This document shows positions 1-64,000 of a stretch of 64,000 nt of DNA, one piece after another. The notes under the pieces are model-generated. The model was given only the letters and a program-made list of their open reading frames with translations. It was not told the DNA's origin and did no database searches. The position numbers and the translations under genes were made by a program. The stretch comes from Draconibacterium mangrovi. Its GTDB lineage: Bacteria > Bacteroidota > Bacteroidia > Bacteroidales > Prolixibacteraceae. Location of the stretch: NCBI RefSeq assembly GCF_010586825.1, contig NZ_JAAAGB010000010.1, positions 1 through 64,000 of the forward strand. Direction: 5' to 3'. The first letter of the stretch is position 1; every line of letters starts with the position of its first letter.

Positions 1-2014
1 TCAAATCATCAGGATAAGCGTAAACTGTAAATGAACAAGGTGTTTCAATCTTGTTACAGTGGTCTTCTGCTATTGCAGTTACATTCACTACCTGGTCGCC
101 GGTAACACATTCTAATGGCATTACCAAACTTGCAAGTGGTGGATCAAATACAACTACGCCGTCTGAACAGGTACCACCTTCGGTCATGGCCATCAAACCT
201 GCCATCCAGTCGTTCCATGCAGAAGTAATTTCTGACTGTGGACTACAACCATCAAGCATCGGATCGCCCGGACAATCATCAAGGGTCAAATCATCAGGAT
301 AAGCTTGTACGGTAAACGTACAGGTTTTCTCTATTGTAGGGAAACAATAACTTTCAGCAATTGCCGTAACGGTAATAACCTGCTCGGCAGGATCGCATTC
401 TACAGGAGAAACAAGCTGGTCCAGCGGTGGATCAAACACAACCACTCCGTCAGAGCATCCGCCGGTCTCAGTCATACTTTCAAGTCCTGCAATCCATAAA
501 TCCCAGGCAGTTCCAATTTCTCCTTCGGTACTGCAACCTTCAAGGTTCGGATCACCCGGACAATCGGAAAGCACCAGCGGAGCTGCGTCTGCTAAAGTAA
601 AGCTTGAAGTCTTATCTATCGGATCATCGCAGTAATCATCAACAGTTAAAGTATATTCTACTGTTCCACCACATTTAATGGTTTCCCAAATCGCATCAAA
701 CTCAGCAGCGTGAGCCTGAATTTCAGCAATATTCGACTCAATCTCGGTCTCTCCGGGAGCAGGAACTCCTCCGGTAAAATAAAATCCATCTAACCAAGCT
801 TCAAACTGAGTTCTTACAGCTTCTTTATCCAAACAATCACCCAATGAAACCGGAGTTGGAGCAAATACCTCCAAATCGGCAAAGTCGATACCCAGCTGAA
901 TTGGCGGACCGGGAATATCTTTTAACTGAGAAGTAGAAGAACTACCCGAAGAACGTGTACGTACGAATACAGTACTTAGTGTAAAACAAGGATTTTCGTC
1001 CAGGTTAAATAATGCACTCAGGTTTACTGCACCTTCTACCCATTGGTTAACATCGTAATAATACAAGGTTAATCCTGTAAGCACCTGAATAGAATCCGGT
1101 GCTATTTGATCGTAAGCCGGGAATGGCACATAAGTTATCTCGTTATTATTTGTCGCATAGATGGTATTTGCAGGAAAACTATCAATGGGAACGGTGTGAT
1201 ATTCGAACCCGTTTTTGCCTCCTACCGACCATTTATTAAGAATTACATTGGCCACAGCACCTCCGTTGGTCAATTCAACTGTAACCAAAAGGTCGCCTAC
1301 ATTACGCCCGAAATCCGGGCCTTCGCTAGTAAAAATACCATCGCCATCTGCATTGGTGGTCATAAGCAGCGAATCCTGCAGAAACTCAAAATCGATGTAA
1401 CTGCTACCATTGGTTACCATACGGTCGGCCGCAAATAAACACCAAAGATCATCCGGATCTCCTCCTAAGGCCGGATCACCATAAGTAAAGTGAACAGCCA
1501 CATTCTGAATTTCGTTTTTAGGTGGTACATTCCCTTCACCCCATGTATAGGTGTTTGGGTTTTCATCAATTTTAGTTTTTTCAAGAAAAGTTGTATAATC
1601 CGGATCTCCTGAAATCGAATCCACATAAACAGTGGTCATATCAGGATAAATAGGTCCGTCAAAGCGCAGAATCCCACGACCCGGTCCTTCCCAAAGAACC
1701 GTGTCAAATGGAGGGAACTCCGGCCAGTGTGGGACATAAAACCAGTCGCCTGCAACTCCAAAATCCGGTTCTCCAATTGTATCGCCCGGAACATAATTGG
1801 CGTATGCATTTGCATCAACAGCAAAACCGTTTACCGGAGTTTGCACCGGTGCGGTGCCCAAATAAACTTGTTGTGCCGTTGTTGTTGTTGATATAAGTGC
1901 CATTATTATTAGTAATGGCAACACATAGCATAAACGCCAACATCGATTTAGCGTTTTGAGCCAATGCGGTAAACCCTGTATGCTTTCCGCATCTTTCTCG
2001 TAATTTTCTCTCAT
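1..2014 (-). CDS. Large secreted tandem-repeat protein (3' end outside window)
   Basis: Open reading frame of at least 671 codons, starting at the ATG at 2014 and running off the left edge. Residues about 28-50 form a hydrophobic stretch ending in a Thr-rich segment and TTAQQ, a likely signal peptide, although its N-terminal part is unusually long. Residues 50-390 match no family I recognise. From about residue 390 the protein consists of Cys-containing blocks of about 95 residues: a diverged copy, then copies with DCPGDP, a GCS turn, a Trp-containing helix, GGxCSDGVVVFDPPL and a closing CSFTV/CTFTV strand. The last two copies are offset by 285-288 bp and a further one starts at the window edge. 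Such blocks resemble HYR-like adhesion repeats of Bacteroidota surface proteins that often end in a type IX secretion signal. That comparison is inference, and the C-terminus is not visible. Confidence 0.8.
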   Translation of the reverse strand, partial: MRENYEKDAESIQGLPHWLKTLNRCWRLCYVLPLLIIMALISTTTTAQQVYLGTAPVQTPVNGFAVDANAYANYVPGDTIGEPDFGVAGDWFYVPHWPEFPPFDTVLWEGPGRGILRFDGPIYPDMTTVYVDSISGDPDYTTFLEKTKIDENPNTYTWGEGNVPPKNEIQNVAVHFTYGDPALGGDPDDLWCLFAADRMVTNGSSYIDFEFLQDSLLMTTNADGDGIFTSEGPDFGRNVGDLLVTVELTNGGAVANVILNKWSVGGKNGFEYHTVPIDSFPANTIYATNNNEITYVPFPAYDQIAPDSIQVLTGLTLYYYDVNQWVEGAVNLSALFNLDENPCFTLSTVFVRTRSSGSSSTSQLKDIPGPPIQLGIDFADLEVFAPTPVSLGDCLDKEAVRTQFEAWLDGFYFTGGVPAPGETEIESNIAEIQAHAAEFDAIWETIKCGGTVEYTLTVDDYCDDPIDKTSSFTLADAAPLVLSDCPGDPNLEGCSTEGEIGTAWDLWIAGLESMTETGGCSDGVVVFDPPLDQLVSPVECDPAEQVITVTAIAESYCFPTIEKTCTFTVQAYPDDLTLDDCPGDPMLDGCSPQSEITSAWNDWMAGLMAMTEGGTCSDGVVVFDPPLASLVMPLECVTGDQVVNVTAIAEDHCNKIETPCSFTVYAYPDDL

Positions 2015-2116
2015 AATCTGATAATTTTAAGATTAAAAAGTGTTCAAACATTATCTTAAAATCATCTCCGAAAAGTAACGTCTTATGACTTCTGTTTTCC
2101 ATAACTTGGTTTCTTC

Positions 2117-2147
2117 GGACTCAACGCCAGGGCACAGAATTGAGTCC
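2117..2147 (-). promoter_or_regulatory. Inverted repeat in the leader of the secreted repeat protein gene
   Basis: Perfect 8-bp arms GGACTCAA (2117-2124) and TTGAGTCC (2140-2147) with a 15-nt loop, about 100 bp upstream of the start codon at 2014. It could be an mRNA leader hairpin or a protein-binding dyad. No T-run follows it on the minus strand, so it is not a simple terminator of the upstream regulator gene. Confidence 0.35.
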
Positions 2148-2267
2148 TACATCGTTTCAATTTCATGAATGAAAAGTTACGTCGGATTCAACGGGAAGTC
2201 AATCGGGTTTAAACCGTAAATTTTGATAGGATTTTTTAATTTAAGAGCTCATTTTTTATAAAAGAAA

Positions 2268-2903
2268 TTACGTAAGAATTTGATTACGATATGCGTATCG
2301 AACCATATCGGCTGTAGTGTTAATCTTTAATTTTGAAAGTATATTCCGTTTGTGTGTTTCAACTGTACGTGGACTAATATTTAAACTGGCCCCAATTTCT
2401 TTGTAAGATAATCCACGCGAGAACAAGCGAAGCACTGCAACCTCTCGATCGGTAAGAATATGCTGATCTTTTTTCTGGTACTTGCGCTTCTGAATGGCGC
2501 TTCTGAATATTTCCCAAACTTTCTTTTTAAAATACTCTCCCCCATTACTTAAAACATGTATTGCTTCCACCAGGTCTTTTCCCTCTGCATCGTTTAATAC
2601 GAATCCTTTTACTCCCAACCGGATGTACTCTTCAAAACAGTCGGAATAGTTCTGACTTACCAGCAACAGAACCGGAACCTTCGGAAAGTGCCTTCTTATT
2701 TTACGCAAAGGTTTTAATCCTGCATTATCACCGTGTACAATATCAACAATGAAAACGTCAGGAGATTTTCCTTTTAACTGTTTTAAAAGGCTATCAATGG
2801 TTTCGGTCTGTACTATTACTTCATACTCGTTGTATTGCTGTAAAATAGACTTTATCCCCGCCCCCAACAAAGTAAATCGTTCTAATATGGCTACTTTACA
2901 CAT
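2268..2903 (-). CDS. NarL/FixJ-type response regulator with LuxR HTH
   Basis: 211 residues. The N-terminal receiver domain (about 1-120) has the phospho-acceptor Asp54 in DVFIVDI, Ser83 at the switch position and Lys99 in GVKGF. The C-terminal LuxR-type helix-turn-helix starts at LTDREVAVL (about 150) and contains the recognition helix in SPRTVETHKRNIL. The usual acidic pair at the end of beta-1 (DD or ED) is replaced by Glu8-Arg9, so Mg binding and phosphorylation may be altered. Its histidine kinase is not in the window. It lies upstream of the secreted repeat protein gene on the same strand, separated by 253 bp, so it may control that gene. It is probably a two-component transcription factor; its target is unknown. 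Confidence 0.9.
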   Translation of the reverse strand: MCKVAILERFTLLGAGIKSILQQYNEYEVIVQTETIDSLLKQLKGKSPDVFIVDIVHGDNAGLKPLRKIRRHFPKVPVLLLVSQNYSDCFEEYIRLGVKGFVLNDAEGKDLVEAIHVLSNGGEYFKKKVWEIFRSAIQKRKYQKKDQHILTDREVAVLRLFSRGLSYKEIGASLNISPRTVETHKRNILSKLKINTTADMVRYAYRNQILT

Positions 2904-3571
2904 AACATAATACTTAAAAAAGTGGGTGAAATACCCTTATTCGAACATTTTCAGTCCAAATAAATCAATATTTCATGTTGTTCTAAACATCTTAAATAAG
3001 GCTGTAACTAATAGTCCCTTATTTACATTCAATCATTCCAAAAAGCTCTATTTGAGAGTTGCCATTTGAATAGGGATTCGCTTGTGATCCTTGGCAATAT
3101 GCAAGATACGACAAATTAAGAATACTTGTCAACCCGTAAAATCCCGTAATTTCGGATGGAATTTTACGTAGATAATCGGTAAAATAAAGACTTTATTATC
3201 CTAATACAAAACACCATTTCGAAGGTGACGCACAACAAAAGAAGAATTCTCTGACCACTTCGTACACACCAATTCTATTTATAAAATACAGCTCCATTTC
3301 AATTATGTTAGAAATAATATGAATGGATCGGAATATGTCAGCTACTGTAATTTTTTTTTAAAATCAGAACCGAGTTTAATTATGTTGCCGGTGTTAAGTC
3401 AAATCTGAAATAATACTACATAAGTTGTTTGATCAGTACAAATAACAAACATAATATCATTTGCCACAAAAGCTTCATAAAAAATCTACGTGAGTTAAGA
3501 AAAGATTGATGAATAATTTGATTCCAACCAAAACCAATTCAGTAACCTTTTAATGTCCGCGGTCGTTATTA
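2904..3571. other. Intergenic gap without a recognised gene
   Basis: 668 bp between the divergent response regulator and acyltransferase genes. It is AT-rich with stops in all frames at short intervals, and has no tRNA, repeat array or strong hairpin with a T-run. It must hold the promoters of both neighbours, but I could not place a convincing TAnnTTTG box. Confidence 0.6.
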
Positions 3572-4150
3572 GTGCTAGATGTGATGAAAGGTTTGCAATT
3601 CGAATGGACTTTGAATCCCAGCAATCAATATTTTAAATTGAGAAGTGGTGTTTATGCATATGATTTAAGAATAAATATTCCTTTAACGGATAAGTATGAC
3701 GGTGTTAGCGACCATTTAATGATACGATTGAATGATGAAATAATTGGTGGAGCCCGGCTAACAATCAGCCCCAGTGATGGACTCCCTTTAGAACTGGAAA
3801 CCTGCCTTCTTGAAAAAATATACTCGAAACATCATCTGATCGATTTTGGTTATGGAGAAGTTACCCGTTTGTTTTTAAGAAAAGAAAACAGAACCCGTGA
3901 AACGGTAACTTCTATTTATTCCATGATGAATAGCCGGAGGAAAGAATATGGAGTACATTACCTGTTTTCGTTCCAACCAAAAACTCAAGCCCGGTTAACC
4001 GCAATAATATGTAAAAACCTGGGATATGAAACAAAGATTTACATGGTGGACGATATCTGTAAAGAAAGTATGTATAGCCATCTCGGTAAAATATACATTA
4101 TTGCCATTACAAACAAAAACGATTTGAGATGGCGCTTTCATCCTGAGTAG
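3572..4150 (+). CDS. GNAT-fold acyltransferase of the LuxI/FeeM (autoinducer synthase-like) type
   Basis: 192 residues from a GTG start. An ATG at 3584 (MKGLQFEW, 188 residues) is an equally good start. Counting from the GTG, the protein carries Arg24 with Tyr28, Asp40 and Asp43 in LTDKYD, Arg62 in IIGGARL, and Glu96/Arg99 in GEVTRLFL. This order and spacing follow the conserved positions of acyl-homoserine-lactone synthases (Arg24, Phe28, Asp45, Asp48, Arg68, Glu97, Arg100 as I remember them); the conserved Trp is absent. FeeM-type N-acyl amino acid synthases share the same fold. An acyl-ACP-dependent acyltransferase making an N-acyl small molecule is therefore likely, but the product cannot be read from the sequence. 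It stands alone, convergent with the helicase gene, and no LuxR-type autoinducer-binding receptor is adjacent. Confidence 0.7.
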   Translation: MLDVMKGLQFEWTLNPSNQYFKLRSGVYAYDLRINIPLTDKYDGVSDHLMIRLNDEIIGGARLTISPSDGLPLELETCLLEKIYSKHHLIDFGYGEVTRLFLRKENRTRETVTSIYSMMNSRRKEYGVHYLFSFQPKTQARLTAIICKNLGYETKIYMVDDICKESMYSHLGKIYIIAITNKNDLRWRFHPE

Positions 4151-4231
4151 AATCTTCACTATATTCAGTTTCCGGTATTTTAATAATTACCTCATTTCTA
4201 CACACGAATATGTATGATGGTGATTTTTCCT

Positions 4232-6685
4232 TTACTCGTTATGCTGTTCTTTGCATTCCCAATAACTCAAGCCAATCCGCAACTCGCCATAACTAACATC
4301 GTTACCAAAATGCGATTTTGCTACGCCAAAGGATTTGTCCTCTGCTTTTTCAAAATAGTCCCCTATTTTTTTCAGTTTCGCTTCGTCAACCAAACGTGTT
4401 GCTTCAAGTTCTCCAAGTTTTATGTAATGCGCTAAATGGCTCTCAATGGTATTTGCCGAAAGGGCACGTTCTTTTGCAATCTCTTCAATGGATTTCCCTG
4501 AATTAAACAATTCGAAACTAAGCAGCTTTGTATCCACCTTTTCCTTCTTTTCCTTTTTGGGTTCCTGAAGCGGGATCTCCCCTTTTTCAATTTTATTTTC
4601 GTTACAATAATGCTGAATTATTGCTGCTATCTCGGTACCAAACTGTGTTATTTTTCGAGGCCCCAAACCATTAATCAGTTTTAAAGCAGCGGCGTCGGTT
4701 GGCAGATAGGTGACCAATGCATAAAGTACCTTTTGCGAAAAGATCATAAATGGCGGAATCTCAAGTTCGCCGGCTTTTTCCGTTCGGAAATTACGCAATT
4801 GCTCAAACAATTCGGGATTTGGGATATTTTCGAAATCAGTTATTTCTTTAGCCTTTTGTTTTCCTGAAGACTTACTTTGTTTCACCAGTGTTTTGGCACG
4901 CGAGTCCATCAGTCGCTTTACATCAAATCCTTCGAGGCACGATTCAAATGCGGTGAGTTTCAATTGGGTGTCATCTTTCAGGTCGTTCACGTAACGTTTC
5001 AGCTGGCGTTTTATCTCCTTGTTATCAATATCCAGGTCGATCTTTTTAATTCCGTCGGCCAAAATATGCTGCACCTTTTCGCCAAAATAGGCGGCCGCTT
5101 TTTTTGTGCGTTCCTGCAACACATCATTCTTATTCACATCGGGCTGTTGCCGCAACAGATCAGTAATCTGCTTATGGAACTTGGCCGCCACAGCAACAAT
5201 TTCGTTATCGTGGCCGTTGCGCATTTTTTCAACTTGAGTAATGGTAACTTCAGGGAAACTCCCCTTGTTTTCGTTCACCAGCTTTGTAAGGTTTCGCAAT
5301 AAGTTTTCCGATCGGTAAAAGCGAAAAATCTCTGTCAACTGTTCTTTTTGAAATTCCAGTTTTGCTGTATTTAATTCCGGCTCGCCAGGTTGGTTCTCTT
5401 CCACTTCGCGAATAAAACCACTTACTTTCTGATCGTTGATAATACTCTTGCCTGCAATTGGCGATGAAAGCACCATGCCTTCCAAGGTTTTACAACGACT
5501 TAGCGCCACATAAACCTGCCCGTGTGCAAACGAAGCTTCGGCATCAATAATGGCTTTCTCGAACGTTAGTCCCTGGCTTTTATGAATGGTAATTGCCCAC
5601 GCAAGTTTTAACGGAATCTGGGTGAACATACCTTCCATTTCTTCGCGAATATCGCCCGATTCTTTATCGATTGAGTATTTGTAATTTTCCCAGTTTTGCG
5701 GTTCCACTTCAATTTCCTCATCTTCGCCCGGGCACAGTACATAAACACGATCTTTTTCAATCGACTGCACCTGCCCTATTTTTCCATTGTAAAACCGTTT
5801 CTCAGGATTGGAGTCGTTCTTCACAAACATCACCTGGGCACCAACTTTCAGTTCCAGTTTAAAATCGGTTGGGTATGAATATTCAGGGAACTTACCCTCA
5901 ACCGAAGCATTAAACACTTCCTTATTACCGGCTAAAGCACTCAGTTTCGAATCGTTAATGCGCTGTGCACTTACATTGTGAGTGCAAAGAGTTATGTATC
6001 CATCGTCGTCGTCCGGAACAAAACCGGGAATATGCCTCGTATTTAAAAGCAGCCTTGCTTCTTCATCCAGTTTATTCTCGCGCACTTTATTCAGCAGCGA
6101 AATAAACTTTTCATCCTGCTGACGGAACACCTCGGTAAGTTCAATACTCACATGCGGAAATTCGCCCAATGCCTTACTACTGAAAAAATAGGGTGTGTCG
6201 TATTCACGGCGTAACAATCCCCACTCTTCGTTTTTTACTACCGGAGCCAGCTGTTGCAAATCGCCAATCATTAAAACCTGCGCGCCTCCAAAAGGCTTTC
6301 GTTTGTTTTTAAAACGCCGCAGTGTGCGGTCAATCGCATCCAAAACATCGGCGCGAACCATACTTACCTCATCGATCACCAACAGATCGAGGCTGCGCAT
6401 AATATTTATCTTTTCTTTGGAAAACCGCTGTTCACTGCTGAGTTTACTTTCGTTACCCACCTGCGGGGCAAAAGACAATTGGAAAAAAGAATGAATGGTT
6501 ACCCCCGCTGCATTTATAGCCGCCACGCCCGTTGGTGCCACCACAACCATGCGTTTGGGCGAGCGTTCTTTCAGGCTTCTCAGAAACGTGGTTTTTCCGG
6601 TTCCGGCCTTTCCCGTCAGGAAAATATTCTGCCCGGTGTATTGTACAAAATCAAAAGCTAACTGGAGTTGTTTGTTGGTCTTCAT
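4232..6685 (-). CDS. Pif1/RecD-like helicase with HRDC and C-terminal HTH domains
   Basis: 817 residues. Walker A GKAGTGKT is at 25-32 and Walker B LLVIDE at 101-106, followed by a superfamily 1B helicase core with GDLQQLAPV and, near residue 390, the motif AITIHKSQGLTF and VALSRCKTL. An HRDC domain lies at about 637-695 (PPFMIFSQKVLYAL...LINGLGPRKITQFG), then a charged linker and an HTH_40-like winged domain at about 718-790 (SGKSIEEIAKERALSANTIESHL). The HRDC and HTH arrangement echoes the C-terminus of RecQ helicases fused to a Pif1 motor, a layout seen in Bacteroidota. The role is presumably DNA unwinding in replication or repair, perhaps of G-quadruplexes. The next minus-strand gene upstream (ending 6750) is 64 bp away. 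Confidence 0.92.
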   Translation of the reverse strand: MKTNKQLQLAFDFVQYTGQNIFLTGKAGTGKTTFLRSLKERSPKRMVVVAPTGVAAINAAGVTIHSFFQLSFAPQVGNESKLSSEQRFSKEKINIMRSLDLLVIDEVSMVRADVLDAIDRTLRRFKNKRKPFGGAQVLMIGDLQQLAPVVKNEEWGLLRREYDTPYFFSSKALGEFPHVSIELTEVFRQQDEKFISLLNKVRENKLDEEARLLLNTRHIPGFVPDDDDGYITLCTHNVSAQRINDSKLSALAGNKEVFNASVEGKFPEYSYPTDFKLELKVGAQVMFVKNDSNPEKRFYNGKIGQVQSIEKDRVYVLCPGEDEEIEVEPQNWENYKYSIDKESGDIREEMEGMFTQIPLKLAWAITIHKSQGLTFEKAIIDAEASFAHGQVYVALSRCKTLEGMVLSSPIAGKSIINDQKVSGFIREVEENQPGEPELNTAKLEFQKEQLTEIFRFYRSENLLRNLTKLVNENKGSFPEVTITQVEKMRNGHDNEIVAVAAKFHKQITDLLRQQPDVNKNDVLQERTKKAAAYFGEKVQHILADGIKKIDLDIDNKEIKRQLKRYVNDLKDDTQLKLTAFESCLEGFDVKRLMDSRAKTLVKQSKSSGKQKAKEITDFENIPNPELFEQLRNFRTEKAGELEIPPFMIFSQKVLYALVTYLPTDAAALKLINGLGPRKITQFGTEIAAIIQHYCNENKIEKGEIPLQEPKKEKKEKVDTKLLSFELFNSGKSIEEIAKERALSANTIESHLAHYIKLGELEATRLVDEAKLKKIGDYFEKAEDKSFGVAKSHFGNDVSYGELRIGLSYWECKEQHNE

Positions 6686-6749
6686 TTTTATTCAAGTAAA
6701 ATTCGAAAATCCGGTTTGTCTATGTTTGAAGATTAAATATAAGCAGAAT

Positions 6750-8381
6750 TTATTTATTGGGCTGCAACACCAATTCATCATATTCATCACTGCTTACAAC
6801 AGCCTCAATTACAAGGGGCCCATCTGAAGCAAAAGCGTTTTCCAACGCGATTTTGTATTCATCGTTGTTTGTTACACGAACTACCGGAACTCCAAAATAA
6901 TGATTGGTTGGTTCATCGCTCAAGACATTTAAATCCGTTCCGTAACCGTTATCGAAATTCTTTTTTCTTTGCTTTATACTTATTAGCGACAAACTATTGT
7001 CGTAAATCACCACAAAAACGATGTTGAGATTAAGACGTTTTGCCGTTGCCAGTTCTCCGGCCATCATCAGGAAACCGCCGTCGCCCATTAATGCCACAAC
7101 AGGTAGATCAGGATTACAAAGTTTAGCCGCCAAAGCAGCAGGAATAGCAAAGCCCATACTCGACCAACCATTTGTCATCAACAGTTTGTCGGGTTTGGGA
7201 GTACGCCACTGTTGCCCAACCAGGTGCAAATGAGCGCCTACATCAACCGCTAGTATTCCCTCTTCCGGCAGAGCTTTTCGCAATTCTTCAAGCAAAGTCA
7301 GCGGCCCAAAACTACCCTGCTTGGGTGTTAACTTTTTGAAGATTTGTTGTTTATTCTCCTGCAGAAACTGAAGGTTCCAAACTTTTCGGTTGACATCCAG
7401 CTTAAGCATTTCATTTAAGGCAACTTCAAGTGCTCCAAGCACATTAATTACTTCAGGAATTTGCCCCGCCGCCACATCGGCTTCTTGCTGATCGATATGA
7501 ATTAACGGAACTTCAGGCATCCAGTCTTCGTAATTAAACTCCACCGGATCGTAACCAATTCCGATAACCAGATCGGCTTGCGAATATACTTTTGCAACCA
7601 GGTTTGATAAGGCATGGAAAAGCACTCCGGCATACAATGGATGATTTTCGGAGAACAAACCTTTTGCCATTGGAGTAAGTACCACCGGCACCTGAAACTT
7701 TTCGGCCAGTGCAATAAGTTGCTCGCTTACCTGCGCATGCACTGCCGATAATCCAATGGCAAAAACAGGCTTTTTACATTTTTGGATGAGCTTTTCAACT
7801 TTGGCAATCTGATCGGCAACCAGAGGCGACCATCGTTTCTTTTCCAACCGCAGGTAATCCACATCTGCCTTCACTTTCTGCACCGGATTTCTGCCAATTC
7901 CGGCTGGTATTCCGATATGAACTGCTCCAGGCTGATTGTCAGTTGCAATTCCTGCTCCCTTTAAAATAATTTCTTCAACATTATTCTCATTCAGACGGGT
8001 TGTCCACTTAGTAATAGGGAAGAAAAGTTGCTGCTGATTGATGTTCATTTGCACCGTGCGCTTTAACAAATCATCAGGCATTTCGTCGGTAAATGCCAAC
8101 AGCGGAAAGCGGTCGAGCTGTGCGCCGCCAACGCCTGTGCTTAAATTAGTTGCTCCCGGCCCAAAGGTTGCAAAACAAACGCCCGGCACACCGGTAAGCC
8201 GGCCACAAACGCCTGCCATAAAAGACGCCGTAGCTTCGTGTCCTACCAGAATAAAATCAATGCCGTCTTCTTTTCGCAAAGCTTCCACATAATCGATCAT
8301 GTTTCCACTGGGTACTCCAAAAACATAGCGTACACCAATTTCCTTTAATGTATGAGCAAAAACTTCTGCAACTGTTGACAT
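6750..8381 (-). CDS. Thiamine-diphosphate-dependent enzyme, acetolactate synthase-like
   Basis: 543 residues with the three-domain pyruvate oxidase/acetohydroxyacid synthase fold. The catalytic Glu is Glu49 in VGHEATASFMAG, followed by the GPGATN motif. The TPP-binding motif starts with GDGG at 433 and ends near Asn462 (VVIYDN). The middle domain contains AIGLSAVHAQ and the PVVLTPMAKGLF segment typical of this family. No ilvN or other branched-chain genes are nearby, so a catabolic acetolactate synthase, a sulfopyruvate/benzoylformate-type decarboxylase or another carboligase are all possible. It has its own promoter (8403-8432) and an upstream dyad (8468-8487), so it is probably regulated separately from parE-parC-aroK. 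Confidence 0.85.
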   Translation of the reverse strand: MSTVAEVFAHTLKEIGVRYVFGVPSGNMIDYVEALRKEDGIDFILVGHEATASFMAGVCGRLTGVPGVCFATFGPGATNLSTGVGGAQLDRFPLLAFTDEMPDDLLKRTVQMNINQQQLFFPITKWTTRLNENNVEEIILKGAGIATDNQPGAVHIGIPAGIGRNPVQKVKADVDYLRLEKKRWSPLVADQIAKVEKLIQKCKKPVFAIGLSAVHAQVSEQLIALAEKFQVPVVLTPMAKGLFSENHPLYAGVLFHALSNLVAKVYSQADLVIGIGYDPVEFNYEDWMPEVPLIHIDQQEADVAAGQIPEVINVLGALEVALNEMLKLDVNRKVWNLQFLQENKQQIFKKLTPKQGSFGPLTLLEELRKALPEEGILAVDVGAHLHLVGQQWRTPKPDKLLMTNGWSSMGFAIPAALAAKLCNPDLPVVALMGDGGFLMMAGELATAKRLNLNIVFVVIYDNSLSLISIKQRKKNFDNGYGTDLNVLSDEPTNHYFGVPVVRVTNNDEYKIALENAFASDGPLVIEAVVSSDEYDELVLQPNK

Positions 8382-8402
8382 GCTTCTTGTATTTTATCAA
8401 GG

Positions 8403-8432
8403 CAAAAGTAAAAAGGCAAAAGAACCAGCAAA
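8403..8432 (-). promoter_or_regulatory. Promoter of the TPP enzyme gene
   Basis: On the minus strand, TTTG (8429-8432), an 18-bp spacer and TACTTTTG (8403-8410) match the Bacteroidota -33/-7 consensus. Transcription would begin near 8396, giving a leader of about 15 nt. Confidence 0.6.
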
Positions 8433-8467
8433 CAAATTAAACTTCCGGACTATAATTTCCTTTGCAT

Positions 8468-8487
8468 TGATATTTGACCAAATATCA
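8468..8487. promoter_or_regulatory. Perfect dyad (candidate operator) upstream of the TPP enzyme gene
   Basis: TGATATTTG, two bases, CAAATATCA: 9-bp perfect arms. It lies about 36 bp upstream of the -33 box, a position suited to an activator. No T-run follows, so it is unlikely to be a terminator for aroK, which is transcribed towards it. Confidence 0.45.
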
Positions 8488-8553
8488 GACTAATTTAAAG
8501 CGTATTTCGCTAGAATGCAAAAGCAAAAAATTATGGAAAATGAAAGACCTTAA

Positions 8554-9051
8554 TTACGAAATCATTTCCTGAATACGCTCCAGGCTTAAATCGGGTTCGG
8601 TAATTTCAAGCTGTGCCTGCGAATAAAATTGCTTCCGCTTCTTAAGTGTTTCATCAATAAAGGCAACCAGTTCTTCGCGCGATTTTCCTTTTATAAGCGG
8701 TCGTTCTGTTTTCGAGTTCATAAGTCGGTCGGCAAGAATAGCCGGATCGATGTTCAGAAATACAGTCTTCCCTGTTTTATTCATCAGGTCGATATTATCA
8801 AAAAAACAGGGGGCCCCTCCACCGGTAGCAATTATAACGTCGGTGAATTCGGCCAGTTCTTCCAAAGCTTTGCGTTCCCTTTCACGAAAGCCTACTTCGC
8901 CGTGGTCGGCAAAAATCTGCGGTACAGTTTTGCAATTTCTTTCTTCAATGTAATCATCCATGTCGATAAACGGTACACCCATGTGTTCCGACAAAAGGCG
9001 CCCCAGTCGCGACTTCCCGCATCCCATGTATCCTATCAAATATACTCGCAT
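8554..9051 (-). CDS. aroK: Shikimate kinase
   Basis: 165 residues, the usual length. It phosphorylates shikimate at O-3 in the aromatic amino acid pathway, in the cytoplasm. The Walker A loop GYMGCGKS covers 7-14. Asp30 and Asp32 (FIDMDDYIE) match the DxD Mg/substrate motif, ATGGGAP is the shikimate-binding glycine motif, and KTERPLIKG is the LID region with its conserved Arg. It starts 19 bp after the parC stop on the same strand, so it is probably the last gene of parE-parC-aroK. No other aro genes are in the window. Confidence 0.95.
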   Translation of the reverse strand: MRVYLIGYMGCGKSRLGRLLSEHMGVPFIDMDDYIEERNCKTVPQIFADHGEVGFRERERKALEELAEFTDVIIATGGGAPCFFDNIDLMNKTGKTVFLNIDPAILADRLMNSKTERPLIKGKSREELVAFIDETLKKRKQFYSQAQLEITEPDLSLERIQEMIS

Positions 9052-9070
9052 CTTTTTCTTCTGTTACTGG

Positions 9071-11722
9071 CTAAAACAAAGAGCCTTGTCCGTCATCTTC
9101 CTTTTTGGGTCGGGTTACCTCAAACGGAATATCATCAACATCCTCTTTTTTCTCTGCCTTGCTATCCTGTTCTTGTTCCGGTTCGTCCTCTTCCTCCTCA
9201 TGATGATCGTAATCATCTTTTATTACCGGCTCAATTTCTTTAATATTATTCACCTCGTAATTACTGAGTCGTTTACCTTTCGCCTTCCACGATTTCACGC
9301 CGATAAACTCGGCCACCTCGATAATCTCATTTTCACGCTCGGCATTCTTTCCTCCAAACGTAAGTTCCAAACGCGGATAATGCACCCAGGTTAAACTAAT
9401 CAGTTTATTATCGTTATTGTCGCCGATAAAACGTATCAATTTTCCTTCCGGCTCATCAATTTCAAAACGTTTTACGTAGTAATATTTCTGGTCGGCATCG
9501 TAATAAACTGCCGACAAGATCTTACGTTGATCAAATTTCTCGATCACCAGAATATCTTGCTGGAAGTGGTTACTCAAATCGTAATTATACAACTGGAACT
9601 CGCCGTTTTTGTAAATAACCAGGATTTTATCTTCTCCCGAAAATTCTCCTAAGAAAGTTCCCCGGTTATCGGCATTCAGGCGCAATACATCCGAATCGAA
9701 CCAGATTTTGCGACCACCAAGCGTAGAAACTCCTCTTTCTTTAAGGGTAATTTTATGAATATCGTTTTTACTTAAAATATTTCCCATCGACTGACGGCCT
9801 TTGATGGCCAACTCGCCCATATCTTCTTCAAAAACAAGCTTTTTTATCCGTGGCTTTGGCTTCAAAACAATGCGTAAAACTTCGGCTTCGCCATTCGGGT
9901 TGGCTGAGAAATAAACAATACGCGAGCCTTTGGTTTCCTTTGTCAGATTGTACTCTTTGTCTCGGGTTACGCCCGTAACAAAAAAGCGTTTCATATAGAA
10001 ATTGCCCGATTCGCCGTCTTTGTACACCACATTGTAAATGGTGCGTTTATCGTTTTTCTTGAAAACAGCCAGGTGCAAAATATTTTTACCGATAAAAGCT
10101 TTATCCGAAACTTTGGTAATAAAATACGAACCATCGCGGCGGAAAACGATTATGTCGTCGATATCCGAACAGTCGCAAACAAATTCTTCTTTCCGAAGCG
10201 ATGTACCCATAAATCCTTCCTTCCGGTCGACATACAGTTTTTCGTTTTTCACCACCACTTTCGAGGCCACAATATTTTCAAAACTGCGAATTTCTGTTTT
10301 GCGCTCTTTGCCTTTACCGTACTTTCTTTTCAGGTGTTTAAACCACTCAATGGTATAGTCAATAATATTTTCGATGTTCTTTTCAACCTCCGCGATTTCG
10401 TCTTCTATCGATTTTAGCAAATCGTTGGCCTTATCCTTGTTGAATTTCAGGATTCGTGCCATACGAATTTCCATAAGTTTCAGAATATCCTCGCGGGTAA
10501 TTTCGCGCTTCAGTTTGGGTTTCCACGGGTCCAAACGGTGATCGATATGCGCTACCGCCTGATCCATGTTTTCCGAATCCTCAAACTTTTTATCCTTGTA
10601 AATGCGCTCTTCGATAAATATTTTCTCCAGCGAAGAAAAATGCCACTGCTCTTCCAGTTCTGATTTACGAATCTCCAGCTCGAGTTTCAGTAAGGCTTTT
10701 GTTGAATCGGCCGAACGTTTCAGAATTTCGGAAACGCCAATAAAGTGTGGCTTATCGTTTTCGATGATACAGGCATTTGGCGACAACGAAACTTCGCAAT
10801 CGGTAAATGCATAAAGCGCATCGATAGTTTTATCCGACGAAACACCTGGTGCCAGATGAACAAGAATTTCAACATGCTCGGCTGTGTTATCGTCAATCTT
10901 TTTTACTTTGATTTTCCCTTTGTCGTTGGCTTTAATAATCGATTCAATCAGCGTCGTGGTTGTTTTTCCATACGGCACCTCGTTTATTACCAGCGTTTTA
11001 TTGTCGCGCTTTTCAATTTTTGCACGCACTTTTACCGAACCACCGCGCAAACCATCGTTGTATTTGCTAAAATCGGCCGATCCTCCGGTTGGGAAGTCCG
11101 GATATAATTCAAAATCTTTTCCACGAAGGTAATTTATTGATGCATCGATGAGCTCGAGAAAGTTATGCGGGAACAATTTTGAAGCCAAACCTACCGCAAT
11201 ACCATCAACTCCCTGCGCCAACAGCAGCGGGAATTTTACCGGGAGTGTAACCGGTTCCTTTTTACGGCCATCATATGATAGTTTCCATTCGGTAGTTTTC
11301 GGATTAAAAAGCACCTCCAAAGCAAACTTGGTCAGTCGGGCTTCGATGTAACGAGGTGCTGCCGCTCCGTCGCCGGTAAGAATGTTACCCCAGTTTCCCT
11401 GCGAGTCGATCAGTAATTCTTTCTGGCCAATCTGCACAATGGCATCACCGATCGAAGCATCGCCATGCGGGTGATACTGCATGGTTTGCCCGATAATGTT
11501 TGCCACCTTGTTGTAGCGCCCGTCGTCCATTTCGCGCATGGCATGCATAATACGTCGCTGAACGGGTTTTAGTCCATCGTTAATGTACGGCACTGCCCGC
11601 TCGAGTATTACATATGAGGCATAATCCAAAAACCAGTCGCGGTACATACCCGAAAGATAGATCACCTCATCTTTTACACTATCGTCCTGAATTTCTTCCT
11701 GATTTAAATTCTCTTCTGACAT
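9071..11722 (-). CDS. parC: DNA topoisomerase IV subunit A
   Basis: 883 residues. This is the breakage-reunion subunit that decatenates daughter chromosomes with ParE. Catalytic Tyr125 follows Arg124 in AAAPRYIEARL, and the quinolone-resistance region reads HPHGDASIGDAIV at 84-96. GyrA-like beta-pinwheel repeats fill the C-terminal third, and the extreme C-terminus is acidic (about 830-875). It is placed as ParC rather than GyrA because it directly follows parE (gap 46 bp) and because the pinwheel lacks a recognisable GyrA box. Confidence 0.93.
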   Translation of the reverse strand: MSEENLNQEEIQDDSVKDEVIYLSGMYRDWFLDYASYVILERAVPYINDGLKPVQRRIMHAMREMDDGRYNKVANIIGQTMQYHPHGDASIGDAIVQIGQKELLIDSQGNWGNILTGDGAAAPRYIEARLTKFALEVLFNPKTTEWKLSYDGRKKEPVTLPVKFPLLLAQGVDGIAVGLASKLFPHNFLELIDASINYLRGKDFELYPDFPTGGSADFSKYNDGLRGGSVKVRAKIEKRDNKTLVINEVPYGKTTTTLIESIIKANDKGKIKVKKIDDNTAEHVEILVHLAPGVSSDKTIDALYAFTDCEVSLSPNACIIENDKPHFIGVSEILKRSADSTKALLKLELEIRKSELEEQWHFSSLEKIFIEERIYKDKKFEDSENMDQAVAHIDHRLDPWKPKLKREITREDILKLMEIRMARILKFNKDKANDLLKSIEDEIAEVEKNIENIIDYTIEWFKHLKRKYGKGKERKTEIRSFENIVASKVVVKNEKLYVDRKEGFMGTSLRKEEFVCDCSDIDDIIVFRRDGSYFITKVSDKAFIGKNILHLAVFKKNDKRTIYNVVYKDGESGNFYMKRFFVTGVTRDKEYNLTKETKGSRIVYFSANPNGEAEVLRIVLKPKPRIKKLVFEEDMGELAIKGRQSMGNILSKNDIHKITLKERGVSTLGGRKIWFDSDVLRLNADNRGTFLGEFSGEDKILVIYKNGEFQLYNYDLSNHFQQDILVIEKFDQRKILSAVYYDADQKYYYVKRFEIDEPEGKLIRFIGDNNDNKLISLTWVHYPRLELTFGGKNAERENEIIEVAEFIGVKSWKAKGKRLSNYEVNNIKEIEPVIKDDYDHHEEEEDEPEQEQDSKAEKKEDVDDIPFEVTRPKKEDDGQGSLF

Positions 11723-11768
11723 TCTATTCTTTGAAATTTACCGTGCTTCCTATTTGAAGATTTTCCAA

Positions 11769-13604
11769 TTACATTACTTCGTCTTTTTCAACATACAGGT
11801 TTTCGATGATGAACTCCTGTCTTTCGGGGGTGTTTTTACCCATGTAGTAGGATAACATTTCTGCCACCGATTCGTGCTTTTTCATTTGCACCGGATCGAG
11901 ACGGATATCCTTACCAATGAAATGTTTAAACTCGTCGGGCGATATTTCTCCCAGTCCTTTAAATCGGGTTATTTCGGGTTTGCCACGTAATTTGTTTATG
12001 GCTTTTACTTTCTCTTCGTCTGAATAACAGTAGTACGTTTTTTGCTTGTTACGCACCCTGAAAAGCGGCGTTTGTAAAATATAAACATGTCCCTTCTTAA
12101 TCAACTCGGGGAAAAACTGCAGAAAGAAAGTAATAAGCAGCAAACGGATGTGCATTCCGTCAACGTCGGCATCGGTAGCAATAATTACCTTGTTGTAACG
12201 AAGGTCTTCCATGCTTTCTTCAATATTCAACGCTGCCTGTAAGAGGTTAAATTCCTCGTTTTCGTACACCACTTTTTTGGTAAGACCAAAAGTATTTAGC
12301 GGTTTTCCTTTCAAACTAAATACGGCCTGTGTATTTACATTGCGCGATTTGGTGATCGATCCACTTGCCGAGTCTCCCTCGGTAATAAAAATGCTCGATT
12401 CTTCTTTCCGCTCATCTTTTTCGTTGAAATGAACACGGCAGTCGCGCAATTTTTTGTTATGCAGGTTGGCCTTTTTAGCGCGTTGCCGCGCCAGTTTTTT
12501 CACCCCCGAAATGGCTTTACGTTCGCGCTCCGACTCCACAATGCGTCTCAGCAAAACTTCGGCAACCTCATGGTTTTTGTGCAGGAAGTTATCGAGCTCA
12601 GTCTGTAGAAAATTACCAACGTGTGCTCGCACTGACGGTCCGTTTGGGCCAATATCCCGTGATCCGAGTTTGGTTTTGGTTTGCGACTCAAATACAGGCT
12701 CTTCTACTTTAATGCTAACAGCCGCCACAATCGATGCCCGTATATCCGACGGGTCGAAATCCTTCTTGTAAAAGTCCCTGATCGTTTTCACTAAAACTTC
12801 GCGAAAAGCCTGTAAATGAGTCCCTCCCTGGGTGGTGTGCTGACCGTTAACAAACGAATAATAATCCTCCCCGTATTGATTACCATGTGTTATGGCAACT
12901 TCAATATCTTCGCCTCTGAGATGTATAATTGGGTAAATTGGGTCGTGATCCATATTTTCCTCGAGCAAATCACGCAATCCGTTGCGCGAGAAAAATTTTT
13001 CGCCGTTGTATTCAATGGTTAAGCCGGCATTCAGGAAGGTGTAGTTTTTCATCATATTCACGATATAGTCGTTCATATAACGATACTTTTTGAACACTTC
13101 CACGTCGGGGACAAACCTCACCTCTGTTCCGTTTCCCTCATCGAGATTTTGATAATCTTTCTCGCCGGTTTTAATCCCCTGGCTAAAATATACTTCTTTA
13201 GCCACGCCTTCGCGTACTGCTTTTATAGTAAAATCGGAAGACAGGGCATTTACGGCTTTTATACCGACACCGTTCAATCCCACCGATTTTTTGAAAACCT
13301 CGTTATCGTATTTTGCGCCGGTATTCATTTTACTGGCTACATCCACCAGTTTCCCCAGTGGAATTCCACGGCCATAATCGCGGATGGTAACCGAATCCTG
13401 ATCGACGTTTACAAGGATCTTTTTACCATGCCCCATCATAAATTCGTCGACAGAGTTATCCATCACCTCTTTCAACAAAACATAAATACCATCGTCGGCA
13501 GAAGTTCCGTCTCCGAGTTTACCAATATACATACCCGGACGTCGCCGGATGTGCTCCTGCCAGTCTAACGTTTTAATTGCACCTTCGTCGTAGTTTGCGC
13601 TCAT
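11769..13604 (-). CDS. parE: DNA topoisomerase IV subunit B
   Basis: 611 residues, shorter than most GyrB proteins and typical of Bacteroidota ParE. The GHKL ATPase domain carries Glu46 and Asn50 ([12 protein letters not shown]), the DYGRGIP motif and [14 protein letters not shown]. The TOPRIM domain has EGDSASG and, downstream, [10 protein letters not shown] for Mg binding. It ends with the PxRF-like [10 protein letters not shown] region. It is the first gene of parE-parC-aroK. Its promoter lies about 110 bp upstream, and the 21-bp mirror array lies about 540 bp upstream. Confidence 0.95.
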
Positions 13605-13719
13605 ACTTCAATCTCCAGAATCAACTTTCGAATTTTTCAGGAACTCTGTGTTTATTACGGTTTTGTGCTTAAGGGACTTGGTTTTTTATCAAAGCAACAC
13701 AGAATTCACCCAATTGTCA

Positions 13720-13749
13720 CAAATATAAACAAATCCTACACTTTGCAAG
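13720..13749 (-). promoter_or_regulatory. Promoter of parE-parC-aroK
   Basis: Minus-strand CTTG (13746-13749), an 18-bp spacer and TATATTTG (13720-13727). The predicted start of transcription is near 13713, leaving a leader of about 110 nt before parE. Confidence 0.6.
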
Positions 13750-14019
13750 GGGTTTCGCGCGGGCAATAACTAACAATCACCCGTTGAAAAAGTGTGTATA
13801 AAATTAGTGATAAAAGCGGGCGAAGAACCGCAACTCTTTCTACTCAGACCTACGGATTCGCAAAACATTTCCAGGAGATCGCAACACCGATTTCCGGCCA
13901 CCAAACACCAGGCTATACGATTAAATATCGAAATGAGCCTTTGCTTCGCTTACTCCCAAAGCCTCTTTCGTTTATTATCGGCATTAACTCCCGAATCAAG
14001 TTCAGAACAGGCTATTGCA

Positions 14020-14426
14020 ATTTCACTGTTTCGCTTAAGGCTCACATTGAAACGCAATTGGTATTATTTATTGACAGACAAAAGATTTAAGTCTAATTCA
14101 GCATAAAATGCCGCGTATTTGCTCTCCCTGATATCAATATCTGCCAGCGAGCTATTCATACCTACATGCGAGCTACTTTTAGGCACCTGCGAGCTATCAA
14201 TATTTGCTTGCAAGCTATTTATAGAGACCTGCGAGCTTAGCTCGCACACTATTTTTTACACCTCGCATCATTTTATTTATAGCTCGCACCGCTTTTTTAG
14301 TAGCTCGCGCCCTATTATTCATACCTCGCAAGGCAATTTTAGCTACAGGGGAGAATAAAAAGAAAAATCGGGTGTCATTTAATATCAATTACATCTCGTT
14401 GTGAGCCTTAAGCGAGACAATGAAAT
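14020..14426. repeat. 26-bp imperfect inverted repeat flanking the 21-bp array
   Basis: The left arm 14020-14045 (core TTTCGCTTAAGGCTCAC) and the right arm 14401-14426 (core GTGAGCCTTAAGCGAGA) are reverse complements at 24 of 26 positions. They enclose about 355 bp whose middle is the mirror-symmetric array. Confidence 0.75.
14147..14329. repeat. Mirror-symmetric array of ten 21-bp units
   Basis: Five forward heptamers GCGAGCT start at 14147, 14168, 14189, 14210 (GCAAGCT) and 14231. Five reverse-complement heptamers AGCTCGC start at 14239, 14260 (ACCTCGC), 14281, 14302 and 14323 (ACCTCGC). Every step is exactly 21 bp and the two halves are symmetric about position 14238, where the central pair forms a 15-bp dyad. 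The 14-bp spacers are unrelated and AT-rich, so the heptamers are conserved and not a long hairpin. 21 bp is two turns of B-DNA, which puts all motifs on one face of the helix. This resembles iterons or an operator array; no known family comes to mind. Confidence 0.85.
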
Positions 14427-14499
14427 CATAGTGTTAATGTCGATCAAAAGGAAAAATTTCCTGAAATAAGGCTCATTCTGATTCCTCATTGGCATTAGA

Positions 14500-14880
14500 T
14501 AATACGACATATGATTTTCAGACAAAGACAGGTTTACCCGAAATTTCCGGTGGATTTATTTTTGAAACGCCTCCGGATACATTCCGCTTTTTCCCTGCCG
14601 GGGGCCTTCATCTTTGCCCCCGACGAAATGTCGGGATTTCCGCTTTGCTCCAACTTAAAGCAAAGACGAAGCAGAAAATTCAAGGCTGCTTTTGGCCCTT
14701 CCCCTGCGTTTTCATAAAACCTAAATTCGGACGGGTGATCTCCTCGCGCACTCGGAGCTTCCCGCTCTCATTAAGGTTTCATTTTAACTCCGGGCAACGA
14801 CCAAAAGAGGCTGTCCACTGATGCAACGTCAGCAACATCGCAGCCTGGCCTCGTACGTCAGCTGACGGATTCTGAAACCA
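14500..14880. other. Possible structured RNA or dispersed intergenic element
   Basis: Stretch richer in GC than its surroundings. Visible pairings are CCCGAC/GTCGGG (14619-14635, 5-nt loop), CTTTGC/GCAAAG (14643-14665), a nested pair CTTTTGG (14689-14695) with CCAAAAG (14801-14807) enclosing AAACCT (14717-14722) with AGGTTT (14774-14779), and the 12-bp palindrome CGTCAGCTGACG (14856-14867). Reading frames through it have no protein-like composition. Whether it is an RNA or a repeated element needs comparison across genomes. Confidence 0.35.
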
Positions 14881-14892
14881 GAGTCTTACTGA

Positions 14893-16671
14893 CTAAATAA
14901 TCCCCATTTTTTTCATCAGGAAAGTGGCATTCATGGTTTGGGTAACACCATCCGAGAGTTTGTAGTCGAAAATCAGCTCGTTGTTCTCGATCCGGATTTC
15001 GAAACATTTATTGAAAACGTGTTGCGGAAGTTCGTTTTCCATTTCACTCAATTTCAGGTCGTGCGTGGCAATCATTGCTGCACACTGGTACTGCGCAAGT
15101 TTTCTTACCAGTTCTTTCGAGCCATTTAGTTTATCAACCGAATTGGTTCCTTTCAGCATTTCGTCGAGAATAACAAAGATTTGCTCTCCTACCGCCAAAC
15201 GATCGAGCACAGCTTTTATCCGTTTTAACTCGGCAAAAAAATACGATTCGTCTTTAAGCAACGAGTCGGTTGTGCGCATATTGGTATACAAATCAACAGG
15301 TGTTATTTTCATCGATGTGGCACAAACCGGTGCGCCAATCTCTGCCAACAAGATGTTTGTACCCACGGTTCGCAGAAAAGTACTTTTACCGGCCATATTT
15401 GCGCCGGTTACGATCATAATTTTCGCCCAACCCTGAATTTCAATGTCATTGTTTACCCGCTTGTCTTTATTCAGTAACGGATGGCCCAATTCGGCAGCAC
15501 ATAACGAAAAGTCCTGATCCGTAATCTCCGGATACACAAAATCGCTGTGGTTATTGGCATAATTTGCCAGGCTAATAAATGCATCCATTTGTGCAATTAT
15601 TTCCAGCCACCCGGCCAGTCTTCCGTGATTCTCTTTATGCCATTTCCAAAGTTTATATACACAACGAATATCCCAGGTGAAAAGCCCGTTCAACACCACG
15701 CCAACCAAAATATTCTGCCGGTATTCGAATTCTTTCACCAGGCTTTTTAATTCGCCAAACACTTTCCCGGCTGAAGGTTCGGTTACCTTTTTCCTTAATT
15801 CGCTTAAATACGGTGATTGAAATTCTTTATCCTCGATGATTTTCAGCAACTGCATGTATTTGGCCAACAGGTCGGACTTGCGACCAAAAAATCCGAAGTA
15901 ATAATTCACCCTTTTTGTCCAGGCAAACAAAAGCAGAAACTGCACAAATACCATTGCCACCAGGTAAAAATTACTCACCCCCATTATTGCGGGAATTGCG
16001 GCCAGTACTGTAATTACAGGAACAATACGAATCAACCACTTCAACAGCTTTGAATGATTCAGTTCGAGTTCCATTTCCGACCAGGATCGAATTTCATTAT
16101 ACTGTACTTCGGTTTCCTTAAACAGGTTTCCTTCGGTTAAAAAGTCGAGCCGCCACATGGGCATTTCAGCCAATTCTTTAATGGCTTCCTGCCGCTTCTC
16201 AATTTCTACTCTTTCCTTTAGTGGCTTTTGCAACCAATCGGCCAGGCGTTGACGCCCTTCAACAGTTGCAGTACGGTTTAGGTACTGAAACAACGATCCT
16301 TCGCCAAACAAATCAAGATCGTAAGCATATGGATGTTCTGCATTCAGAAATTCTTCACCATTCTCAAAATGCAAAAAGGAATGATCCAGGGCCTTTAGCT
16401 CATCTTCCAGCAATTTCGTTTTAATAACAAGGGTTTGCTTTATTTTATCGAGCTGAAGATTTCTTTTGATCAGCCAGAAAAAAAGTACAATTAACGGAAG
16501 CGTGCAATAGAGTGTGGTAATTTCCCAGCCAAGAATAATAAGCGGGAGAAATATTGCCACAAATGCTACAAAACGATACCAGGCAAAACGTTTTACTTTC
16601 GCCGATACGCGTTGTAATTCATCGGTATAATACAAAAGTTTTTCGTAATAAAGCCGGGCAGGTTCACTCAT
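14893..16671 (-). CDS. Membrane-anchored MutS-family ATPase
   Basis: 592 residues. Two hydrophobic segments lie near 31-47 and 50-66, and a second pair near 210-250. The C-terminal half is a MutS-type ABC ATPase with Walker A GANMAGKST from 423, Walker B FVILDE at about 499-504, and the signature-like region LKGTNS. It lacks the N-terminal mismatch-recognition and connector domains of MutS and the Smr domain of MutS2. Such membrane MutS homologues are common in Bacteroidota but their role is not established, so mismatch repair should not be assumed. Its start abuts the stop of the upstream PAP2 gene with no gap, so the two are translationally linked. Confidence 0.85.
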   Translation of the reverse strand: MSEPARLYYEKLLYYTDELQRVSAKVKRFAWYRFVAFVAIFLPLIILGWEITTLYCTLPLIVLFFWLIKRNLQLDKIKQTLVIKTKLLEDELKALDHSFLHFENGEEFLNAEHPYAYDLDLFGEGSLFQYLNRTATVEGRQRLADWLQKPLKERVEIEKRQEAIKELAEMPMWRLDFLTEGNLFKETEVQYNEIRSWSEMELELNHSKLLKWLIRIVPVITVLAAIPAIMGVSNFYLVAMVFVQFLLLFAWTKRVNYYFGFFGRKSDLLAKYMQLLKIIEDKEFQSPYLSELRKKVTEPSAGKVFGELKSLVKEFEYRQNILVGVVLNGLFTWDIRCVYKLWKWHKENHGRLAGWLEIIAQMDAFISLANYANNHSDFVYPEITDQDFSLCAAELGHPLLNKDKRVNNDIEIQGWAKIMIVTGANMAGKSTFLRTVGTNILLAEIGAPVCATSMKITPVDLYTNMRTTDSLLKDESYFFAELKRIKAVLDRLAVGEQIFVILDEMLKGTNSVDKLNGSKELVRKLAQYQCAAMIATHDLKLSEMENELPQHVFNKCFEIRIENNELIFDYKLSDGVTQTMNATFLMKKMGII

Positions 16672-17364
16672 TTATAATACTTTATGGAAGTAAAGTTGAC
16701 CAACCAAAAGAAAGACGGTAAATACCGATACCAGAAACACTAAAGCAATCATTCCAGCATCTTTTCGCGACAGTACAGTTTTTTCAATTTTTGGCGAGCG
16801 ACCAAAGAAAAAATGATTCTCGACAAACATCATCAGCCGGTACAAGGCCCAACCGATAAACCATCCGATTAGTCCTCCGCAAATCAGATCGAGCGGATAG
16901 TGTACACCTACATAAATGCGCGAATAACAAAAAACCAGTACCCAAGCCAGGGTTAAAAAATAGTAACTGCGATTTTTGAAAATTCGTGATGTTAACACCA
17001 GAATTGCAACCGAATTGGCCGCATGTGCCGATACAAAACCAAACTGTCCACCTTTCCCGAAGAATATGTGAACCAGGTGCGAAATTGCCGGATCGTGTGT
17101 TGGTCGCAAGCGCTGAACAGAATCTTTTATCACGTTGGAGAACTGATCTGTAGCTGCTATTAACAGACCTATAGCAATTAATATCAATATTGATTTGCTA
17201 CGGTAATTCTTAATAATATAAAACAAGATGCTGGCAAAAAACGGAATCCATGTTTCCTGACGTGTTATCAGTATTATCATGGTATCCCAAAACTCATTGT
17301 GGAATCCGTTCAAAAATAAAAACACATCTTTATCCAGCTCCAGTATTGGTCGTAATAATTCCAT
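16672..17364 (-). CDS. PAP2-family membrane phosphatase
   Basis: 230 residues with about six membrane segments. The three phosphatase signatures are KDSVQRLRP (KxxxxxxRP), GFVSAHAANS (a PSGH variant with the catalytic His) and SRIYVGVHYPLDLICGG (SRxxxxxHxxxD). The family removes phosphate from lipid diphosphates or phosphatidate. Undecaprenyl diphosphate is a possible substrate, but uppP is also present at 39084. It overlaps the obgE stop by one base (TAATG). Confidence 0.88.
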   Translation of the reverse strand: MELLRPILELDKDVFLFLNGFHNEFWDTMIILITRQETWIPFFASILFYIIKNYRSKSILILIAIGLLIAATDQFSNVIKDSVQRLRPTHDPAISHLVHIFFGKGGQFGFVSAHAANSVAILVLTSRIFKNRSYYFLTLAWVLVFCYSRIYVGVHYPLDLICGGLIGWFIGWALYRLMMFVENHFFFGRSPKIEKTVLSRKDAGMIALVFLVSVFTVFLLVGQLYFHKVL

Positions 17365-18353
17365 TAACTATTTAAAATTTCCCAGATTCGGTCTTTTAGT
17401 TGTTGAATATTAAACCCTGAAACGGCAGAAAAAAACAAGTGCGGAATATCGCCCAGCTCACGGCTAATTTCCTTCATCAGCTCTTCATCCAGCATATCGG
17501 CTTTACTGATGGTTAAAAAGCGCTGTTTGTCGAGCAGTTCCGGATTATATTTTTCCAGCTCATTGAGTAATATTTTGTATTCTTTCAGATGGTCTTTACT
17601 ATCGGCCGGCACCATAAACAACAACATCGAGTTACGTTCGATATGCCTCAAAAAGCGCAGTCCCAAACCTCTACCTTCGTGTGCGCCTTCAATAATCCCC
17701 GGGATATCGGCCATTACAAACGAACGTTGTTCGCGATGTCCCACAATACCCAAATTGGGAACGAGCGTGGTAAACGGATAATCGGCAATTTTAGGTTTTG
17801 CTGCCGAAACCACCGACAACAATGTTGATTTTCCGGCACTCGGGAAACCAACCAACCCAACATCGGCCAGTACTTTTAACTCGAGTATTTTCCAGCCTTC
17901 CACTCCTTCTTCGCCGGGTTGCGCAAAACGAGGCGTTTGATGTGTCGCCGTTTTAAAATGATCGTTTCCCAAACCTCCGCGGCCACCTTGCATCAGAATT
18001 TGCTCTTCGCCATGTTTTGTAATTTCAAACAGGAATTCGCCGGTTTCCACATCGCGGGCCACTGTTCCCAGCGGCACTTCCAGGTAAATATCCTCACCAT
18101 CGGCACCGGTACTACGTTGCTTTCCGCCCGATTCTCCGTGTCCGGCTTTAATATGTTTCCGGAATTTCAGATGCAGCAATGTCCACATCTGCTCATTACC
18201 CACAAGGATAATATGGCCACCACGACCACCATCGCCGCCATCGGGGCCACCTTTGGCCACAAATTTCTCTCTGCGCAAGTGCGCGGAGCCGGAACCTCCG
18301 TTACCCGACTGACAATGAATTCTTACGTAATCAACAAAATTGGTCTCTGCCAT
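17364..18353 (-). CDS. obgE: Obg/CgtA GTPase
   Basis: 329 residues. A glycine-rich Obg domain comes first ([21 protein letters not shown] and [10 protein letters not shown]), then the GTPase domain with G1 [10 protein letters not shown]3 DIPGI and the TISKADML segment in place of NKxD. No extra C-terminal OCT domain is present, as in other Bacteroidota. It acts in 50S ribosome assembly and stress control. It lies downstream of adk, separated from it by a terminator hairpin and with its own -7 box. Confidence 0.95.
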
Positions 18354-18379
18354 CTGATTTTTCCTGTTCGTTAACTGTA

Positions 18380-18387
18380 CAAATATA
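18380..18387 (-). promoter_or_regulatory. -7 promoter element of obgE
   Basis: TATATTTG on the minus strand directly after the T-run of the adk terminator. The start of transcription would be near 18373, about 20 nt before obgE. No clear -33 TTTG is present. Confidence 0.4.
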
Positions 18388-18428
18388 AAAAAGGTGAGAC
18401 ACCTGTCCTACAACAAGTTTCTCACCCT
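18388..18428 (-). terminator. Terminator after adk
   Basis: On the minus strand GGTGAGA (18426-18420) pairs with TCTCACC (18399-18393) and is followed by six T residues. The loop is about 20 nt. It separates adk from obgE. Confidence 0.6.
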
Positions 18429-18440
18429 TGTAAATCGATG

Positions 18441-19013
18441 TTATAATTTTTCTACAACTTCCTGCAATCTACCCGCAATTTCCTCAACAGTACCCATTCC
18501 GTTAATATCGAAATGTTTACCCTGTGGTTTGTAGTATTCGATTAGAGGAAGTGTTTTTTCGGTGTAAACCGTGATGCGGTTTTCAATAATCGACTGGTTT
18601 TGATCGTCGGAACGGCCCGAAACTTTTCCGCGGCTCAACAAACGATCGATCAATTCCTGTTTTTCAACCTGCAGGCAAAGCATACCCGAGATTGGCGTAC
18701 CATTTTCGTTCAACAAAACATCCAGTGCTTTTGCCTGGTCAACCGTACGCGGAAATCCGTCGAAAATAAAACCTTTCGCGTCTTTGTTTGCGTCAAGTTT
18801 ACTTTTAATCATTCCGATCACCACTTCATCAGGAACCAACTCTCCTTTGTCCATGAAATTTTTGGCTTCAATTCCAAGTGCTGTTCCTTCGGCAATTTCG
18901 CTACGCAGCAAGTCGCCGGTCGACAAGTGGATCAATCCAAATGATTTAATAAGAAATTCGGCCTGGGTTCCTTTTCCTGCCCCCGGTGGGCCAAACAATA
19001 CGAGATTCAACAT
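18441..19013 (-). CDS. adk: Adenylate kinase
   Basis: 190 residues, the short-LID form. It interconverts AMP+ATP and 2 ADP. P-loop GPPGAGKGT is at about 8-16, STGDLLR and GFPRTVDQA are the AMP-binding motifs, and the LID region is short (SRGKVSGRSDD) without zinc-binding Cys. It follows hpt by 16 bp on the same strand, so purine salvage and adenylate balance are co-transcribed. Confidence 0.96.
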   Translation of the reverse strand: MLNLVLFGPPGAGKGTQAEFLIKSFGLIHLSTGDLLRSEIAEGTALGIEAKNFMDKGELVPDEVVIGMIKSKLDANKDAKGFIFDGFPRTVDQAKALDVLLNENGTPISGMLCLQVEKQELIDRLLSRGKVSGRSDDQNQSIIENRITVYTEKTLPLIEYYKPQGKHFDINGMGTVEEIAGRLQEVVEKL

Positions 19014-19029
19014 AATTTTTGGTTATTTT

Positions 19030-19569
19030 TTATTTCACTACTGTGTAAATATCGATCAGATTTCTACCGTAGCCGTCGTAGTCAAGTCCGTAACCTACGA
19101 TAAAATCATTCGGGATCTCAATTCCCACATATTTAAGATCTACTTCTTTCTGAAGCGCATCCGGTTTTAACAACAAGGTTGCCACCTGCACTTCTTTTGG
19201 TTTCATTTGCTGCAGTTGCTCCAAAATGTTGTTGATAGTAATTCCGGTATCAACAATATCTTCCAAAACTACTACGGTTCGGCCTTCAATTTCTTCATTC
19301 AATCCGATAAGATGTTTCACTTTTCCGGTTGTTGAATCACCCTGATACGAAGCCAGTTTTACAAACGAAATCTGCGACTCAACAAAATCTATCCTCTTAT
19401 AAATTTCTGCAGCAAACATAAACGATCCGTTTAAGATGCACAGAAAAAGCGGGTCTTTGCCGGCCAACTCCTTATTCATTGTTTCAGCCATTTGTTCAAT
19501 AACTGAACGAATCTTCTCATATGGAATAAATATCTCAAATTCTTTATCCAGAATTTTAACCTTCTTCAT
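19030..19569 (-). CDS. hpt: Hypoxanthine phosphoribosyltransferase
   Basis: 179 residues. It converts hypoxanthine/guanine and PRPP to IMP/GMP. The PRPP-binding loop reads VVVLEDIVDTGIT, the flexible loop VKLASYQGDST, and the purine-binding end DFIVGYGLDYDGYGRNL. Divergent from purE, with 88 bp between their starts, pairing de novo and salvage purine genes around one regulatory gap. Confidence 0.95.
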   Translation of the reverse strand: MKKVKILDKEFEIFIPYEKIRSVIEQMAETMNKELAGKDPLFLCILNGSFMFAAEIYKRIDFVESQISFVKLASYQGDSTTGKVKHLIGLNEEIEGRTVVVLEDIVDTGITINNILEQLQQMKPKEVQVATLLLKPDALQKEVDLKYVGIEIPNDFIVGYGLDYDGYGRNLIDIYTVVK

Positions 19570-19590
19570 ATGTGGATTTGATTTTTATTA

Positions 19591-19623
19591 ATTGCTAATT
19601 TACTGTATTTTCGTGCTGAAAAT
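19591..19623 (+). promoter_or_regulatory. Promoter of purE
   Basis: ATTG (19591-19594), 21 bp, TATTTTCG (19616-19623), one mismatch from the TAnnTTTG consensus. It lies about 35 bp before the purE start. Confidence 0.4.
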
Positions 19624-19657
19624 AAAAAGATACAAAGTAACAAATAAATTATAAAAC

Positions 19658-20164
19658 ATGACTCCAAAAGTTAGCATTATTATGGGCAGCACGTCAGATT
19701 TAACGGTGATGGAAAAAGCTGCCAAATTGTTTGATGAGTTTGAAATTCCTTTCGAGATCAATGCCTTGTCGGCACATCGCACTCCGGAAGAAGTAGAACG
19801 CTTTGCCAAAGGAGCCAAAGACCGTGGTATTAAAGTTATAATTGCGGGTGCCGGAATGGCGGCTCACCTGCCAGGTGTTATTGCTGCAATGACTCCGATT
19901 CCTGTAATTGGAGTTCCGATTAACGCCAGCTTATCAGGGTTTGATTCAATTCTTGCCATTCTACAAATGCCTCCTGGAATTCCGGTTGCAACAGTTGCTG
20001 TTAACGGAGCTATGAATGCTGCTATATTAGCAACACAAATGATGGCCACCGGCGATGAAGAACTGATGAACAAACTGGTTGCGTACAAAGAGAACCTGAA
20101 AGAGAAAATTGTAAAAGCCAACCAGGAACTTTCAGAGGTAAAGTACAGATTCAAAACTAATTAA
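19658..20164 (+). CDS. purE: N5-carboxyaminoimidazole ribonucleotide mutase (PurE class I)
   Basis: 168 residues. Catalyses step 6 of de novo purine synthesis. The conserved MGSTSDL at the N-terminus, the SAHRTPE loop with the catalytic His, and the GAGMAAHLPGVIA and LQMPPGIPVATVAV segments are all present. No purK is in the window. A strong terminator follows after 29 bp. Confidence 0.96.
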   Translation: MTPKVSIIMGSTSDLTVMEKAAKLFDEFEIPFEINALSAHRTPEEVERFAKGAKDRGIKVIIAGAGMAAHLPGVIAAMTPIPVIGVPINASLSGFDSILAILQMPPGIPVATVAVNGAMNAAILATQMMATGDEELMNKLVAYKENLKEKIVKANQELSEVKYRFKTN

Positions 20165-20193
20165 TTGTAGTTTAAAATATTTTACTTAATTTT

Positions 20194-20223
20194 AAAGAGG
20201 TATTAATTAATACCTCTTTTTTT
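20194..20223 (+). terminator. Terminator after purE, abutting the next start codon
   Basis: Perfect 26-bp palindrome 20194-20219 (AAAGAGGTATTAA and its reverse complement) followed by a T-run to 20223. The next gene's ATG is at 20224, so the hairpin occupies the place where a ribosome would load. Confidence 0.75.
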
Positions 20224-21042
20224 ATGCAAAAACCCTTTTACATACTGCTGGTGTACTTTACCATAATTGCTTCAACAGCCTCCTCGCAAAACTACACAGG
20301 AGGTGCACGTTCGGCTGCCCTTTCAAACGCTTTCGTTTCGGTTTCCGATACCTGGAGCACCTTCCACAACCAGGCCACTTTAGCACAATTAAACCAATTT
20401 TCTTCCGGAGTATATTACGAATCGAAATACGGAATTGATGAATTTGCACTCGCAGCCACAAGCGTGGTTTTGCCAACCGGTGCAGGAACTTTTGGTTTGA
20501 GTTTTTACCAGTTTGGAAAAGGAACATTCAAGGAACATAAAATTGGTTTTGCCTATGCCAAACAACTTTCTGAACGTTTTAACGCTGCCGTACAATTCGA
20601 CTACCTTGCACAACGTATGCCCGAAAATGCGGATGCCTTTTCGTTCGTGACTTTTGAGATTGGAGCAACTTATCAGCTGACTGAACAAATTACATTGGGT
20701 GCCCACACTTACAACCCTGTAAAAAACGGCTTCAGTTACCCCGAAGAAAAAACAAAACTTCCGGCAGCTTATCGCCTGGGAGCTCATTATGCTTTCGACG
20801 AACATGTGCTGGTGAGCCTGGAAACACAAAAAGAATCAGACCACGATGTTGTGGTAAGAAGCGGACTGGAATTTATGCCACTCGAGAATCTGGTACTACG
20901 TTTTGGGATTTCGGGCAGGCCGGTTCAGTACACTGCAGGACTGGGCTACAGTTTTAAAAACGTCAGTACCGATATTGCCTTTAGCTACCACGGGAATTTA
21001 GGATTTACACCATCAGTTTCCATTCAATACAACATCAAATGA
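20224..21042 (+). CDS. PorV/PorQ-like outer-membrane beta-barrel protein
   Basis: 272 residues with a signal peptide (hydrophobic 5-20, SSQ cleavage region). The mature N-terminus YTGGARSAALSNAFVSVSDTWS resembles the opening of PorV/PorQ-family proteins (GARSAALGNA). The rest alternates as amphipathic beta strands ending in a strand with a C-terminal Lys (VSIQYNIK). PorV/PorQ proteins belong to or accompany the type IX secretion system. Which member this is cannot be decided. It overlaps the following gene by four bases (ATGA), so the two are translationally coupled. The ATG at 20224 is the natural start because it opens the signal peptide. Confidence 0.7.
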   Translation: MQKPFYILLVYFTIIASTASSQNYTGGARSAALSNAFVSVSDTWSTFHNQATLAQLNQFSSGVYYESKYGIDEFALAATSVVLPTGAGTFGLSFYQFGKGTFKEHKIGFAYAKQLSERFNAAVQFDYLAQRMPENADAFSFVTFEIGATYQLTEQITLGAHTYNPVKNGFSYPEEKTKLPAAYRLGAHYAFDEHVLVSLETQKESDHDVVVRSGLEFMPLENLVLRFGISGRPVQYTAGLGYSFKNVSTDIAFSYHGNLGFTPSVSIQYNIK

Positions 21043-23081
21043 GAAAACTGATCCGACATATCGCCTTCGGCCTGCTCCAACTGTTCGTTTTGGCGACATC
21101 AGCACAAAACGAGTCGCCGGATCAATTGATTGAATCGATACTGGAATCGCATCTCGACAAAATTGAAGAAGGCACCGATGTGGCACTGATCATCGAAGAT
21201 CTGGAATATTTTTTGGAACATCCTGTAAATATCAACGCAACAAGTGCCACAGAACTGGCAAGGCTTTATTTGTTGAATGAAATACAAATTCAGAAATTAC
21301 TGGAATACATTACCACTTACGGGCCGGTATACTCCATCTTCGAACTCAAAACCATTGACGGATTTACGCCCAACCTACTGCAAAAACTACAATATTTTAT
21401 TGAGTTAGGCCCCGAAGAACAGGCACGGCAAACGTTAAAAGAACAGCTAAAATATGCCGATAATCAACTGTTGTTACGAACACTTGGGAATCTGCAAAAA
21501 GCTCGCGGCTATAAAGAAAAAGACGATGGCACCATTCCTTACGAAGGAAACAGATTTCGCTACTACACGCGTTATAACTTCAGGGCTGGCGACGAACTTT
21601 CAGCCGGAATAACGGCAGAGAAAGATCCGGGTGAAGCCTTTTTTACCGGCTCCAACAAAAGTGGTTTCGATTATTACTCGGGGCACATCAGCTTTAAACT
21701 GAATAATACTTTTGAAAATATTTCTGTTGGCGATTACCTTGTTCGATCCGGGCAAGGATTGGTGCTGTGGCAAGGTTACACCACCGGGAAATCGGAAAAT
21801 GTTTTGGGAATAAGCAAAACCGGTCAGGGTGTACGGGCTTACACTTCAGTAGATGAGAATTTCTATTTCAGAGGTGCAGCAGGCACGGCAAAATTGGGCA
21901 ACTCGCGATTCAGTCTATTCTACTCGTACAAAAATGCCGACGGAAATTTGGAATACAATGATTCTGTTGCCACTCATTTCACCAGTTTGCAAACATCAGG
22001 CTACCATCGTACAGAAAGTGAAATTGCCGATGAAAAAACCGTAAAGTTCACCAATGCAGGTGGTGTTTTCACCCATCGTTTTAATCACCTGAAACTGGGA
22101 GCAACAGTAGTTTATCAGCAATTCAACAAACCGTTTATCCGCAGCGACCAGCTTTATAACCAATTCCGATTTAGTGGTACAGACAATTTCACCGCCGGTG
22201 CAGATTATCTTTTTAGTAAAAACAACTATACCCTGTTTGGCGAAGCTGCCATCTCCAAATCAAAAGGCAAAGCGGTAACACAAGGTGCAATTGTGCATAT
22301 AAATGACCAGCTTGGATTTTCGGCCTTGTTTCGTCATTTCGATAAAAACTACCATGCTTTTTGGGCCAACACCATGGCCGAAGGCAGCAACATAAGCAAC
22401 GAGTCGGGGCTTTATGTTGGAGTGCGGTTTTTACCGGCAGAGTTTGTAACACTTTCTGCCTACTCCGATATTTATCAATCAGAGTGGTTTAACTACTCCA
22501 CTGCCGGCCCGGCACGTTCATGGGATATATTCACACAAGCCGATTTCCAGATCAGTGAAAAACTGAATGGATACCTGCGTTTTAAAAACGAGGAGAAAGA
22601 TCAAAAATTCAAAAACGAAAACCGTTATATCAATCTTCCGGAACGCATTCAAAAGTTGCGTTTTCATATTCAGTTTCAGGCTTCGGAAACAATCTTGCTA
22701 AAAACACGTGCCGAGCATGTTTATTATAAAGGCGAGGAAAGGGAAAATGGGTTTATGCTTTTTCAAGATATCCAATTCAAACCCCGGGAATTTCCACTGA
22801 ATCTTGCTGCCCGATTGGCCTGGTTCCATACCGAAAGTTACAACAGCCGCATTTACGCTTACGAAAATGATATTCTTTATGCTTTTTCAATTCCAGCGTA
22901 TTACGGTAACGGATTTAGAACTTATCTCAATTTAAAATACCAGCCTGCAAAAAAAATCGAGTGCTGGTTAAAACTGGCAAATACATGGTGGACCGACCGT
23001 GAAACCATCAGTTCGGGCTATAATGAGATAGCCGGACAGCACAAAACAGAGTTAAAATTTCAGTTGAGGTTGAAATTTTGA
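21039..23081 (+). CDS. Helix-hairpin-helix outer-membrane protein
   Basis: 680 residues with an N-terminal signal peptide (about 1-23). A helical region follows, containing paired ComEA-like helix-hairpin-helix units (NINATSATELARLYLLNEIQIQKLL and GPVYSIFELKTIDGFTPNLLQKL, about 65-120). From about 145 onwards long beta strands typical of an outer-membrane barrel run to a terminal LKFQLRLKF. Such HhH-barrel proteins are widespread in Bacteroidota with no proven role; DNA uptake or surface anchoring have been suggested by analogy with ComEA. Translationally coupled to the PorV/PorQ-like gene before it. Confidence 0.75.
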   Translation: MRKLIRHIAFGLLQLFVLATSAQNESPDQLIESILESHLDKIEEGTDVALIIEDLEYFLEHPVNINATSATELARLYLLNEIQIQKLLEYITTYGPVYSIFELKTIDGFTPNLLQKLQYFIELGPEEQARQTLKEQLKYADNQLLLRTLGNLQKARGYKEKDDGTIPYEGNRFRYYTRYNFRAGDELSAGITAEKDPGEAFFTGSNKSGFDYYSGHISFKLNNTFENISVGDYLVRSGQGLVLWQGYTTGKSENVLGISKTGQGVRAYTSVDENFYFRGAAGTAKLGNSRFSLFYSYKNADGNLEYNDSVATHFTSLQTSGYHRTESEIADEKTVKFTNAGGVFTHRFNHLKLGATVVYQQFNKPFIRSDQLYNQFRFSGTDNFTAGADYLFSKNNYTLFGEAAISKSKGKAVTQGAIVHINDQLGFSALFRHFDKNYHAFWANTMAEGSNISNESGLYVGVRFLPAEFVTLSAYSDIYQSEWFNYSTAGPARSWDIFTQADFQISEKLNGYLRFKNEEKDQKFKNENRYINLPERIQKLRFHIQFQASETILLKTRAEHVYYKGEERENGFMLFQDIQFKPREFPLNLAARLAWFHTESYNSRIYAYENDILYAFSIPAYYGNGFRTYLNLKYQPAKKIECWLKLANTWWTDRETISSGYNEIAGQHKTELKFQLRLKF

Positions 23082-23119
23082 TTTTGAATAACTTACTTTG
23101 TCAGGTTAAAATTTAAATA

Positions 23120-24262
23120 ATGCGAGACATTGATTTTGATGATATTCGCCCCTACACCGACAAAGAAGTTAAAGCTAAGATCAGAAAATTAGTTAAGGAT
23201 AAAACCTTTGACGATGTTCTGCATCACTTGTTTAAAAACCGGCCAAAGGTTGAAATGGTAAAATTTCAGTTACGACGGGTAAGCAGTATCAAACAGCTGC
23301 AAGGCGTATTTATTTACGACCTTTTGCACTGGCTGGTTGACAAAACTTCCGACGGATTAAAAGTTACCGGAATTGATAAGCTGGACAAAACCAAACCTTA
23401 CCTGTTTATTTCGAACCACCGCGATATTATTCTGGATGCCGCTTTATTGAACTTCCTTATTTTCGAGCATGGCATGAACACCACGCAGATTGCTATTGGC
23501 GACAACCTGTTGCAATATGAGTGGATAGAACATACCGTTAAGCTGAACCGTTCGTTTGTGATCAGGCGAAATTTGCCACCACGCGAACTGATGATGGCCT
23601 CGAAAAAGGTTTCGCATTTTATTCGCAAATCAATTACCGAAGACAAACTTTCGGTATGGATTGCACAACGCGAAGGCCGCACAAAAGACGGCAACGACAA
23701 AACACAGGAAAGTGTTTTAAAGATGCTGAACATGAGCAACAAAGGGGGCATTTCGGATGGATTTAATGAACTGAATATTGTTCCGGTATCCATTTCGTAC
23801 GAGATTGAGCCTTGTGGTTTGCCCAAACTTCGTGAACTGATAAAAAAAGAACATTACGGCCGGGCAAAACAGAGCAAGGACGATTTGAAAGCTATGTCGA
23901 TGGGAATGTTTGCTCCAAAAGGAAGAATGCGTTTTGCTTTTGGAACACCGATTGAAACCCATTTCGAACTGGCGAAAAACAACGAACAGCGCAACGACTA
24001 TATCCGTCGATTGGCAGAAATGATCGACGACCAGATTTACAAAAACTACAAACTGTGGCCAAGTAATTTTGTGGCTTACGATATGTTGATGCAGGAGCAC
24101 CGCTTTAAAGACCGCTACACCGCAGAAGAACAAAAGAAGTTCGAGATTATGGTGGAGCAGGCCATGGTGCACATAGATTTCCCGATAACCGATATCCAGG
24201 AACGTTTTCTGAAACTGTATGCCTACCCGGTAATTAATAAATTCGACAGGCCTAAAAAGTAA
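23120..24262 (+). CDS. PlsC/PlsB-type glycerophospholipid acyltransferase
   Basis: 380 residues. Acyltransferase motif I is NHRDIILD (HxxxxD), followed by FVIRRN and the third motif IAQREGRTKDGND, then a PVSISYEIEP segment (motif IV). The C-terminal 130 residues are helical. The family transfers acyl groups to glycerol phosphates at the inner face of the membrane; it is longer than simple PlsC and may act on other lipids. It is followed at 10 bp by the HAD phosphatase gene, probably as one transcript. Confidence 0.8.
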   Translation: MRDIDFDDIRPYTDKEVKAKIRKLVKDKTFDDVLHHLFKNRPKVEMVKFQLRRVSSIKQLQGVFIYDLLHWLVDKTSDGLKVTGIDKLDKTKPYLFISNHRDIILDAALLNFLIFEHGMNTTQIAIGDNLLQYEWIEHTVKLNRSFVIRRNLPPRELMMASKKVSHFIRKSITEDKLSVWIAQREGRTKDGNDKTQESVLKMLNMSNKGGISDGFNELNIVPVSISYEIEPCGLPKLRELIKKEHYGRAKQSKDDLKAMSMGMFAPKGRMRFAFGTPIETHFELAKNNEQRNDYIRRLAEMIDDQIYKNYKLWPSNFVAYDMLMQEHRFKDRYTAEEQKKFEIMVEQAMVHIDFPITDIQERFLKLYAYPVINKFDRPKK

Positions 24263-24271
24263 TGGTATAAC

Positions 24272-24904
24272 ATGCAAACAATTATCTGGGACTGGAACGG
24301 TACGCTGTTAAACGATCTTGACTTTTGCATTTCAACCATAAATGTGTTGCTAAAAAAAAGGCAGCTCAATCTGCTTGATCATTATTCGTATAAAGAGGTA
24401 TTCTCGTTCCCGGTAAAGGATTGTTACGAATCCATCGGTTTTGATTTTTCGAAAGAGGATTTTTCCGTTTCGGCGCAGGAATACATGGACATTTACAACG
24501 CAGGAGTTTCCAATTGCAAATTACATCCCGGTGCTACCGATGTACTGGAGCATTTTAGGAATATGGGCTATCGGCAATTTGTGCTTTCGGCCATGCAGGA
24601 AGATATGTTGGTGCATACCTTAAAACACCAGAATATTTTTGATTATTTTGAAGGAATAGCCGGGCTGAATGATCATTATGCGGCTTCGAAGATTGAACGC
24701 GGAAAACAATTTATCAGCGAATTGAATATCGACAAAGCACAGGCAACCATTATTGGTGACACCAACCACGATTTTGAGGTAGCACAACAACTGGAAGTTG
24801 ATTGTATTTTGGTAGCCGACGGGCACCAGTCGAAAGAGCGACTGGAAGCAACCGGCGCTAAAGTAATCGACGAATTGCACCAGCTTAAAACACTTCCGTT
24901 TTAA
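24272..24904 (+). CDS. HAD-family hydrolase, phosphoglycolate phosphatase-like
   Basis: 210 residues. Motif I is WDWNGTLLND with the nucleophile Asp and the acid/base Asn/Asp variant, motif II contains VLSA, and motif III/IV lies in KIERGKQF...IIGDTNHDFEVA. The cap is C1-type and helical. The first catalytic motif reads DWNGT rather than DxDGT, a variant known in this family. The substrate is uncertain. Its last 131 bp (24776-24906) are repeated at 25671-25801 beyond the ORF6N gene, so this 3' end has been involved in a rearrangement. Confidence 0.85.
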   Translation: MQTIIWDWNGTLLNDLDFCISTINVLLKKRQLNLLDHYSYKEVFSFPVKDCYESIGFDFSKEDFSVSAQEYMDIYNAGVSNCKLHPGATDVLEHFRNMGYRQFVLSAMQEDMLVHTLKHQNIFDYFEGIAGLNDHYAASKIERGKQFISELNIDKAQATIIGDTNHDFEVAQQLEVDCILVADGHQSKERLEATGAKVIDELHQLKTLPF

Positions 24905-24958
24905 TCGGAGAACGCTCAATCTTTAAATTAAACACAGCGGTACAAATCAGTGAAGTGA

Positions 24959-25504
24959 TTAACTTTCATTTTTTCTTTTGTAACCTATTTTCCTTCTAGT
25001 TACAGGTTCTTCCTGTTTCTCAATTAATTCGTCCAGATATTGAAAAACCAATTCTATGTTTTTGTCCTGGTTCGCAAGCTTCTTTTTGATTTCCTCAATA
25101 TCAAGTTTCATGCTCAGGTTATCGGTCAATGTTTCACGAACTTTTGTGAATATCCGCATAATTTGGATGTTGACTTTAATTGCTTTTTCACTGTTCAAAA
25201 CACTCGACAGCATCAAAACACCATGTTCGGTAAAAACGTTGGGCAGTTTGCGACGGCCTCCCCAACTTGATGTCGCAAATTGCGACTTCAAGTTTTCAAA
25301 TTCAAATTCCGATAATTGAAACATAAAATCCTCCGGGAACCTGGAGATATTTCTTTTTACCTGTTCATTTAATCGCCGTGTTTCCACGCCATACAAGTCT
25401 GCAAGATCACTATCAAGCATCACTTTTTGTTCCCTGATAAAATAAATCTTGTTCATAATAATTTCATCGGGAAGCATTGAACTCTCTTGCTTTTTTTCGG
25501 CCAT
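24959..25504 (-). CDS. ORF6N-domain protein
   Basis: 181 residues. The N-terminal half is an ORF6N domain (IYFIREQKVMLDSDLADLYGVETRRLNEQVKRN...FPEDFMFQLSE), related to KilA-N/Bro DNA-binding domains of phages and mobile DNA. The segment NVFTEHGVLMLSSVLNSEKA is typical of chromosomal ORF6N proteins in Bacteroidota. The C-terminal 50 residues are a predicted coiled coil ending in a basic tail. It lies inside a repeated 3' end of the HAD gene, which suggests arrival as a passenger of a mobile or recombining segment. Its function is probably DNA binding; its target is unknown. Confidence 0.85.
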   Translation of the reverse strand: MAEKKQESSMLPDEIIMNKIYFIREQKVMLDSDLADLYGVETRRLNEQVKRNISRFPEDFMFQLSEFEFENLKSQFATSSWGGRRKLPNVFTEHGVLMLSSVLNSEKAIKVNIQIMRIFTKVRETLTDNLSMKLDIEEIKKKLANQDKNIELVFQYLDELIEKQEEPVTRRKIGYKRKNES

Positions 25505-25630
25505 TTGTTTGTTATTTAATTGGTTATAAAAATAACACTTAAAACGTTAAACTACGAATTAAACATTCGGGGCAAATCTCCTAACGAATGGGATGCGTAC
25601 TATTAATCGCCTAGAATGTGTTTTGTTTTT

Positions 25631-25799
25631 AAACAAAGCAAGCAGAATCGGCAACGTCAACAATAATATTGAGGAAGCACAACAACTGGAAGTTGATTGC
25701 ATTTTGGTAACCGACGGGCATCAGTCGAAAAAGCGACTGGAAGCAACCGGCGCTAAAGTAATCGACGATTTGCAGCAGCTTAAAACACTTCCGTTTTAA
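25631..25799 (+). pseudogene. Decayed copy of the 3' end of the HAD hydrolase gene
   Basis: The last 43 codons (from EEAQQLEVDC to LKTLPF) match the intact HAD gene at about 95% of bases, and the preceding dozen codons only loosely (RIGNVNNNIE against IIGDTNHDFE). The catalytic N-terminal part is missing. A frame can be opened upstream from 25593, but it has no HAD motif. Its stop codon overlaps the recJ stop on the other strand by a few bases. Confidence 0.8.
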
Positions 25800-27523
25800 T
25801 CCAGAAACTCGCGTTTTTTGATATCTCGTATAAACAGCTGAAGATTGGTTTTACCCCGGTATTCGTTTTCATTTATCGAATAACAAACATCAAAAGGCGA
25901 ACCTGAGGTAATTACATCGTAAGCATCCGATTGATTAAATGCAATTCCCGGGAATATTCCGGAATTTACATCGGGCTCAACCAAATCGAGTTTTAAGTGC
26001 TCCTGATTTTTTCCAACCAGTCGGCTGGTACCGGCATCAAAAACATCTTCGGTAACAAAAACTGGAGTCATATTGTGCGGGCCGAACGGAGCAAATTGTT
26101 TCAGAATGCGGTAAAAGCGTGGCGTAATTTCGCTAAGCGCAATTTTAGCATCCACCTCAATGGTTTGAATTTGCTGTTTGTCGGTAATTTGTTTGGTTAC
26201 GATCTCTTCAAAACGCTGTCTGAACTCCGGAATATTTTCAATTCTCATGGTCAGTCCCGCTGCATACATGTGTCCGCCATACGATTCCAGCAAATCGCTG
26301 CACTGACCAATAGCTTCGTACAAATCAAAATCGCGCACTGAACGTGCTGATCCGGTTGCCAAACCATTCGATTCGGTTAAAATTACCGTTGGCCGGTAGT
26401 ATTGCTCGGTAACGCGTGACGCCACAATACCAACCACTCCTTTGTGCCAGTCGCGGTTATAAAGTACGGTACTGTTTTTATTCTTAAACTCCGGACTGTT
26501 TTCAATGGTATCCAGGGCATCCTGGGTAATATCGCGGTCAAGCGTTTTTCGTATTTCGTTAAACGAGTCGATCTCCTCACCCAACAGATCCGATTTGTCT
26601 TCATCGGTTGAAACCAATATCTGAACCGATTTTTTACCGTGTTCAATCCGGCCCGATGCATTTAATCGTGGTCCGATTTTAAACACAATATCGCTAATGG
26701 TGATTTCGGTTCCTGAGATTCCGGCAAAATTGATAATGGTTTGCAAACCAATTCCCGGATTCGAGTTCAGTTTCTTAAGCCCGTAATACGCCAGAACCCT
26801 GTTCTCTCCGGTTATCGGAACAATATCCGCAGCAATACTCACTGCTACCAAATCCAGCAGATCGTAAATTTCTTCGTAATCAATTTCGTGTCTTTTGCAG
26901 TATGCCTGCAACAGCTTGAATCCTACGCCGCAACCCGAAAGTTCTTTGTAAGGATATTTACAATCCGATTGTTTTGGGTCGAGCACTGCAACTGCCGGCG
27001 GCACTTCATCATCCGGATTATGGTGATCGCAGATAATAAAATCGATACCACGTTCTTTGGCTCCGGCAATCTTTTCAACGGCTTTAATTCCGCAGTCGAG
27101 AGCCACAATCAGTGTTACACCTTTTTCAACGGCATAGTCAATACTTTTGGGCGAAATTCCATATCCTTCGCTGTAACGGTCGGGGATGTAATATTCAATA
27201 TCTTTTATGCGCTCTTTTAAAAACGAATATACCAGCGCTACCGAAGTAGTTCCGTCAACATCGTAATCGCCGTAAACAATAACTTTTTCATTATTTTCAA
27301 TGGCCTGATCCAATCGTGCAATCGCTTTCGCCATGTCTTTCATCAGAAAAGGATCGTGCAGATCGCTGAGTCGGGGGCGGAAAAATGCTTTGGCTTCAGC
27401 GTAGGTTTTTATCCCCCGCTGTACCAGCAAGCGCGCTATCACCATATTCACATTCAACGCCGCTGAGAGGTGTTTAACCTCGTTTTGGTCGCCTTGTTTT
27501 TTTAAGTTCCAAATTCTATCCAT
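25796..27523 (-). CDS. recJ: Single-stranded-DNA exonuclease RecJ
   Basis: 575 residues from the ATG at 27523 (MDRIWNLKKQ). A longer frame to 27595 adds 24 residues with no family match and is rejected. DHH phosphoesterase motifs are YGDYDVDGTTS (motif I), LIVALDCGIK (II), ICDHHNPDD (III, DHH) and AVLDPKQSDCKYP. The DHHA1 domain has GATGSARSV-like GLATGSARSVRDFDLYEA and SYGGHMYAAGL. It degrades 5' ends of single strands in recombination and mismatch repair. Confidence 0.95.
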   Translation of the reverse strand: MDRIWNLKKQGDQNEVKHLSAALNVNMVIARLLVQRGIKTYAEAKAFFRPRLSDLHDPFLMKDMAKAIARLDQAIENNEKVIVYGDYDVDGTTSVALVYSFLKERIKDIEYYIPDRYSEGYGISPKSIDYAVEKGVTLIVALDCGIKAVEKIAGAKERGIDFIICDHHNPDDEVPPAVAVLDPKQSDCKYPYKELSGCGVGFKLLQAYCKRHEIDYEEIYDLLDLVAVSIAADIVPITGENRVLAYYGLKKLNSNPGIGLQTIINFAGISGTEITISDIVFKIGPRLNASGRIEHGKKSVQILVSTDEDKSDLLGEEIDSFNEIRKTLDRDITQDALDTIENSPEFKNKNSTVLYNRDWHKGVVGIVASRVTEQYYRPTVILTESNGLATGSARSVRDFDLYEAIGQCSDLLESYGGHMYAAGLTMRIENIPEFRQRFEEIVTKQITDKQQIQTIEVDAKIALSEITPRFYRILKQFAPFGPHNMTPVFVTEDVFDAGTSRLVGKNQEHLKLDLVEPDVNSGIFPGIAFNQSDAYDVITSGSPFDVCYSINENEYRGKTNLQLFIRDIKKREFLD

Positions 27524-27661
27524 GCTGCGTTTTGTGTTTCTCAAGATGTGAATGCGCAAAGATACAAAATGCAACCGCATATGGAAATAAAACATTCACC
27601 CTCAACATTATTTTTTAATTGATTCAGTGTTACAACAACAATTACAACCGATCTGTTTTAT

Positions 27662-27669
27662 TATCTTTG
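27662..27669 (+). promoter_or_regulatory. -7 promoter element of lysS
   Basis: TATCTTTG, a perfect TAnnTTTG box, followed by GCCC. A -33 TTTG is not clear. Transcription would start near 27676, giving a leader of about 85 nt. Confidence 0.45.
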
Positions 27670-27761
27670 CCCAAATTTTTTTAAAGGATTCGGGAATCTT
27701 TTCCCGGGCAATAAATTGTCATTTAAACAAAAGAGTGACAGCAAATAAAAGTGAAGAAAAA

Positions 27762-29468
27762 ATGAGTCATCAGGAATTAAGCGAACAAGAGATCATCAGA
27801 CGAAATTCGTTGCAAAAAATGCGCGAGTTGGGGATCGACCCCTACCCGGCGGCACAGTACCACGTAAATACCAACACCAAAGAAATAAAACAGAACTTCA
27901 AGGAAGAGGAGAAGAATTTTCAGGATGTAGTGATTGCCGGCCGTTTGATGAGCCGCAGAATTATGGGAAAAGCTGCGTTTGCTGAGATCCAGGACCACGA
28001 AGGACGTATTCAGATTTACGTTAACCGCGACGAAATTTGCACCGGCGACGATAAAGTGATGTACAACGAGGTGTTTAAGAAATTGCTCGACATTGGCGAC
28101 ATCATCGGTGTGAAAGGACATGCTTTTATTACCCAAATGGGCGAATTAACCATTCATGTTACTGAATTTACAGTGCTGAATAAATCGTTGCGCCCCTTGC
28201 CGATTGTAAAAGAAAAAGACGGCAAAACTTTTGATGCTTTTACCGATCCGGAGCAGCGTTACCGTCAGCGTTACATCGATTTGATCGTTAATCCTGAAGT
28301 GAAAGAGACGTTCAAAAAACGGACAATCATATACAACACCATGCGTCAGATGTTTAACGAGTATGGTTATCACGAGGTGGAAACACCAATTCTGCAGCCT
28401 ATTCCTGGAGGAGCTGCTGCACGTCCGTTTATTACGCACCACAATGCGCTGAACATGCCATTGTATATGCGTATTGCCAACGAGCTTTACCTAAAACGAC
28501 TGATTGTTGGTGGTTTTGAAGGTGTTTACGAGTTTGCCAAAGATTTCCGTAACGAAGGAATGGACCGCACCCACAATCCGGAATTTACCGTGATGGAAAT
28601 TTATGTGGCCTACAAAGACTACAAATGGATGATGAGCTTTACCGAAGAAATTTGTGAGCGTGTGGCCATGGCATTACACGGAACCACAAAAGTTCAGTTG
28701 GGCGACAACATTATCGATTATAAAGCACCTTACCCGCGTGTTACCATGGCCGAGGCTATTATGGAACACACCGGTTACGATATCAACGGCAAGTCGGAAG
28801 ACGAGCTGCGCGAGATTTGCAAAAAGCTCGATATTGAAATCGACGAAACCATGGGTAAAGGAAAACTGATTGACGAAATATTTGGCGAAAAATGTGAGGG
28901 CAACTACATTCAGCCAACCTTTATTACCGATTACCCAAAAGAAATGTCGCCGCTTACAAAAATGCACCGCGACAACCCTGAATTGACCGAACGTTTTGAG
29001 TTGATGGTTAACGGTAAAGAGCTGGCAAACGCCTACTCGGAGCTGAACGACCCAATCGACCAGCGCGAGCGTTTTGAAGACCAGCTGAAACTGTCGGAAA
29101 AAGGTGACGACGAAGCGATGTTTATCGACCAGGATTTCCTGCGTGCTTTGGAATACGGTATGCCTCCTACATCGGGAATGGGAATTGGAATGGACCGCTT
29201 AACGATGTTTATGACCAACAGCCCATCGATTCAGGATGTGTTGTTTTTCCCGCAAATGAAACCGGAGAAAAAAGCTGTGGAACTGACCGAGGACGAAAAA
29301 GCAGTTTTCGAATTGCTAAAAGCGGAATCGCCGATTGAACTTAATGCGCTAAAAGACAAAGCCGGACTAAGCAACAAAAAATGGGATAAAGCCATTAAAG
29401 GCCTTACCAAAAAGAGTGTGGCTAAGGTTGAAAATACGGATGCTGGTTTGTTGGTGACGGCGTTGTAG
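27762..29468 (+). CDS. lysS: Lysyl-tRNA synthetase, class II
   Basis: 568 residues from [10 protein letters not shown] at 27762. An upstream in-frame ATG-like start at 27627 is rejected because it lies before the promoter. The OB-fold anticodon domain is at about 55-165. Class II motif 2 reads [15 protein letters not shown] and motif 3 [12 protein letters not shown]. The last 65 residues, after the normal end of the enzyme, form a helical extension seen in Bacteroidota LysS. A terminator follows at 29514. Confidence 0.96.
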
Positions 29469-29513
29469 CCTCCAAGGCAAAAGGAAAAAGGAAAAAGTCA
29501 AAATTAAGATAGT

Positions 29514-29546
29514 AAAGCCTCTTCGATTTTCGGAGGGGCTTTTTTA
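29514..29546 (+). terminator. Terminator after lysS
   Basis: AAAGCCTCTTCG pairs with CGGAGGGGCTTT (12 bp with two G-T pairs), loop ATTTT, followed by a T-run. Confidence 0.8.
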
Positions 29547-29642
29547 ATTATGGTCACAGATGTTGCACTATCCTTTACTAATTTGGAACAAAAATTTTGG
29601 TACTAAGTATAATTAACCACATTAACTTAAATACAAAAAGTC

Positions 29643-30014
29643 ATGAAGCAACTTCGTCATTTTACATTCGCTATTTTAGCACTGATCCTGATCTCTATTT
29701 TTTCATGCTCTAAAGATGATGATGACAAAGTTGTTAACCCAATTATTGGCACATGGGAATATGCTGAATCTATTGAAGGATTCTCAATGACCGTAACAGT
29801 TACTTTTAATGCAAACCATACTGGTACAATGCACATGGCCATTGTTATTGACGGAGAATCGGAAAGTGAGTCAAGTAGTTTTACGTATAGTACCGATGGA
29901 TCTCAACTTACAATAACAGAAAATGGTGAAAGCGTCGTTGTTACTTATTCTATTTCAGGTGACACGCTAACCCTCACTGAAGATGGAGAGCAAATGGTGT
30001 ATCACAGGGTATAG
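29643..30014 (+). CDS. Small lipocalin-like lipoprotein
   Basis: 123 residues. The signal peptide ends in a lipobox (SIFSC) and the lipidated Cys is followed by SKDDDD, the acidic lipoprotein export signal that sends Bacteroidota lipoproteins to the cell surface. The rest is a run of beta strands starting IIGTWEYAES and including GDTLTLTEDG, as in the lipocalin-like families of Bacteroidota (DUF4923/DUF5640 kind). Ligand and role are unknown. It is a single gene between two terminators. Confidence 0.75.
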   Translation: MKQLRHFTFAILALILISIFSCSKDDDDKVVNPIIGTWEYAESIEGFSMTVTVTFNANHTGTMHMAIVIDGESESESSSFTYSTDGSQLTITENGESVVVTYSISGDTLTLTEDGEQMVYHRV

Positions 30015-30096
30015 ATGCACTTACTTACAATAATTCATGTAAAGTTTTAACTCGATTTTGCATCATCGGGTTTCCGGACAGGACGTGATGATAAAA

Positions 30097-30134
30097 GAAA
30101 AAGCCTTACTGTATACAAACAGAAAGGCTTTTTT
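30097..30134. terminator. Bidirectional terminator between the lipoprotein gene and the next minus gene
   Basis: AAAAAGCCTT...AAGGCTTTTT with an inner CTGT/ACAG pair; T-runs result on both strands, serving both converging genes. Confidence 0.8.
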
Positions 30135-30158
30135 AACCACAGGCAATACCCGGATTAT

Positions 30159-30821
30159 TTAACTTCGAACCAATTTACCCAACGCTTCTAACAGTTGAGG
30201 TTTATCTTCCATGGCAATTTTCGCCACGGCGTAAAATTCGCTCATCCAGTCGTCCATTCTTTCAAATGCTGCGTCTTTGGCTCTTGTTGCCTCCTGCGAT
30301 TCGCCTTTTTCCCTTAGGTATTCGCCCCGGGCAGCCTCCAAATCGGCAATCAGGCCCATTGCGTTTGTTATGTCTTCGGCTGTTATCTTAAGCCGTAGTA
30401 ATTTTGGCTGTATTTGAGCATCTCTGCTACCTGCCACGTTATAAAAACGTCTCACCGTTTCCAACCACTTTATATACGCGTTCGACAAACTGCCGGTAAG
30501 CGCAAGTTCTTCTAATATTTGAGGATCGTTTCGGAAAATAACCTTTGCCTTTTTTCGGTGCATCCGATACGTAGCATCAAGTTGTTCTTTTAAAGTTTGA
30601 AAAGCTGCATAGGCTTCCGAAGTTTCATCGTCTTCTGTTTTGTTTAAGTCGAAAATTTGGCGGGTTTCGGCCAGTAGCGTCTTACCTTCGGCAATTACTG
30701 TCGTATCGTAACCAAATTCGGCCATGCTTGTAGCCAACTCAGGTTGAATTTCGACATTTGTTAACGATACGCGATACTGCTCGAGGGCTTCTGCCTCTGA
30801 AAGTGTTTTTTTAGTTACCAT
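30159..30821 (-). CDS. Hypothetical all-helical protein
   Basis: 220 residues, with no signal peptide or membrane segment. The predicted structure is almost entirely helical, with charged stretches (ALEQYRVSLTNVEIQ, YRMHRKKAKVIFRNDP, LEAARGEYLREKGESQEATRAKDAAFERMDDWM). I do not recognise the family. The composition resembles four-helix-bundle or helical-repeat cytoplasmic proteins found only in Bacteroidota. The array of 21-bp units begins about 115 bp upstream of its start and is the most striking feature of its surroundings. Confidence 0.7.
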   Translation of the reverse strand: MVTKKTLSEAEALEQYRVSLTNVEIQPELATSMAEFGYDTTVIAEGKTLLAETRQIFDLNKTEDDETSEAYAAFQTLKEQLDATYRMHRKKAKVIFRNDPQILEELALTGSLSNAYIKWLETVRRFYNVAGSRDAQIQPKLLRLKITAEDITNAMGLIADLEAARGEYLREKGESQEATRAKDAAFERMDDWMSEFYAVAKIAMEDKPQLLEALGKLVRS

Positions 30822-31462
30822 TTCAATTAATTTTAAGGTTTACATTTATGTTTATCAACTCTTTTTGAGTGATTGCCTGTTGCTTACCCCTACTGTCCTT
30901 AACGCTGTTCATCCATTTTTCCGGCTCCCCACGCATTCCTTAAGCTTCTCCATTAGCTCCTTACAACTTCTCATGTATTCCTTATGGTCACTCATGCGTT
31001 CCTTACAGCTCCCCATGGGTTCCTTAAGGCCTCTCATGCGTTCCTTATGGCCCCCGATGAGCTCCTTAAGGCCTCTGATGCGTTCCTTATGGTTTCCAAT
31101 GTATTCCTTACAACTTGCCGCGAACAGAATGTGATTCCTCACTTATTCCTTACGCCAGCCCGGGGTTGCCTTTAAATTTTGTATGCTTATTTTGCCTGGG
31201 CGATGGTTATTTTTGATTCGTTTTTTGTTAAATAGTGTCTTCAATTTATGGAATTCTTACCAATTATCCTAATCTCCTAATGCACTTGTGCTCATTTTCA
31301 ACACACAGAACACACAGACAAGCAAGCATAAACAGGCATAGAACACCCCGACTTTTAAAATTCACACCAAGGCCTTTAACCAGGTAGCCTAACTTGTGTA
31401 ACTCAATACCTTGGCCTCCGTATACAAAACCATTCTAATGAATTAATCTAAAATCACAGGTC
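30822..31462. other. Gene-poor gap containing a 21-bp repeat array
   Basis: 641 bp between the hypothetical minus gene and the secreted plus gene. About a third is the repeat array. The remainder (31170-31462) is AT-rich with no clear structure. Frames of 77 (minus, 30909-31142) and 89 codons (plus, 30865-31134) cross the array and are 7-residue repeats. Confidence 0.7.
30936..31166. repeat. Tandem array of eleven 21-bp units
   Basis: Units start at 30936, 30957, 30978, 30999, 31020, 31041, 31062, 31083, 31104, 31125 and 31146, each exactly 21 bp after the last. Ten of eleven begin with TTCCTTA or CTCCTTA, and many have ATG near position 16 (e.g. CATGCG). The unit at 31125 is degenerate. On the minus strand the array reads as heptads xMxxxKE, with Ile/Met and Leu/His/Cys in a/d spacing, so it could encode a short coiled coil. 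On the other hand the invariant A of the heptamer falls on a third codon position and stays T on the minus strand whatever the residue, which favours conservation of the DNA itself. Confidence 0.85.
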
Positions 31463-31879
31463 ATGAAAAAAATCGTAGTTATAGCAGCGGCTTTTCTGCT
31501 GTTTGGTTTATTTGCCGGCGCACAAACCATCGAAAAAGGAAGTCTTATCAGCATCCACACCATCGAACTTACCGCACACCAAAGCATTCCGGTTGACCGA
31601 ATAATCAATTTTCTTGAAAACGAACTCTATCCGGCTTTTGCAAAGGAACTAGGTTGCGAGATTAAACTGATGAAGGGATTAAACCGGGAAACCGAGAACA
31701 AAATTGGCGTGGTATATTACTATTCGTCAAAACAACATTTTAACCGGTTTTGGAACGACAACGGCGACCCCACAGAAGAGGGGAATAAAGCATTAAGCCA
31801 TGTGGAACATTTAAGGGTGGAATTCAGAGAATTGGGCGAATCAAAAATATTAGCCATTCAGGACTGGAACGTTAATTAA
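31463..31879 (+). CDS. Secreted hypothetical protein, possible dimeric alpha-beta barrel
   Basis: 138 residues with a clear signal peptide (KKIVVIAAAFLLFGLFAGAQ, cleavage after GAQ). The mature part, with a first strand SLISIHTIEL, a helix VDRIINFLENELYPAFA, a central strand IGVVYYYSS and a closing strand EFRELG...LAIQDWN, has the beta-alpha-beta-beta rhythm of ferredoxin-like dimeric barrels (NIPSNAP/EthD kind). This is a structural guess only. No catalytic motif is visible. Expected in the periplasm or outside the cell. Confidence 0.65.
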   Translation: MKKIVVIAAAFLLFGLFAGAQTIEKGSLISIHTIELTAHQSIPVDRIINFLENELYPAFAKELGCEIKLMKGLNRETENKIGVVYYYSSKQHFNRFWNDNGDPTEEGNKALSHVEHLRVEFRELGESKILAIQDWNVN

Positions 31880-32002
31880 CCAAACAGATGTAACCCTTGG
31901 TTTTGTATGCTTTACACCATATTCAATTCTTTTGAAAGCCGTTCATTTTCGCGTAATTTTATTCGGATAAAATCTTTTTAACGGATTAAATGTTATTTAG
32001 AT

Positions 32003-32482
32003 ATGGAATACCGGGATTTCAATAAGGACTTTCATTTGAAATTAAGTGCCGAGTTTAAGCGCATCGATCAGCTTTTTGAGCAATTTAATCGCCATTTTAT
32101 TCGCGAGCAGTTGCTTATAGCCAACGAATATTCGGACTTAAACCTGCCAAAAGATGAATTAAATAAGGCGCTAAAACAATATGCCGCCCACTTGTTTAAT
32201 TGTGCCGACTCGGTAGCCGACAAGGATGAAAACTACAACGAAATACGATTGGCGCTGGAATTGGAATCTATCACACGTGCAACGGATAAATACCCTTTGC
32301 GTTTCCGGGAATCGGAATTTGCCCAACGAACACATCAAAAAGCCAAAGAGTTGTTGATTCAGTTTTTCCCGGAACTCATGGAGCTCTCGGCCAACGGGTT
32401 TCGCCTTCTGGAGAAGTTTAGTCTGTTCTATAACCTCGATTTCATTTCGGTACTGGAAGAAAATAAAACAGCCATTGATTAG
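32003..32482 (+). CDS. Hypothetical helical protein
   Basis: 159 residues, predicted helical and cytoplasmic, with no signal peptide, Cys motif or known domain that I can see (MEYRDFNKDFHLKLSAEFKR at the start). Codon usage and base composition match the neighbours. It stands alone, about 100 bp before tRNA-Thr. Confidence 0.6.
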   Translation: MEYRDFNKDFHLKLSAEFKRIDQLFEQFNRHFIREQLLIANEYSDLNLPKDELNKALKQYAAHLFNCADSVADKDENYNEIRLALELESITRATDKYPLRFRESEFAQRTHQKAKELLIQFFPELMELSANGFRLLEKFSLFYNLDFISVLEENKTAID

Positions 32483-32586
32483 TAGAACTTCTTTCTCCGA
32501 TGATTAATATGCGCTGCTTTTCATGCCTAGTATTGTTTTTGGGCATAACCATTATCGGCAAAAATATTTTATATTGTAACAGGCAG

Positions 32587-32659
32587 GCCTCTTTAGCTCA
32601 GTTGGTAGAGCAGCTCATTCGTAATGAGCAGGTCGCGGGTTCAAGTCCCGTGAGAGGCT
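32587..32659 (+). tRNA. tRNA-Thr (anticodon CGU)
   Basis: 73-nt cloverleaf. Acceptor GCCTCTT pairs with GAGAGGC (last pair T-G), the D arm is GCTC/GAGC, the anticodon arm GCTCA/TGAGC carries loop TTCGTAA with anticodon CGT at the usual place, and the T arm is GCGGG/CCCGT with loop TTCAAGT. The discriminator base is T and CCA is not encoded. It reads ACG codons. Confidence 0.96.
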
Positions 32660-32744
32660 CTTTTCTCTCCATTAGGCAGTAAATTAGAACAAAGAATTAG
32701 TCCAATACGATAGTAAACTTTTCAAGTTTTGGAGTAAGACCATA

Positions 32745-32775
32745 AAAAAACCGAAGTCATTTGCCTTCGGTTTTT
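32745..32775. terminator. Bidirectional terminator between tRNA-Thr and the PRC-barrel gene
   Basis: AAAAACCGAAG and CTTCGGTTTTT, 11-bp arms around an 8-nt loop, with T-runs for both strands. Confidence 0.8.
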
Positions 32776-32802
32776 CCATTTCCCAATTTTGATTATCTCA
32801 TT

Positions 32803-33549
32803 CTATTTCCTTTTACCGTGATAGTCGTAAAGAACTTCCTCAAACTCGGCATTTACTGCATCATCCGGGTTATATTCCGGTGAGTCTTTAATGGCTTCTT
32901 TTGTCATATCAACACGGGCTTCACGATCCGAGAAGCTAATCTTATCGATCACTTCAATCGGAAGAATTACTTTTTTACTCCAGGGGAATAAATTATTCGT
33001 GTCGACCACAAAGTACAGAATTTGCCAGTCGGTGTCGTCAATAATCAAATCGGAAATATGTCCGAATTTGTCATCGGTGGCGTTAATCCCATAACCTTTT
33101 ATCTCGTTAAAACTGCGCAAACTTGTATCAATGTCTTCTTCCTTAATTACCTTACGCGGTGCTCTGAATGCTACGCCCGGGTAAAACACAACTTCGTTTC
33201 CGGCAAATGCGGCTGAATCGACCATCCAATACGGATATTTGATTCCGTAATAATCGGCCAGTTTTCGCTCGTAAATTCGCGATACCGGCATGTCGAAACT
33301 TAAGTTTGGCGACCGTTTAATATTGTCGACACTCAAGTTAATTTTGAACGTCTTTTCTTCCCAATCGGGCTCTCCAAGGAAATTATAGGGCACCAATACC
33401 CTGTTCGCCTTAAAGAAATTCCCCAGGTCAACTTCCACATACCTTATTATCCAACTCTTTTCGTCGAATAAAAAATCATTTACTTTTCCTTCTTCTCCAT
33501 CCTTTGCCCTAACGGAGTATCCTATCAATTCTCTTAAACTACGTTTCAT
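32803..33549 (-). CDS. PRC-barrel domain protein
   Basis: 248 residues with two PRC-barrel domains: about 5-75 (LRELIGYSVRAKDGEEGKVNDFLFDEKSWIIRYVEVD) and about 140-215 (SFNEIKGYGINATDDKFGHISDLIIDDTDWQILYFVVDT). Each ends with the VxLPxxVIDKI-type strand. A linker with aromatic residues lies between them (YYGIKYPYWMV). PRC-barrels occur in photosystem, RNA-processing and sporulation proteins; this two-domain form is common in environmental bacteria and often stress-induced, with no defined activity. Confidence 0.88.
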   Translation of the reverse strand: MKRSLRELIGYSVRAKDGEEGKVNDFLFDEKSWIIRYVEVDLGNFFKANRVLVPYNFLGEPDWEEKTFKINLSVDNIKRSPNLSFDMPVSRIYERKLADYYGIKYPYWMVDSAAFAGNEVVFYPGVAFRAPRKVIKEEDIDTSLRSFNEIKGYGINATDDKFGHISDLIIDDTDWQILYFVVDTNNLFPWSKKVILPIEVIDKISFSDREARVDMTKEAIKDSPEYNPDDAVNAEFEEVLYDYHGKRK

Positions 33550-33985
33550 AATACCAGATTTTATATTTTGTTGTGCACTATTGCACGCTATTTCCCTGAA
33601 CAGTTTTTATCGCTTACGATTTATAGCTATCGCTTTGCTTTTACTACTAATTCCAAAGATGTGCCATAATACGCCACACAATAAATCAACACATCTAACA
33701 AAGCCTGAAATACTGACACTTACGCCAACGGAATAGGTTTATGAAACAAGAATAAATATGAATTTACTGTGGAAAAAAGTCACAACAAGTGTGGAGAATT
33801 GTTACTTATCGATACGAATATGGACGGAAAAACGAAAGCACCCGGCAACTTCCATGATGCAATAATTACAAGCGGTTTTAAGGGCGATTTTTTTTGAAAA
33901 AGGGCCAGAAATCCTTATAACAGATTTTCACAAATCCGTTTCATAGCCAAGGATAGAATTTCAACGAGTGACGATTAAACAGAAA

Positions 33986-34075
33986 TTAATGATTTTGTTT
34001 CACATCAAGGTAACTTCTGTACATCATTATAGAAATCGCCATCAGAAATAAAATACCATAAATAATTACTGCCAT
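33986..34075 (-). CDS. 29-residue single-pass membrane protein
   Basis: ATG at 34075, TAA at 33986. The sequence starts MAVIIYG, continues through a hydrophobic helix of about 18 residues, and ends in YRSYLDVKQNH. It aligns without gaps to the micro-ORF at 34299: Met1, Ala2, Tyr6, Gly7, Ile14, Tyr22, Asp24, Val25 and Lys26 are identical. The upstream bases TTTAAAACAAAAAGTT resemble those before the other copy. It is too short for standard gene finders. It resembles small subunits or regulators of membrane complexes (KdpF/CydX class) in size only; I do not recognise the family. Confidence 0.6.
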   Translation of the reverse strand: MAVIIYGILFLMAISIMMYRSYLDVKQNH

Positions 34076-34298
34076 AACTTTTTGTTTTAAAGTATAGATA
34101 TGGTTACGGCCTAATACAGCAGTTGTTTCGCTTTAAATGAGATAGTTATTAAAAGCCAATTGTTAATATGTAGCAGAATATTAGTGATTAAGAGACTTAA
34201 AAACAGTGTGGTGAGATATGTACAGACTTCCCCTCATATGGCATTTACTCCATTCAATTAGTGGTATTTCCCGGGTGCAGCCCCATACCAAAATACTT

Positions 34299-34385
34299 TT
34301 AGCTATGTTTTACATCCCGATAGCATAAAATCAATACTGCAACGATTATAGCTATCACGACGCTTCCATAAAGAAAAATTGCCAT
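34299..34385 (-). CDS. 28-residue single-pass membrane protein, paralogue of the 33986 gene
   Basis: ATG at 34385, TAA at 34299. It begins MAIFLYG, has a hydrophobic core rich in Val/Ile, and ends CYRDVKHS. The pattern MAxxxYG, 14 residues, YxDVK is shared with the neighbour 223 bp downstream, while the transmembrane part has diverged, as expected of a translated pair under selection at its ends. The leader TTTAAAAACCAGTT before the ATG is also shared. No larger partner gene is adjacent. Confidence 0.6.
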   Translation of the reverse strand: MAIFLYGSVVIAIIVAVLILCYRDVKHS

Positions 34386-34838
34386 AATAACTGGTTTTTA
34401 AACTATTAACTATTTCAACTGCTCTACAAGGCAACACGGTTTGCCCTGCAAACAAATCCTCTTCCAGCACTACGTTCATAATATTCCGTTTATGTCAAGT
34501 CAATTAGTTATACGCAAAAAACGTGTAAAAAGATTACCTTTTCGTCTTTTTTAGAATATTACTATAGAACGTAAACCGAGTTATTTAAAATCATGTCAAG
34601 AAATTTCAACCGTAAAAACGTATGTTGAACCTGGGTTGCATGAATTAGCTGTAACTTAATTTGATTTCGTTTTACGTAGTGGACGCAGTAGCATTAAATA
34701 GTTGTTGAAATAGTGTATTAAATGAAAAATGCACCAGAAATTTCGGGAGGGCCAGCTCTGCCGGTTTATTAAGCACGGTAAAGATATCTACGAGAAGAAT
34801 TACGTATTGAACAAAAACTTTCCTCAACATAAAAACTT

Positions 34839-34880
34839 GAGCCTTTTTCAGAGAATATCTCTGATCAGGCTCTTTTTTTT
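34839..34880 (+). terminator. Plus-strand terminator without an obvious gene
   Basis: GAGCCT (34839-34844) pairs with AGGCTC (34867-34872), with an inner CAGAGA/TCTCTG pair, followed by eight T residues. No plus-strand gene precedes it, so it may end a small RNA transcribed from within 34400-34840. Confidence 0.7.
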
Positions 34881-34886
34881 GCATAA

Positions 34887-34917
34887 AAAAAGCCATCCGG
34901 TTACCCGAATGGCTTCT
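34887..34917 (-). terminator. Terminator of the rplM-rpsI-rpsB-tsf operon
   Basis: On the minus strand AAGCCATTCGG and CCGGATGGCTT pair and are followed by a run of seven T residues, about 20 bp after the tsf stop. Confidence 0.8.
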
Positions 34918-34937
34918 AATATATTCTCTTGCTTAAA

Positions 34938-35762
34938 CTATGCGTTTAAAGAATAGCGATCGAAAGCGATTACTGATAATTCAGCATCTGCACCTTTCAG
35001 GTACTCTTTTACAGACATTTTTCCGTCTTTAACAAAAGCCTGATTGATAAGTGTTACATCTTTGTACCACTTGTTCAATGAACCCATTGCAATTTTTTCA
35101 ATCATTGCTTCAGGTTTACCTTCTTTGCGGTATTTTTCTTTCGCGAACTCTAATTCCTTATCAATTTCAGCTTGTGGAATTGAAGCTTCGTCTACAGAAA
35201 CAGGAGCCATAGCAGCAACCTGCATCGCGATATCTTTTCCTACCTGAGTATCAACAGCTTTGTTGAAAGCAACAAGAGTTGATAATTTGTTACCAGGGTG
35301 GATATAAGGAACTACAGCCTCTTCGGCTAAACATTTATAGTACGAAAGGTCAAGTTTTTCACCAGTTACACCAGTTTGCTCAGTAACTTGTGCTTCAATA
35401 GTTGAACCGTCAATCTCCAGCGCTTTTAATGCTTCCAAACTTTCAGGTTTGGCTTCCAATGCTTTTGCAAGAATTTTCTCAGCAAATGCTACAAAGCTGT
35501 CGTTTTTAGCAACAAAGTCAGTTTCGCAATTCAATACAATGATTGCACCGAATTTTCCGTCTTCAGTTGCTTTTGCCAGAGCTACACCCTCAGCTGCATC
35601 TCTGTCGGCACGTTTGTTAGCAATTAATTTACCTTTTTCGCGGATGATTTCCAGTGCTTTATCGAAGTTACCTTCGGCTTCTTTCAGGGCATTTTTGCAA
35701 TCCATCATCCCTGCGCCCGATACTTTACGCAATTTTACTACGTCTGCTGTTGTAAAAGACAT
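34938..35762 (-). CDS. tsf: Translation elongation factor Ts
   Basis: 274 residues. The UBA-like N-terminus (TTADVVKLRKVSGAGMMDCKNALKEAEGNFDKALEIIREKG) is followed by the conserved VALNCETDFVA-like segment IVLNCETDFVAKNDSF and the dimerisation core. It recycles EF-Tu-GDP. Last gene of the ribosomal operon, 45 bp after rpsB. Confidence 0.97.
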   Translation of the reverse strand: MSFTTADVVKLRKVSGAGMMDCKNALKEAEGNFDKALEIIREKGKLIANKRADRDAAEGVALAKATEDGKFGAIIVLNCETDFVAKNDSFVAFAEKILAKALEAKPESLEALKALEIDGSTIEAQVTEQTGVTGEKLDLSYYKCLAEEAVVPYIHPGNKLSTLVAFNKAVDTQVGKDIAMQVAAMAPVSVDEASIPQAEIDKELEFAKEKYRKEGKPEAMIEKIAMGSLNKWYKDVTLINQAFVKDGKMSVKEYLKGADAELSVIAFDRYSLNA

Positions 35763-35807
35763 AATTAAAATCTCTTTTTAGTGGTTTATATTATACTTAA
35801 CCTTTAA

Positions 35808-36575
35808 TTACTCTTCAGAATCTTCGTCTTCATCTTTAGCTACCTTCTTTTTAGGAGCTTCGTCTGAATCTTCTTTATCTTTCTCGATTTTGCGCTCGCT
35901 CAATCCGGCTTTAATTGCGTCGCACATCTCACCCACAATAATGCGGATTGACTGAGAAGCGTCGTCGTTAGCAGGAATTACAAAGTCGATATCATCAGGA
36001 TTTGAGTTTGTATCAACAATAGCGAATACAGGAATTCCTAATTTTTTTGCTTCGCGAACAGCAATTTTTTCTTTCAATACGTCAACAACAAATAATGCAG
36101 CCGGCAAACGGGTAAGGTCTGAGATAGAACCCAATACTTTATCCAGTTTCGCACGCTGACGTGTAATTTGTAGTTTTTCGCGTTTTGAAAGGTTATCCCA
36201 ACTTGTGTCCTTCATCATTTTATCGATGGAGATCATTTTCTTAACCGCTTTACGGATTGTTGGGAAGTTGGTAAGCATACCTCCTGGCCAGCGCTCAGTT
36301 ACGTAAGGCATTCCTACCTCTTTAACTTGCTCTGCTACCAATTCTTTGGCTTGCTTTTTAGTGGCAACGAATAACACTTTACGACCTGATTTTGTAATTT
36401 GTTTGATGGCTGCAGCAGCTTCATCAATTTTTACAACTGTTTTTTGCAGATCGATAATGTGGATACCGTTTTTCTCCATGAAGATATAAGGCTCCATGTT
36501 TGGATTCCACTTTCTTTTCAGGTGACCGAAATGTGCACCTGCTTCCAATAATTCTTGAAAATTTGTTTTTGGCAT
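35808..36575 (-). CDS. rpsB: Ribosomal protein S2
   Basis: 255 residues from MPKTNFQELLEAGAHFGH (ATG at 36575). An in-frame extension to 36605 is rejected because the S2 N-terminus is conserved at this point. The core KRKWNPNMEPYIFMEKNGIHIIDLQKT, PYVTERWPGGMLTNF and PVFAIVDTNSNPDDIDFVIPANDD are family signatures. The tail is acidic and Lys-rich, as in other Bacteroidota. Confidence 0.97.
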   Translation of the reverse strand: MPKTNFQELLEAGAHFGHLKRKWNPNMEPYIFMEKNGIHIIDLQKTVVKIDEAAAAIKQITKSGRKVLFVATKKQAKELVAEQVKEVGMPYVTERWPGGMLTNFPTIRKAVKKMISIDKMMKDTSWDNLSKREKLQITRQRAKLDKVLGSISDLTRLPAALFVVDVLKEKIAVREAKKLGIPVFAIVDTNSNPDDIDFVIPANDDASQSIRIIVGEMCDAIKAGLSERKIEKDKEDSDEAPKKKVAKDEDEDSEE

Positions 36576-36616
36576 CTGTTTACTTTTTCTATGCTCTAAA
36601 AGCAACCGCTGAGTAG

Positions 36617-36632
36617 TCCCGATTCATCGGGA
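36617..36632. promoter_or_regulatory. Perfect hairpin between rpsI and rpsB
   Basis: TCCCGAT, two bases, ATCGGGA in the 100-bp rpsI-rpsB gap. It has no T-run and so is not a plain terminator; it may be an rpsB leader element or an mRNA processing site. Confidence 0.35.
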
Positions 36633-36675
36633 ATCACAGCCGTTTTAGATCCATATAATTTGATAAATAATAATC

Positions 36676-37062
36676 TTAACGTTTTGAGAACTGGAAACGT
36701 TTTCTTGCTTTTGGTTGTCCAGGTTTTTTACGTTCCACCTCGCGTGGATCTCTGGTAACAAAACCTGCAGCTTTCAACTGTGGTCTTGATTCCGGATCGA
36801 TTTCCATTAATGCGCGGGTAACAGCCAAACGGAAAGCTTCTGCCTGACCTTTTGGACCACCACCATCCAGATTTGCTTTAATATCATATTTCTCTGCAAC
36901 TGCTAAAAGATTTAGTGGCTGCATCGCAATATATTGCAATGTTTCTGCAGGAAAGTACTCTTTAAGTTCCCTTTTATTAATGGTAATATTTCCTTTACCT
37001 TCGCTTACGTAAATACGAGCAACAGCTGTTTTTCTACGTCCGATTGTGTTTATTACTTCCAT
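36676..37062 (-). CDS. rpsI: Ribosomal protein S9
   Basis: 128 residues, full length. GRRKTAVARIYVSEGKG at the start, GGGPKGQAEAFRLAVTRAL in the middle and the basic C-terminal tail KKPGQPKARKRFQFSKR that reaches the ribosomal P site. Its start overlaps the rplM stop by one base. Confidence 0.97.
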   Translation of the reverse strand: MEVINTIGRRKTAVARIYVSEGKGNITINKRELKEYFPAETLQYIAMQPLNLLAVAEKYDIKANLDGGGPKGQAEAFRLAVTRALMEIDPESRPQLKAAGFVTRDPREVERKKPGQPKARKRFQFSKR

Positions 37063-37517
37063 TATTTAATCGTATTTAAATCAACAACTTTTGGTTTTTG
37101 AGCCTCATATTTGTGCTCTGCACCAACTACTACATGCAAATTTCGGTATAAGGCGCTACCCAATTTGTTTTTAGGAAGCATACCTTTTACAGCTTTCTCA
37201 ACCAAACGCTCAGGATATTTAGCTAAAATATCTTGAGGATTCTGAGTACGCTGTCCACCCGGGTAACCAGTGTGACGAACATATACTTTGTCCGACATTT
37301 TTTTACCGGTCAATGCAACTTTTTCAGCATTGATAACAATTACGTTATCACCACAATCTACGTGAGATGTGAAATTTGGCTTGTATTTACCTCTTAACAT
37401 TTTGGCAACTACACTTGCCAAACGTCCCAATACCATATTTTCGGCGTCAACAACTACCCATTCTTTGTTTGCGGTAGCCTTGTTAGCCGAAACAGTTTTA
37501 TAACTAAGTGTGTCCAC
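37062..37517 (-). CDS. rplM: Ribosomal protein L13
   Basis: 151 residues. WVVVDAENMVLGRLASVVAKMLRGKYKPNFTSHVDCGDNVIVINAEKV and the VKGMLPKNKLG segment are diagnostic. It heads the order rplM-rpsI-rpsB-tsf, which is conserved in Bacteroidota. The leader of about 140 nt is long enough for autoregulation. Confidence 0.97.
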   Translation of the reverse strand: MDTLSYKTVSANKATANKEWVVVDAENMVLGRLASVVAKMLRGKYKPNFTSHVDCGDNVIVINAEKVALTGKKMSDKVYVRHTGYPGGQRTQNPQDILAKYPERLVEKAVKGMLPKNKLGSALYRNLHVVVGAEHKYEAQKPKVVDLNTIK

Positions 37518-37662
37518 TTTTCTAATTTTTTATTGTTAAAAACACTTCTGATTTTACTTTTCGCCGCATTTTTTGTCTCAACGGAATTTTTCGACAAACT
37601 GCTTTACTTCAAGAAAATCAACTATTTACACTCCTTATTTCTAAGGATAATAATCGGGACTG

Positions 37663-37693
37663 CAAAAGTATTCTCTTTTTTTTGATTTCCAAA
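37663..37693 (-). promoter_or_regulatory. Promoter of rplM-rpsI-rpsB-tsf
   Basis: TTTG (37690-37693), 19 bp, TACTTTTG (37663-37670): a near-ideal Bacteroidota promoter. Start of transcription near 37656. Confidence 0.7.
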
Positions 37694-37858
37694 GAAATAA
37701 CAGTCAAAATTTCAATTAGTTAAATGATTTCCTGACCGCTTCGAAATCCTTTTCAGAAAACGGCTCAAATTTGCCATTCTTTGCGGGATTGGCTACAACT
37801 TCTTGAGATGAATTTAATGTTAACACACCAATGTAAAAAAAGAAGCCCAAACGAAATT

Positions 37859-37887
37859 ATTGTCCCTCACAAAATTATATACATTTG
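37859..37887 (+). promoter_or_regulatory. Promoter of ftsX
   Basis: ATTG (37859-37862), 17 bp, TACATTTG (37880-37887), ending 24 bp before the ftsX ATG. Confidence 0.45.
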
Positions 37888-37911
37888 TAAGAAGTAGATA
37901 TTCGTTGCAAC

Positions 37912-38787
37912 ATGAGCAAAAAACCTAAAAAGTTTAAAAAGCGTTTTTTCAATTCCTGGATTACTTCGTTAACCAGTATTACGCTTGTGCTTATTTTGCT
38001 GGGCATGCTAAGTTTTATTCTCATCAACAGCAAAAAGCTATCGGATTACGTGCGCGAAAAAATCGGGTTTACCCTCGTTTTGGCCGACGACTTGCGCGAG
38101 ACAGAAATCATTCGTCTGCAAAAAATTTTAAGTGCCGGCGACTTTGTAAAATCGGTTAATTACATCGATAAAGAATTGGCGGCCAAAGAACTTACAAAAG
38201 AACTGGGCGAAGATTTTCAGGGATTTCTGGGCTACAACCCGCTTTTTGCTTCGCTCGACATTAAACTAAATGCAGCTTACACTCACACAGACAGTCTTCA
38301 GGTTTTGGAACAGAAATTTTTGGAGTACCCTCAGGTTACCGAGGTTTATTACCAGAAAAACCTGGTTACCCTGATTAACGATAACGTGAAAAGGATAAGT
38401 TTGGCCTTGCTGATACTAAGCGGACTGCTTACATTTATATTTTTTGGCTTGATTAACAATACCATTCGCCTATTGATTTATTCACAGCGTTTCACCATAA
38501 ACACCATGCAAATGGTTGGTGCCAGCAAAGGCTTTATTCGCAAACCATTCTTAATTAAAAGTTTATTACTTGGTGCGCTTGGCGGAATTCTGGCCAACTC
38601 GATTCTGATTGGCTGTATTTATTTCTACAAACAGGAACTATACGGCTTGATAAATTTTGCCGACCTGCAAACGATCGCGCTCATTGCCGGCATTGTATTT
38701 TTACTGGGCTTTTCCATTTCATTTTTATCAACATGGTTGGCGCTGGGCAAATTCCTTCGCATGAAATTTGATGAATTATTTTATTAA
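37912..38787 (+). CDS. ftsX: Cell division protein FtsX
   Basis: 291 residues. Cytoplasmic basic N-terminus, a first membrane helix (about 20-42), an extracytoplasmic domain of about 120 residues, then three helices (about 165-185, 218-238, 260-283), the standard four-helix FtsX layout. With FtsE it controls peptidoglycan hydrolases at the septum. ftsE is not in the window, which is usual in Bacteroidota. Confidence 0.92.
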   Translation: MSKKPKKFKKRFFNSWITSLTSITLVLILLGMLSFILINSKKLSDYVREKIGFTLVLADDLRETEIIRLQKILSAGDFVKSVNYIDKELAAKELTKELGEDFQGFLGYNPLFASLDIKLNAAYTHTDSLQVLEQKFLEYPQVTEVYYQKNLVTLINDNVKRISLALLILSGLLTFIFFGLINNTIRLLIYSQRFTINTMQMVGASKGFIRKPFLIKSLLLGALGGILANSILIGCIYFYKQELYGLINFADLQTIALIAGIVFLLGFSISFLSTWLALGKFLRMKFDELFY

Positions 38788-38796
38788 TTATCTTTA
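38767..38796 (+). promoter_or_regulatory. Promoter inside the ftsX 3' end
   Basis: TTTG (38767-38770), 18 bp, TATCTTTA (38789-38796), 20 bp before the DUF3098 gene, so this gene and uppP can be transcribed apart from ftsX. Confidence 0.5.
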
Positions 38797-38816
38797 CACC
38801 ACAATTTCGGAAAATA

Positions 38817-39071
38817 ATGACTAAAAAAAGTAAAGAAGTAAAGGAAACTGCAGGCTTTGCACTGGGCAAAGAAAACTATAAACTCATGGCAATTGGTTTT
38901 GCCGTAATCGTAGTTGGATTTATTTTAATGGCTGGCGGCGGAAGCGACGACCCCAATATTTTTAGCGAAGATATTTTTAGTTTTCGCCGGATTACACTGG
39001 CCCCAATCCTGTTGCTTTTAGGTTTTGGATTCGAGATTTACGCTATTATGAAAAAACCAAAAGACGATTAA
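38817..39071 (+). CDS. DUF3098 membrane protein
   Basis: 84 residues with two membrane helices (about 26-43 and 60-77), the order FALGKENYKLMAIGFAVIVVGFILM then a short loop with DDPNIFSEDIFSFRR, typical of DUF3098. The family is found between ftsX and uppP in many Bacteroidota, which suggests a part in envelope or division biology, but its function is unknown. Confidence 0.9.
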   Translation: MTKKSKEVKETAGFALGKENYKLMAIGFAVIVVGFILMAGGGSDDPNIFSEDIFSFRRITLAPILLLLGFGFEIYAIMKKPKDD

Positions 39072-39083
39072 GCTTATTTTTTT

Positions 39084-39863
39084 ATGACTGAACTCCAGGC
39101 CCTACTTCTCGGTATCATCCAGGGACTTACCGAATTTCTTCCCGTTAGCTCAAGCGGACATCTTGAAATTGGACACGCGCTTCTAGGTATAAAAGATGAA
39201 AACAGTTTACTTTTTGTTTTAACCGTTCATGTTGCAACGGTACTGAGTACCATTCTTGTATTCAGAAAGGATATTGCACTGTTGTGTAAAGATCTTTTTG
39301 CATTTCAATGGAACGACTCAACCGAATATATCAGCAAACTTCTGTTTTCGTCAATACCAATTGTAATTGTTGGTTTTTTGTTTCGCGACAAACTGGAAGC
39401 ACTTTTCACCGGTAATTTATTTTTTGTGGGCTGTATGTTGCTTTTTACTGCCTGCTTACTTACCCTTACTCAATTTGTTAAAAAAAGCGATGGGAAGATC
39501 ACATTTGGTAAAGCATTGCTAATTGGTGTTGCCCAAACATTGGCCGTATTGCCGGGAATATCACGAAGCGGATCGACTATTGCAACAGGTTTACTTTTAA
39601 AAGGGAAAAAGGAAGATGTTGCCCGTTTTTCTTTCCTGATGGTTTTAATTCCCATTTTAGGAGCTGCTTTTCTCGACATCGTAACAGGCGAGTTAAACTC
39701 AACCAAAGTAGAACTACTTCCACTACTTATAGGATTTGTAAGTGCTTTTATTTCAGGATGGCTGGCCTGTTCGTGGATGATAAAAATCGTAAAACGTGGT
39801 AAATTAATTTATTTTGCAATTTATTGCGCTCTTATTGGGCTAATTGCTATCTTTGCAGCCTGA
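39084..39863 (+). CDS. uppP: Undecaprenyl-diphosphatase (BacA/UppP)
   Basis: 259 residues with about eight membrane segments. The catalytic region GIIQGLTEFLPVSSSGHLEIG carries the conserved Glu and the SGH motif, and the second signature is LPGISRSGSTIATGL. It recycles the lipid carrier for peptidoglycan and O-antigen. It lies 12 bp after the DUF3098 gene. Confidence 0.96.
   Translation: MTELQALLLGIIQGLTEFLPVSSSGHLEIGHALLGIKDENSLLFVLTVHVATVLSTILVFRKDIALLCKDLFAFQWNDSTEYISKLLFSSIPIVIVGFLFRDKLEALFTGNLFFVGCMLLFTACLLTLTQFVKKSDGKITFGKALLIGVAQTLAVLPGISRSGSTIATGLLLKGKKEDVARFSFLMVLIPILGAAFLDIVTGELNSTKVELLPLLIGFVSAFISGWLACSWMIKIVKRGKLIYFAIYCALIGLIAIFAA
39823..39855 (+). promoter_or_regulatory. Promoter of truB inside the uppP 3' end
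   Basis: ATTG (39823-39826), 21 bp, TATCTTTG (39848-39855), 49 bp before the truB ATG at 39905. Confidence 0.45.
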
Positions 39864-39904
39864 TTTTTCAAAACAGGCTTAATTTACTGGAAGATAGATT
39901 CTTA

Positions 39905-40618
39905 ATGCCCGATTTCAAAAAAACATACGATTTCCCTGGCGGGGAAATTTTACTTTTCGATAAAGAACTGGAATGGACATCGTTTGATGTGGTTAACAAG
40001 ATAAGATATAACCTGTGCCAAATGATGAGAATAAAAAAGTTGAAAGTTGGCCATGCCGGAACACTTGATCCGCTGGCAACCGGATTGGTACTTTTGTGCA
40101 CAGGCAAAGCCACAAAAAAAATTGAGGAGTTGCAACTGGGAGAAAAAGAGTACATTGCAACGTTAAAGATCGGGGCAACAACTCCATCATTCGATCTGGA
40201 AACAGAGGAAGACAGCCAGGCCGATTTCTCGCATGTTACACGCGAAAGTTTTGAAAAAGTACTACCACAGTTTATCGGAAATATCGAACAGGTTCCACCG
40301 GTATTTTCGGCAGTAAAAGTAAAAGGGAAACGCGCATTCGATTATGCCCGAAATGGTGAAGATGTAAAACTTAAAGCAAAAACAATTGTTATAAGAAGCA
40401 TTGAAATTGAATCGTTTAATCTTCCGGAAGTAAAATTAAAGGTTGTTTGCGGCAAAGGAACTTACATCCGATCGTTGGCCCGCGACATTGGCGAGGCGTT
40501 AAATTGCGGCGCTTACTTAACCGGATTAATAAGAACAAGAATTGGTGATTATAAAATAGAAGATGCGTTTAAAGTGGATTTTTTTCTGGAAAACTTAAAT
40601 TTAAATGAAACCAATTGA
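39905..40618 (+). CDS. truB: tRNA pseudouridine-55 synthase
   Basis: 237 residues from MPDFKKTYDF. A frame opened from 39824 would overlap uppP and start before the promoter, so it is rejected. The catalytic Asp lies in KVGHAGTLDPLATGLVLLCTGKATK. VPPVFSAVKVKGKRAFDYAR and KVVCGKGTYIRSLARDIGEAL are further family motifs. No PUA domain is added at the C-terminus. Confidence 0.96.
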   Translation: MPDFKKTYDFPGGEILLFDKELEWTSFDVVNKIRYNLCQMMRIKKLKVGHAGTLDPLATGLVLLCTGKATKKIEELQLGEKEYIATLKIGATTPSFDLETEEDSQADFSHVTRESFEKVLPQFIGNIEQVPPVFSAVKVKGKRAFDYARNGEDVKLKAKTIVIRSIEIESFNLPEVKLKVVCGKGTYIRSLARDIGEALNCGAYLTGLIRTRIGDYKIEDAFKVDFFLENLNLNETN

Positions 40619-40646
40619 AAATATCACCGTATAACGTGATTCTGAA

Positions 40647-40676
40647 TTTAAAAACCAACTGACTGTATTATCTTTG
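40647..40676 (+). promoter_or_regulatory. Promoter of queA
   Basis: TTTA (40647-40650), 18 bp, TATCTTTG (40669-40676), followed by CAGA; 40 bp before queA. Confidence 0.5.
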
Positions 40677-40716
40677 CAGATCGCATAAAAATGACTATTA
40701 ATAAATAAATTACAAT

Positions 40717-41766
40717 ATGAAGTTATCAAAATTCAAGTACAATTTAGAACAGGAAAAGATTGCTTTGCACCCAGCCGATAACCGTGACGAATCAAAATTA
40801 ATGGTGCTAAACAGAGCAACACGAACAATTGAACACAAATTGTTTAAAGACCTGCTTGATTATTTTGATGATAGAGATGTGATGGTTTTTAACGATACCA
40901 AAGTGTTTCCTGCACGTTTGTATGGTAATAAAGAAAAAACCGGAGCAGAAATCGAAGTTTTTCTTCTTCGTGAGTTAAACCGCGAGCAGCGTTTGTGGGA
41001 TGTACTGGTTGATCCGGCTCGTAAAATACGTATTGGCAACAAGCTGTATTTTGGCGACGACGATTTATTGGTTGCCGAAGTAATTGATAACACCACATCG
41101 CGCGGTCGTACTTTGCGCTTCTTGTTTGATGGTCCTTACGACGAATTCAAACAAACACTATACAGCCTGGGAGAAACACCGCTTCCAAAATTTATAAACC
41201 GCCCGGTACAACCCGAAGATAAAGACCGCTACCAGACTATTTTTGCAAAACACGAAGGCGCCGTTGCAGCACCAACAGCAGGTTTACACTTTAGCCGCGA
41301 GTTGTTAAAACGTTTGGAGATTAAAGGTGTTGATTTTTCGTATGTTACTTTGCATGTTGGTTTAGGAAACTTCCGCAGTGTAGATGTTGAAGACCTTACC
41401 AAACACAAAATGGACTCGGAGCAGATTTGGATAAAAAACGAAGCCTGCGAGATGGTAAACAACGCAAAGCAAGAGAAACGTAATGTTTGCGCCGTGGGAA
41501 CTACGGTAATGCGTACTCTTGAAAGCTCTGTATCAACTCAAGGATTTTTGAAACCATTTGAAGGATGGACCAATAAATTTATTTTCCCTCCTTACGAGTT
41601 TAGCGTTGCAAACAGCATGATTACAAACTTCCACCTGCCTTACTCAACATTGCTGATGATGGTAGCCGCATTTGGCGGATACGATTTTGTGATGGAGGCT
41701 TACGATGTTGCCACTAAAAACGATTACCGTTTTGGTACTTATGGCGATGCCATGCTGATTATTTGA
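40717..41766 (+). CDS. queA: S-adenosylmethionine:tRNA ribosyltransferase-isomerase
   Basis: 349 residues. It makes epoxyqueuosine from preQ1-tRNA and SAM. Family motifs are [42 protein letters not shown] and [19 protein letters not shown]. No other queuosine genes are in the window. Confidence 0.96.
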
Positions 41767-41791
41767 TCGATAACATACACAACAATATGGA

Positions 41792-41820
41792 AACCACGGA
41801 ATTTATTTCGTGGTTTTTTT
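41792..41820 (+). terminator. Terminator after queA
   Basis: AACCACGGAA (41792-41801), loop TTTA, TTTCGTGGTT (41806-41815), then T residues to 41820. Confidence 0.85.
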
Positions 41821-41855
41821 ATACCATTTCTGAAGCCATTTTGGCTACTCTGAAG

Positions 41856-44639
41856 TTATTCCAATTCATAACACAGCAGGTTTCCGTCTTCATCGCCAAC
41901 TACCAGACTAAGCGGACCGCCATTTTGCAATTGTCCAATCGAAAATTCACTGTTTCCAATTAAAGGAAATCCATCGTATTGTTTTCCCTTAGAATCAAAT
42001 AAGTATATCTCGTTTTCATTGGAATCAGTTGTACCAATCATTTTTTGGGTTGCTGTAAAAGCATATAGATTTACCGCCAGCAAGCTATTGTCGAATTCTT
42101 CCTCAAAAAGCTTATCACCATCTTCGTCGAAAACAAACAGCCCATCTTCGTCAATAAATACAAACTCCGGCTTACCGTCTCCGTTAATATCATCCACTTC
42201 AAACTGGTGATCCATCGAAAATTTTCCGGTTTTCTTTTGCGCAAATTTGCCGTCGAAGAACAGATAAAAAACATCTCCATCGCGGCTAGTGACAACCATT
42301 TTGGGCACACCTTGTGTATTTAAAACTATTTCGTTTGCCGATGGTGCAAATTTTGCCGTTGAATTTACACGTGTTTCTCCCCTTCTGTCTTGAATATAAA
42401 CCTGGTTTTCGTCGCTAAAAACAATATAATCTTTATTACTCACCCTGAAAAACTGAATCGGGGCTGTTACCGTTCCGCTGGTTTTATCGAATATCCAACC
42501 ATTAAGAATTGTCCCGTCGTGACTATAAGCATAAACCTTTTTATCGTTGCAAGCCACAAAATAACGGTATTGGTTATTGTTGTTGTAATCAAATACATTT
42601 ACACCGTTGGTAGCCGGTGATTTTAAAACAATTGGAAAGTTTGCCACGCTGGTTCCGTTTCGGTCGATCAGATAGATTTTTTCGTTGGTATTAAACAGGT
42701 ACTGCAATTTGCCGTTATTGTAATAATCCACCTGGTGAACTTTGCCCAGAATCTTTCCACTAACCGGTGCACTCCAAATAATCTTCCCTTCGGCATCAAT
42801 TAAATGCAATTGATTATTTACATCCTGAACAATTACTTCCTTATTCGCTTTATTCGTATGGTTTATTACCAGTTGTGGTTTTAGGGCCACTTCGGCTCCC
42901 AACCTGCACTGCCATTTTGCACGAACATCCTTTTTCGGCTTCTGCTGATAACCCAAATTCAATGAGTTAAAATAGATGTTATTCTCACACACCACTTGCC
43001 AGCTAATGGCATTAAACTTTCTAAAGATCTCTTCATTCTTCTCCAGCCCCTTGTTTATTTCGGAATTAAACAAATCGCGACGAAGTGCATAAAGGTTATT
43101 TATATTGCCATATATATTCAGGTTAGCCTTGTTTTCGGATGCCCTGCTTATCGTTTCATAGTCGGCGTCTGTTCGCAAAGTTTCTCCCGAATCCATATCA
43201 TCGAGGTATTTTTCCAACCCTTTTTTCGAATTGGCAAAAACCAGTTGATCATCGCGAAAGGCAGCAAAACGGGCACGTACAAAATCAAAAGCTCCACCCA
43301 ACCAGATACCCGGCAATGTTGGATAGGGAAATTCGTAAATTCGGTAGTTCTTCTCATCAGAGGAGACAAACGTGCTCGCCAAACTTTCAAATTCAATATC
43401 TTTTCGTTTGGCATAATTCGTTAGCATACCTTCAAGAAGCTCCTGGCTTTCTTTCCTCGACTGGCCATTTAAAATAAAAAGCGAGCCCATTTCTGCTTCG
43501 GTTGGAACAGAAGTGATCGCTGCGAGCACCCTGTCTTTCACCAGACTCCTTAATTTCTCACGACTATCGGTGCGGAAATTCTGTTCGATCATTTTTATTT
43601 TCTCTTCCCGGTCGTAATACGCATTGGAGTGCACAAAATAGTTTTCCAGGTTATTAAAAAACAAGTCCCTGTCCGAGAACGAAAATCCAACATAAAACGA
43701 TGTTGATTTGGGCAACAAACGGTCTGCATTACAACTTATCGCTTCCTGCCCCTGTAAAACCGAAAGGAAATGATTCAGGGAATCGTCGGCTGCAGTAATT
43801 CCGTTTAGCGTTAGGCGGTTGTCGTGAAAGCTTAAATCGAGCTCACTCCAGCTGGCGTAATCTTTAATTTTTAATACATCGCGTTTTAGATTGATGCTGG
43901 CGGTTTCGCCAAATTCGTTTTCCTGCTTTTTTGTTGTGGAATTCAGAAAATTGGCCCAGAGCTCCGGGAAACGCCTGTGATTTATATACCACGCCACCTC
44001 CGATTGATTGGCAACCGTCCGGTTCACCAAATTAAAGTATCGGTTATCTGTAATTCCGGGCGCATTTAATTGCCTGATACACTTCTCCACCAAAATTACT
44101 TCGGGGCTAATAATTACCAGATTGCCGGCAACACTAAAACTAAGTTTATTGTTTCCTGCCGAATCAAAAACATCAATTATAGCATAACCATTATAGTTTC
44201 GTTTCTGAAAAGAAGTTCGCGAAATTCCGGTTAGTTTCTCAAGTAACAGTTCAAGTCCCTCGCGCTCTTTTGCACTTTTTAGATTACCGATAATTACCGG
44301 GTATAATACGTTCTTGCCAACAAAATCAAGTGCCAGCACCACAGGCCGTTTACCAAGCTGCTTCTGAATTTCAGGTTCACTTTCAATAACGTTCTGAATG
44401 TTCGACACCTGGTTTAACAGCTTATTGAACTCAGGAATTCCTGCTAACTCCTGCACAACAGGATTATCAACAGGAATGGCCTTCAATCCTTCGGCTTCAA
44501 GAAATAATGGTGCCGACAGAGGCACAGCCTTATATAACGGTGAGTCCCTGTTGAAAGCCACCTCATCTTTCGTAAAGTACAGATATGCGGCCGCTGCTGC
44601 GACTAAAACAAGAAGTATGATTATGAGGAACCTTTTCAT
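41856..44639 (-). CDS. DUF3352-like membrane-anchored protein with beta-propeller C-terminus
   Basis: 927 residues. An N-terminal hydrophobic helix (FLIIILLVLVAAAAAYLYF, 4-22) acts as signal anchor. Residues 30-590 look like the DUF3352 family (substrate-free repeats with SFYVGFSFSDRDLFFNNL and similar). The last 330 residues form blade-like repeats with DxDGDxxxE calcium-type loops (DDINGDGKPEFVFIDEDGLFVFDEDGDKLFEEE, FG-GAP-like; DRNGTSVANFP; DSKGKQYDGFP), a WD/PQQ-like propeller. It is probably periplasmic. No enzymatic residues are recognised. Gene order next to infB is not known to me as conserved. Confidence 0.75.
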   Translation of the reverse strand: MKRFLIIILLVLVAAAAAYLYFTKDEVAFNRDSPLYKAVPLSAPLFLEAEGLKAIPVDNPVVQELAGIPEFNKLLNQVSNIQNVIESEPEIQKQLGKRPVVLALDFVGKNVLYPVIIGNLKSAKEREGLELLLEKLTGISRTSFQKRNYNGYAIIDVFDSAGNNKLSFSVAGNLVIISPEVILVEKCIRQLNAPGITDNRYFNLVNRTVANQSEVAWYINHRRFPELWANFLNSTTKKQENEFGETASINLKRDVLKIKDYASWSELDLSFHDNRLTLNGITAADDSLNHFLSVLQGQEAISCNADRLLPKSTSFYVGFSFSDRDLFFNNLENYFVHSNAYYDREEKIKMIEQNFRTDSREKLRSLVKDRVLAAITSVPTEAEMGSLFILNGQSRKESQELLEGMLTNYAKRKDIEFESLASTFVSSDEKNYRIYEFPYPTLPGIWLGGAFDFVRARFAAFRDDQLVFANSKKGLEKYLDDMDSGETLRTDADYETISRASENKANLNIYGNINNLYALRRDLFNSEINKGLEKNEEIFRKFNAISWQVVCENNIYFNSLNLGYQQKPKKDVRAKWQCRLGAEVALKPQLVINHTNKANKEVIVQDVNNQLHLIDAEGKIIWSAPVSGKILGKVHQVDYYNNGKLQYLFNTNEKIYLIDRNGTSVANFPIVLKSPATNGVNVFDYNNNNQYRYFVACNDKKVYAYSHDGTILNGWIFDKTSGTVTAPIQFFRVSNKDYIVFSDENQVYIQDRRGETRVNSTAKFAPSANEIVLNTQGVPKMVVTSRDGDVFYLFFDGKFAQKKTGKFSMDHQFEVDDINGDGKPEFVFIDEDGLFVFDEDGDKLFEEEFDNSLLAVNLYAFTATQKMIGTTDSNENEIYLFDSKGKQYDGFPLIGNSEFSIGQLQNGGPLSLVVGDEDGNLLCYELE

Positions 44640-44738
44640 TTTTCTATCTTTTTGTCAAAAGTAGTAATAAGCTAACGCTCTTAGCTACCTTTTTCGTTTA
44701 TGAAATTAAACATTGATTGTTAATAATTTAGGGATAAC

Positions 44739-44763
44739 AAAAAAGGCCGGGAAAACCCGGCCT
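44739..44763 (-). terminator. Terminator of rimP-nusA-infB
   Basis: AGGCCGGG, AAAA loop, CCCGGCCT; on the minus strand a run of six T residues follows, 27 bp after the infB stop. Confidence 0.85.
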
Positions 44764-44789
44764 CTTCATATCTCGTATCTATGTTTTTT

Positions 44790-47771
44790 TTACAATGTTT
44801 TTGCTACCTCAATTTCGTGGTAAGCTTCAATGTGGTCTCCAACTTTAATATCATTGAATTTCTCGATATTCAATCCACACTCGTAGCCGTTTTTCACCTC
44901 TTTTACGTCTTCTTTAAAACGTTTCAGTGAACCTAATATTCCGTCGTAGATTACAATACCATCGCGAATTACACGAGCTTTCGAGTTACGTGCAACTTTC
45001 CCATCGCGAACAATACAACCTGCAACAGTTCCCACTTTCGTGATTTTAAATACCTCCAGTACTTCAACAGTTCCGGTAATTTCCTCCTTAATTTCCGGAG
45101 AAAGCATACCTTCCATTGCTGCCTTAATCTCGTTAATGGCATCGTAAATAATCGAGTACAAACGAATATCAATTTGTTCTCTTTCGGCAATTTTACGTGC
45201 ATTCAACGAAGGGCGTACCTGGAATCCAACTACAATCGCTTCTGATGCGGCAGCCAGCGAAATATCAGATTCAGAGATCTGACCAACTGCTTTATGGATA
45301 ATATTGATCTGAATTTCTTCGGTTGATAACTTGATCAATGAATCAGACAGTGCTTCGATAGATCCGTCAACGTCACCCTTAACAATAAGGTTCAGTTCCT
45401 GGAAGTTACCAATTGCAATACGACGTCCGATTTCATCAAGCGTAATGTGTTTCTGCGTACGCAGTCCTTGCTCGCGGGCCAGCTGCTCGCGCTTATTGGT
45501 AATGCTACGTGCTTCGCGTTCGCTTTCCATTACATTGAACTTATCACCGGCTTGTGGCGCACCGTTCAATCCAAGAATAATTGCAGGCTGCGCAGGTCCA
45601 ACATCCTTAATGTTTTGGTTACGCTCGTTGAACATTGCTTTTACGTGACCGTAATACTGACCGGCAATAATTATATCACCAACATGAAGCGTTCCGCTTT
45701 GAACCAATAAAGTTGAAACGTAACCTCTACCGCGGTCAAGCTCCGATTCAATAATTGTTCCCTGCGCCTTTTTATCTGCGTTGGCTTTCAGCTCAAGCAT
45801 CTCGGCTTCAAGCAATACTTTTTCAAGTAACTCTTCAATACCAATTCCGTTTTTGGCCGAAATATCATGCGACTGGTATTTACCACCCCACTCTTCAACC
45901 AGGTAATTCATATTGGCCAGTTCTTCTTTTATCTTTTCAGGATTTGCTCCCGGTTTATCGATCTTGTTAATTGCAAAAACAATTGGTACTCCCGCAGCTG
46001 ATGCGTGATTGATCGCCTCAATGGTTTGTGGCATCACATTGTCGTCGGCTGCTACAATAATAATTGCAATATCGGTTACCTGTGCACCACGCGCACGCAT
46101 TGCGGTAAATGCCTCGTGACCAGGAGTATCAAGGAAAGTGATGATTCTGCCATCTTCAAGGCTAACGTGGTATGCTCCAATGTGCTGGGTAATACCACCG
46201 GCCTCACCTGCGATTACGTTTGTACTACGGATATGGTCGAGCAACGATGTTTTACCGTGGTCAACGTGTCCCATTACAGTTACAATTGGCGGACGAGGTT
46301 TTAAATCTTCCGGATTGTCTTCTTCTTCCTCAATCGCTTCTGCAATTTCAACACTAACAAACTCTACTTTGTAACCAAATTCCTCGGCAACTACAGCGAG
46401 TGTTTCAGCATCGAGACGCTGGTTGATGGAAACAAACAAACCCAACGACATACATGACGAAATAATTTCGTTTACGCCAACATCCATCATGGTAGCCAAT
46501 TCGGCAACAGTAACAAACTCTGTTACTTTCAGGATACTTTGTTCCAGCATTTGCTGTTCCATGTCTGCCTGCATTCTTTCGCTGGCAGCGGCACGTTTGT
46601 CGCGACGGTGTTTTGCACCTTTTTTGGTTTTGCCCTTTGTTGTTAAGCGGGCAAGCGTATCTTTAATTTGCTTTTGTACGTCCTCTTCGTTAACCTCTTT
46701 TTTAAGTGGTCGTTTTTTCTTTCCCGGTATTTGTTTATTTGCCTGGAATTTTCCTCTCGGACGATCGCCGGGTTTTGGCGGTTGTTGTTGTCTGTCAACA
46801 CTAACCTTTCCGGTTTCTTTAGAAATACGTTTCCTGCGTTTTTTTCTATCACCCTGATTCCCCGCATCTTGTTTCTTTTCAGGCAGATCGATTTTTCCAA
46901 GGATGGTAGGGCCATTCAGCTTGTTAACCTTTGCTTTTATTACGGTTGGGCCTTCGCTTTTTTCTTTATCTTGCCCCTGGCGCTGCTCGGCAATTCGTTG
47001 CTTTTTGCGCTCCTGGCGTTCTTTTTCACGCTCTTCTTTTGATTTCTTTGCCGGGCGAGTTTTCTGATTCATATTGCTCAGATCAATCCTGCCCACCACT
47101 TTTATTTTATCATCCGATTTTGGCGTTGTTGCTCTAATTACGTCTTCCACTTTTTCTTTAGGTGTGATTTCGGCTTTTGGTGCTGCTTCCTCTTTTTCAG
47201 CTTTCGGTACAGCTTCTTGTTTTATTTCGGCTGCCGGTGCCTCTTTCACTTCTTCTTTGGCTGGAACCTCTTTGGCAGAAACCTCCTTTTCAGGTTGCTT
47301 CTCTTCGGCTTTAAGTTCAGCTTTAACTTCGACGGGTTTCTCTTCAACCGGTTTTTCAACCTTCTTTTTCGGCTTGTTCACCTCGTCCAGATCAATCTTG
47401 TCGAGCACCTTAACTTTTACCTCAGGTTTTTTAATAACTTCTTCTGCCGGTTTTTCCTCAACCTTTCTTACAGCAGCAGGCTCTTCAATCTTTGGTTCTT
47501 TTTTCTCCTGTTCTTCAGCTTCGGGCTCCATAGAAATCACTTCTTTCTTTGGACGCTGACTCTTCAGGTTCATTTTTTCCGACTCTTTCTTGATGGTAAT
47601 ATCTGTTTTATATTCCTTTTCAAGAAGTTGCACGGCGTCTGCTGTAACTTTAGTATTAGGGTTTGAGTCGATTTCATAACCCTTTTTATGCAGGTACTCA
47701 ACGATGGTATGAATACCTACGTTGAACTGCCTTGCAAGTTTACTAAGTCTTTGTGTATTGCCTGCTACCAT
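44790..47771 (-). CDS. infB: Translation initiation factor IF-2
   Basis: 993 residues. IF2_N at the start ([28 protein letters not shown]), then about 350 residues of Lys/Glu/Pro-rich linker, a second IF2_N-like segment ([29 protein letters not shown]), and the GTPase domain with G1 [10 protein letters not shown]3 DTPGHEAF and G4 NKID. The C-terminal domains bind fMet-tRNA. The linker is low-complexity and produces long antisense frames. Third gene of rimP-nusA-infB. Confidence 0.97.
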
Positions 47772-47831
47772 ATACTTCTTTATTTACTTTTCTAATTTGT
47801 ATGAATAAAAACCTATCTGCAACAAAGGTTA

Positions 47832-49067
47832 CTATTCAAATTCCGAACTAAGAACTTTCAGCACCTCATCGATAGTTTCATCTTCAAGGTCGGTTCTTTT
47901 AATCAATTCAGCCCGGGGAATATTTAATACGTTCTTTGCGGTATCGCAACCGATTCCTTTTAACGCATCAATTACCCAGCTTTCAATTTCATCTGCAAAC
48001 TCATCCAGGTTCACATCTTCGTCATCTTCTTCCATTTCACGATAAACATCGATCTCGTATCCGGTTAACTGGCTGGCCAAACGAATATTTAATCCGCCTT
48101 TACCAATTGCCAGCGAAACTTCTTCCGGTTTCAGATATACTTCAGCTTTTTTATCGTCTTCCAGAATTTTAATCGAATTAATTTTCGCCGGATTCAGTGA
48201 TCGTTTAATGAACAACTGAAGGTTCGATGAATAATTGATAACATCGATGTTTTCGTTACGCAACTCGCGAACGATACCGTGGATTCTCGATCCTTTCATT
48301 CCCACACATGCTCCAACCGGATCGATACGTTCGTCGTACGATTCAACCGCAACTTTAGCACGCTCGCCCGGTACACGAACAATTTTTTTGATGGTAATTA
48401 AACCATCGAAAATTTCCGGGATTTCCAACTCGAACAAACGCTCGAGGAAAGCCGGTGCTGTACGCGATAAAATAATAAGCGGGTTGTTATTTCGTAATTC
48501 TACTTTATAAACAATGGCGCGAACGTTATCTCCTTTACGGAAATAATCGGATGGAATTTGCTCTGATTTTGGAAGGATCAATTCGTTTCCTTCGTCATCA
48601 AGAATCAGAATTTCTTTTTTCCAAACCTGATAAACTTCACCGGTAACAATGTCGCCAATTTTATTTTTGTACTTTCCGTAAATATGGTCTTTCTCCAGTT
48701 CCAGAATTTTACTGGCCAGGTTCTGACGCAAATTCAAAATTGCACGGCGACCAAAATCGGCTAATTTAACCTCGTCGGTAACTTCTTCGCCTACTTCGTA
48801 ATCGTCGTCAATTTTCAGCGCATCGCTCAAAGTTATTTGCAAATTCGGATCTTCGATCTCGTCGTCTGCTACAACTTCGCGGTTTCGCCAAATCTCAAAG
48901 TCGCCCTTATCAATATTGATAATAACATCGAAGTTTTCATCAGTACCGTACTGACGGATAAGCACACTGCGGAAAACGTCTTCCAACACGCTCATCATTG
49001 TAACCCTGTCAATGTTTTTTAGCTCCTTAAATTCGGCAAAAGTATCTATCAGGTTAATATTTTCCAT
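47832..49067 (-). CDS. nusA: Transcription factor NusA
   Basis: 411 residues: N-terminal RNA-polymerase-binding domain, S1 domain with GDIVTGEVYQV, then two KH domains (KIVRVPGERAKVAVESYDERIDPVGACVGMKGSRIHGIVREL and VSLAIGKGGLNIRLASQLTGYEIDV). It ends with a short acidic Bacteroidota-type tail. It controls pausing, termination and antitermination. Confidence 0.97.
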   Translation of the reverse strand: MENINLIDTFAEFKELKNIDRVTMMSVLEDVFRSVLIRQYGTDENFDVIINIDKGDFEIWRNREVVADDEIEDPNLQITLSDALKIDDDYEVGEEVTDEVKLADFGRRAILNLRQNLASKILELEKDHIYGKYKNKIGDIVTGEVYQVWKKEILILDDEGNELILPKSEQIPSDYFRKGDNVRAIVYKVELRNNNPLIILSRTAPAFLERLFELEIPEIFDGLITIKKIVRVPGERAKVAVESYDERIDPVGACVGMKGSRIHGIVRELRNENIDVINYSSNLQLFIKRSLNPAKINSIKILEDDKKAEVYLKPEEVSLAIGKGGLNIRLASQLTGYEIDVYREMEEDDEDVNLDEFADEIESWVIDALKGIGCDTAKNVLNIPRAELIKRTDLEDETIDEVLKVLSSEFE

Positions 49068-49078
49068 CTTTCATCGCT

Positions 49079-49543
49079 TTATTTAAATGAAATAACCGCT
49101 TTCGCACTTTTTATTTCGTCGTATTTTAAAATATGTTTTTTCACTACCAATTGCTTTTTCTTTTGACCCTCCACTTTTTCGCGTTTCGAAGTCTCAAGTA
49201 CTATGCCTTCTTCACTATTCTCCAAAAGCAGCCCTTTCAATTTCTCATTGTCGGCTGTTAAAACCTCGATCTCTTTACCGGTATTTTTTTCGTACTGTTG
49301 CTTAACTTTAAAGCTTTCGGTTAGCCCCGGAGACGAAACCTGCAACGAAAAATCCTCTTCTTCCCTGTCGAGATTATGCTCTACATTACGACTGACAGCA
49401 ATACATTGTTCGATAGTGATGCCATTAAATCCATCAACGTACACATTTATGTCGTTGGCCGAACTTATCGTCACATCAACAATAAACATCTGACCATCAA
49501 GACGTTCATTTACCAAATCTATTACTTTCTGTTTTGCTATCAT
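49079..49543 (-). CDS. rimP: Ribosome maturation factor RimP
   Basis: 154 residues from MIAKQKVIDLVNERL (ATG at 49543). The longer frame to 49705 includes the promoter and leader hairpin and is rejected. Conserved parts are SRNVEHNLDREEEDFSLQVSSPGL and the SH3-like C-terminal domain. It assists 30S maturation and heads the operon with nusA and infB (gap to nusA 11 bp). Confidence 0.93.
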   Translation of the reverse strand: MIAKQKVIDLVNERLDGQMFIVDVTISSANDINVYVDGFNGITIEQCIAVSRNVEHNLDREEEDFSLQVSSPGLTESFKVKQQYEKNTGKEIEVLTADNEKLKGLLLENSEEGIVLETSKREKVEGQKKKQLVVKKHILKYDEIKSAKAVISFK

Positions 49544-49563
49544 TTCTCTATATGTAACAAAAT

Positions 49564-49582
49564 AGGGAACCAACGGTCCCCT
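49564..49582 (-). promoter_or_regulatory. Hairpin in the rimP leader
   Basis: AGGGGACC, GTT, GGTTCCCT on the minus strand, 8 bp with one G-T pair, 20-40 nt before the rimP start codon. It lies within the predicted transcript and may affect translation of the first gene. Confidence 0.4.
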
Positions 49583-49611
49583 AAAAATTTCGCTTTTTAG
49601 AAAATTCTCGG

Positions 49612-49643
49612 CAAAAATAGTAATATTATCCAACATTAACAAA
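49612..49643 (-). promoter_or_regulatory. Promoter of rimP-nusA-infB
   Basis: TTTG (49640-49643), 20 bp, TATTTTTG (49612-49619), predicted start near 49605. Confidence 0.6.
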
Positions 49644-49853
49644 TATCCGCTCTTACTTAAAATGCTGATTTTAAAGTAAAAAATCATTAACCGCATTCTG
49701 TGCATAACAAATTCATTTTTACCTGACTTTGCGTTTTATTTTCTAAAAAAAACAGTGTCATTTGCATTTACAACCAGAATTACATGGTTTATTCCGTAAT
49801 AATACAGTATTAAAGAATGTTTTGTAATTTTAATCCAATCGAAAAACAGCCTT

Positions 49854-51110
49854 GTGCAACAAATCCAGCTCAATAAAAAGAAAATAATAAACGACCCCGT
49901 TTTCGGGTTTATTAACCTGCAGTCTGATATTATATTCGATCTGCTGGAACATCCAATATTTCAACGACTTCGTCATATCAAACAATTAGGGTTGTCGTAC
50001 CTGGTATTTCCCGGAGCCAATCACACGCGTTTCGAGCACGCCATTGGCACTGTGTATTTAATGCGCCAGGCCATTTCTGTGCTAAAAATTAAAGGGCACG
50101 AAATTACCGACGAAGAGGCTGAGGCTGTTACCATTGCCATCTTATTGCACGATATTGGCCACGCTCCTTTTTCGCACGTCTTGGAAAATACGCTCGTAAA
50201 TATTTCGCACGAAGAAATTTCGCTGATGCTGATGCAGGAGCTAAACCAGCAGTTTAACGGCAAATTGGATCTTGCCGTCAAAGTTTTCACCAATAATTAC
50301 AAGAAGCAGTTTCTACACCAGCTCGTTGCCAGCCAACTGGACATGGACCGTCTCGACTACCTGAGCCGCGACAGTTTTTTTACCGGGGTTGTTGAAGGAA
50401 CAATTGGTATCGATCGTATTATTAAAATGCTAAACGTGCACAACGACCAGTTGGTGGTTGATGTAAAAGGAATTTACTCGATTGAAAAATTTCTGATCTC
50501 ACGACGACTGATGTACTGGCAGGTTTACCTCCACAAAACGGTTGTGGCTGCCGAGTTCTTATTAATCAATGTTTTAAAACGTGCCCGGGAGATCATTACA
50601 AACTGCGGAGATCTGTTTGTTACTCCAACGCTAAAAGTTTTTTTAACGAATAATTTCACCCCTGAGGATTTTCGTTCAAACATTAAAATACAAGAGAGAA
50701 ATGTCTTGCAGTGGTACACGCTGCTCGACGACAACGACATTTTGATCTCGATAAAAGAATGGCAAAACCATCCTGATCCGGTTTTATCGGAGATGGCAAA
50801 AAGTATAACAAACCGAAAACTGCCGCGAACAAAATTCAGCGACAAACCTATTTCACCCACAAAAGAGCAGAAGTATTTAAAACAAATCGAGGAGCAGATG
50901 ATTTCCGACCCAGAACTGGCCAAATACTTCCTGATGAAAGGCGTTATAACCAACAACGCTTACAACAAACACAACGAAAATATTTCGGTTCTGTACAAGG
51001 ATGGAACAGTAAAAGAAATCAACGATGCATCGGATATAAACCTGTCTGCACTCTCGAAAACAGTGAAGAAGTATTTTGTGTGTTATCCTAAAGAATTGGA
51101 CATTTACTAG
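49854..51110 (+). CDS. HD-domain phosphohydrolase (dNTPase/SAMHD1-like)
   Basis: 418 residues from a GTG start; there is no earlier ATG and the conserved NDPVFGFINL follows at residue 13. The metal site is made by His in TRFEHAIGT and the HD pair in AILLHDIGHAPFSH, plus Asp in LDMDRLDYLSRDS. This is the SAMHD1-like branch found in many bacteria, whose substrates are dNTPs or related nucleotides. It is followed by the lpx cluster, from which it is separated by a promoter. Confidence 0.88.
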   Translation: MQQIQLNKKKIINDPVFGFINLQSDIIFDLLEHPIFQRLRHIKQLGLSYLVFPGANHTRFEHAIGTVYLMRQAISVLKIKGHEITDEEAEAVTIAILLHDIGHAPFSHVLENTLVNISHEEISLMLMQELNQQFNGKLDLAVKVFTNNYKKQFLHQLVASQLDMDRLDYLSRDSFFTGVVEGTIGIDRIIKMLNVHNDQLVVDVKGIYSIEKFLISRRLMYWQVYLHKTVVAAEFLLINVLKRAREIITNCGDLFVTPTLKVFLTNNFTPEDFRSNIKIQERNVLQWYTLLDDNDILISIKEWQNHPDPVLSEMAKSITNRKLPRTKFSDKPISPTKEQKYLKQIEEQMISDPELAKYFLMKGVITNNAYNKHNENISVLYKDGTVKEINDASDINLSALSKTVKKYFVCYPKELDIY

Positions 51111-51126
51111 TTAAAACCTATATTTG
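51095..51126 (+). promoter_or_regulatory. Promoter of the lpxD-lpxC/fabZ-lpxA operon
   Basis: ATTG (51095-51098), 20 bp, TATATTTG (51119-51126), just overlapping the end of the HD gene, 20 bp before lpxD. Confidence 0.6.
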
Positions 51127-51146
51127 CATCGCCAAAAAAACAGATA

Positions 51147-52184
51147 ATGGATTTTAAAGCTACGGATATCGCCTCTTTTTTGAATGGAGAAATTGTTGGT
51201 GATGGTGATGCGCAAGTATCAAATGTTTCAAAGATAGAGGACGGAAAACCAGGCACTTTGGCTTTCCTTGCCAATCCGAAATATGAGCACTACATTTACG
51301 AGACCAAAGCCTCAGTGGTATTGGTTAATAAAAGTTTTTCTCCAAAGGAAGATATTTCAGCGACACTGATAAAAGTTGACGATGCCTATCAGGCATTTGC
51401 GTCGTTACTCGATTTGTATGTACAGGCAAAAGCCAGTATGAAACAAGGAATTGAGCAACCTTGCTACATTGCCGAAAGTGCAACTCGAGGCGAAGACGGT
51501 TACGTTGGAGCCTTTGCTTACATCGGCAACAATGCTAAAATAGGTAATAACGTAAAAATATACCCGCAGGTACATGTTGGCGACAATGTTATAATTGGCG
51601 ATGACTGTATTCTTTACCCGGGCGCAAAAATTTACGACGATTGTGTTATCGGAAACCGTTGCATCATTCACTCAGGAGCAGTAATCGGAGCTGATGGTTT
51701 TGGTTTTGCACCTCAAAAGGATGGAACCTACAAAAAGATCCACCAAATTGGTAATGCCGTTTTAGAAGACGATGTTGAAATTGGCGCCAACACAACTATC
51801 GACTGTGGCACAATGGAATCAACCATTATCAGAAAAGGTGTAAAACTCGACAACCTTATTCAAATTGCCCATAACGTTGAAGTTGGCGACAACACTGTTA
51901 TGGCGGCTCAAACCGGTATTTCTGGCTCGGCCAAAATTGGTAAAAACTGTATGTTTGGCGGCCAGGTTGGTTTAGGCGGACACATTACTGTTGGCGACAA
52001 CGTTACACTTGGTGCTCAATCGGGCGTTGTTTCAAACCTAAAAAGCAATCAAACTCTTCTTGGCTCACCGGCCATCGAAATCAAAACGGCCATGCGCGCC
52101 TATGTTCTTCTGAAAGACCTTCCGGAAATTCGCCGCGATGTGCTTCAATTGAAGAAGACAATCAATACAGACAAAAAAAATTAA
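51147..52184 (+). CDS. lpxD: UDP-3-O-(3-hydroxyacyl)glucosamine N-acyltransferase
   Basis: 345 residues. An N-terminal uridine-binding domain (about 1-105), then left-handed beta-helix hexapeptide repeats ([21 protein letters not shown] onwards) with catalytic His in [11 protein letters not shown]. It adds the third acyl chain in lipid A synthesis. First gene of lpxD-lpxC/fabZ-lpxA. Confidence 0.96.
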
Positions 52185-52202
52185 GAAATATTTCACTTTT
52201 CA

Positions 52203-53582
52203 ATGGTTGTAAAACAAAAGACATTAGAAAACTCTTTTAAGATTGAGGGGAAAGGCTTGCATACCGGTGTTAATGTAACAATGAATTTTTTACCTGCACC
52301 GGAGAACCATGGCTTTAAATTTAAGCGTGTTGACCTGGAACACCAGCCAATTATTGACGCTGATGTAGATCTGGTAATCGACACATCGCGTGGAACACTG
52401 CTTGAAAAAGATGGTGCGCGCATAGGAACAATCGAACATGCACTCGCCGCATTGGTGGGAATGGATCTCGACAATGTACTTATTGAAGTAAATAACGAAG
52501 AAGCTCCGATTATAGACGGAAGCTCGAAATATTTTGTTGAAGCCATTGAGAAAGCGGGCGTTGTTGAACAGGAAGCTGAGCGCGATTATTTCGAGATCAC
52601 CGAAAAAATTGAAATGTTCGACGAAAAGTCAGGTTCGCATATAATTGCACTACCCGACAACGATTACAGTTTAAATGTAATGATTTCGTTTCCGTCGGCA
52701 GTGCTAAACAATCAATATGCAACGCTTGAGTCGATCAAGGATTTCAAAACTGAGATTGCCGAATGCAGAACGTTTGTTTTCCTTCGCGAAATTGAATTCT
52801 TACTGAGCCACAACCTGATTAAAGGCGGCGATCTGAATAATGCAATTGTAATTATCGATAAAGAGATTAGCCAGGAAGAACTCGACCGTTTGGCCGATCT
52901 AACAAATCATCCGCGTGTTGAAGTAAAACCCCAGGGTATTTTAAATAACCTCGATTTGCATTTCGACAACGAATGTGCCCGCCACAAATTACTGGATGTA
53001 ATTGGCGACCTGGCCCTGCTGGGCAAGCGCATTAAAGGAAGAATTATTGCTTCGAAACCGGGACACGGGCCAAACACCATGTTTGCCGCCACCCTGAAAA
53101 AGCAATTACGTAAAGAAGCTGATGCTGCTCCAAAATGTAATCCGAACGACGAGCCATTAATGGACGTTAACCGGATAAAAGAACTGCTTCCGCACCGTTA
53201 CCCCTTTTTACTTGTTGACAAAGTAGTTTGTATTCACGAAGACGAAATTGTTGGTGTTAAAAACGTTACGGTAAACGAGCCCTTCTTCCAGGGACACTTC
53301 CCCGACGAACCGGTAATGCCGGGAGTTTTACTGGTTGAAGCGATGGCTCAATGTGGCGGATTACTGGTACTCAATAAACAAGAAGGACAATTTGCGACCT
53401 ACTTTATTCGGATTGATAATGTTAAATTCAGAAAAAAAGTAGTTCCGGGCGATACGCTGATTTTCAAATTAAAATTAACTTCGCCGATTAGAAGAGGAAT
53501 TGCCAATATGAAAGGAACAACCTATGTTGGTGATAAAATTGTTGCCGAAGGTGAATTTATGGCACAGATTGTAAAAAAGTAG
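52203..53582 (+). CDS. lpxC-fabZ: Bifunctional LpxC deacetylase / FabZ dehydratase
   Basis: 459 residues, a fusion. The LpxC part (about 1-305) carries the zinc ligands in IGTIEHALAAL and HKLLDVIGD. After a short linker (DAAPKCNPNDEPLMD) the FabZ part starts at IKELLPHRYPFLLVDKV, with the catalytic His in FQGHFPDEPVMPG and Glu in LVEAMAQ. LpxC commits UDP-acyl-GlcNAc to lipid A; FabZ dehydrates 3-hydroxyacyl-ACP, competing for the same acyl substrate. Fusion of the two is a known Bacteroidota trait and would couple lipid A and fatty acid synthesis. Confidence 0.97.
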   Translation: MVVKQKTLENSFKIEGKGLHTGVNVTMNFLPAPENHGFKFKRVDLEHQPIIDADVDLVIDTSRGTLLEKDGARIGTIEHALAALVGMDLDNVLIEVNNEEAPIIDGSSKYFVEAIEKAGVVEQEAERDYFEITEKIEMFDEKSGSHIIALPDNDYSLNVMISFPSAVLNNQYATLESIKDFKTEIAECRTFVFLREIEFLLSHNLIKGGDLNNAIVIIDKEISQEELDRLADLTNHPRVEVKPQGILNNLDLHFDNECARHKLLDVIGDLALLGKRIKGRIIASKPGHGPNTMFAATLKKQLRKEADAAPKCNPNDEPLMDVNRIKELLPHRYPFLLVDKVVCIHEDEIVGVKNVTVNEPFFQGHFPDEPVMPGVLLVEAMAQCGGLLVLNKQEGQFATYFIRIDNVKFRKKVVPGDTLIFKLKLTSPIRRGIANMKGTTYVGDKIVAEGEFMAQIVKK

Positions 53583-53610
53583 ATAATTAAAGACAGTTAA
53601 AAAGTATAAA

Positions 53611-54393
53611 ATGAAACAACCATTAGCTTATGTCCATCCCGATGCAAAAGTTGCCGATAATGTGGTTATCGAGCCTTTTGTTTCAATTGATCATGATGTT
53701 GTAATCGGTGAAGGGACAAGAATTGGTTCAAGCGTAACTATTTTACCAGGAACGCGCATTGGAAAAAATTGCAAGATTTTTCCGGGTGCTGTAATTGGTG
53801 CTGCACCGCAAGACTTAAAGTTCCAGGGAGAATATTCAACCGTTGAAATTGGCGACAACAACACCATTCGCGAGTTTGTGACCATTAACAGAGGTACCTC
53901 GGCAAAAGGTAAAACTGTAATTGGTAACAACAACCTTTTAATGGCTTACGTACACGTTGCTCACGATTGTAAAGTTGGTAACAACATTATTTTGGTAAAC
54001 AATGTACAGTTGGCCGGAGAGGTTCAGGTTGACGATTGGGCAATCCTTGGTGGTATGTCAGCCGTTCACCAATTTGTAAGAATCGGATCGCACGTTATGA
54101 TTTCGGGTGGCTCGTTGGTTCGTAAAGACGTTCCTCCTTTTATTAAAGCAGGTCGCGAACCGCTTTCGTACGTTGGTATTAACTCAATTGGTTTACGTCG
54201 CCGTCAGTACAACAACGACAAAATTCGTGAAGTACAGGACATTTACCGTTACATTTACCAAAAAGGGTTGAACACTGCACAGGCTGTTGAAATTATTGAA
54301 GCAGAAATGCCTGCAACTCCTGAGCGCGATGAAGTTTTACTTTTTGTAAAAGACTCGAAACGTGGTATTATCCGTGGTTATTTCCCGGATTAA
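53611..54393 (+). CDS. lpxA: UDP-N-acetylglucosamine acyltransferase
   Basis: 260 residues. Hexapeptide beta-helix, catalytic His in AYVHVAHDCKVGNN, and the C-terminal helical domain starting GREPLSYVGINSIGLRRR. It performs the first acylation in lipid A synthesis. Located 28 bp after lpxC-fabZ and followed by a terminator. Confidence 0.96.
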   Translation: MKQPLAYVHPDAKVADNVVIEPFVSIDHDVVIGEGTRIGSSVTILPGTRIGKNCKIFPGAVIGAAPQDLKFQGEYSTVEIGDNNTIREFVTINRGTSAKGKTVIGNNNLLMAYVHVAHDCKVGNNIILVNNVQLAGEVQVDDWAILGGMSAVHQFVRIGSHVMISGGSLVRKDVPPFIKAGREPLSYVGINSIGLRRRQYNNDKIREVQDIYRYIYQKGLNTAQAVEIIEAEMPATPERDEVLLFVKDSKRGIIRGYFPD

Positions 54394-54417
54394 TTACCAT
54401 CAGAAAATATAAAACAA

Positions 54418-54455
54418 AAAATGCCATCCGTCGGTTGACGGATGGCATTTTTTGT
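54418..54455. terminator. Bidirectional terminator between lpxA and thiL
   Basis: ATGCCATCCGTC and GACGGATGGCAT with loop GGTT, flanked by A-run and T-run, for both converging genes. Confidence 0.85.
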
Positions 54456-54471
54456 TTATGCTAATTTCAAG

Positions 54472-55509
54472 TTACTTCCCGTGATTCCAACCCTGGGCTT
54501 CCAACGGAATAGTTGAGCCACCGGTTGTTTGCAGATTCACTCCTTCACCGGCCTCTGTCATATGTCCGATAATTGTAAAATCCGGATCATTTTTTATTTT
54601 CTCATAATCCTCTAACGGAAGCGTAAACAACAACTCATAATCTTCTCCACCATTTAACGCTGCAACTAAAGGATTAATGCTTAATTCTTCGGCCATTTGT
54701 TTGGTCTGATAATCCATCGGAATCTTGTCTTCAAACAAACTGCAACCTACTCCCGAGTTTTTGCACAAATGCATTATCTCTGAGGATAAACCATCAGAAA
54801 TATCGATCATCGATGTTGGTTTAATACCCAGCTTTTTAAAAGCGGCAATAATATCGCCCCTGGCTTCAGGTTTCAACTGACGCTCTAGAATATAATCGTA
54901 ACCACCAAGTTGCGGCTGCATGTTCTCATTCACTTTAAAAACTTCGTTTTCACGCTCCAAAAGCTGAAGTCCCATATAAGCTCCACCAAGGTCGCCGGAA
55001 ACGCATAAAATATCGTTTGGCTGCGCACCACTTCGCATCACTACATCACTTTTCTCCACTTCGCCAATAGCCGTAATACTCAACGTTAACCCGGTTAACG
55101 AACTGGTTGTATCGCCACCCACCAAATCAACATTATATTGCTCGCAAGCCAGGTGAATTCCTTCGTACAAATCCTCTAAAGCTTCAACCGAAAATTTGCC
55201 TGAAACAGCCATACTCACAATGATCTGTTTTGGGATGGCGTTCATGGCAAAAATATCCGACAGATTTACCACTACTGCTTTGTAGCCCAAATGTTTCAGC
55301 GGCACATACATTAAGTTAAAATGAATACCTTCAGTAAGCAAATCTGATGAAACAACCACTTGTTTTTCTTTAAAATCAAGAAGTGCTGCATCGTCGCCAA
55401 CACCTTTAACAGTGCTATCGTTTTTTAGCTTTATAGCCTTCGTTAACCGATCGATTAATCCGAACTCTCCGAGCTCCGAAATATTCGTTTGTTTTCTTTC
55501 TTTATTCAT
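54472..55509 (-). CDS. thiL: Thiamine-monophosphate kinase
   Basis: 345 residues, AIRS-fold ATP-dependent kinase. Motifs are GVGDDAALLDF, the Mg-binding SSDLLTEGIHFNL, and VGGDTTSS. It converts thiamine phosphate to thiamine diphosphate, the cofactor of the enzyme at 6750. Divergent from the suf cluster. Confidence 0.94.
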   Translation of the reverse strand: MNKERKQTNISELGEFGLIDRLTKAIKLKNDSTVKGVGDDAALLDFKEKQVVVSSDLLTEGIHFNLMYVPLKHLGYKAVVVNLSDIFAMNAIPKQIIVSMAVSGKFSVEALEDLYEGIHLACEQYNVDLVGGDTTSSLTGLTLSITAIGEVEKSDVVMRSGAQPNDILCVSGDLGGAYMGLQLLERENEVFKVNENMQPQLGGYDYILERQLKPEARGDIIAAFKKLGIKPTSMIDISDGLSSEIMHLCKNSGVGCSLFEDKIPMDYQTKQMAEELSINPLVAALNGGEDYELLFTLPLEDYEKIKNDPDFTIIGHMTEAGEGVNLQTTGGSTIPLEAQGWNHGK

Positions 55510-55575
55510 TGTTAATAAAAGACTATTTAGTCTGTTTTTATATACTTTTCACCTGCAAAAGTACCTATAGTTTTA

Positions 55576-55583
55576 TATCTTTG
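55576..55583 (+). promoter_or_regulatory. -7 promoter element upstream of sufB
   Basis: TATCTTTG, perfect TAnnTTTG box, but about 200 bp before sufB and without a clear -33 element, so a long leader would result. Confidence 0.35.
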
Positions 55584-55778
55584 CAATTTATACGTGAACA
55601 GGAACAAAAAAGCGTTGTTATTTAATCGAAATTGCTGTTATTTATGGTATTAAGCTTCGGAAATTGATTAGGCAGAAATGCCAGCAAAAAGATTCCGGCA
55701 CCAAAAACGAGATGAATAGCAAGCTTTAAAAAAGACGCAAATTTTTAATCATTCAAGAGAGAGAAAGAGAGTCAGAAA

Positions 55779-57224
55779 ATGGAAGAACAAGATAAAATAT
55801 TGAATGACGTAACGCAAGGCGAATACAAATACGGTTTTGTTACCGATATTGAAACTGACATTATTGACAAAGGCCTTAACGAAGACGTAATTCGTTTAAT
55901 ATCTGCCAAAAAGGAAGAACCGGAATTCATGTTGAATTTCAGGTTGGAAGCTTACCGAAAATGGCTGAAAATGAAAATGCCGAATTGGGCTTATTTAAAA
56001 ATTCCGCCCATCGATTTTCAGGCAATAAGTTATTACGCGGCTCCTAAAAAAGGCCCTAAATATGAAAGTCTTGACGAGGTTGATCCGGAGCTGATTGATA
56101 CATTTAATAAACTGGGTATTCCGCTTGAAGAGCAAAAACATTTGGCGGGAGTTGCAGTTGATGCAGTAATCGATTCGGTATCTGTTAAAACAACTTTTAA
56201 AGAGACTTTAGCTGAAAAAGGAATTATATTCTGTTCCTTCTCGGAAGCGGTAAAAGAACATCCTGATTTGGTAAAAAAATACCTGGGACAAGCCGTTCCG
56301 GTAGCCGACAATTATTTTGCGGCATTGAACTCAGCCGTGTTCAGCGATGGCTCGTTCTGTTACATTCCGAAAGGCGTTCGTTGCCCGATGGAATTATCAA
56401 CTTATTTCAGGATAAACGCAGCCAACACCGGTCAGTTTGAACGTACGCTTATTGTGGCCGACGACGACAGTTACGTAAGCTACCTCGAAGGTTGTACCGC
56501 GCCAATGCGCGACGAAAATCAGTTGCACGCTGCAGTTGTTGAGATTATCACACTCGACCGTGCTGAAGTAAAATATTCAACCGTACAGAACTGGTATCCG
56601 GGCGATAAAAACGGAAAAGGCGGTATTTACAACTTCGTTACAAAACGTGGTGTATGCCGTGGCATATCGTCAAAAATTAGCTGGACGCAGGTAGAAACCG
56701 GTTCGGCAATTACCTGGAAATACCCAAGTTGTATTCTGATGGGCGACAATTCAGTTGGTGAGTTCAACTCGGTTGCAGTAACCAACAATCATCAGCAGGC
56801 CGATACCGGATCGAAAATGATCCACATCGGACGAAATACGAAATCAACGATTGTATCAAAAGGTATTTCGGCTGGTAAAAGTGAAAACTCGTACCGTGGT
56901 TTGGTAAAAGTTATGCCAAAGGCGACCAACTCGCGAAACTTCTCGCAGTGTGATTCGTTATTGTTGAACGATACTTGTGGAGCACACACTTTCCCGTATA
57001 TCGAAGTTGGAAATAAATCGTCGATTGTTGAACACGAAGCAACAACTTCGAAAATTGGTGAAGACCAGATTTTTTACTGCAACCAGCGTGGTATTGATAC
57101 AGAAACTGCAATTGGAATGATTGTTAACGGTTATGCCAAAGAAGTATTAAACAAACTTCCGATGGAGTTTGCCGTTGAGGCTCAAAAGCTTCTGCAAATC
57201 AGTCTTGAAGGTAGTGTAGGATAA
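55779..57224 (+). CDS. sufB: Fe-S cluster assembly scaffold SufB
   Basis: 481 residues. Scaffold of the SUF machine, with SufC and SufD. The [12 protein letters not shown] start, the beta-helix core with [52 protein letters not shown] and the late [25 protein letters not shown] are diagnostic. First gene of the suf cluster. Confidence 0.97.
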
Positions 57225-57287
57225 ACAAATTTTAAATAACTCAGGGCGAGAGTTGAAACTCTTTCCCGCAACAGTATACAAGTAAAG

Positions 57288-58040
57288 ATGTTAAAGATTA
57301 AAGACTTATATGCTTCCGTTGAAGGAATGGAGATCCTGAAAGGAATCAATCTTGAAGTTAAACCCGGCGAAGTTCACGCTATTATGGGACCTAACGGTTC
57401 GGGAAAAAGTACACTTGCAAACGTACTTGCCGGAAAAGAGGATTATGAAGTTACCAATGGCGAAGTTATTTTCGAAGGAGAAGATTTATTGGAAAAGTCT
57501 CCTGAAGAGCGCGCCAAAGACGGTATCTTTTTAAGTTTCCAGTACCCGGTTGAAATTCCCGGCGTACCGATGGTAAACTTCCTGAAAACTTCAGTAAACG
57601 AACACCGGAAGCACAAAGGATTAAAAGAACTTACCGCAGGCGAATTCCTGAAACTGATGCGTGAAAAGATGGATTTGGTTGACATGCATACCAAATTAAC
57701 CAACCGCATGGTAAACGAAGGATTCTCGGGTGGTGAGAAAAAGAAAAACGAGATTTTCCAGATGGCACTGCTCGAGCCGAAATTAGCAATTCTTGATGAA
57801 ACAGATTCAGGACTTGATATTGACGCACTGAAAACAGTAGCCAACGGAGTTAACGCGCTAAAATCGCCTGAAAGGTCGACAATTGTGGTAACCCACTACC
57901 AGCGCCTGCTCGATTATATTGTGCCTGATTATGTACATATTCTTTACCAGGGGAAAATTGTAAAAACTGCCGGAAAAGAACTGGCTTTACAACTGGAAGA
58001 AAAAGGGTACGACTGGATTAAATCAGAAAACGGAAATTAA
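57288..58040 (+). CDS. sufC: Fe-S cluster assembly ATPase SufC
   Basis: 250 residues, ABC ATPase. Walker [10 protein letters not shown], signature [10 protein letters not shown], Walker [15 protein letters not shown]. It drives the SufBCD scaffold. 63 bp after sufB; the gap has a small hairpin (AGAGTT/AACTCT). Confidence 0.97.
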
Positions 58041-58041
58041 C

Positions 58042-59409
58042 ATGAGCGTTTTAGTTGACAAAGCAGATTTATCGCTAAAATATACCGCGCATTACAACGA
58101 AGTAAAGGATGAGCTTTTTGCCAACTCGTCCGATATTTTGAACGCTCAACGAAATAAAGCGTTTCAGAACTTTGTTTTGCAGGGTATACCTACGCGACGA
58201 AATGAAAATTATAAATACACCAACCTGAATCCGGCGTTTATGCCCGATTTTAAATTCATCCACACAAAGGAAGAAAAGAAGGCAGATCTGGGCGAGGTAT
58301 TTCGTTGCGATGTTCCGCAACTGAACACCAATCTTGCACTGGTTTTTAATGGTTGGTTCTACAAAAACGAAACAGAAAAAGGAGATCTTCCGGAAGGTGT
58401 TATCCTCGACAGCCTCGACAGTATTTCGAAAGAAAGACCGGAGTTGCTGGAAAAATATGCCAGCCTGGCAAATGTTGAAGAAGACCCGATGGTAGCGCTG
58501 AATACAGCTTTTGCCAAAGATGGTTTTTTCCTTTATGTTCCGAAAAATGTAGTGGTTGAAAGTCCGATCCAGATCATTAATTTGTTGCAGGACAAAAAAG
58601 ATACATTCTCTACTCAACGGAATTTTATTCTTGTTGAAGATGGTGCTAAAGTTCAGGTGTTGTTATGTGATCATACACTGAATTTGAACCAATACCTGAA
58701 TAACTCGGTAACCGAAATTTTTGCCGGCAATAATGCTGAGATTGAGTTTTACACCTTGCAAAACCAGCACAACAAAGCCACAAATATCAATTCGGTATTC
58801 ATCGATCAGCAGCGCGATTCACGCGTTACTTCGCACACTGCGTCGTTACACGGTGGATTGATCCGTAACAACCTGCAATTTGCGTTGAACGGAGAAAATG
58901 CCGAGGCTCACATGTTTGGAATGGCTTTTATGGACAAGAAACAACATGTCGATAATTTTACTCAGGTTATTCATGCTGCGCCGCATTGCGAAAGTAATCA
59001 GATCTATAAAAACGTGCTCGACGAAAAATCAACCGGTGCTTTCTCCGGAAGAATACACGTGGTTCGCGATGCACAAAAAACAAATGCTTTCCAGCGCAAC
59101 AACAACTTGTTGCTGACCGACGAAGCAACCATGCAAACAAAACCTCAGCTGATTATTGATGCTGACGATGTAAAATGTAGTCACGGTGCAACAGTTGGTC
59201 AGATTGATGAAGAAGCATTGTTTTACCTGCGTGCCCGCGGAATTAACGAAGATCAGGCACGTTTAATGATGATGAATGCTTTTGCCCACGAGGTTGTAAA
59301 AGAGATCAAACTGGAGCCACTGCGCGACCGTATTGACGAACTGGTTAACAAACGCCTGAAAGGCGAAGTTGCCCGTTGTCACGATTGCGCTTACCAGTGC
59401 GATTGCTAA
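58042..59409 (+). CDS. sufD: Fe-S cluster assembly protein SufD
   Basis: 455 residues, paralogous to SufB. RRNENYKYTNLNPAFM at the start, the core VESPIQIINLLQ, and HGATVGQIDEEALFYLRARGI late in the protein, which matches the SufB C-terminal helix pair. A Cys-rich tail (CHDCAYQCDC) closes it. One base after sufC. Confidence 0.95.
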   Translation: MSVLVDKADLSLKYTAHYNEVKDELFANSSDILNAQRNKAFQNFVLQGIPTRRNENYKYTNLNPAFMPDFKFIHTKEEKKADLGEVFRCDVPQLNTNLALVFNGWFYKNETEKGDLPEGVILDSLDSISKERPELLEKYASLANVEEDPMVALNTAFAKDGFFLYVPKNVVVESPIQIINLLQDKKDTFSTQRNFILVEDGAKVQVLLCDHTLNLNQYLNNSVTEIFAGNNAEIEFYTLQNQHNKATNINSVFIDQQRDSRVTSHTASLHGGLIRNNLQFALNGENAEAHMFGMAFMDKKQHVDNFTQVIHAAPHCESNQIYKNVLDEKSTGAFSGRIHVVRDAQKTNAFQRNNNLLLTDEATMQTKPQLIIDADDVKCSHGATVGQIDEEALFYLRARGINEDQARLMMMNAFAHEVVKEIKLEPLRDRIDELVNKRLKGEVARCHDCAYQCDC

Positions 59410-59419
59410 ATATAGGACG

Positions 59420-59452
59420 ACTGAGCAGGTGACTTGAAGTCACCTGCTCAGT
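59420..59452. repeat. Left REP-like hairpin of the transposase unit
   Basis: Perfect 15-bp stem ACTGAGCAGGTGACT / AGTCACCTGCTCAGT with loop TGA. Its last base is the first base of the transposase stop codon on the minus strand. Confidence 0.9.
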
Positions 59453-60048
59453 TAATCCTTCAACAATCCAAACTCCCGCGCCAACTCTCTATTTATCAGG
59501 TCACCATTTCTTTTCCCTGAATAATCCAAAAACGACGAAAATTCCCAATCATCCAAACGGCTTACTAGCTTTTCATTTATTGGATTCTCATGAATATAAT
59601 CAAACAGAACTTGAGGATATTCTTTTTCGGGATCCGCGATATTTATGATAGTTCCATACTCCGATTGAAACCAAGCCGGAGTGTTGCTATTAATGTCTGT
59701 CACACAAATTGCTTTTGTTCTGTTTTGAAATAAACTACCTGTTCTACCTTCCTGAATATTTATGGCTCGCGTATATGAACGAAGAACAACAGCAAGAGAA
59801 TCATTAAGATTCCTCTTTTTGGACAGTCTTGATTCCCTATGAACAAAATCAATTTCAAGCTTCTTCACATAAACCATCAAATGGAAATGATTGGGCATTA
59901 AACACCATGCCAAAATATCGCAATGCGGCAGCAAGTGAGTTCTAATCTTTTTTAAAAAGAAGAGATAATTCTTCCGCTGAAAGAAAATACGCTGCGAATT
60001 ATTACCTCTGTTATAAATATGAAATATATGATCAGGCGCAAAGTTCAT
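59452..60048 (-). CDS. REP-associated tyrosine transposase (RAYT, IS200-like Y1)
   Basis: 198 residues from MNFAPDHIFHIYNRG (ATG at 60048); an extension to 60129 is rejected as not family-like. The HUH pair is in CLMPNHFHLMV (His54/His56) and the catalytic Tyr in FDYIHENPI (Tyr151). RAYTs cut and paste small palindromic REP sequences rather than whole elements. It sits between sufD and sufS against the direction of transcription, bracketed by two 33-nt hairpins. An insertion into the suf operon is the simplest reading. Confidence 0.9.
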   Translation of the reverse strand: MNFAPDHIFHIYNRGNNSQRIFFQRKNYLFFLKKIRTHLLPHCDILAWCLMPNHFHLMVYVKKLEIDFVHRESRLSKKRNLNDSLAVVLRSYTRAINIQEGRTGSLFQNRTKAICVTDINSNTPAWFQSEYGTIINIADPEKEYPQVLFDYIHENPINEKLVSRLDDWEFSSFLDYSGKRNGDLINRELAREFGLLKD

Positions 60049-60136
60049 AAGCAAATTAAGAATCAGATAAATAGGTATGATATAAATGTTGATTCCATTA
60101 AAATTACAAAATCTTTTGCACCTTTGCATAACATCG

Positions 60137-60169
60137 ACTGAGCAGGTGACTTTGAGTCACCTGCTCAGT
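60137..60169. repeat. Right REP-like hairpin of the transposase unit
   Basis: The same perfect 15-bp stem as at 59420 with loop TTG in place of TGA. Together they bracket the transposase at about 0 and 90 bp. Confidence 0.9.
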
Positions 60170-60182
60170 AAACAATGATTCT

Positions 60183-61400
60183 ATGAATTACGATATCGAA
60201 AAAATCAGATCATATTTCCCCATTCTTCAGCAGAAAGTATACAATAAGCCGCTTGTTTATCTCGACACGGCTGCATCGGCGCAAAAGCCGGTCCAGGTGC
60301 TAACAAAATTGGAGCAATTGCACAACGAGTACTATGGTAACATTCACCGTGGTGCGCACTATATGGCTGATAAAGCAACAGCTGAATATGAGGAAGTACG
60401 GGATAAAGTACAGGAGTTTATTAATGCTGCTTCGCGCAAAGAAATAATTTTCACAAAAGGAACTACCGAAAGTATTAACCTAGTGGCCAGCAGTTTTAGC
60501 GAAAAATATGTTTCGGAAGGCGACGAGATCATCGTTTCGGAAATGGAGCACCACTCCAACATTGTTCCGTGGCAAATTGCAGCCGGAAGACGAAATGCTA
60601 AAATCGTAAAACTTCCGTTTAACGACACCGGGTTGCTCGAGATAGAAAAGTTGCCGGAACTGATCACTTCGAAGACAAAGTTGATTGCAGTTAATCATGT
60701 ATCCAATGTATTGGGGACAATAAATCCGATTGCAGAGATTATTGAAATAGCACACAAAAACAACGTGGCTGTTCTGGTTGACGGAGCACAAGCATCGGCA
60801 CACATAAAAATTGATGTGCATAAACTCGATGTTGACTTTTATGCCTTTTCTGCACACAAAGTTTACGGACCAAACGGTGTGGGTGTATTATACGGAAAAG
60901 AAAAGTGGCTGGACGAAATGCCACCATACCAGGGTGGCGGACAAATGATATCGGAAGTGTCATTCGACGGTACAACGTTCAACGAGATCCCATACAAATT
61001 TGAGGCAGGTACGCCTAACATTTCTGGGCTGGCAGCTTTTGGAGCAGCAATTGATCTGGTAAACGAAATTGGCGTTGAAAATATTGGCCATTACGAACAC
61101 GAGTTACTGGAATATGCCACCGAAAAACTAAAAGCCATCTATGGTTTGAAGATTTATGGTGAAGCGCCTCAGAAATCAGGAGTGATCTGTTTTAATATCG
61201 ACGGAGTTCACTCTTATGATCTGGGAATACTGATCGATAAAATGGGTATTGCCATTCGCACCGGACATCATTGTGCTCATCCAATAATGCAGCATTTTGA
61301 CATATCGGCCTGTGCGCGCATTTCATTCGGAATGTACAACACAAAAGAAGAGATTGACATTTTCATGGAGGCTCTGAATAAAGCAATTATGATGCTTTGA
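60183..61400 (+). CDS. sufS: Cysteine desulfurase SufS
   Basis: 405 residues, class V PLP enzyme. Schiff-base Lys226 in FSAHKVYGPNGVG and active-site Cys364 in RTGHHCAHP, with the short Cys loop of group II (SufS). It supplies sulfur to SufBCD through SufE. It follows the transposase hairpin by 13 bp. Confidence 0.97.
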   Translation: MNYDIEKIRSYFPILQQKVYNKPLVYLDTAASAQKPVQVLTKLEQLHNEYYGNIHRGAHYMADKATAEYEEVRDKVQEFINAASRKEIIFTKGTTESINLVASSFSEKYVSEGDEIIVSEMEHHSNIVPWQIAAGRRNAKIVKLPFNDTGLLEIEKLPELITSKTKLIAVNHVSNVLGTINPIAEIIEIAHKNNVAVLVDGAQASAHIKIDVHKLDVDFYAFSAHKVYGPNGVGVLYGKEKWLDEMPPYQGGGQMISEVSFDGTTFNEIPYKFEAGTPNISGLAAFGAAIDLVNEIGVENIGHYEHELLEYATEKLKAIYGLKIYGEAPQKSGVICFNIDGVHSYDLGILIDKMGIAIRTGHHCAHPIMQHFDISACARISFGMYNTKEEIDIFMEALNKAIMML

Positions 61401-61422
61401 TTTCAGCGCTCAGCTAAAAAGA

Positions 61423-61463
61423 AAATGCCATCCGGATTGAACAAGCAATCGGATGGCATTTTT
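61423..61463. terminator. Bidirectional terminator between sufS and rubrerythrin
   Basis: AAAATGCCATCCG and CGGATGGCATTTT pair around a short loop including ATTG/CAAT, with A- and T-runs outside. Arms resemble those at 54418. Confidence 0.8.
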
Positions 61464-61491
61464 CATATTGGAAATTCCACAAAAAGTAAGC

Positions 61492-62067
61492 TTAATAATT
61501 TGTTTCTTTAATTTCGAAATAGGCCTGTGAGTGCTGACAAGCCGGACATAATTTCGGAGCTGCAATTCCTTCGTGAATAAAACCACAATTACGGCATTTC
61601 CACACCACTTTATCACCACGTTTAAACACTTTCCCTTCTTCAAGATTATTGTACAAGGTACGGTAGCGGTTTTCATGTGCTTCTTCAACACGGGCAATCA
61701 GTTTAAATGCCATGGCAATTTCTTTAAAACCTTCCTCTTCTGCAACCTTTGCAAATTCGGGATAAAGTTCTGTCCACTCTTCGTTTTCACCGTCGGCCGA
61801 AGCTTTCAGGTTTTCCATGGTAGTACCGATTTTTCCGGCTGGGTAAGTGGCTGTAATTTCAACCATGTTGCCTTCTAAAAATTTAAAGAAACGCTTGGCA
61901 TGCTCCTTTTCGTTCATCGCTGTTTCTTCAAAAATGGCGGCTATTTGTTCCAATCCTTCTTTTTTGGCTTGTTTTGCAAAATAATCATAACGCATACGTG
62001 CCTGAGACTCACCGGCAAATGCTTTTAATAAATTCTGTTCGGTTTTTGTACCTGCTAACTTTGTCAT
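61492..62067 (-). CDS. Rubrerythrin
   Basis: 191 residues. N-terminal ferritin-like diiron domain ([23 protein letters not shown]... [26 protein letters not shown]... [10 protein letters not shown] with the Glu/His ligands) and a C-terminal rubredoxin-like knuckle pair [10 protein letters not shown] and [11 protein letters not shown]. It reduces peroxide with NADH-derived electrons and protects anaerobes. Placed among the suf genes, consistent with oxidative damage to Fe-S clusters. Confidence 0.95.
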
Positions 62068-62232
62068 TCTTCTCTTGATTTTTTAGTTTTTCTGTTCAAA
62101 AGTTTAAAGATAATGATTTCGACATTTGTAAACTATACAAAAAGATAGTTTTGAATTAGTCTGAATAAACGGCTTCCAGCATTGTCATAAACAAGAAATT
62201 TACGATCTTTGCTAACTCTTAAAATGATATTT

Positions 62233-62655
62233 ATGAGCATGGAAGAAATTCAGCAGGAGATAATTGAAGAGTTTTCGATGTACGAAGACTGGATGGACAA
62301 ATATGGCTACCTGATTGAATTGGGGAACGATTTGGAAGAGCTTGACGCCAAAGATAAAAACGACCAGAACATTATAAAAGGATGTCAATCGCGGGTGTGG
62401 TTGGTAGCCGAATTGAAAGATGGTAAAATATATTTCAAAGGCGAGAGTGATGCCGTTATCGTTAAAGGTTTGGTGGCACTGCTTCTACGCGTTGTTTCGG
62501 GCCGTACACCACAAGAGCTGCTTGAAACAGAGCTGCACTTTATCGACGATCTGGGCCTGAAACAACACCTGTCGCCTACCCGTTCAAACGGTCTGCTTGC
62601 CATGGTAAAACAAATTCGTTTATACGCTGTTGCTTATAGCAAGATTGCAGGATAA
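62233..62655 (+). CDS. sufE: Sulfur acceptor protein SufE
   Basis: 140 residues from MSMEEIQQEI (ATG at 62233; MEEI at 62239 also possible). The reactive Cys51 lies in NIIKGCQSRVW. It carries persulfide from SufS to SufB. A TTG-initiated longer frame from 62209 is rejected. Confidence 0.94.
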   Translation: MSMEEIQQEIIEEFSMYEDWMDKYGYLIELGNDLEELDAKDKNDQNIIKGCQSRVWLVAELKDGKIYFKGESDAVIVKGLVALLLRVVSGRTPQELLETELHFIDDLGLKQHLSPTRSNGLLAMVKQIRLYAVAYSKIAG

Positions 62656-62660
62656 GGAGG
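62654..62660 (+). promoter_or_regulatory. Strong Shine-Dalgarno before sufT
   Basis: AAGGAGG, overlapping the sufE stop and seven bases before the ATG. Such a site is rare in this organism's genes and indicates deliberate translational coupling of the two genes. Confidence 0.6.
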
Positions 62661-62667
62661 GAACGAA

Positions 62668-62973
62668 ATGGATAAAAGAATAGATTTAATTATAAATAAC
62701 CTGAAAGAGGTTTACGACCCGGAAATACCGGTAAACGTATACGACCTGGGACTGATTTACAACGTAGATATTGACGAAAATAACCAGGCTAATATTTTAA
62801 TGACACTTACCGCACCGGGCTGCCCGGTGGTTGATGTGTTGGTTGATGACATTACCCAGGCCGCCCAATCGGTTGATGGTGTAGAAAAAGTTGATGTAGA
62901 ATTAACGTTCGAACCGCCGTGGGATAAATCGATGATGAGCGAAGAAGCCCGACTTGAACTGGGATTTTTTTAA
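62668..62973 (+). CDS. sufT: MIP18/DUF59-family Fe-S assembly protein (SufT-like)
   Basis: 101 residues, typical length. DPEIPVNVYDLGLIYNVDI and LTAPGCPV with the conserved Cys are the DUF59 signature. The family helps mature Fe-S proteins. 12 bp after sufE. Confidence 0.9.
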   Translation: MDKRIDLIINNLKEVYDPEIPVNVYDLGLIYNVDIDENNQANILMTLTAPGCPVVDVLVDDITQAAQSVDGVEKVDVELTFEPPWDKSMMSEEARLELGFF

Positions 62974-62976
62974 CAA

Positions 62977-63018
62977 TAAAAAAAAGGGCTGCAATTTTGT
63001 AATTGCAGCCCTTTTTTT
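62977..63018. terminator. Bidirectional terminator between sufT and lon
   Basis: AAAAAGGGCTGCAATT, TTGT, AATTGCAGCCCTTTTT; A-run and T-run on the two sides serve both genes. Confidence 0.85.
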
Positions 63019-63039
63019 TATAACTCGATTCAACCGTTC

Positions 63040-64000
63040 TTATTCAATCTTCATCGGCTTATCTACTTTAGCCTTTAAAAGTGCAATCTCAAGCACATCC
63101 ATAATGGTATTTACAAAGTGGAACTTCAATCCTTTAATGTAAGCCTCTTTTATATCCTCAAGGTTTTTCTTGTTCTGCTCCGAAAGAATGATCTCAGTAA
63201 TGCCGGCGCGTTTAGCGGCAAGAATTTTCTCCTTTATACCACCAACCGGGAGTACTTTCCCGCGCAGGGTGATCTCGCCTGTCATTGCCAGGTTTTTCTT
63301 CACTTTACGCTGCGTAAATGCCGATGCCAGCGATGTTACCATGGTCACCCCAGCCGAAGGACCATCTTTAGGAATAGCTCCTTCCGGAACGTGAACGTGT
63401 ACATTCCACTTTTCGAATACTTCAGGATTCAGATCCAGCTCATCAGCGTGCGATTTCAGGTATTCGTGGGCCAGCATTGCCGACTCTTTCATAACATCGC
63501 CCAGGTTTCCGGTAAGTGTTAAAGCTCCTTTACCTTTACTCAGGCTGGTTTCCACAAACAGAATCTCGCCACCAACAGCAGTCCAGGCCAAACCTGTTAC
63601 CACACCGGCAAATTCGTTACCCTGGTATTTTTCTTTTGAATACTCGGTAACACCTAAATATTCGCGCACATCAGCTTTGGTCAGTTTTTTATTGTACGAT
63701 TCCTCGAAAGCAATTTTCTTGGCAACACGACGAATCAGTTTTGCCAGCTTTTTATCCAGCTCACGAACACCACTTTCGCGGGTGTATCCGTCAATAATCA
63801 ACTCGATAATATCTTTTGGGAAAGTAATATCTGATTTCTTTAACCCATGATTCTCCAACTGTTTTGGAATCAGGTGACGTTTCGCAATCTCTACCTTTTC
63901 TTCTAACAGGTAACCGCTTACTTCAATGAGTTCCAAACGGTCGCGCAAAGGCGGTGCAATCGTACTCAGCGAGTTGGCCGTAGCAATAAACATCACTTTC
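63040..64000 (-). CDS. lon: ATP-dependent Lon protease (C-terminal part)
   Basis: The window holds about 320 C-terminal residues; the N-terminal and ATPase parts lie beyond the right edge. It begins inside [11 protein letters not shown] of the AAA+ domain, followed by the small AAA+ subdomain and the S16 protease domain with catalytic Ser in [11 protein letters not shown] and Lys in [10 protein letters not shown]. Degrades damaged and regulatory proteins. Confidence 0.95.

Follow-up and report, generated by a model that had tools for sequence, protein, structure and literature searches.

Proteins that are paired with a phased operator array are familiar. In the iteron arrays of plasmid origins, a single protein's gene adjoins short sites that recur at intervals of about two helical turns, and the pSK1 Par repeat array and ParR/parC combine a small protein with repeated sites. 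Repeats of other kinds have been described as well. The BrickBuilt MITEs of Porphyromonas gingivalis are built of a 23-nt tandem repeat without spacers and are described in 19 copies in one genome (PMC4596501). REP elements are portrayed as single palindromes of 20–40 bp at high copy number (PMC3733652), and the TAACTGA heptamer repeats as direct 7-bp copies in sets that range from two to six and are longer in some species (PMC4679880). How does a phased array on the chromosome of Draconibacterium mangrovi compare with these?

The window analysed here is a stretch of 64,000 nucleotides of the D. mangrovi genome (contig NZ_JAAAGB010000010.1, positions 1 to 64,000). The array is intergenic, between two minus-strand genes, one for a type II topoisomerase subunit B of the gyrB/parE type (11769..13604; Pfam DNA_gyraseB and Toprim over cut-off) and one for a MutS-family ATPase (14893..16671; Pfam MutS_V and MutS_III). 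The left arm (14147..14237, plus strand) consists of five units in 21-bp steps with the core GCGAG, at 14147, 14168, 14189, 14210 and 14231, the fourth reading GCAAG. The right arm (14239..14329, minus strand) has five units in inverse orientation, at 14239, 14260, 14281, 14302 and 14323, and the arms meet in a 15-bp dyad centre, GCGAG-NNNNN-CTCGC (14231..14245). The original prediction described ten GCGAGCT heptamers in exact 21-bp steps, symmetric about 14238, and placed them upstream of parE. All ten sites, every within-arm step and the dyad at 14238 were confirmed. The heptamer itself is exact in only seven, with GCAAGCT at 14210 and GCGAGGT on the minus strand at 14260 and 14323; the conserved core is GCGAG, exact in nine of the ten. 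The window contains eight matches to the pattern GCGAGCT-N14-GCGAGCT at up to two mismatches, where 0.10 would be expected; of 100 shuffles none reached eight. The extent first given, 14147–14329, is right for the ten sites, but the element reaches one further 21-bp unit on each side, each in phase and starting with CCCTG (14126..14146, plus strand, and 14330..14350, minus strand). The array does begin upstream of a topoisomerase subunit B gene, 543 bp from its start, but no NCBIfam parE or gyrB model scores over its own cut-off there. A 16-bp inverted repeat (TCGCTTAAGGCTCACA) at 14031–14046 and 14400–14415 brackets the array, its midpoint about 15 bp off the array dyad.

The D. mangrovi genome contains three arrays with the centre GCGAG-N5-CTCGC: that of the window (contig C1), one near 56469 of C2 and one near 577190 of C20. 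They share the phased core and not the spacers, and are therefore not recent copies of one another. One of the three, at what we call locus 3, is directly 3' of an uncharacterised gene of 236 aa, F0, and begins just past its stop. F0 has no Pfam family over cut-off (its one match is below it) and no PADLOC defence match. The window contains a second pairing of array and gene; the original prediction had picked up neither this nor the link to F0. A direct array of nine 21-bp units with the core TAAGGA (30921..31110, minus strand) is located about 100 bp 5' of a minus-strand gene (30159..30821) for a PQLLE-family protein, identified by NF052641 at 256 bits against a curated cut-off of 80, with the match spanning 30174–30806. 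NF052641 also matches the D. mangrovi F0 protein at 35.3 bits (E 9.4e-9), below the curated cut-off of 80, and 19 of 23 aligned F0 proteins at E up to 0.01; the window PQLLE protein appears to be a remote relative of the F0 proteins. There is one matching PQLLE gene in the D. mangrovi genome, and two more intergenic arrays have the TAAGG core, near 162.8 kb of C23 and near 230.2 kb of C24. Two different cores, each with its own gene, therefore both show one linked array and two orphan arrays.

The F0 and PQLLE arrays resemble iterons in having sites stepped at about two helical turns beside a single protein gene. They differ from them in being chromosomal, in having orphan copies elsewhere and in that the linked protein lacks a Rep-type Pfam match. 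The last of these speaks against an iteron plasmid origin, a Rep initiator domain being missing by Pfam from F0, from the 23 aligned F0 proteins and from the window PQLLE protein; no Pfam family occurred in more than one of the 23, and the best match (E 0.0016) was, like the others, not a Rep. Like pSK1 Par, a single-protein partition system (PMC11500499), and like ParR/parC, the system has one small protein and repeated sites adjoining its gene, but here there is no HTH match, the element is chromosome-borne and two further orphan arrays exist. In ParMRC or ParABS partition a motor NTPase gene would be expected beside the array; at 20 F0 loci where the start of the next ORF was read by eye, there was no recurrent partner gene. 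BrickBuilt, from a Bacteroidota species, is also described as an intergenic tandem array and has small inverted-repeat ends, and differs as described in its MITE structure, whereas the repeats here are of 20–21 bp with the core alone conserved (PMC4596501). The near-identical dispersed copies of BrickBuilt or another MITE were not seen, the D. mangrovi arrays having only their core in common. REP elements share with the arrays the character of repeated intergenic sites; the contrast with their published description is in the phased arrays and in the copy number, three per core in D. mangrovi for the two cores searched (PMC3733652). Nor is a REP/RAYT origin supported: the listed open reading frames (ORFs) that neighbour the window array include no RAYT-kind transposase gene, and two ORFs that looked RAYT-like by eye, at 20 F0 loci, have no Pfam match. 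The TAACTGA repeats are intergenic heptamers too, some of them in Bacteroidetes, with neither helical spacing nor a linked protein in the published account as cited (PMC4679880). The nearest systems in anatomy are thus the iterons and centromere arrays and the nearest in taxon is BrickBuilt, and each differs in at least one feature. No description of phased arrays paired with an F0 gene was found in the open-licence literature.

Among relatives, the layout of the centre, GCGAG-N5-CTCGC, is common to the 24 arrays of the genus that were laid out, with one core letter altered in three. Six units per side are present in 13 of these (counted by hand, one-letter core variants included), as against five in the window array. 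Exact CCCTG stands in phase at one or both ends in 14 of the 24, again by hand count; in the rest the word is varied, as in TCCTG, or missing. The 21-bp step is broken twice, by a step of 20 in L009 and by one of 24 in L178. The centre pattern, with at most one mismatch, was matched in 13 of 37 genus genomes, of which G027 and G028 have single isolated matches that we regard as chance. A half-array model, built by aligning 31 of the 46 listed half arrays, each with six units, also matched 13 of the 37, in a different set that gains G003 and G033 and lacks G027 and G028. At the family level it matched 24 of 140 genomes. Seven weaker loci were laid out: that of G127 is a mirror array with the centre CGAG-TAGTA-CTCG, in G033, G104 and G081 the 21-bp units of the array are palindromic, and the G130 array is mostly direct. 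The remaining weak matches may be chance. A looser contig pattern scan returned at least 118 loci, and among the matches listed there was no full array, the best having 5 of 12 exact sites.

Some of these loci are of interest in themselves. In G033, L225 and L226 (near 470.8 kb and 1622 kb) are long arrays of palindromic 21-bp units (GAAG...CTTC), beside none of the F0 genes found in the family search. In other genera, L215 (G104) and L217 (G081) are direct 21-bp arrays whose units are palindromic or nearly so, with ACTCGCGAGT-like cores. Tandem repeats with a short unit of about 7 bp (TACGAGT, for instance) occur in G000 (C23 near 104 kb and C21 near 301.7 kb) and at L221 (G105); three times 7 equals 21.

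Flanking genes place the arrays at the same positions across species. Locus 1, between the topoisomerase and MutS genes, has arrays in seven genomes and a remnant in G008; locus 2 (DUF4924/DCC1-like) has arrays in eight and a remnant in G003; and locus 3, 3' of the F0 gene, has arrays in eight (all hand counts). A fourth place is occupied in G001 and G032. The topoisomerase gene neighbourhood is kept in the orthologous loci. The suggestion that the array might occur once per genome, always between the same genes, did not hold, as the genus has up to three places per genome, each kept in several genomes. Nor was the array absent or scrambled in relatives, an outcome that had been named as counting against the original prediction; phase is retained. 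Array loci can contract through deletion, as at locus 1 of G008, where a close F0 is present yet the array has shrunk. As a mark of the replication origin or terminus the arrays were rejected, since they cluster at neither extreme of GC skew in the two genomes concerned. Cumulative skew, sampled from 20 stretches per genome, has a broad minimum near 1.8 Mb and a maximum near 4.1–4.4 Mb in G006, with arrays at 2.59, 3.35 and 3.61 Mb; in G036 it falls to a minimum near 3.1 Mb and peaks at the sequence start, with arrays at 4.04 and 4.92 Mb.

Within the unit, conservation is uneven. The 220 of 240 GCGAG units that retain at least four of the five core letters have GCGAG at positions 1–5, A or T in 91–99% at positions 10–16 and T in 81% at position 21. 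Between orthologous arrays (three loci, 18 arrays) identity is 0.82–0.99 in the core and 0.73–0.91 at positions 12–14, and 0.41–0.51 at positions 6–7 and 17–20. Both the core and the AT block of the 21-bp unit are thus conserved, at a separation of about one helical turn. The step was also measured in 67 gene-linked regions, 40 of F0 and 18 of PQLLE chosen by length only, and 9 from the phylum-wide PQLLE set that were picked from loci already showing arrays and so are partly selected. The commonest 6-mer of each region was taken irrespective of spacing, with distances up to 60 bp. Of 287 same-word distances, 221 were 20 or 21 bp, 49 were 40–42 bp and 17 anything else; shuffles were flat. A step of 20–21 bp fits two turns of B-DNA, and the match of step to helix first pointed out for the window array is a rule common to many arrays.

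The symmetry had been attributed to the motifs and not to a hairpin. If the arms paired, left unit j should be closest to right unit j, but the non-core identity of the arms was 0.448 in hairpin register and 0.453 out of it (23 arrays, with L178 excluded for its 3-bp insertion; Wilcoxon p 0.84), which bears the attribution out. The window array and the locus-3 array do fold better than shuffles (z of -6.9 and -9.4, with 0 of 200 shuffles as good in each case), a low single-strand energy that could come from the inverted cores alone. A coding repeat, also named beforehand as telling against the array, was rejected, the best frame being open in 6 of the 24 arrays over a stretch of 4+4 units. At gathering score Rfam has no match over the array, the sole match in the window being a tRNA at 32587–32659. 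As the spacers have no pairing register and no frame is open in all arrays, the array most likely works as double-stranded DNA.

F0 homologues are present in 51 of 140 family genomes, with up to nine matches per genome, some of them fragments. The F0 profile matched 16 of 295 sampled genomes of the order, D. mangrovi included, and of 395 genomes sampled across the phylum the other 394 had none. With each distinct F0 protein counted once (profile E at most 1e-30), 54 of 59 genes are followed by a phased array with a 20–21-bp step, no more than about 430 bp downstream, and five have none at the 99th-percentile threshold. At that threshold arrays were scored upstream in 2 of 54 and in 3 of 295 shuffles. 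Above the highest shuffle score there were 45 downstream, 0 upstream and 0 in shuffles. Mirror and direct layouts both occur, so that the mirror form is one of several arrangements. Branches of F0 differ in core, with CCTGT or CCTGC, CCCGG, GGAAA, GTTAC and others. A tree of the 59 genes puts the GCGAG arrays in a single nine-member clade (support 100/99, in a bootstrap not yet settled), in which L253 has a degenerate core; in another clade, of 13, the cores are CCTG except for two that are GGAAA. The match of core to clade is imperfect, however: CCTG cores occur in other branches too, and there is a CGAGT-like array beyond the GCGAG clade. The outermost CCCTG units of the window array (14126–14146 and 14330–14350) resemble the core of other F0 arrays, and could be relics or capping sites. 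Four cores, GCGAG, CCTGT, GGAAA and TAAGG, stand beside four genes in D. mangrovi.

The F0 protein appears to be an internal duplication, to judge from a comparison of its N half with its C half (E 2e-4 over 86 columns, at a probability of 47%; at most 1% when the columns were shuffled, 20 times). The five aligned proteins of the GCGAG clade are basic (pI 9.3–9.9), and 17 of the 18 aligned outside it are acidic (pI 4.5–5.8).

The PQLLE genes have arrays on the other side. In the family, an upstream array exceeds the highest shuffle in 16 of 18 complete loci and a downstream array in 0 of 18, after 12 of 30 loci had been set aside for falling below 3,600 bases. Across the phylum, PQLLE matches at E up to 0.001 were found in 15 of 395 sampled genomes, with D. 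mangrovi among the six over cut-off. The phylum set gave upstream arrays in 16 of 24 loci and a downstream array in 1 of 24; it consists of the 24 scored of 30 loci (one was an F0 locus and five were too short), and includes many weak family matches with uncertain gene ends. The window PQLLE protein is acidic (pI 5.0) and has no Pfam family at E up to 1. A single-sequence structure model is all helical at a pLDDT of 41.7, too poor for use. PADLOC gave one weak match (RecX family, E 0.0056) and PHROG none, and the word PQLLE was not found in the open-licence literature. In the C24 array of G000 (L418) two unit types alternate in a repeat of about 42 bp, which suggests growth by tandem duplication.

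What, then, is the array in the window? It is probably an orphan, trans-acting member of a protein-plus-array system. Our best reading is that of an orphan predicted binding platform for the F0 protein, and it draws on the three GCGAG arrays, the F0-linked arrays, the tie between core and clade, and the parallel of the TAAGG arrays. That the F0 protein binds the GCGAG arrays is likely, as far as sequence comparison can tell. Close F0 genes (above 350 bits) are present in 8 of 37 genus genomes, all eight with matches to the array model, as against 5 of the 29 without a close F0 (a count that ignores ancestry); the five include the remnant of G003 and the differing arrays of G033.

Three genomes, G026, G035 and G036, retain GCGAG arrays, G026 with no F0 at all and G035 and G036 with only distant F0 genes (34–41% identity). 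They run counter to binding by F0, and would be expected if the arrays were sites of another, unlinked DNA-binding protein, with the F0 and PQLLE genes as its targets or partners and not as binders. Such a protein would also suit the upstream position of the PQLLE arrays, the mostly acidic F0 proteins outside the GCGAG clade and the acidic window PQLLE protein, a charge unusual for a protein that coats DNA; Pfam recognises no DNA-binding domain in F0 or the window PQLLE protein. We nevertheless think an unlinked binder unlikely. Arrays lie 3' of F0 genes but 5' of PQLLE genes, which fits linkage better than promoter control; the four cores beside four D. mangrovi genes would require several unlinked proteins; and the GCGAG core follows one F0 clade.

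Less probable still is that the F0 gene and its array form a mobile or selfish module, whose orphan arrays would be footprints like MITEs or REP elements. The spread of F0 is patchy, with up to nine matches per genome and some fragments, and deletion can shrink arrays. Among the next ORFs at 20 F0 loci, one (L303) encodes an integrase-core transposase, and two that directly follow the array (L307 and L308, in G126 and G131) look RAYT-like by eye from their motifs, with no Pfam match at E up to 0.01. Against mobility, the three D. mangrovi arrays share only their phased core and are not recent copies, and arrays keep the same places across species. In addition, neither F0 nor PQLLE has relatives in viral contigs, and F0 has none in plasmids, where one F0 protein was searched. 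It is very hard to believe that the element acts as RNA or as an extruded hairpin of its mirror arms, as the strong folds of two arrays would allow, since the spacers have no pairing register over 23 arrays, many member arrays are direct and have no mirror arms, the step matches two turns of B-DNA, and Rfam does not match the array.

If the orphan-platform reading is right, the F0 protein would read each unit on double-stranded DNA with one protein repeat per helical turn, one repeat on the GCGAG turn and the other on the AT turn. Proteins would then align along one face of the DNA, converging on the dyad from the two ends. It may be, as the original prediction supposed, that a dimeric protein coats one face. 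The gene-linked array may set the level of the F0 protein itself, or nucleate assembly, and the orphan arrays are proposed to be anchor or bridging points, in fixed positions between genes, by which the chromosome would be organised or insulated. More tentatively, F0 and PQLLE could belong to an undescribed class of chromosome-organising systems of the Bacteroidota, each with its own phased array code and several of them orthogonal within a cell, that bridge fixed distant loci through linked and orphan arrays.

To our knowledge, little is known of chromosome architecture and regulation in the Bacteroidota. The results connect the proteins of an uncharacterised group with arrays whose units recur at two helical turns, and the genome that has the linked arrays also contains orphan arrays that match them. 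Linked and orphan arrays together give a predicted binding code and target loci for each protein, so that binding, bridging and function are directly testable. The arrays beside an uncharacterised gene family suggest an undescribed kind of chromosomal protein-binding platform, and this may be a system of chromosome architecture or regulation.
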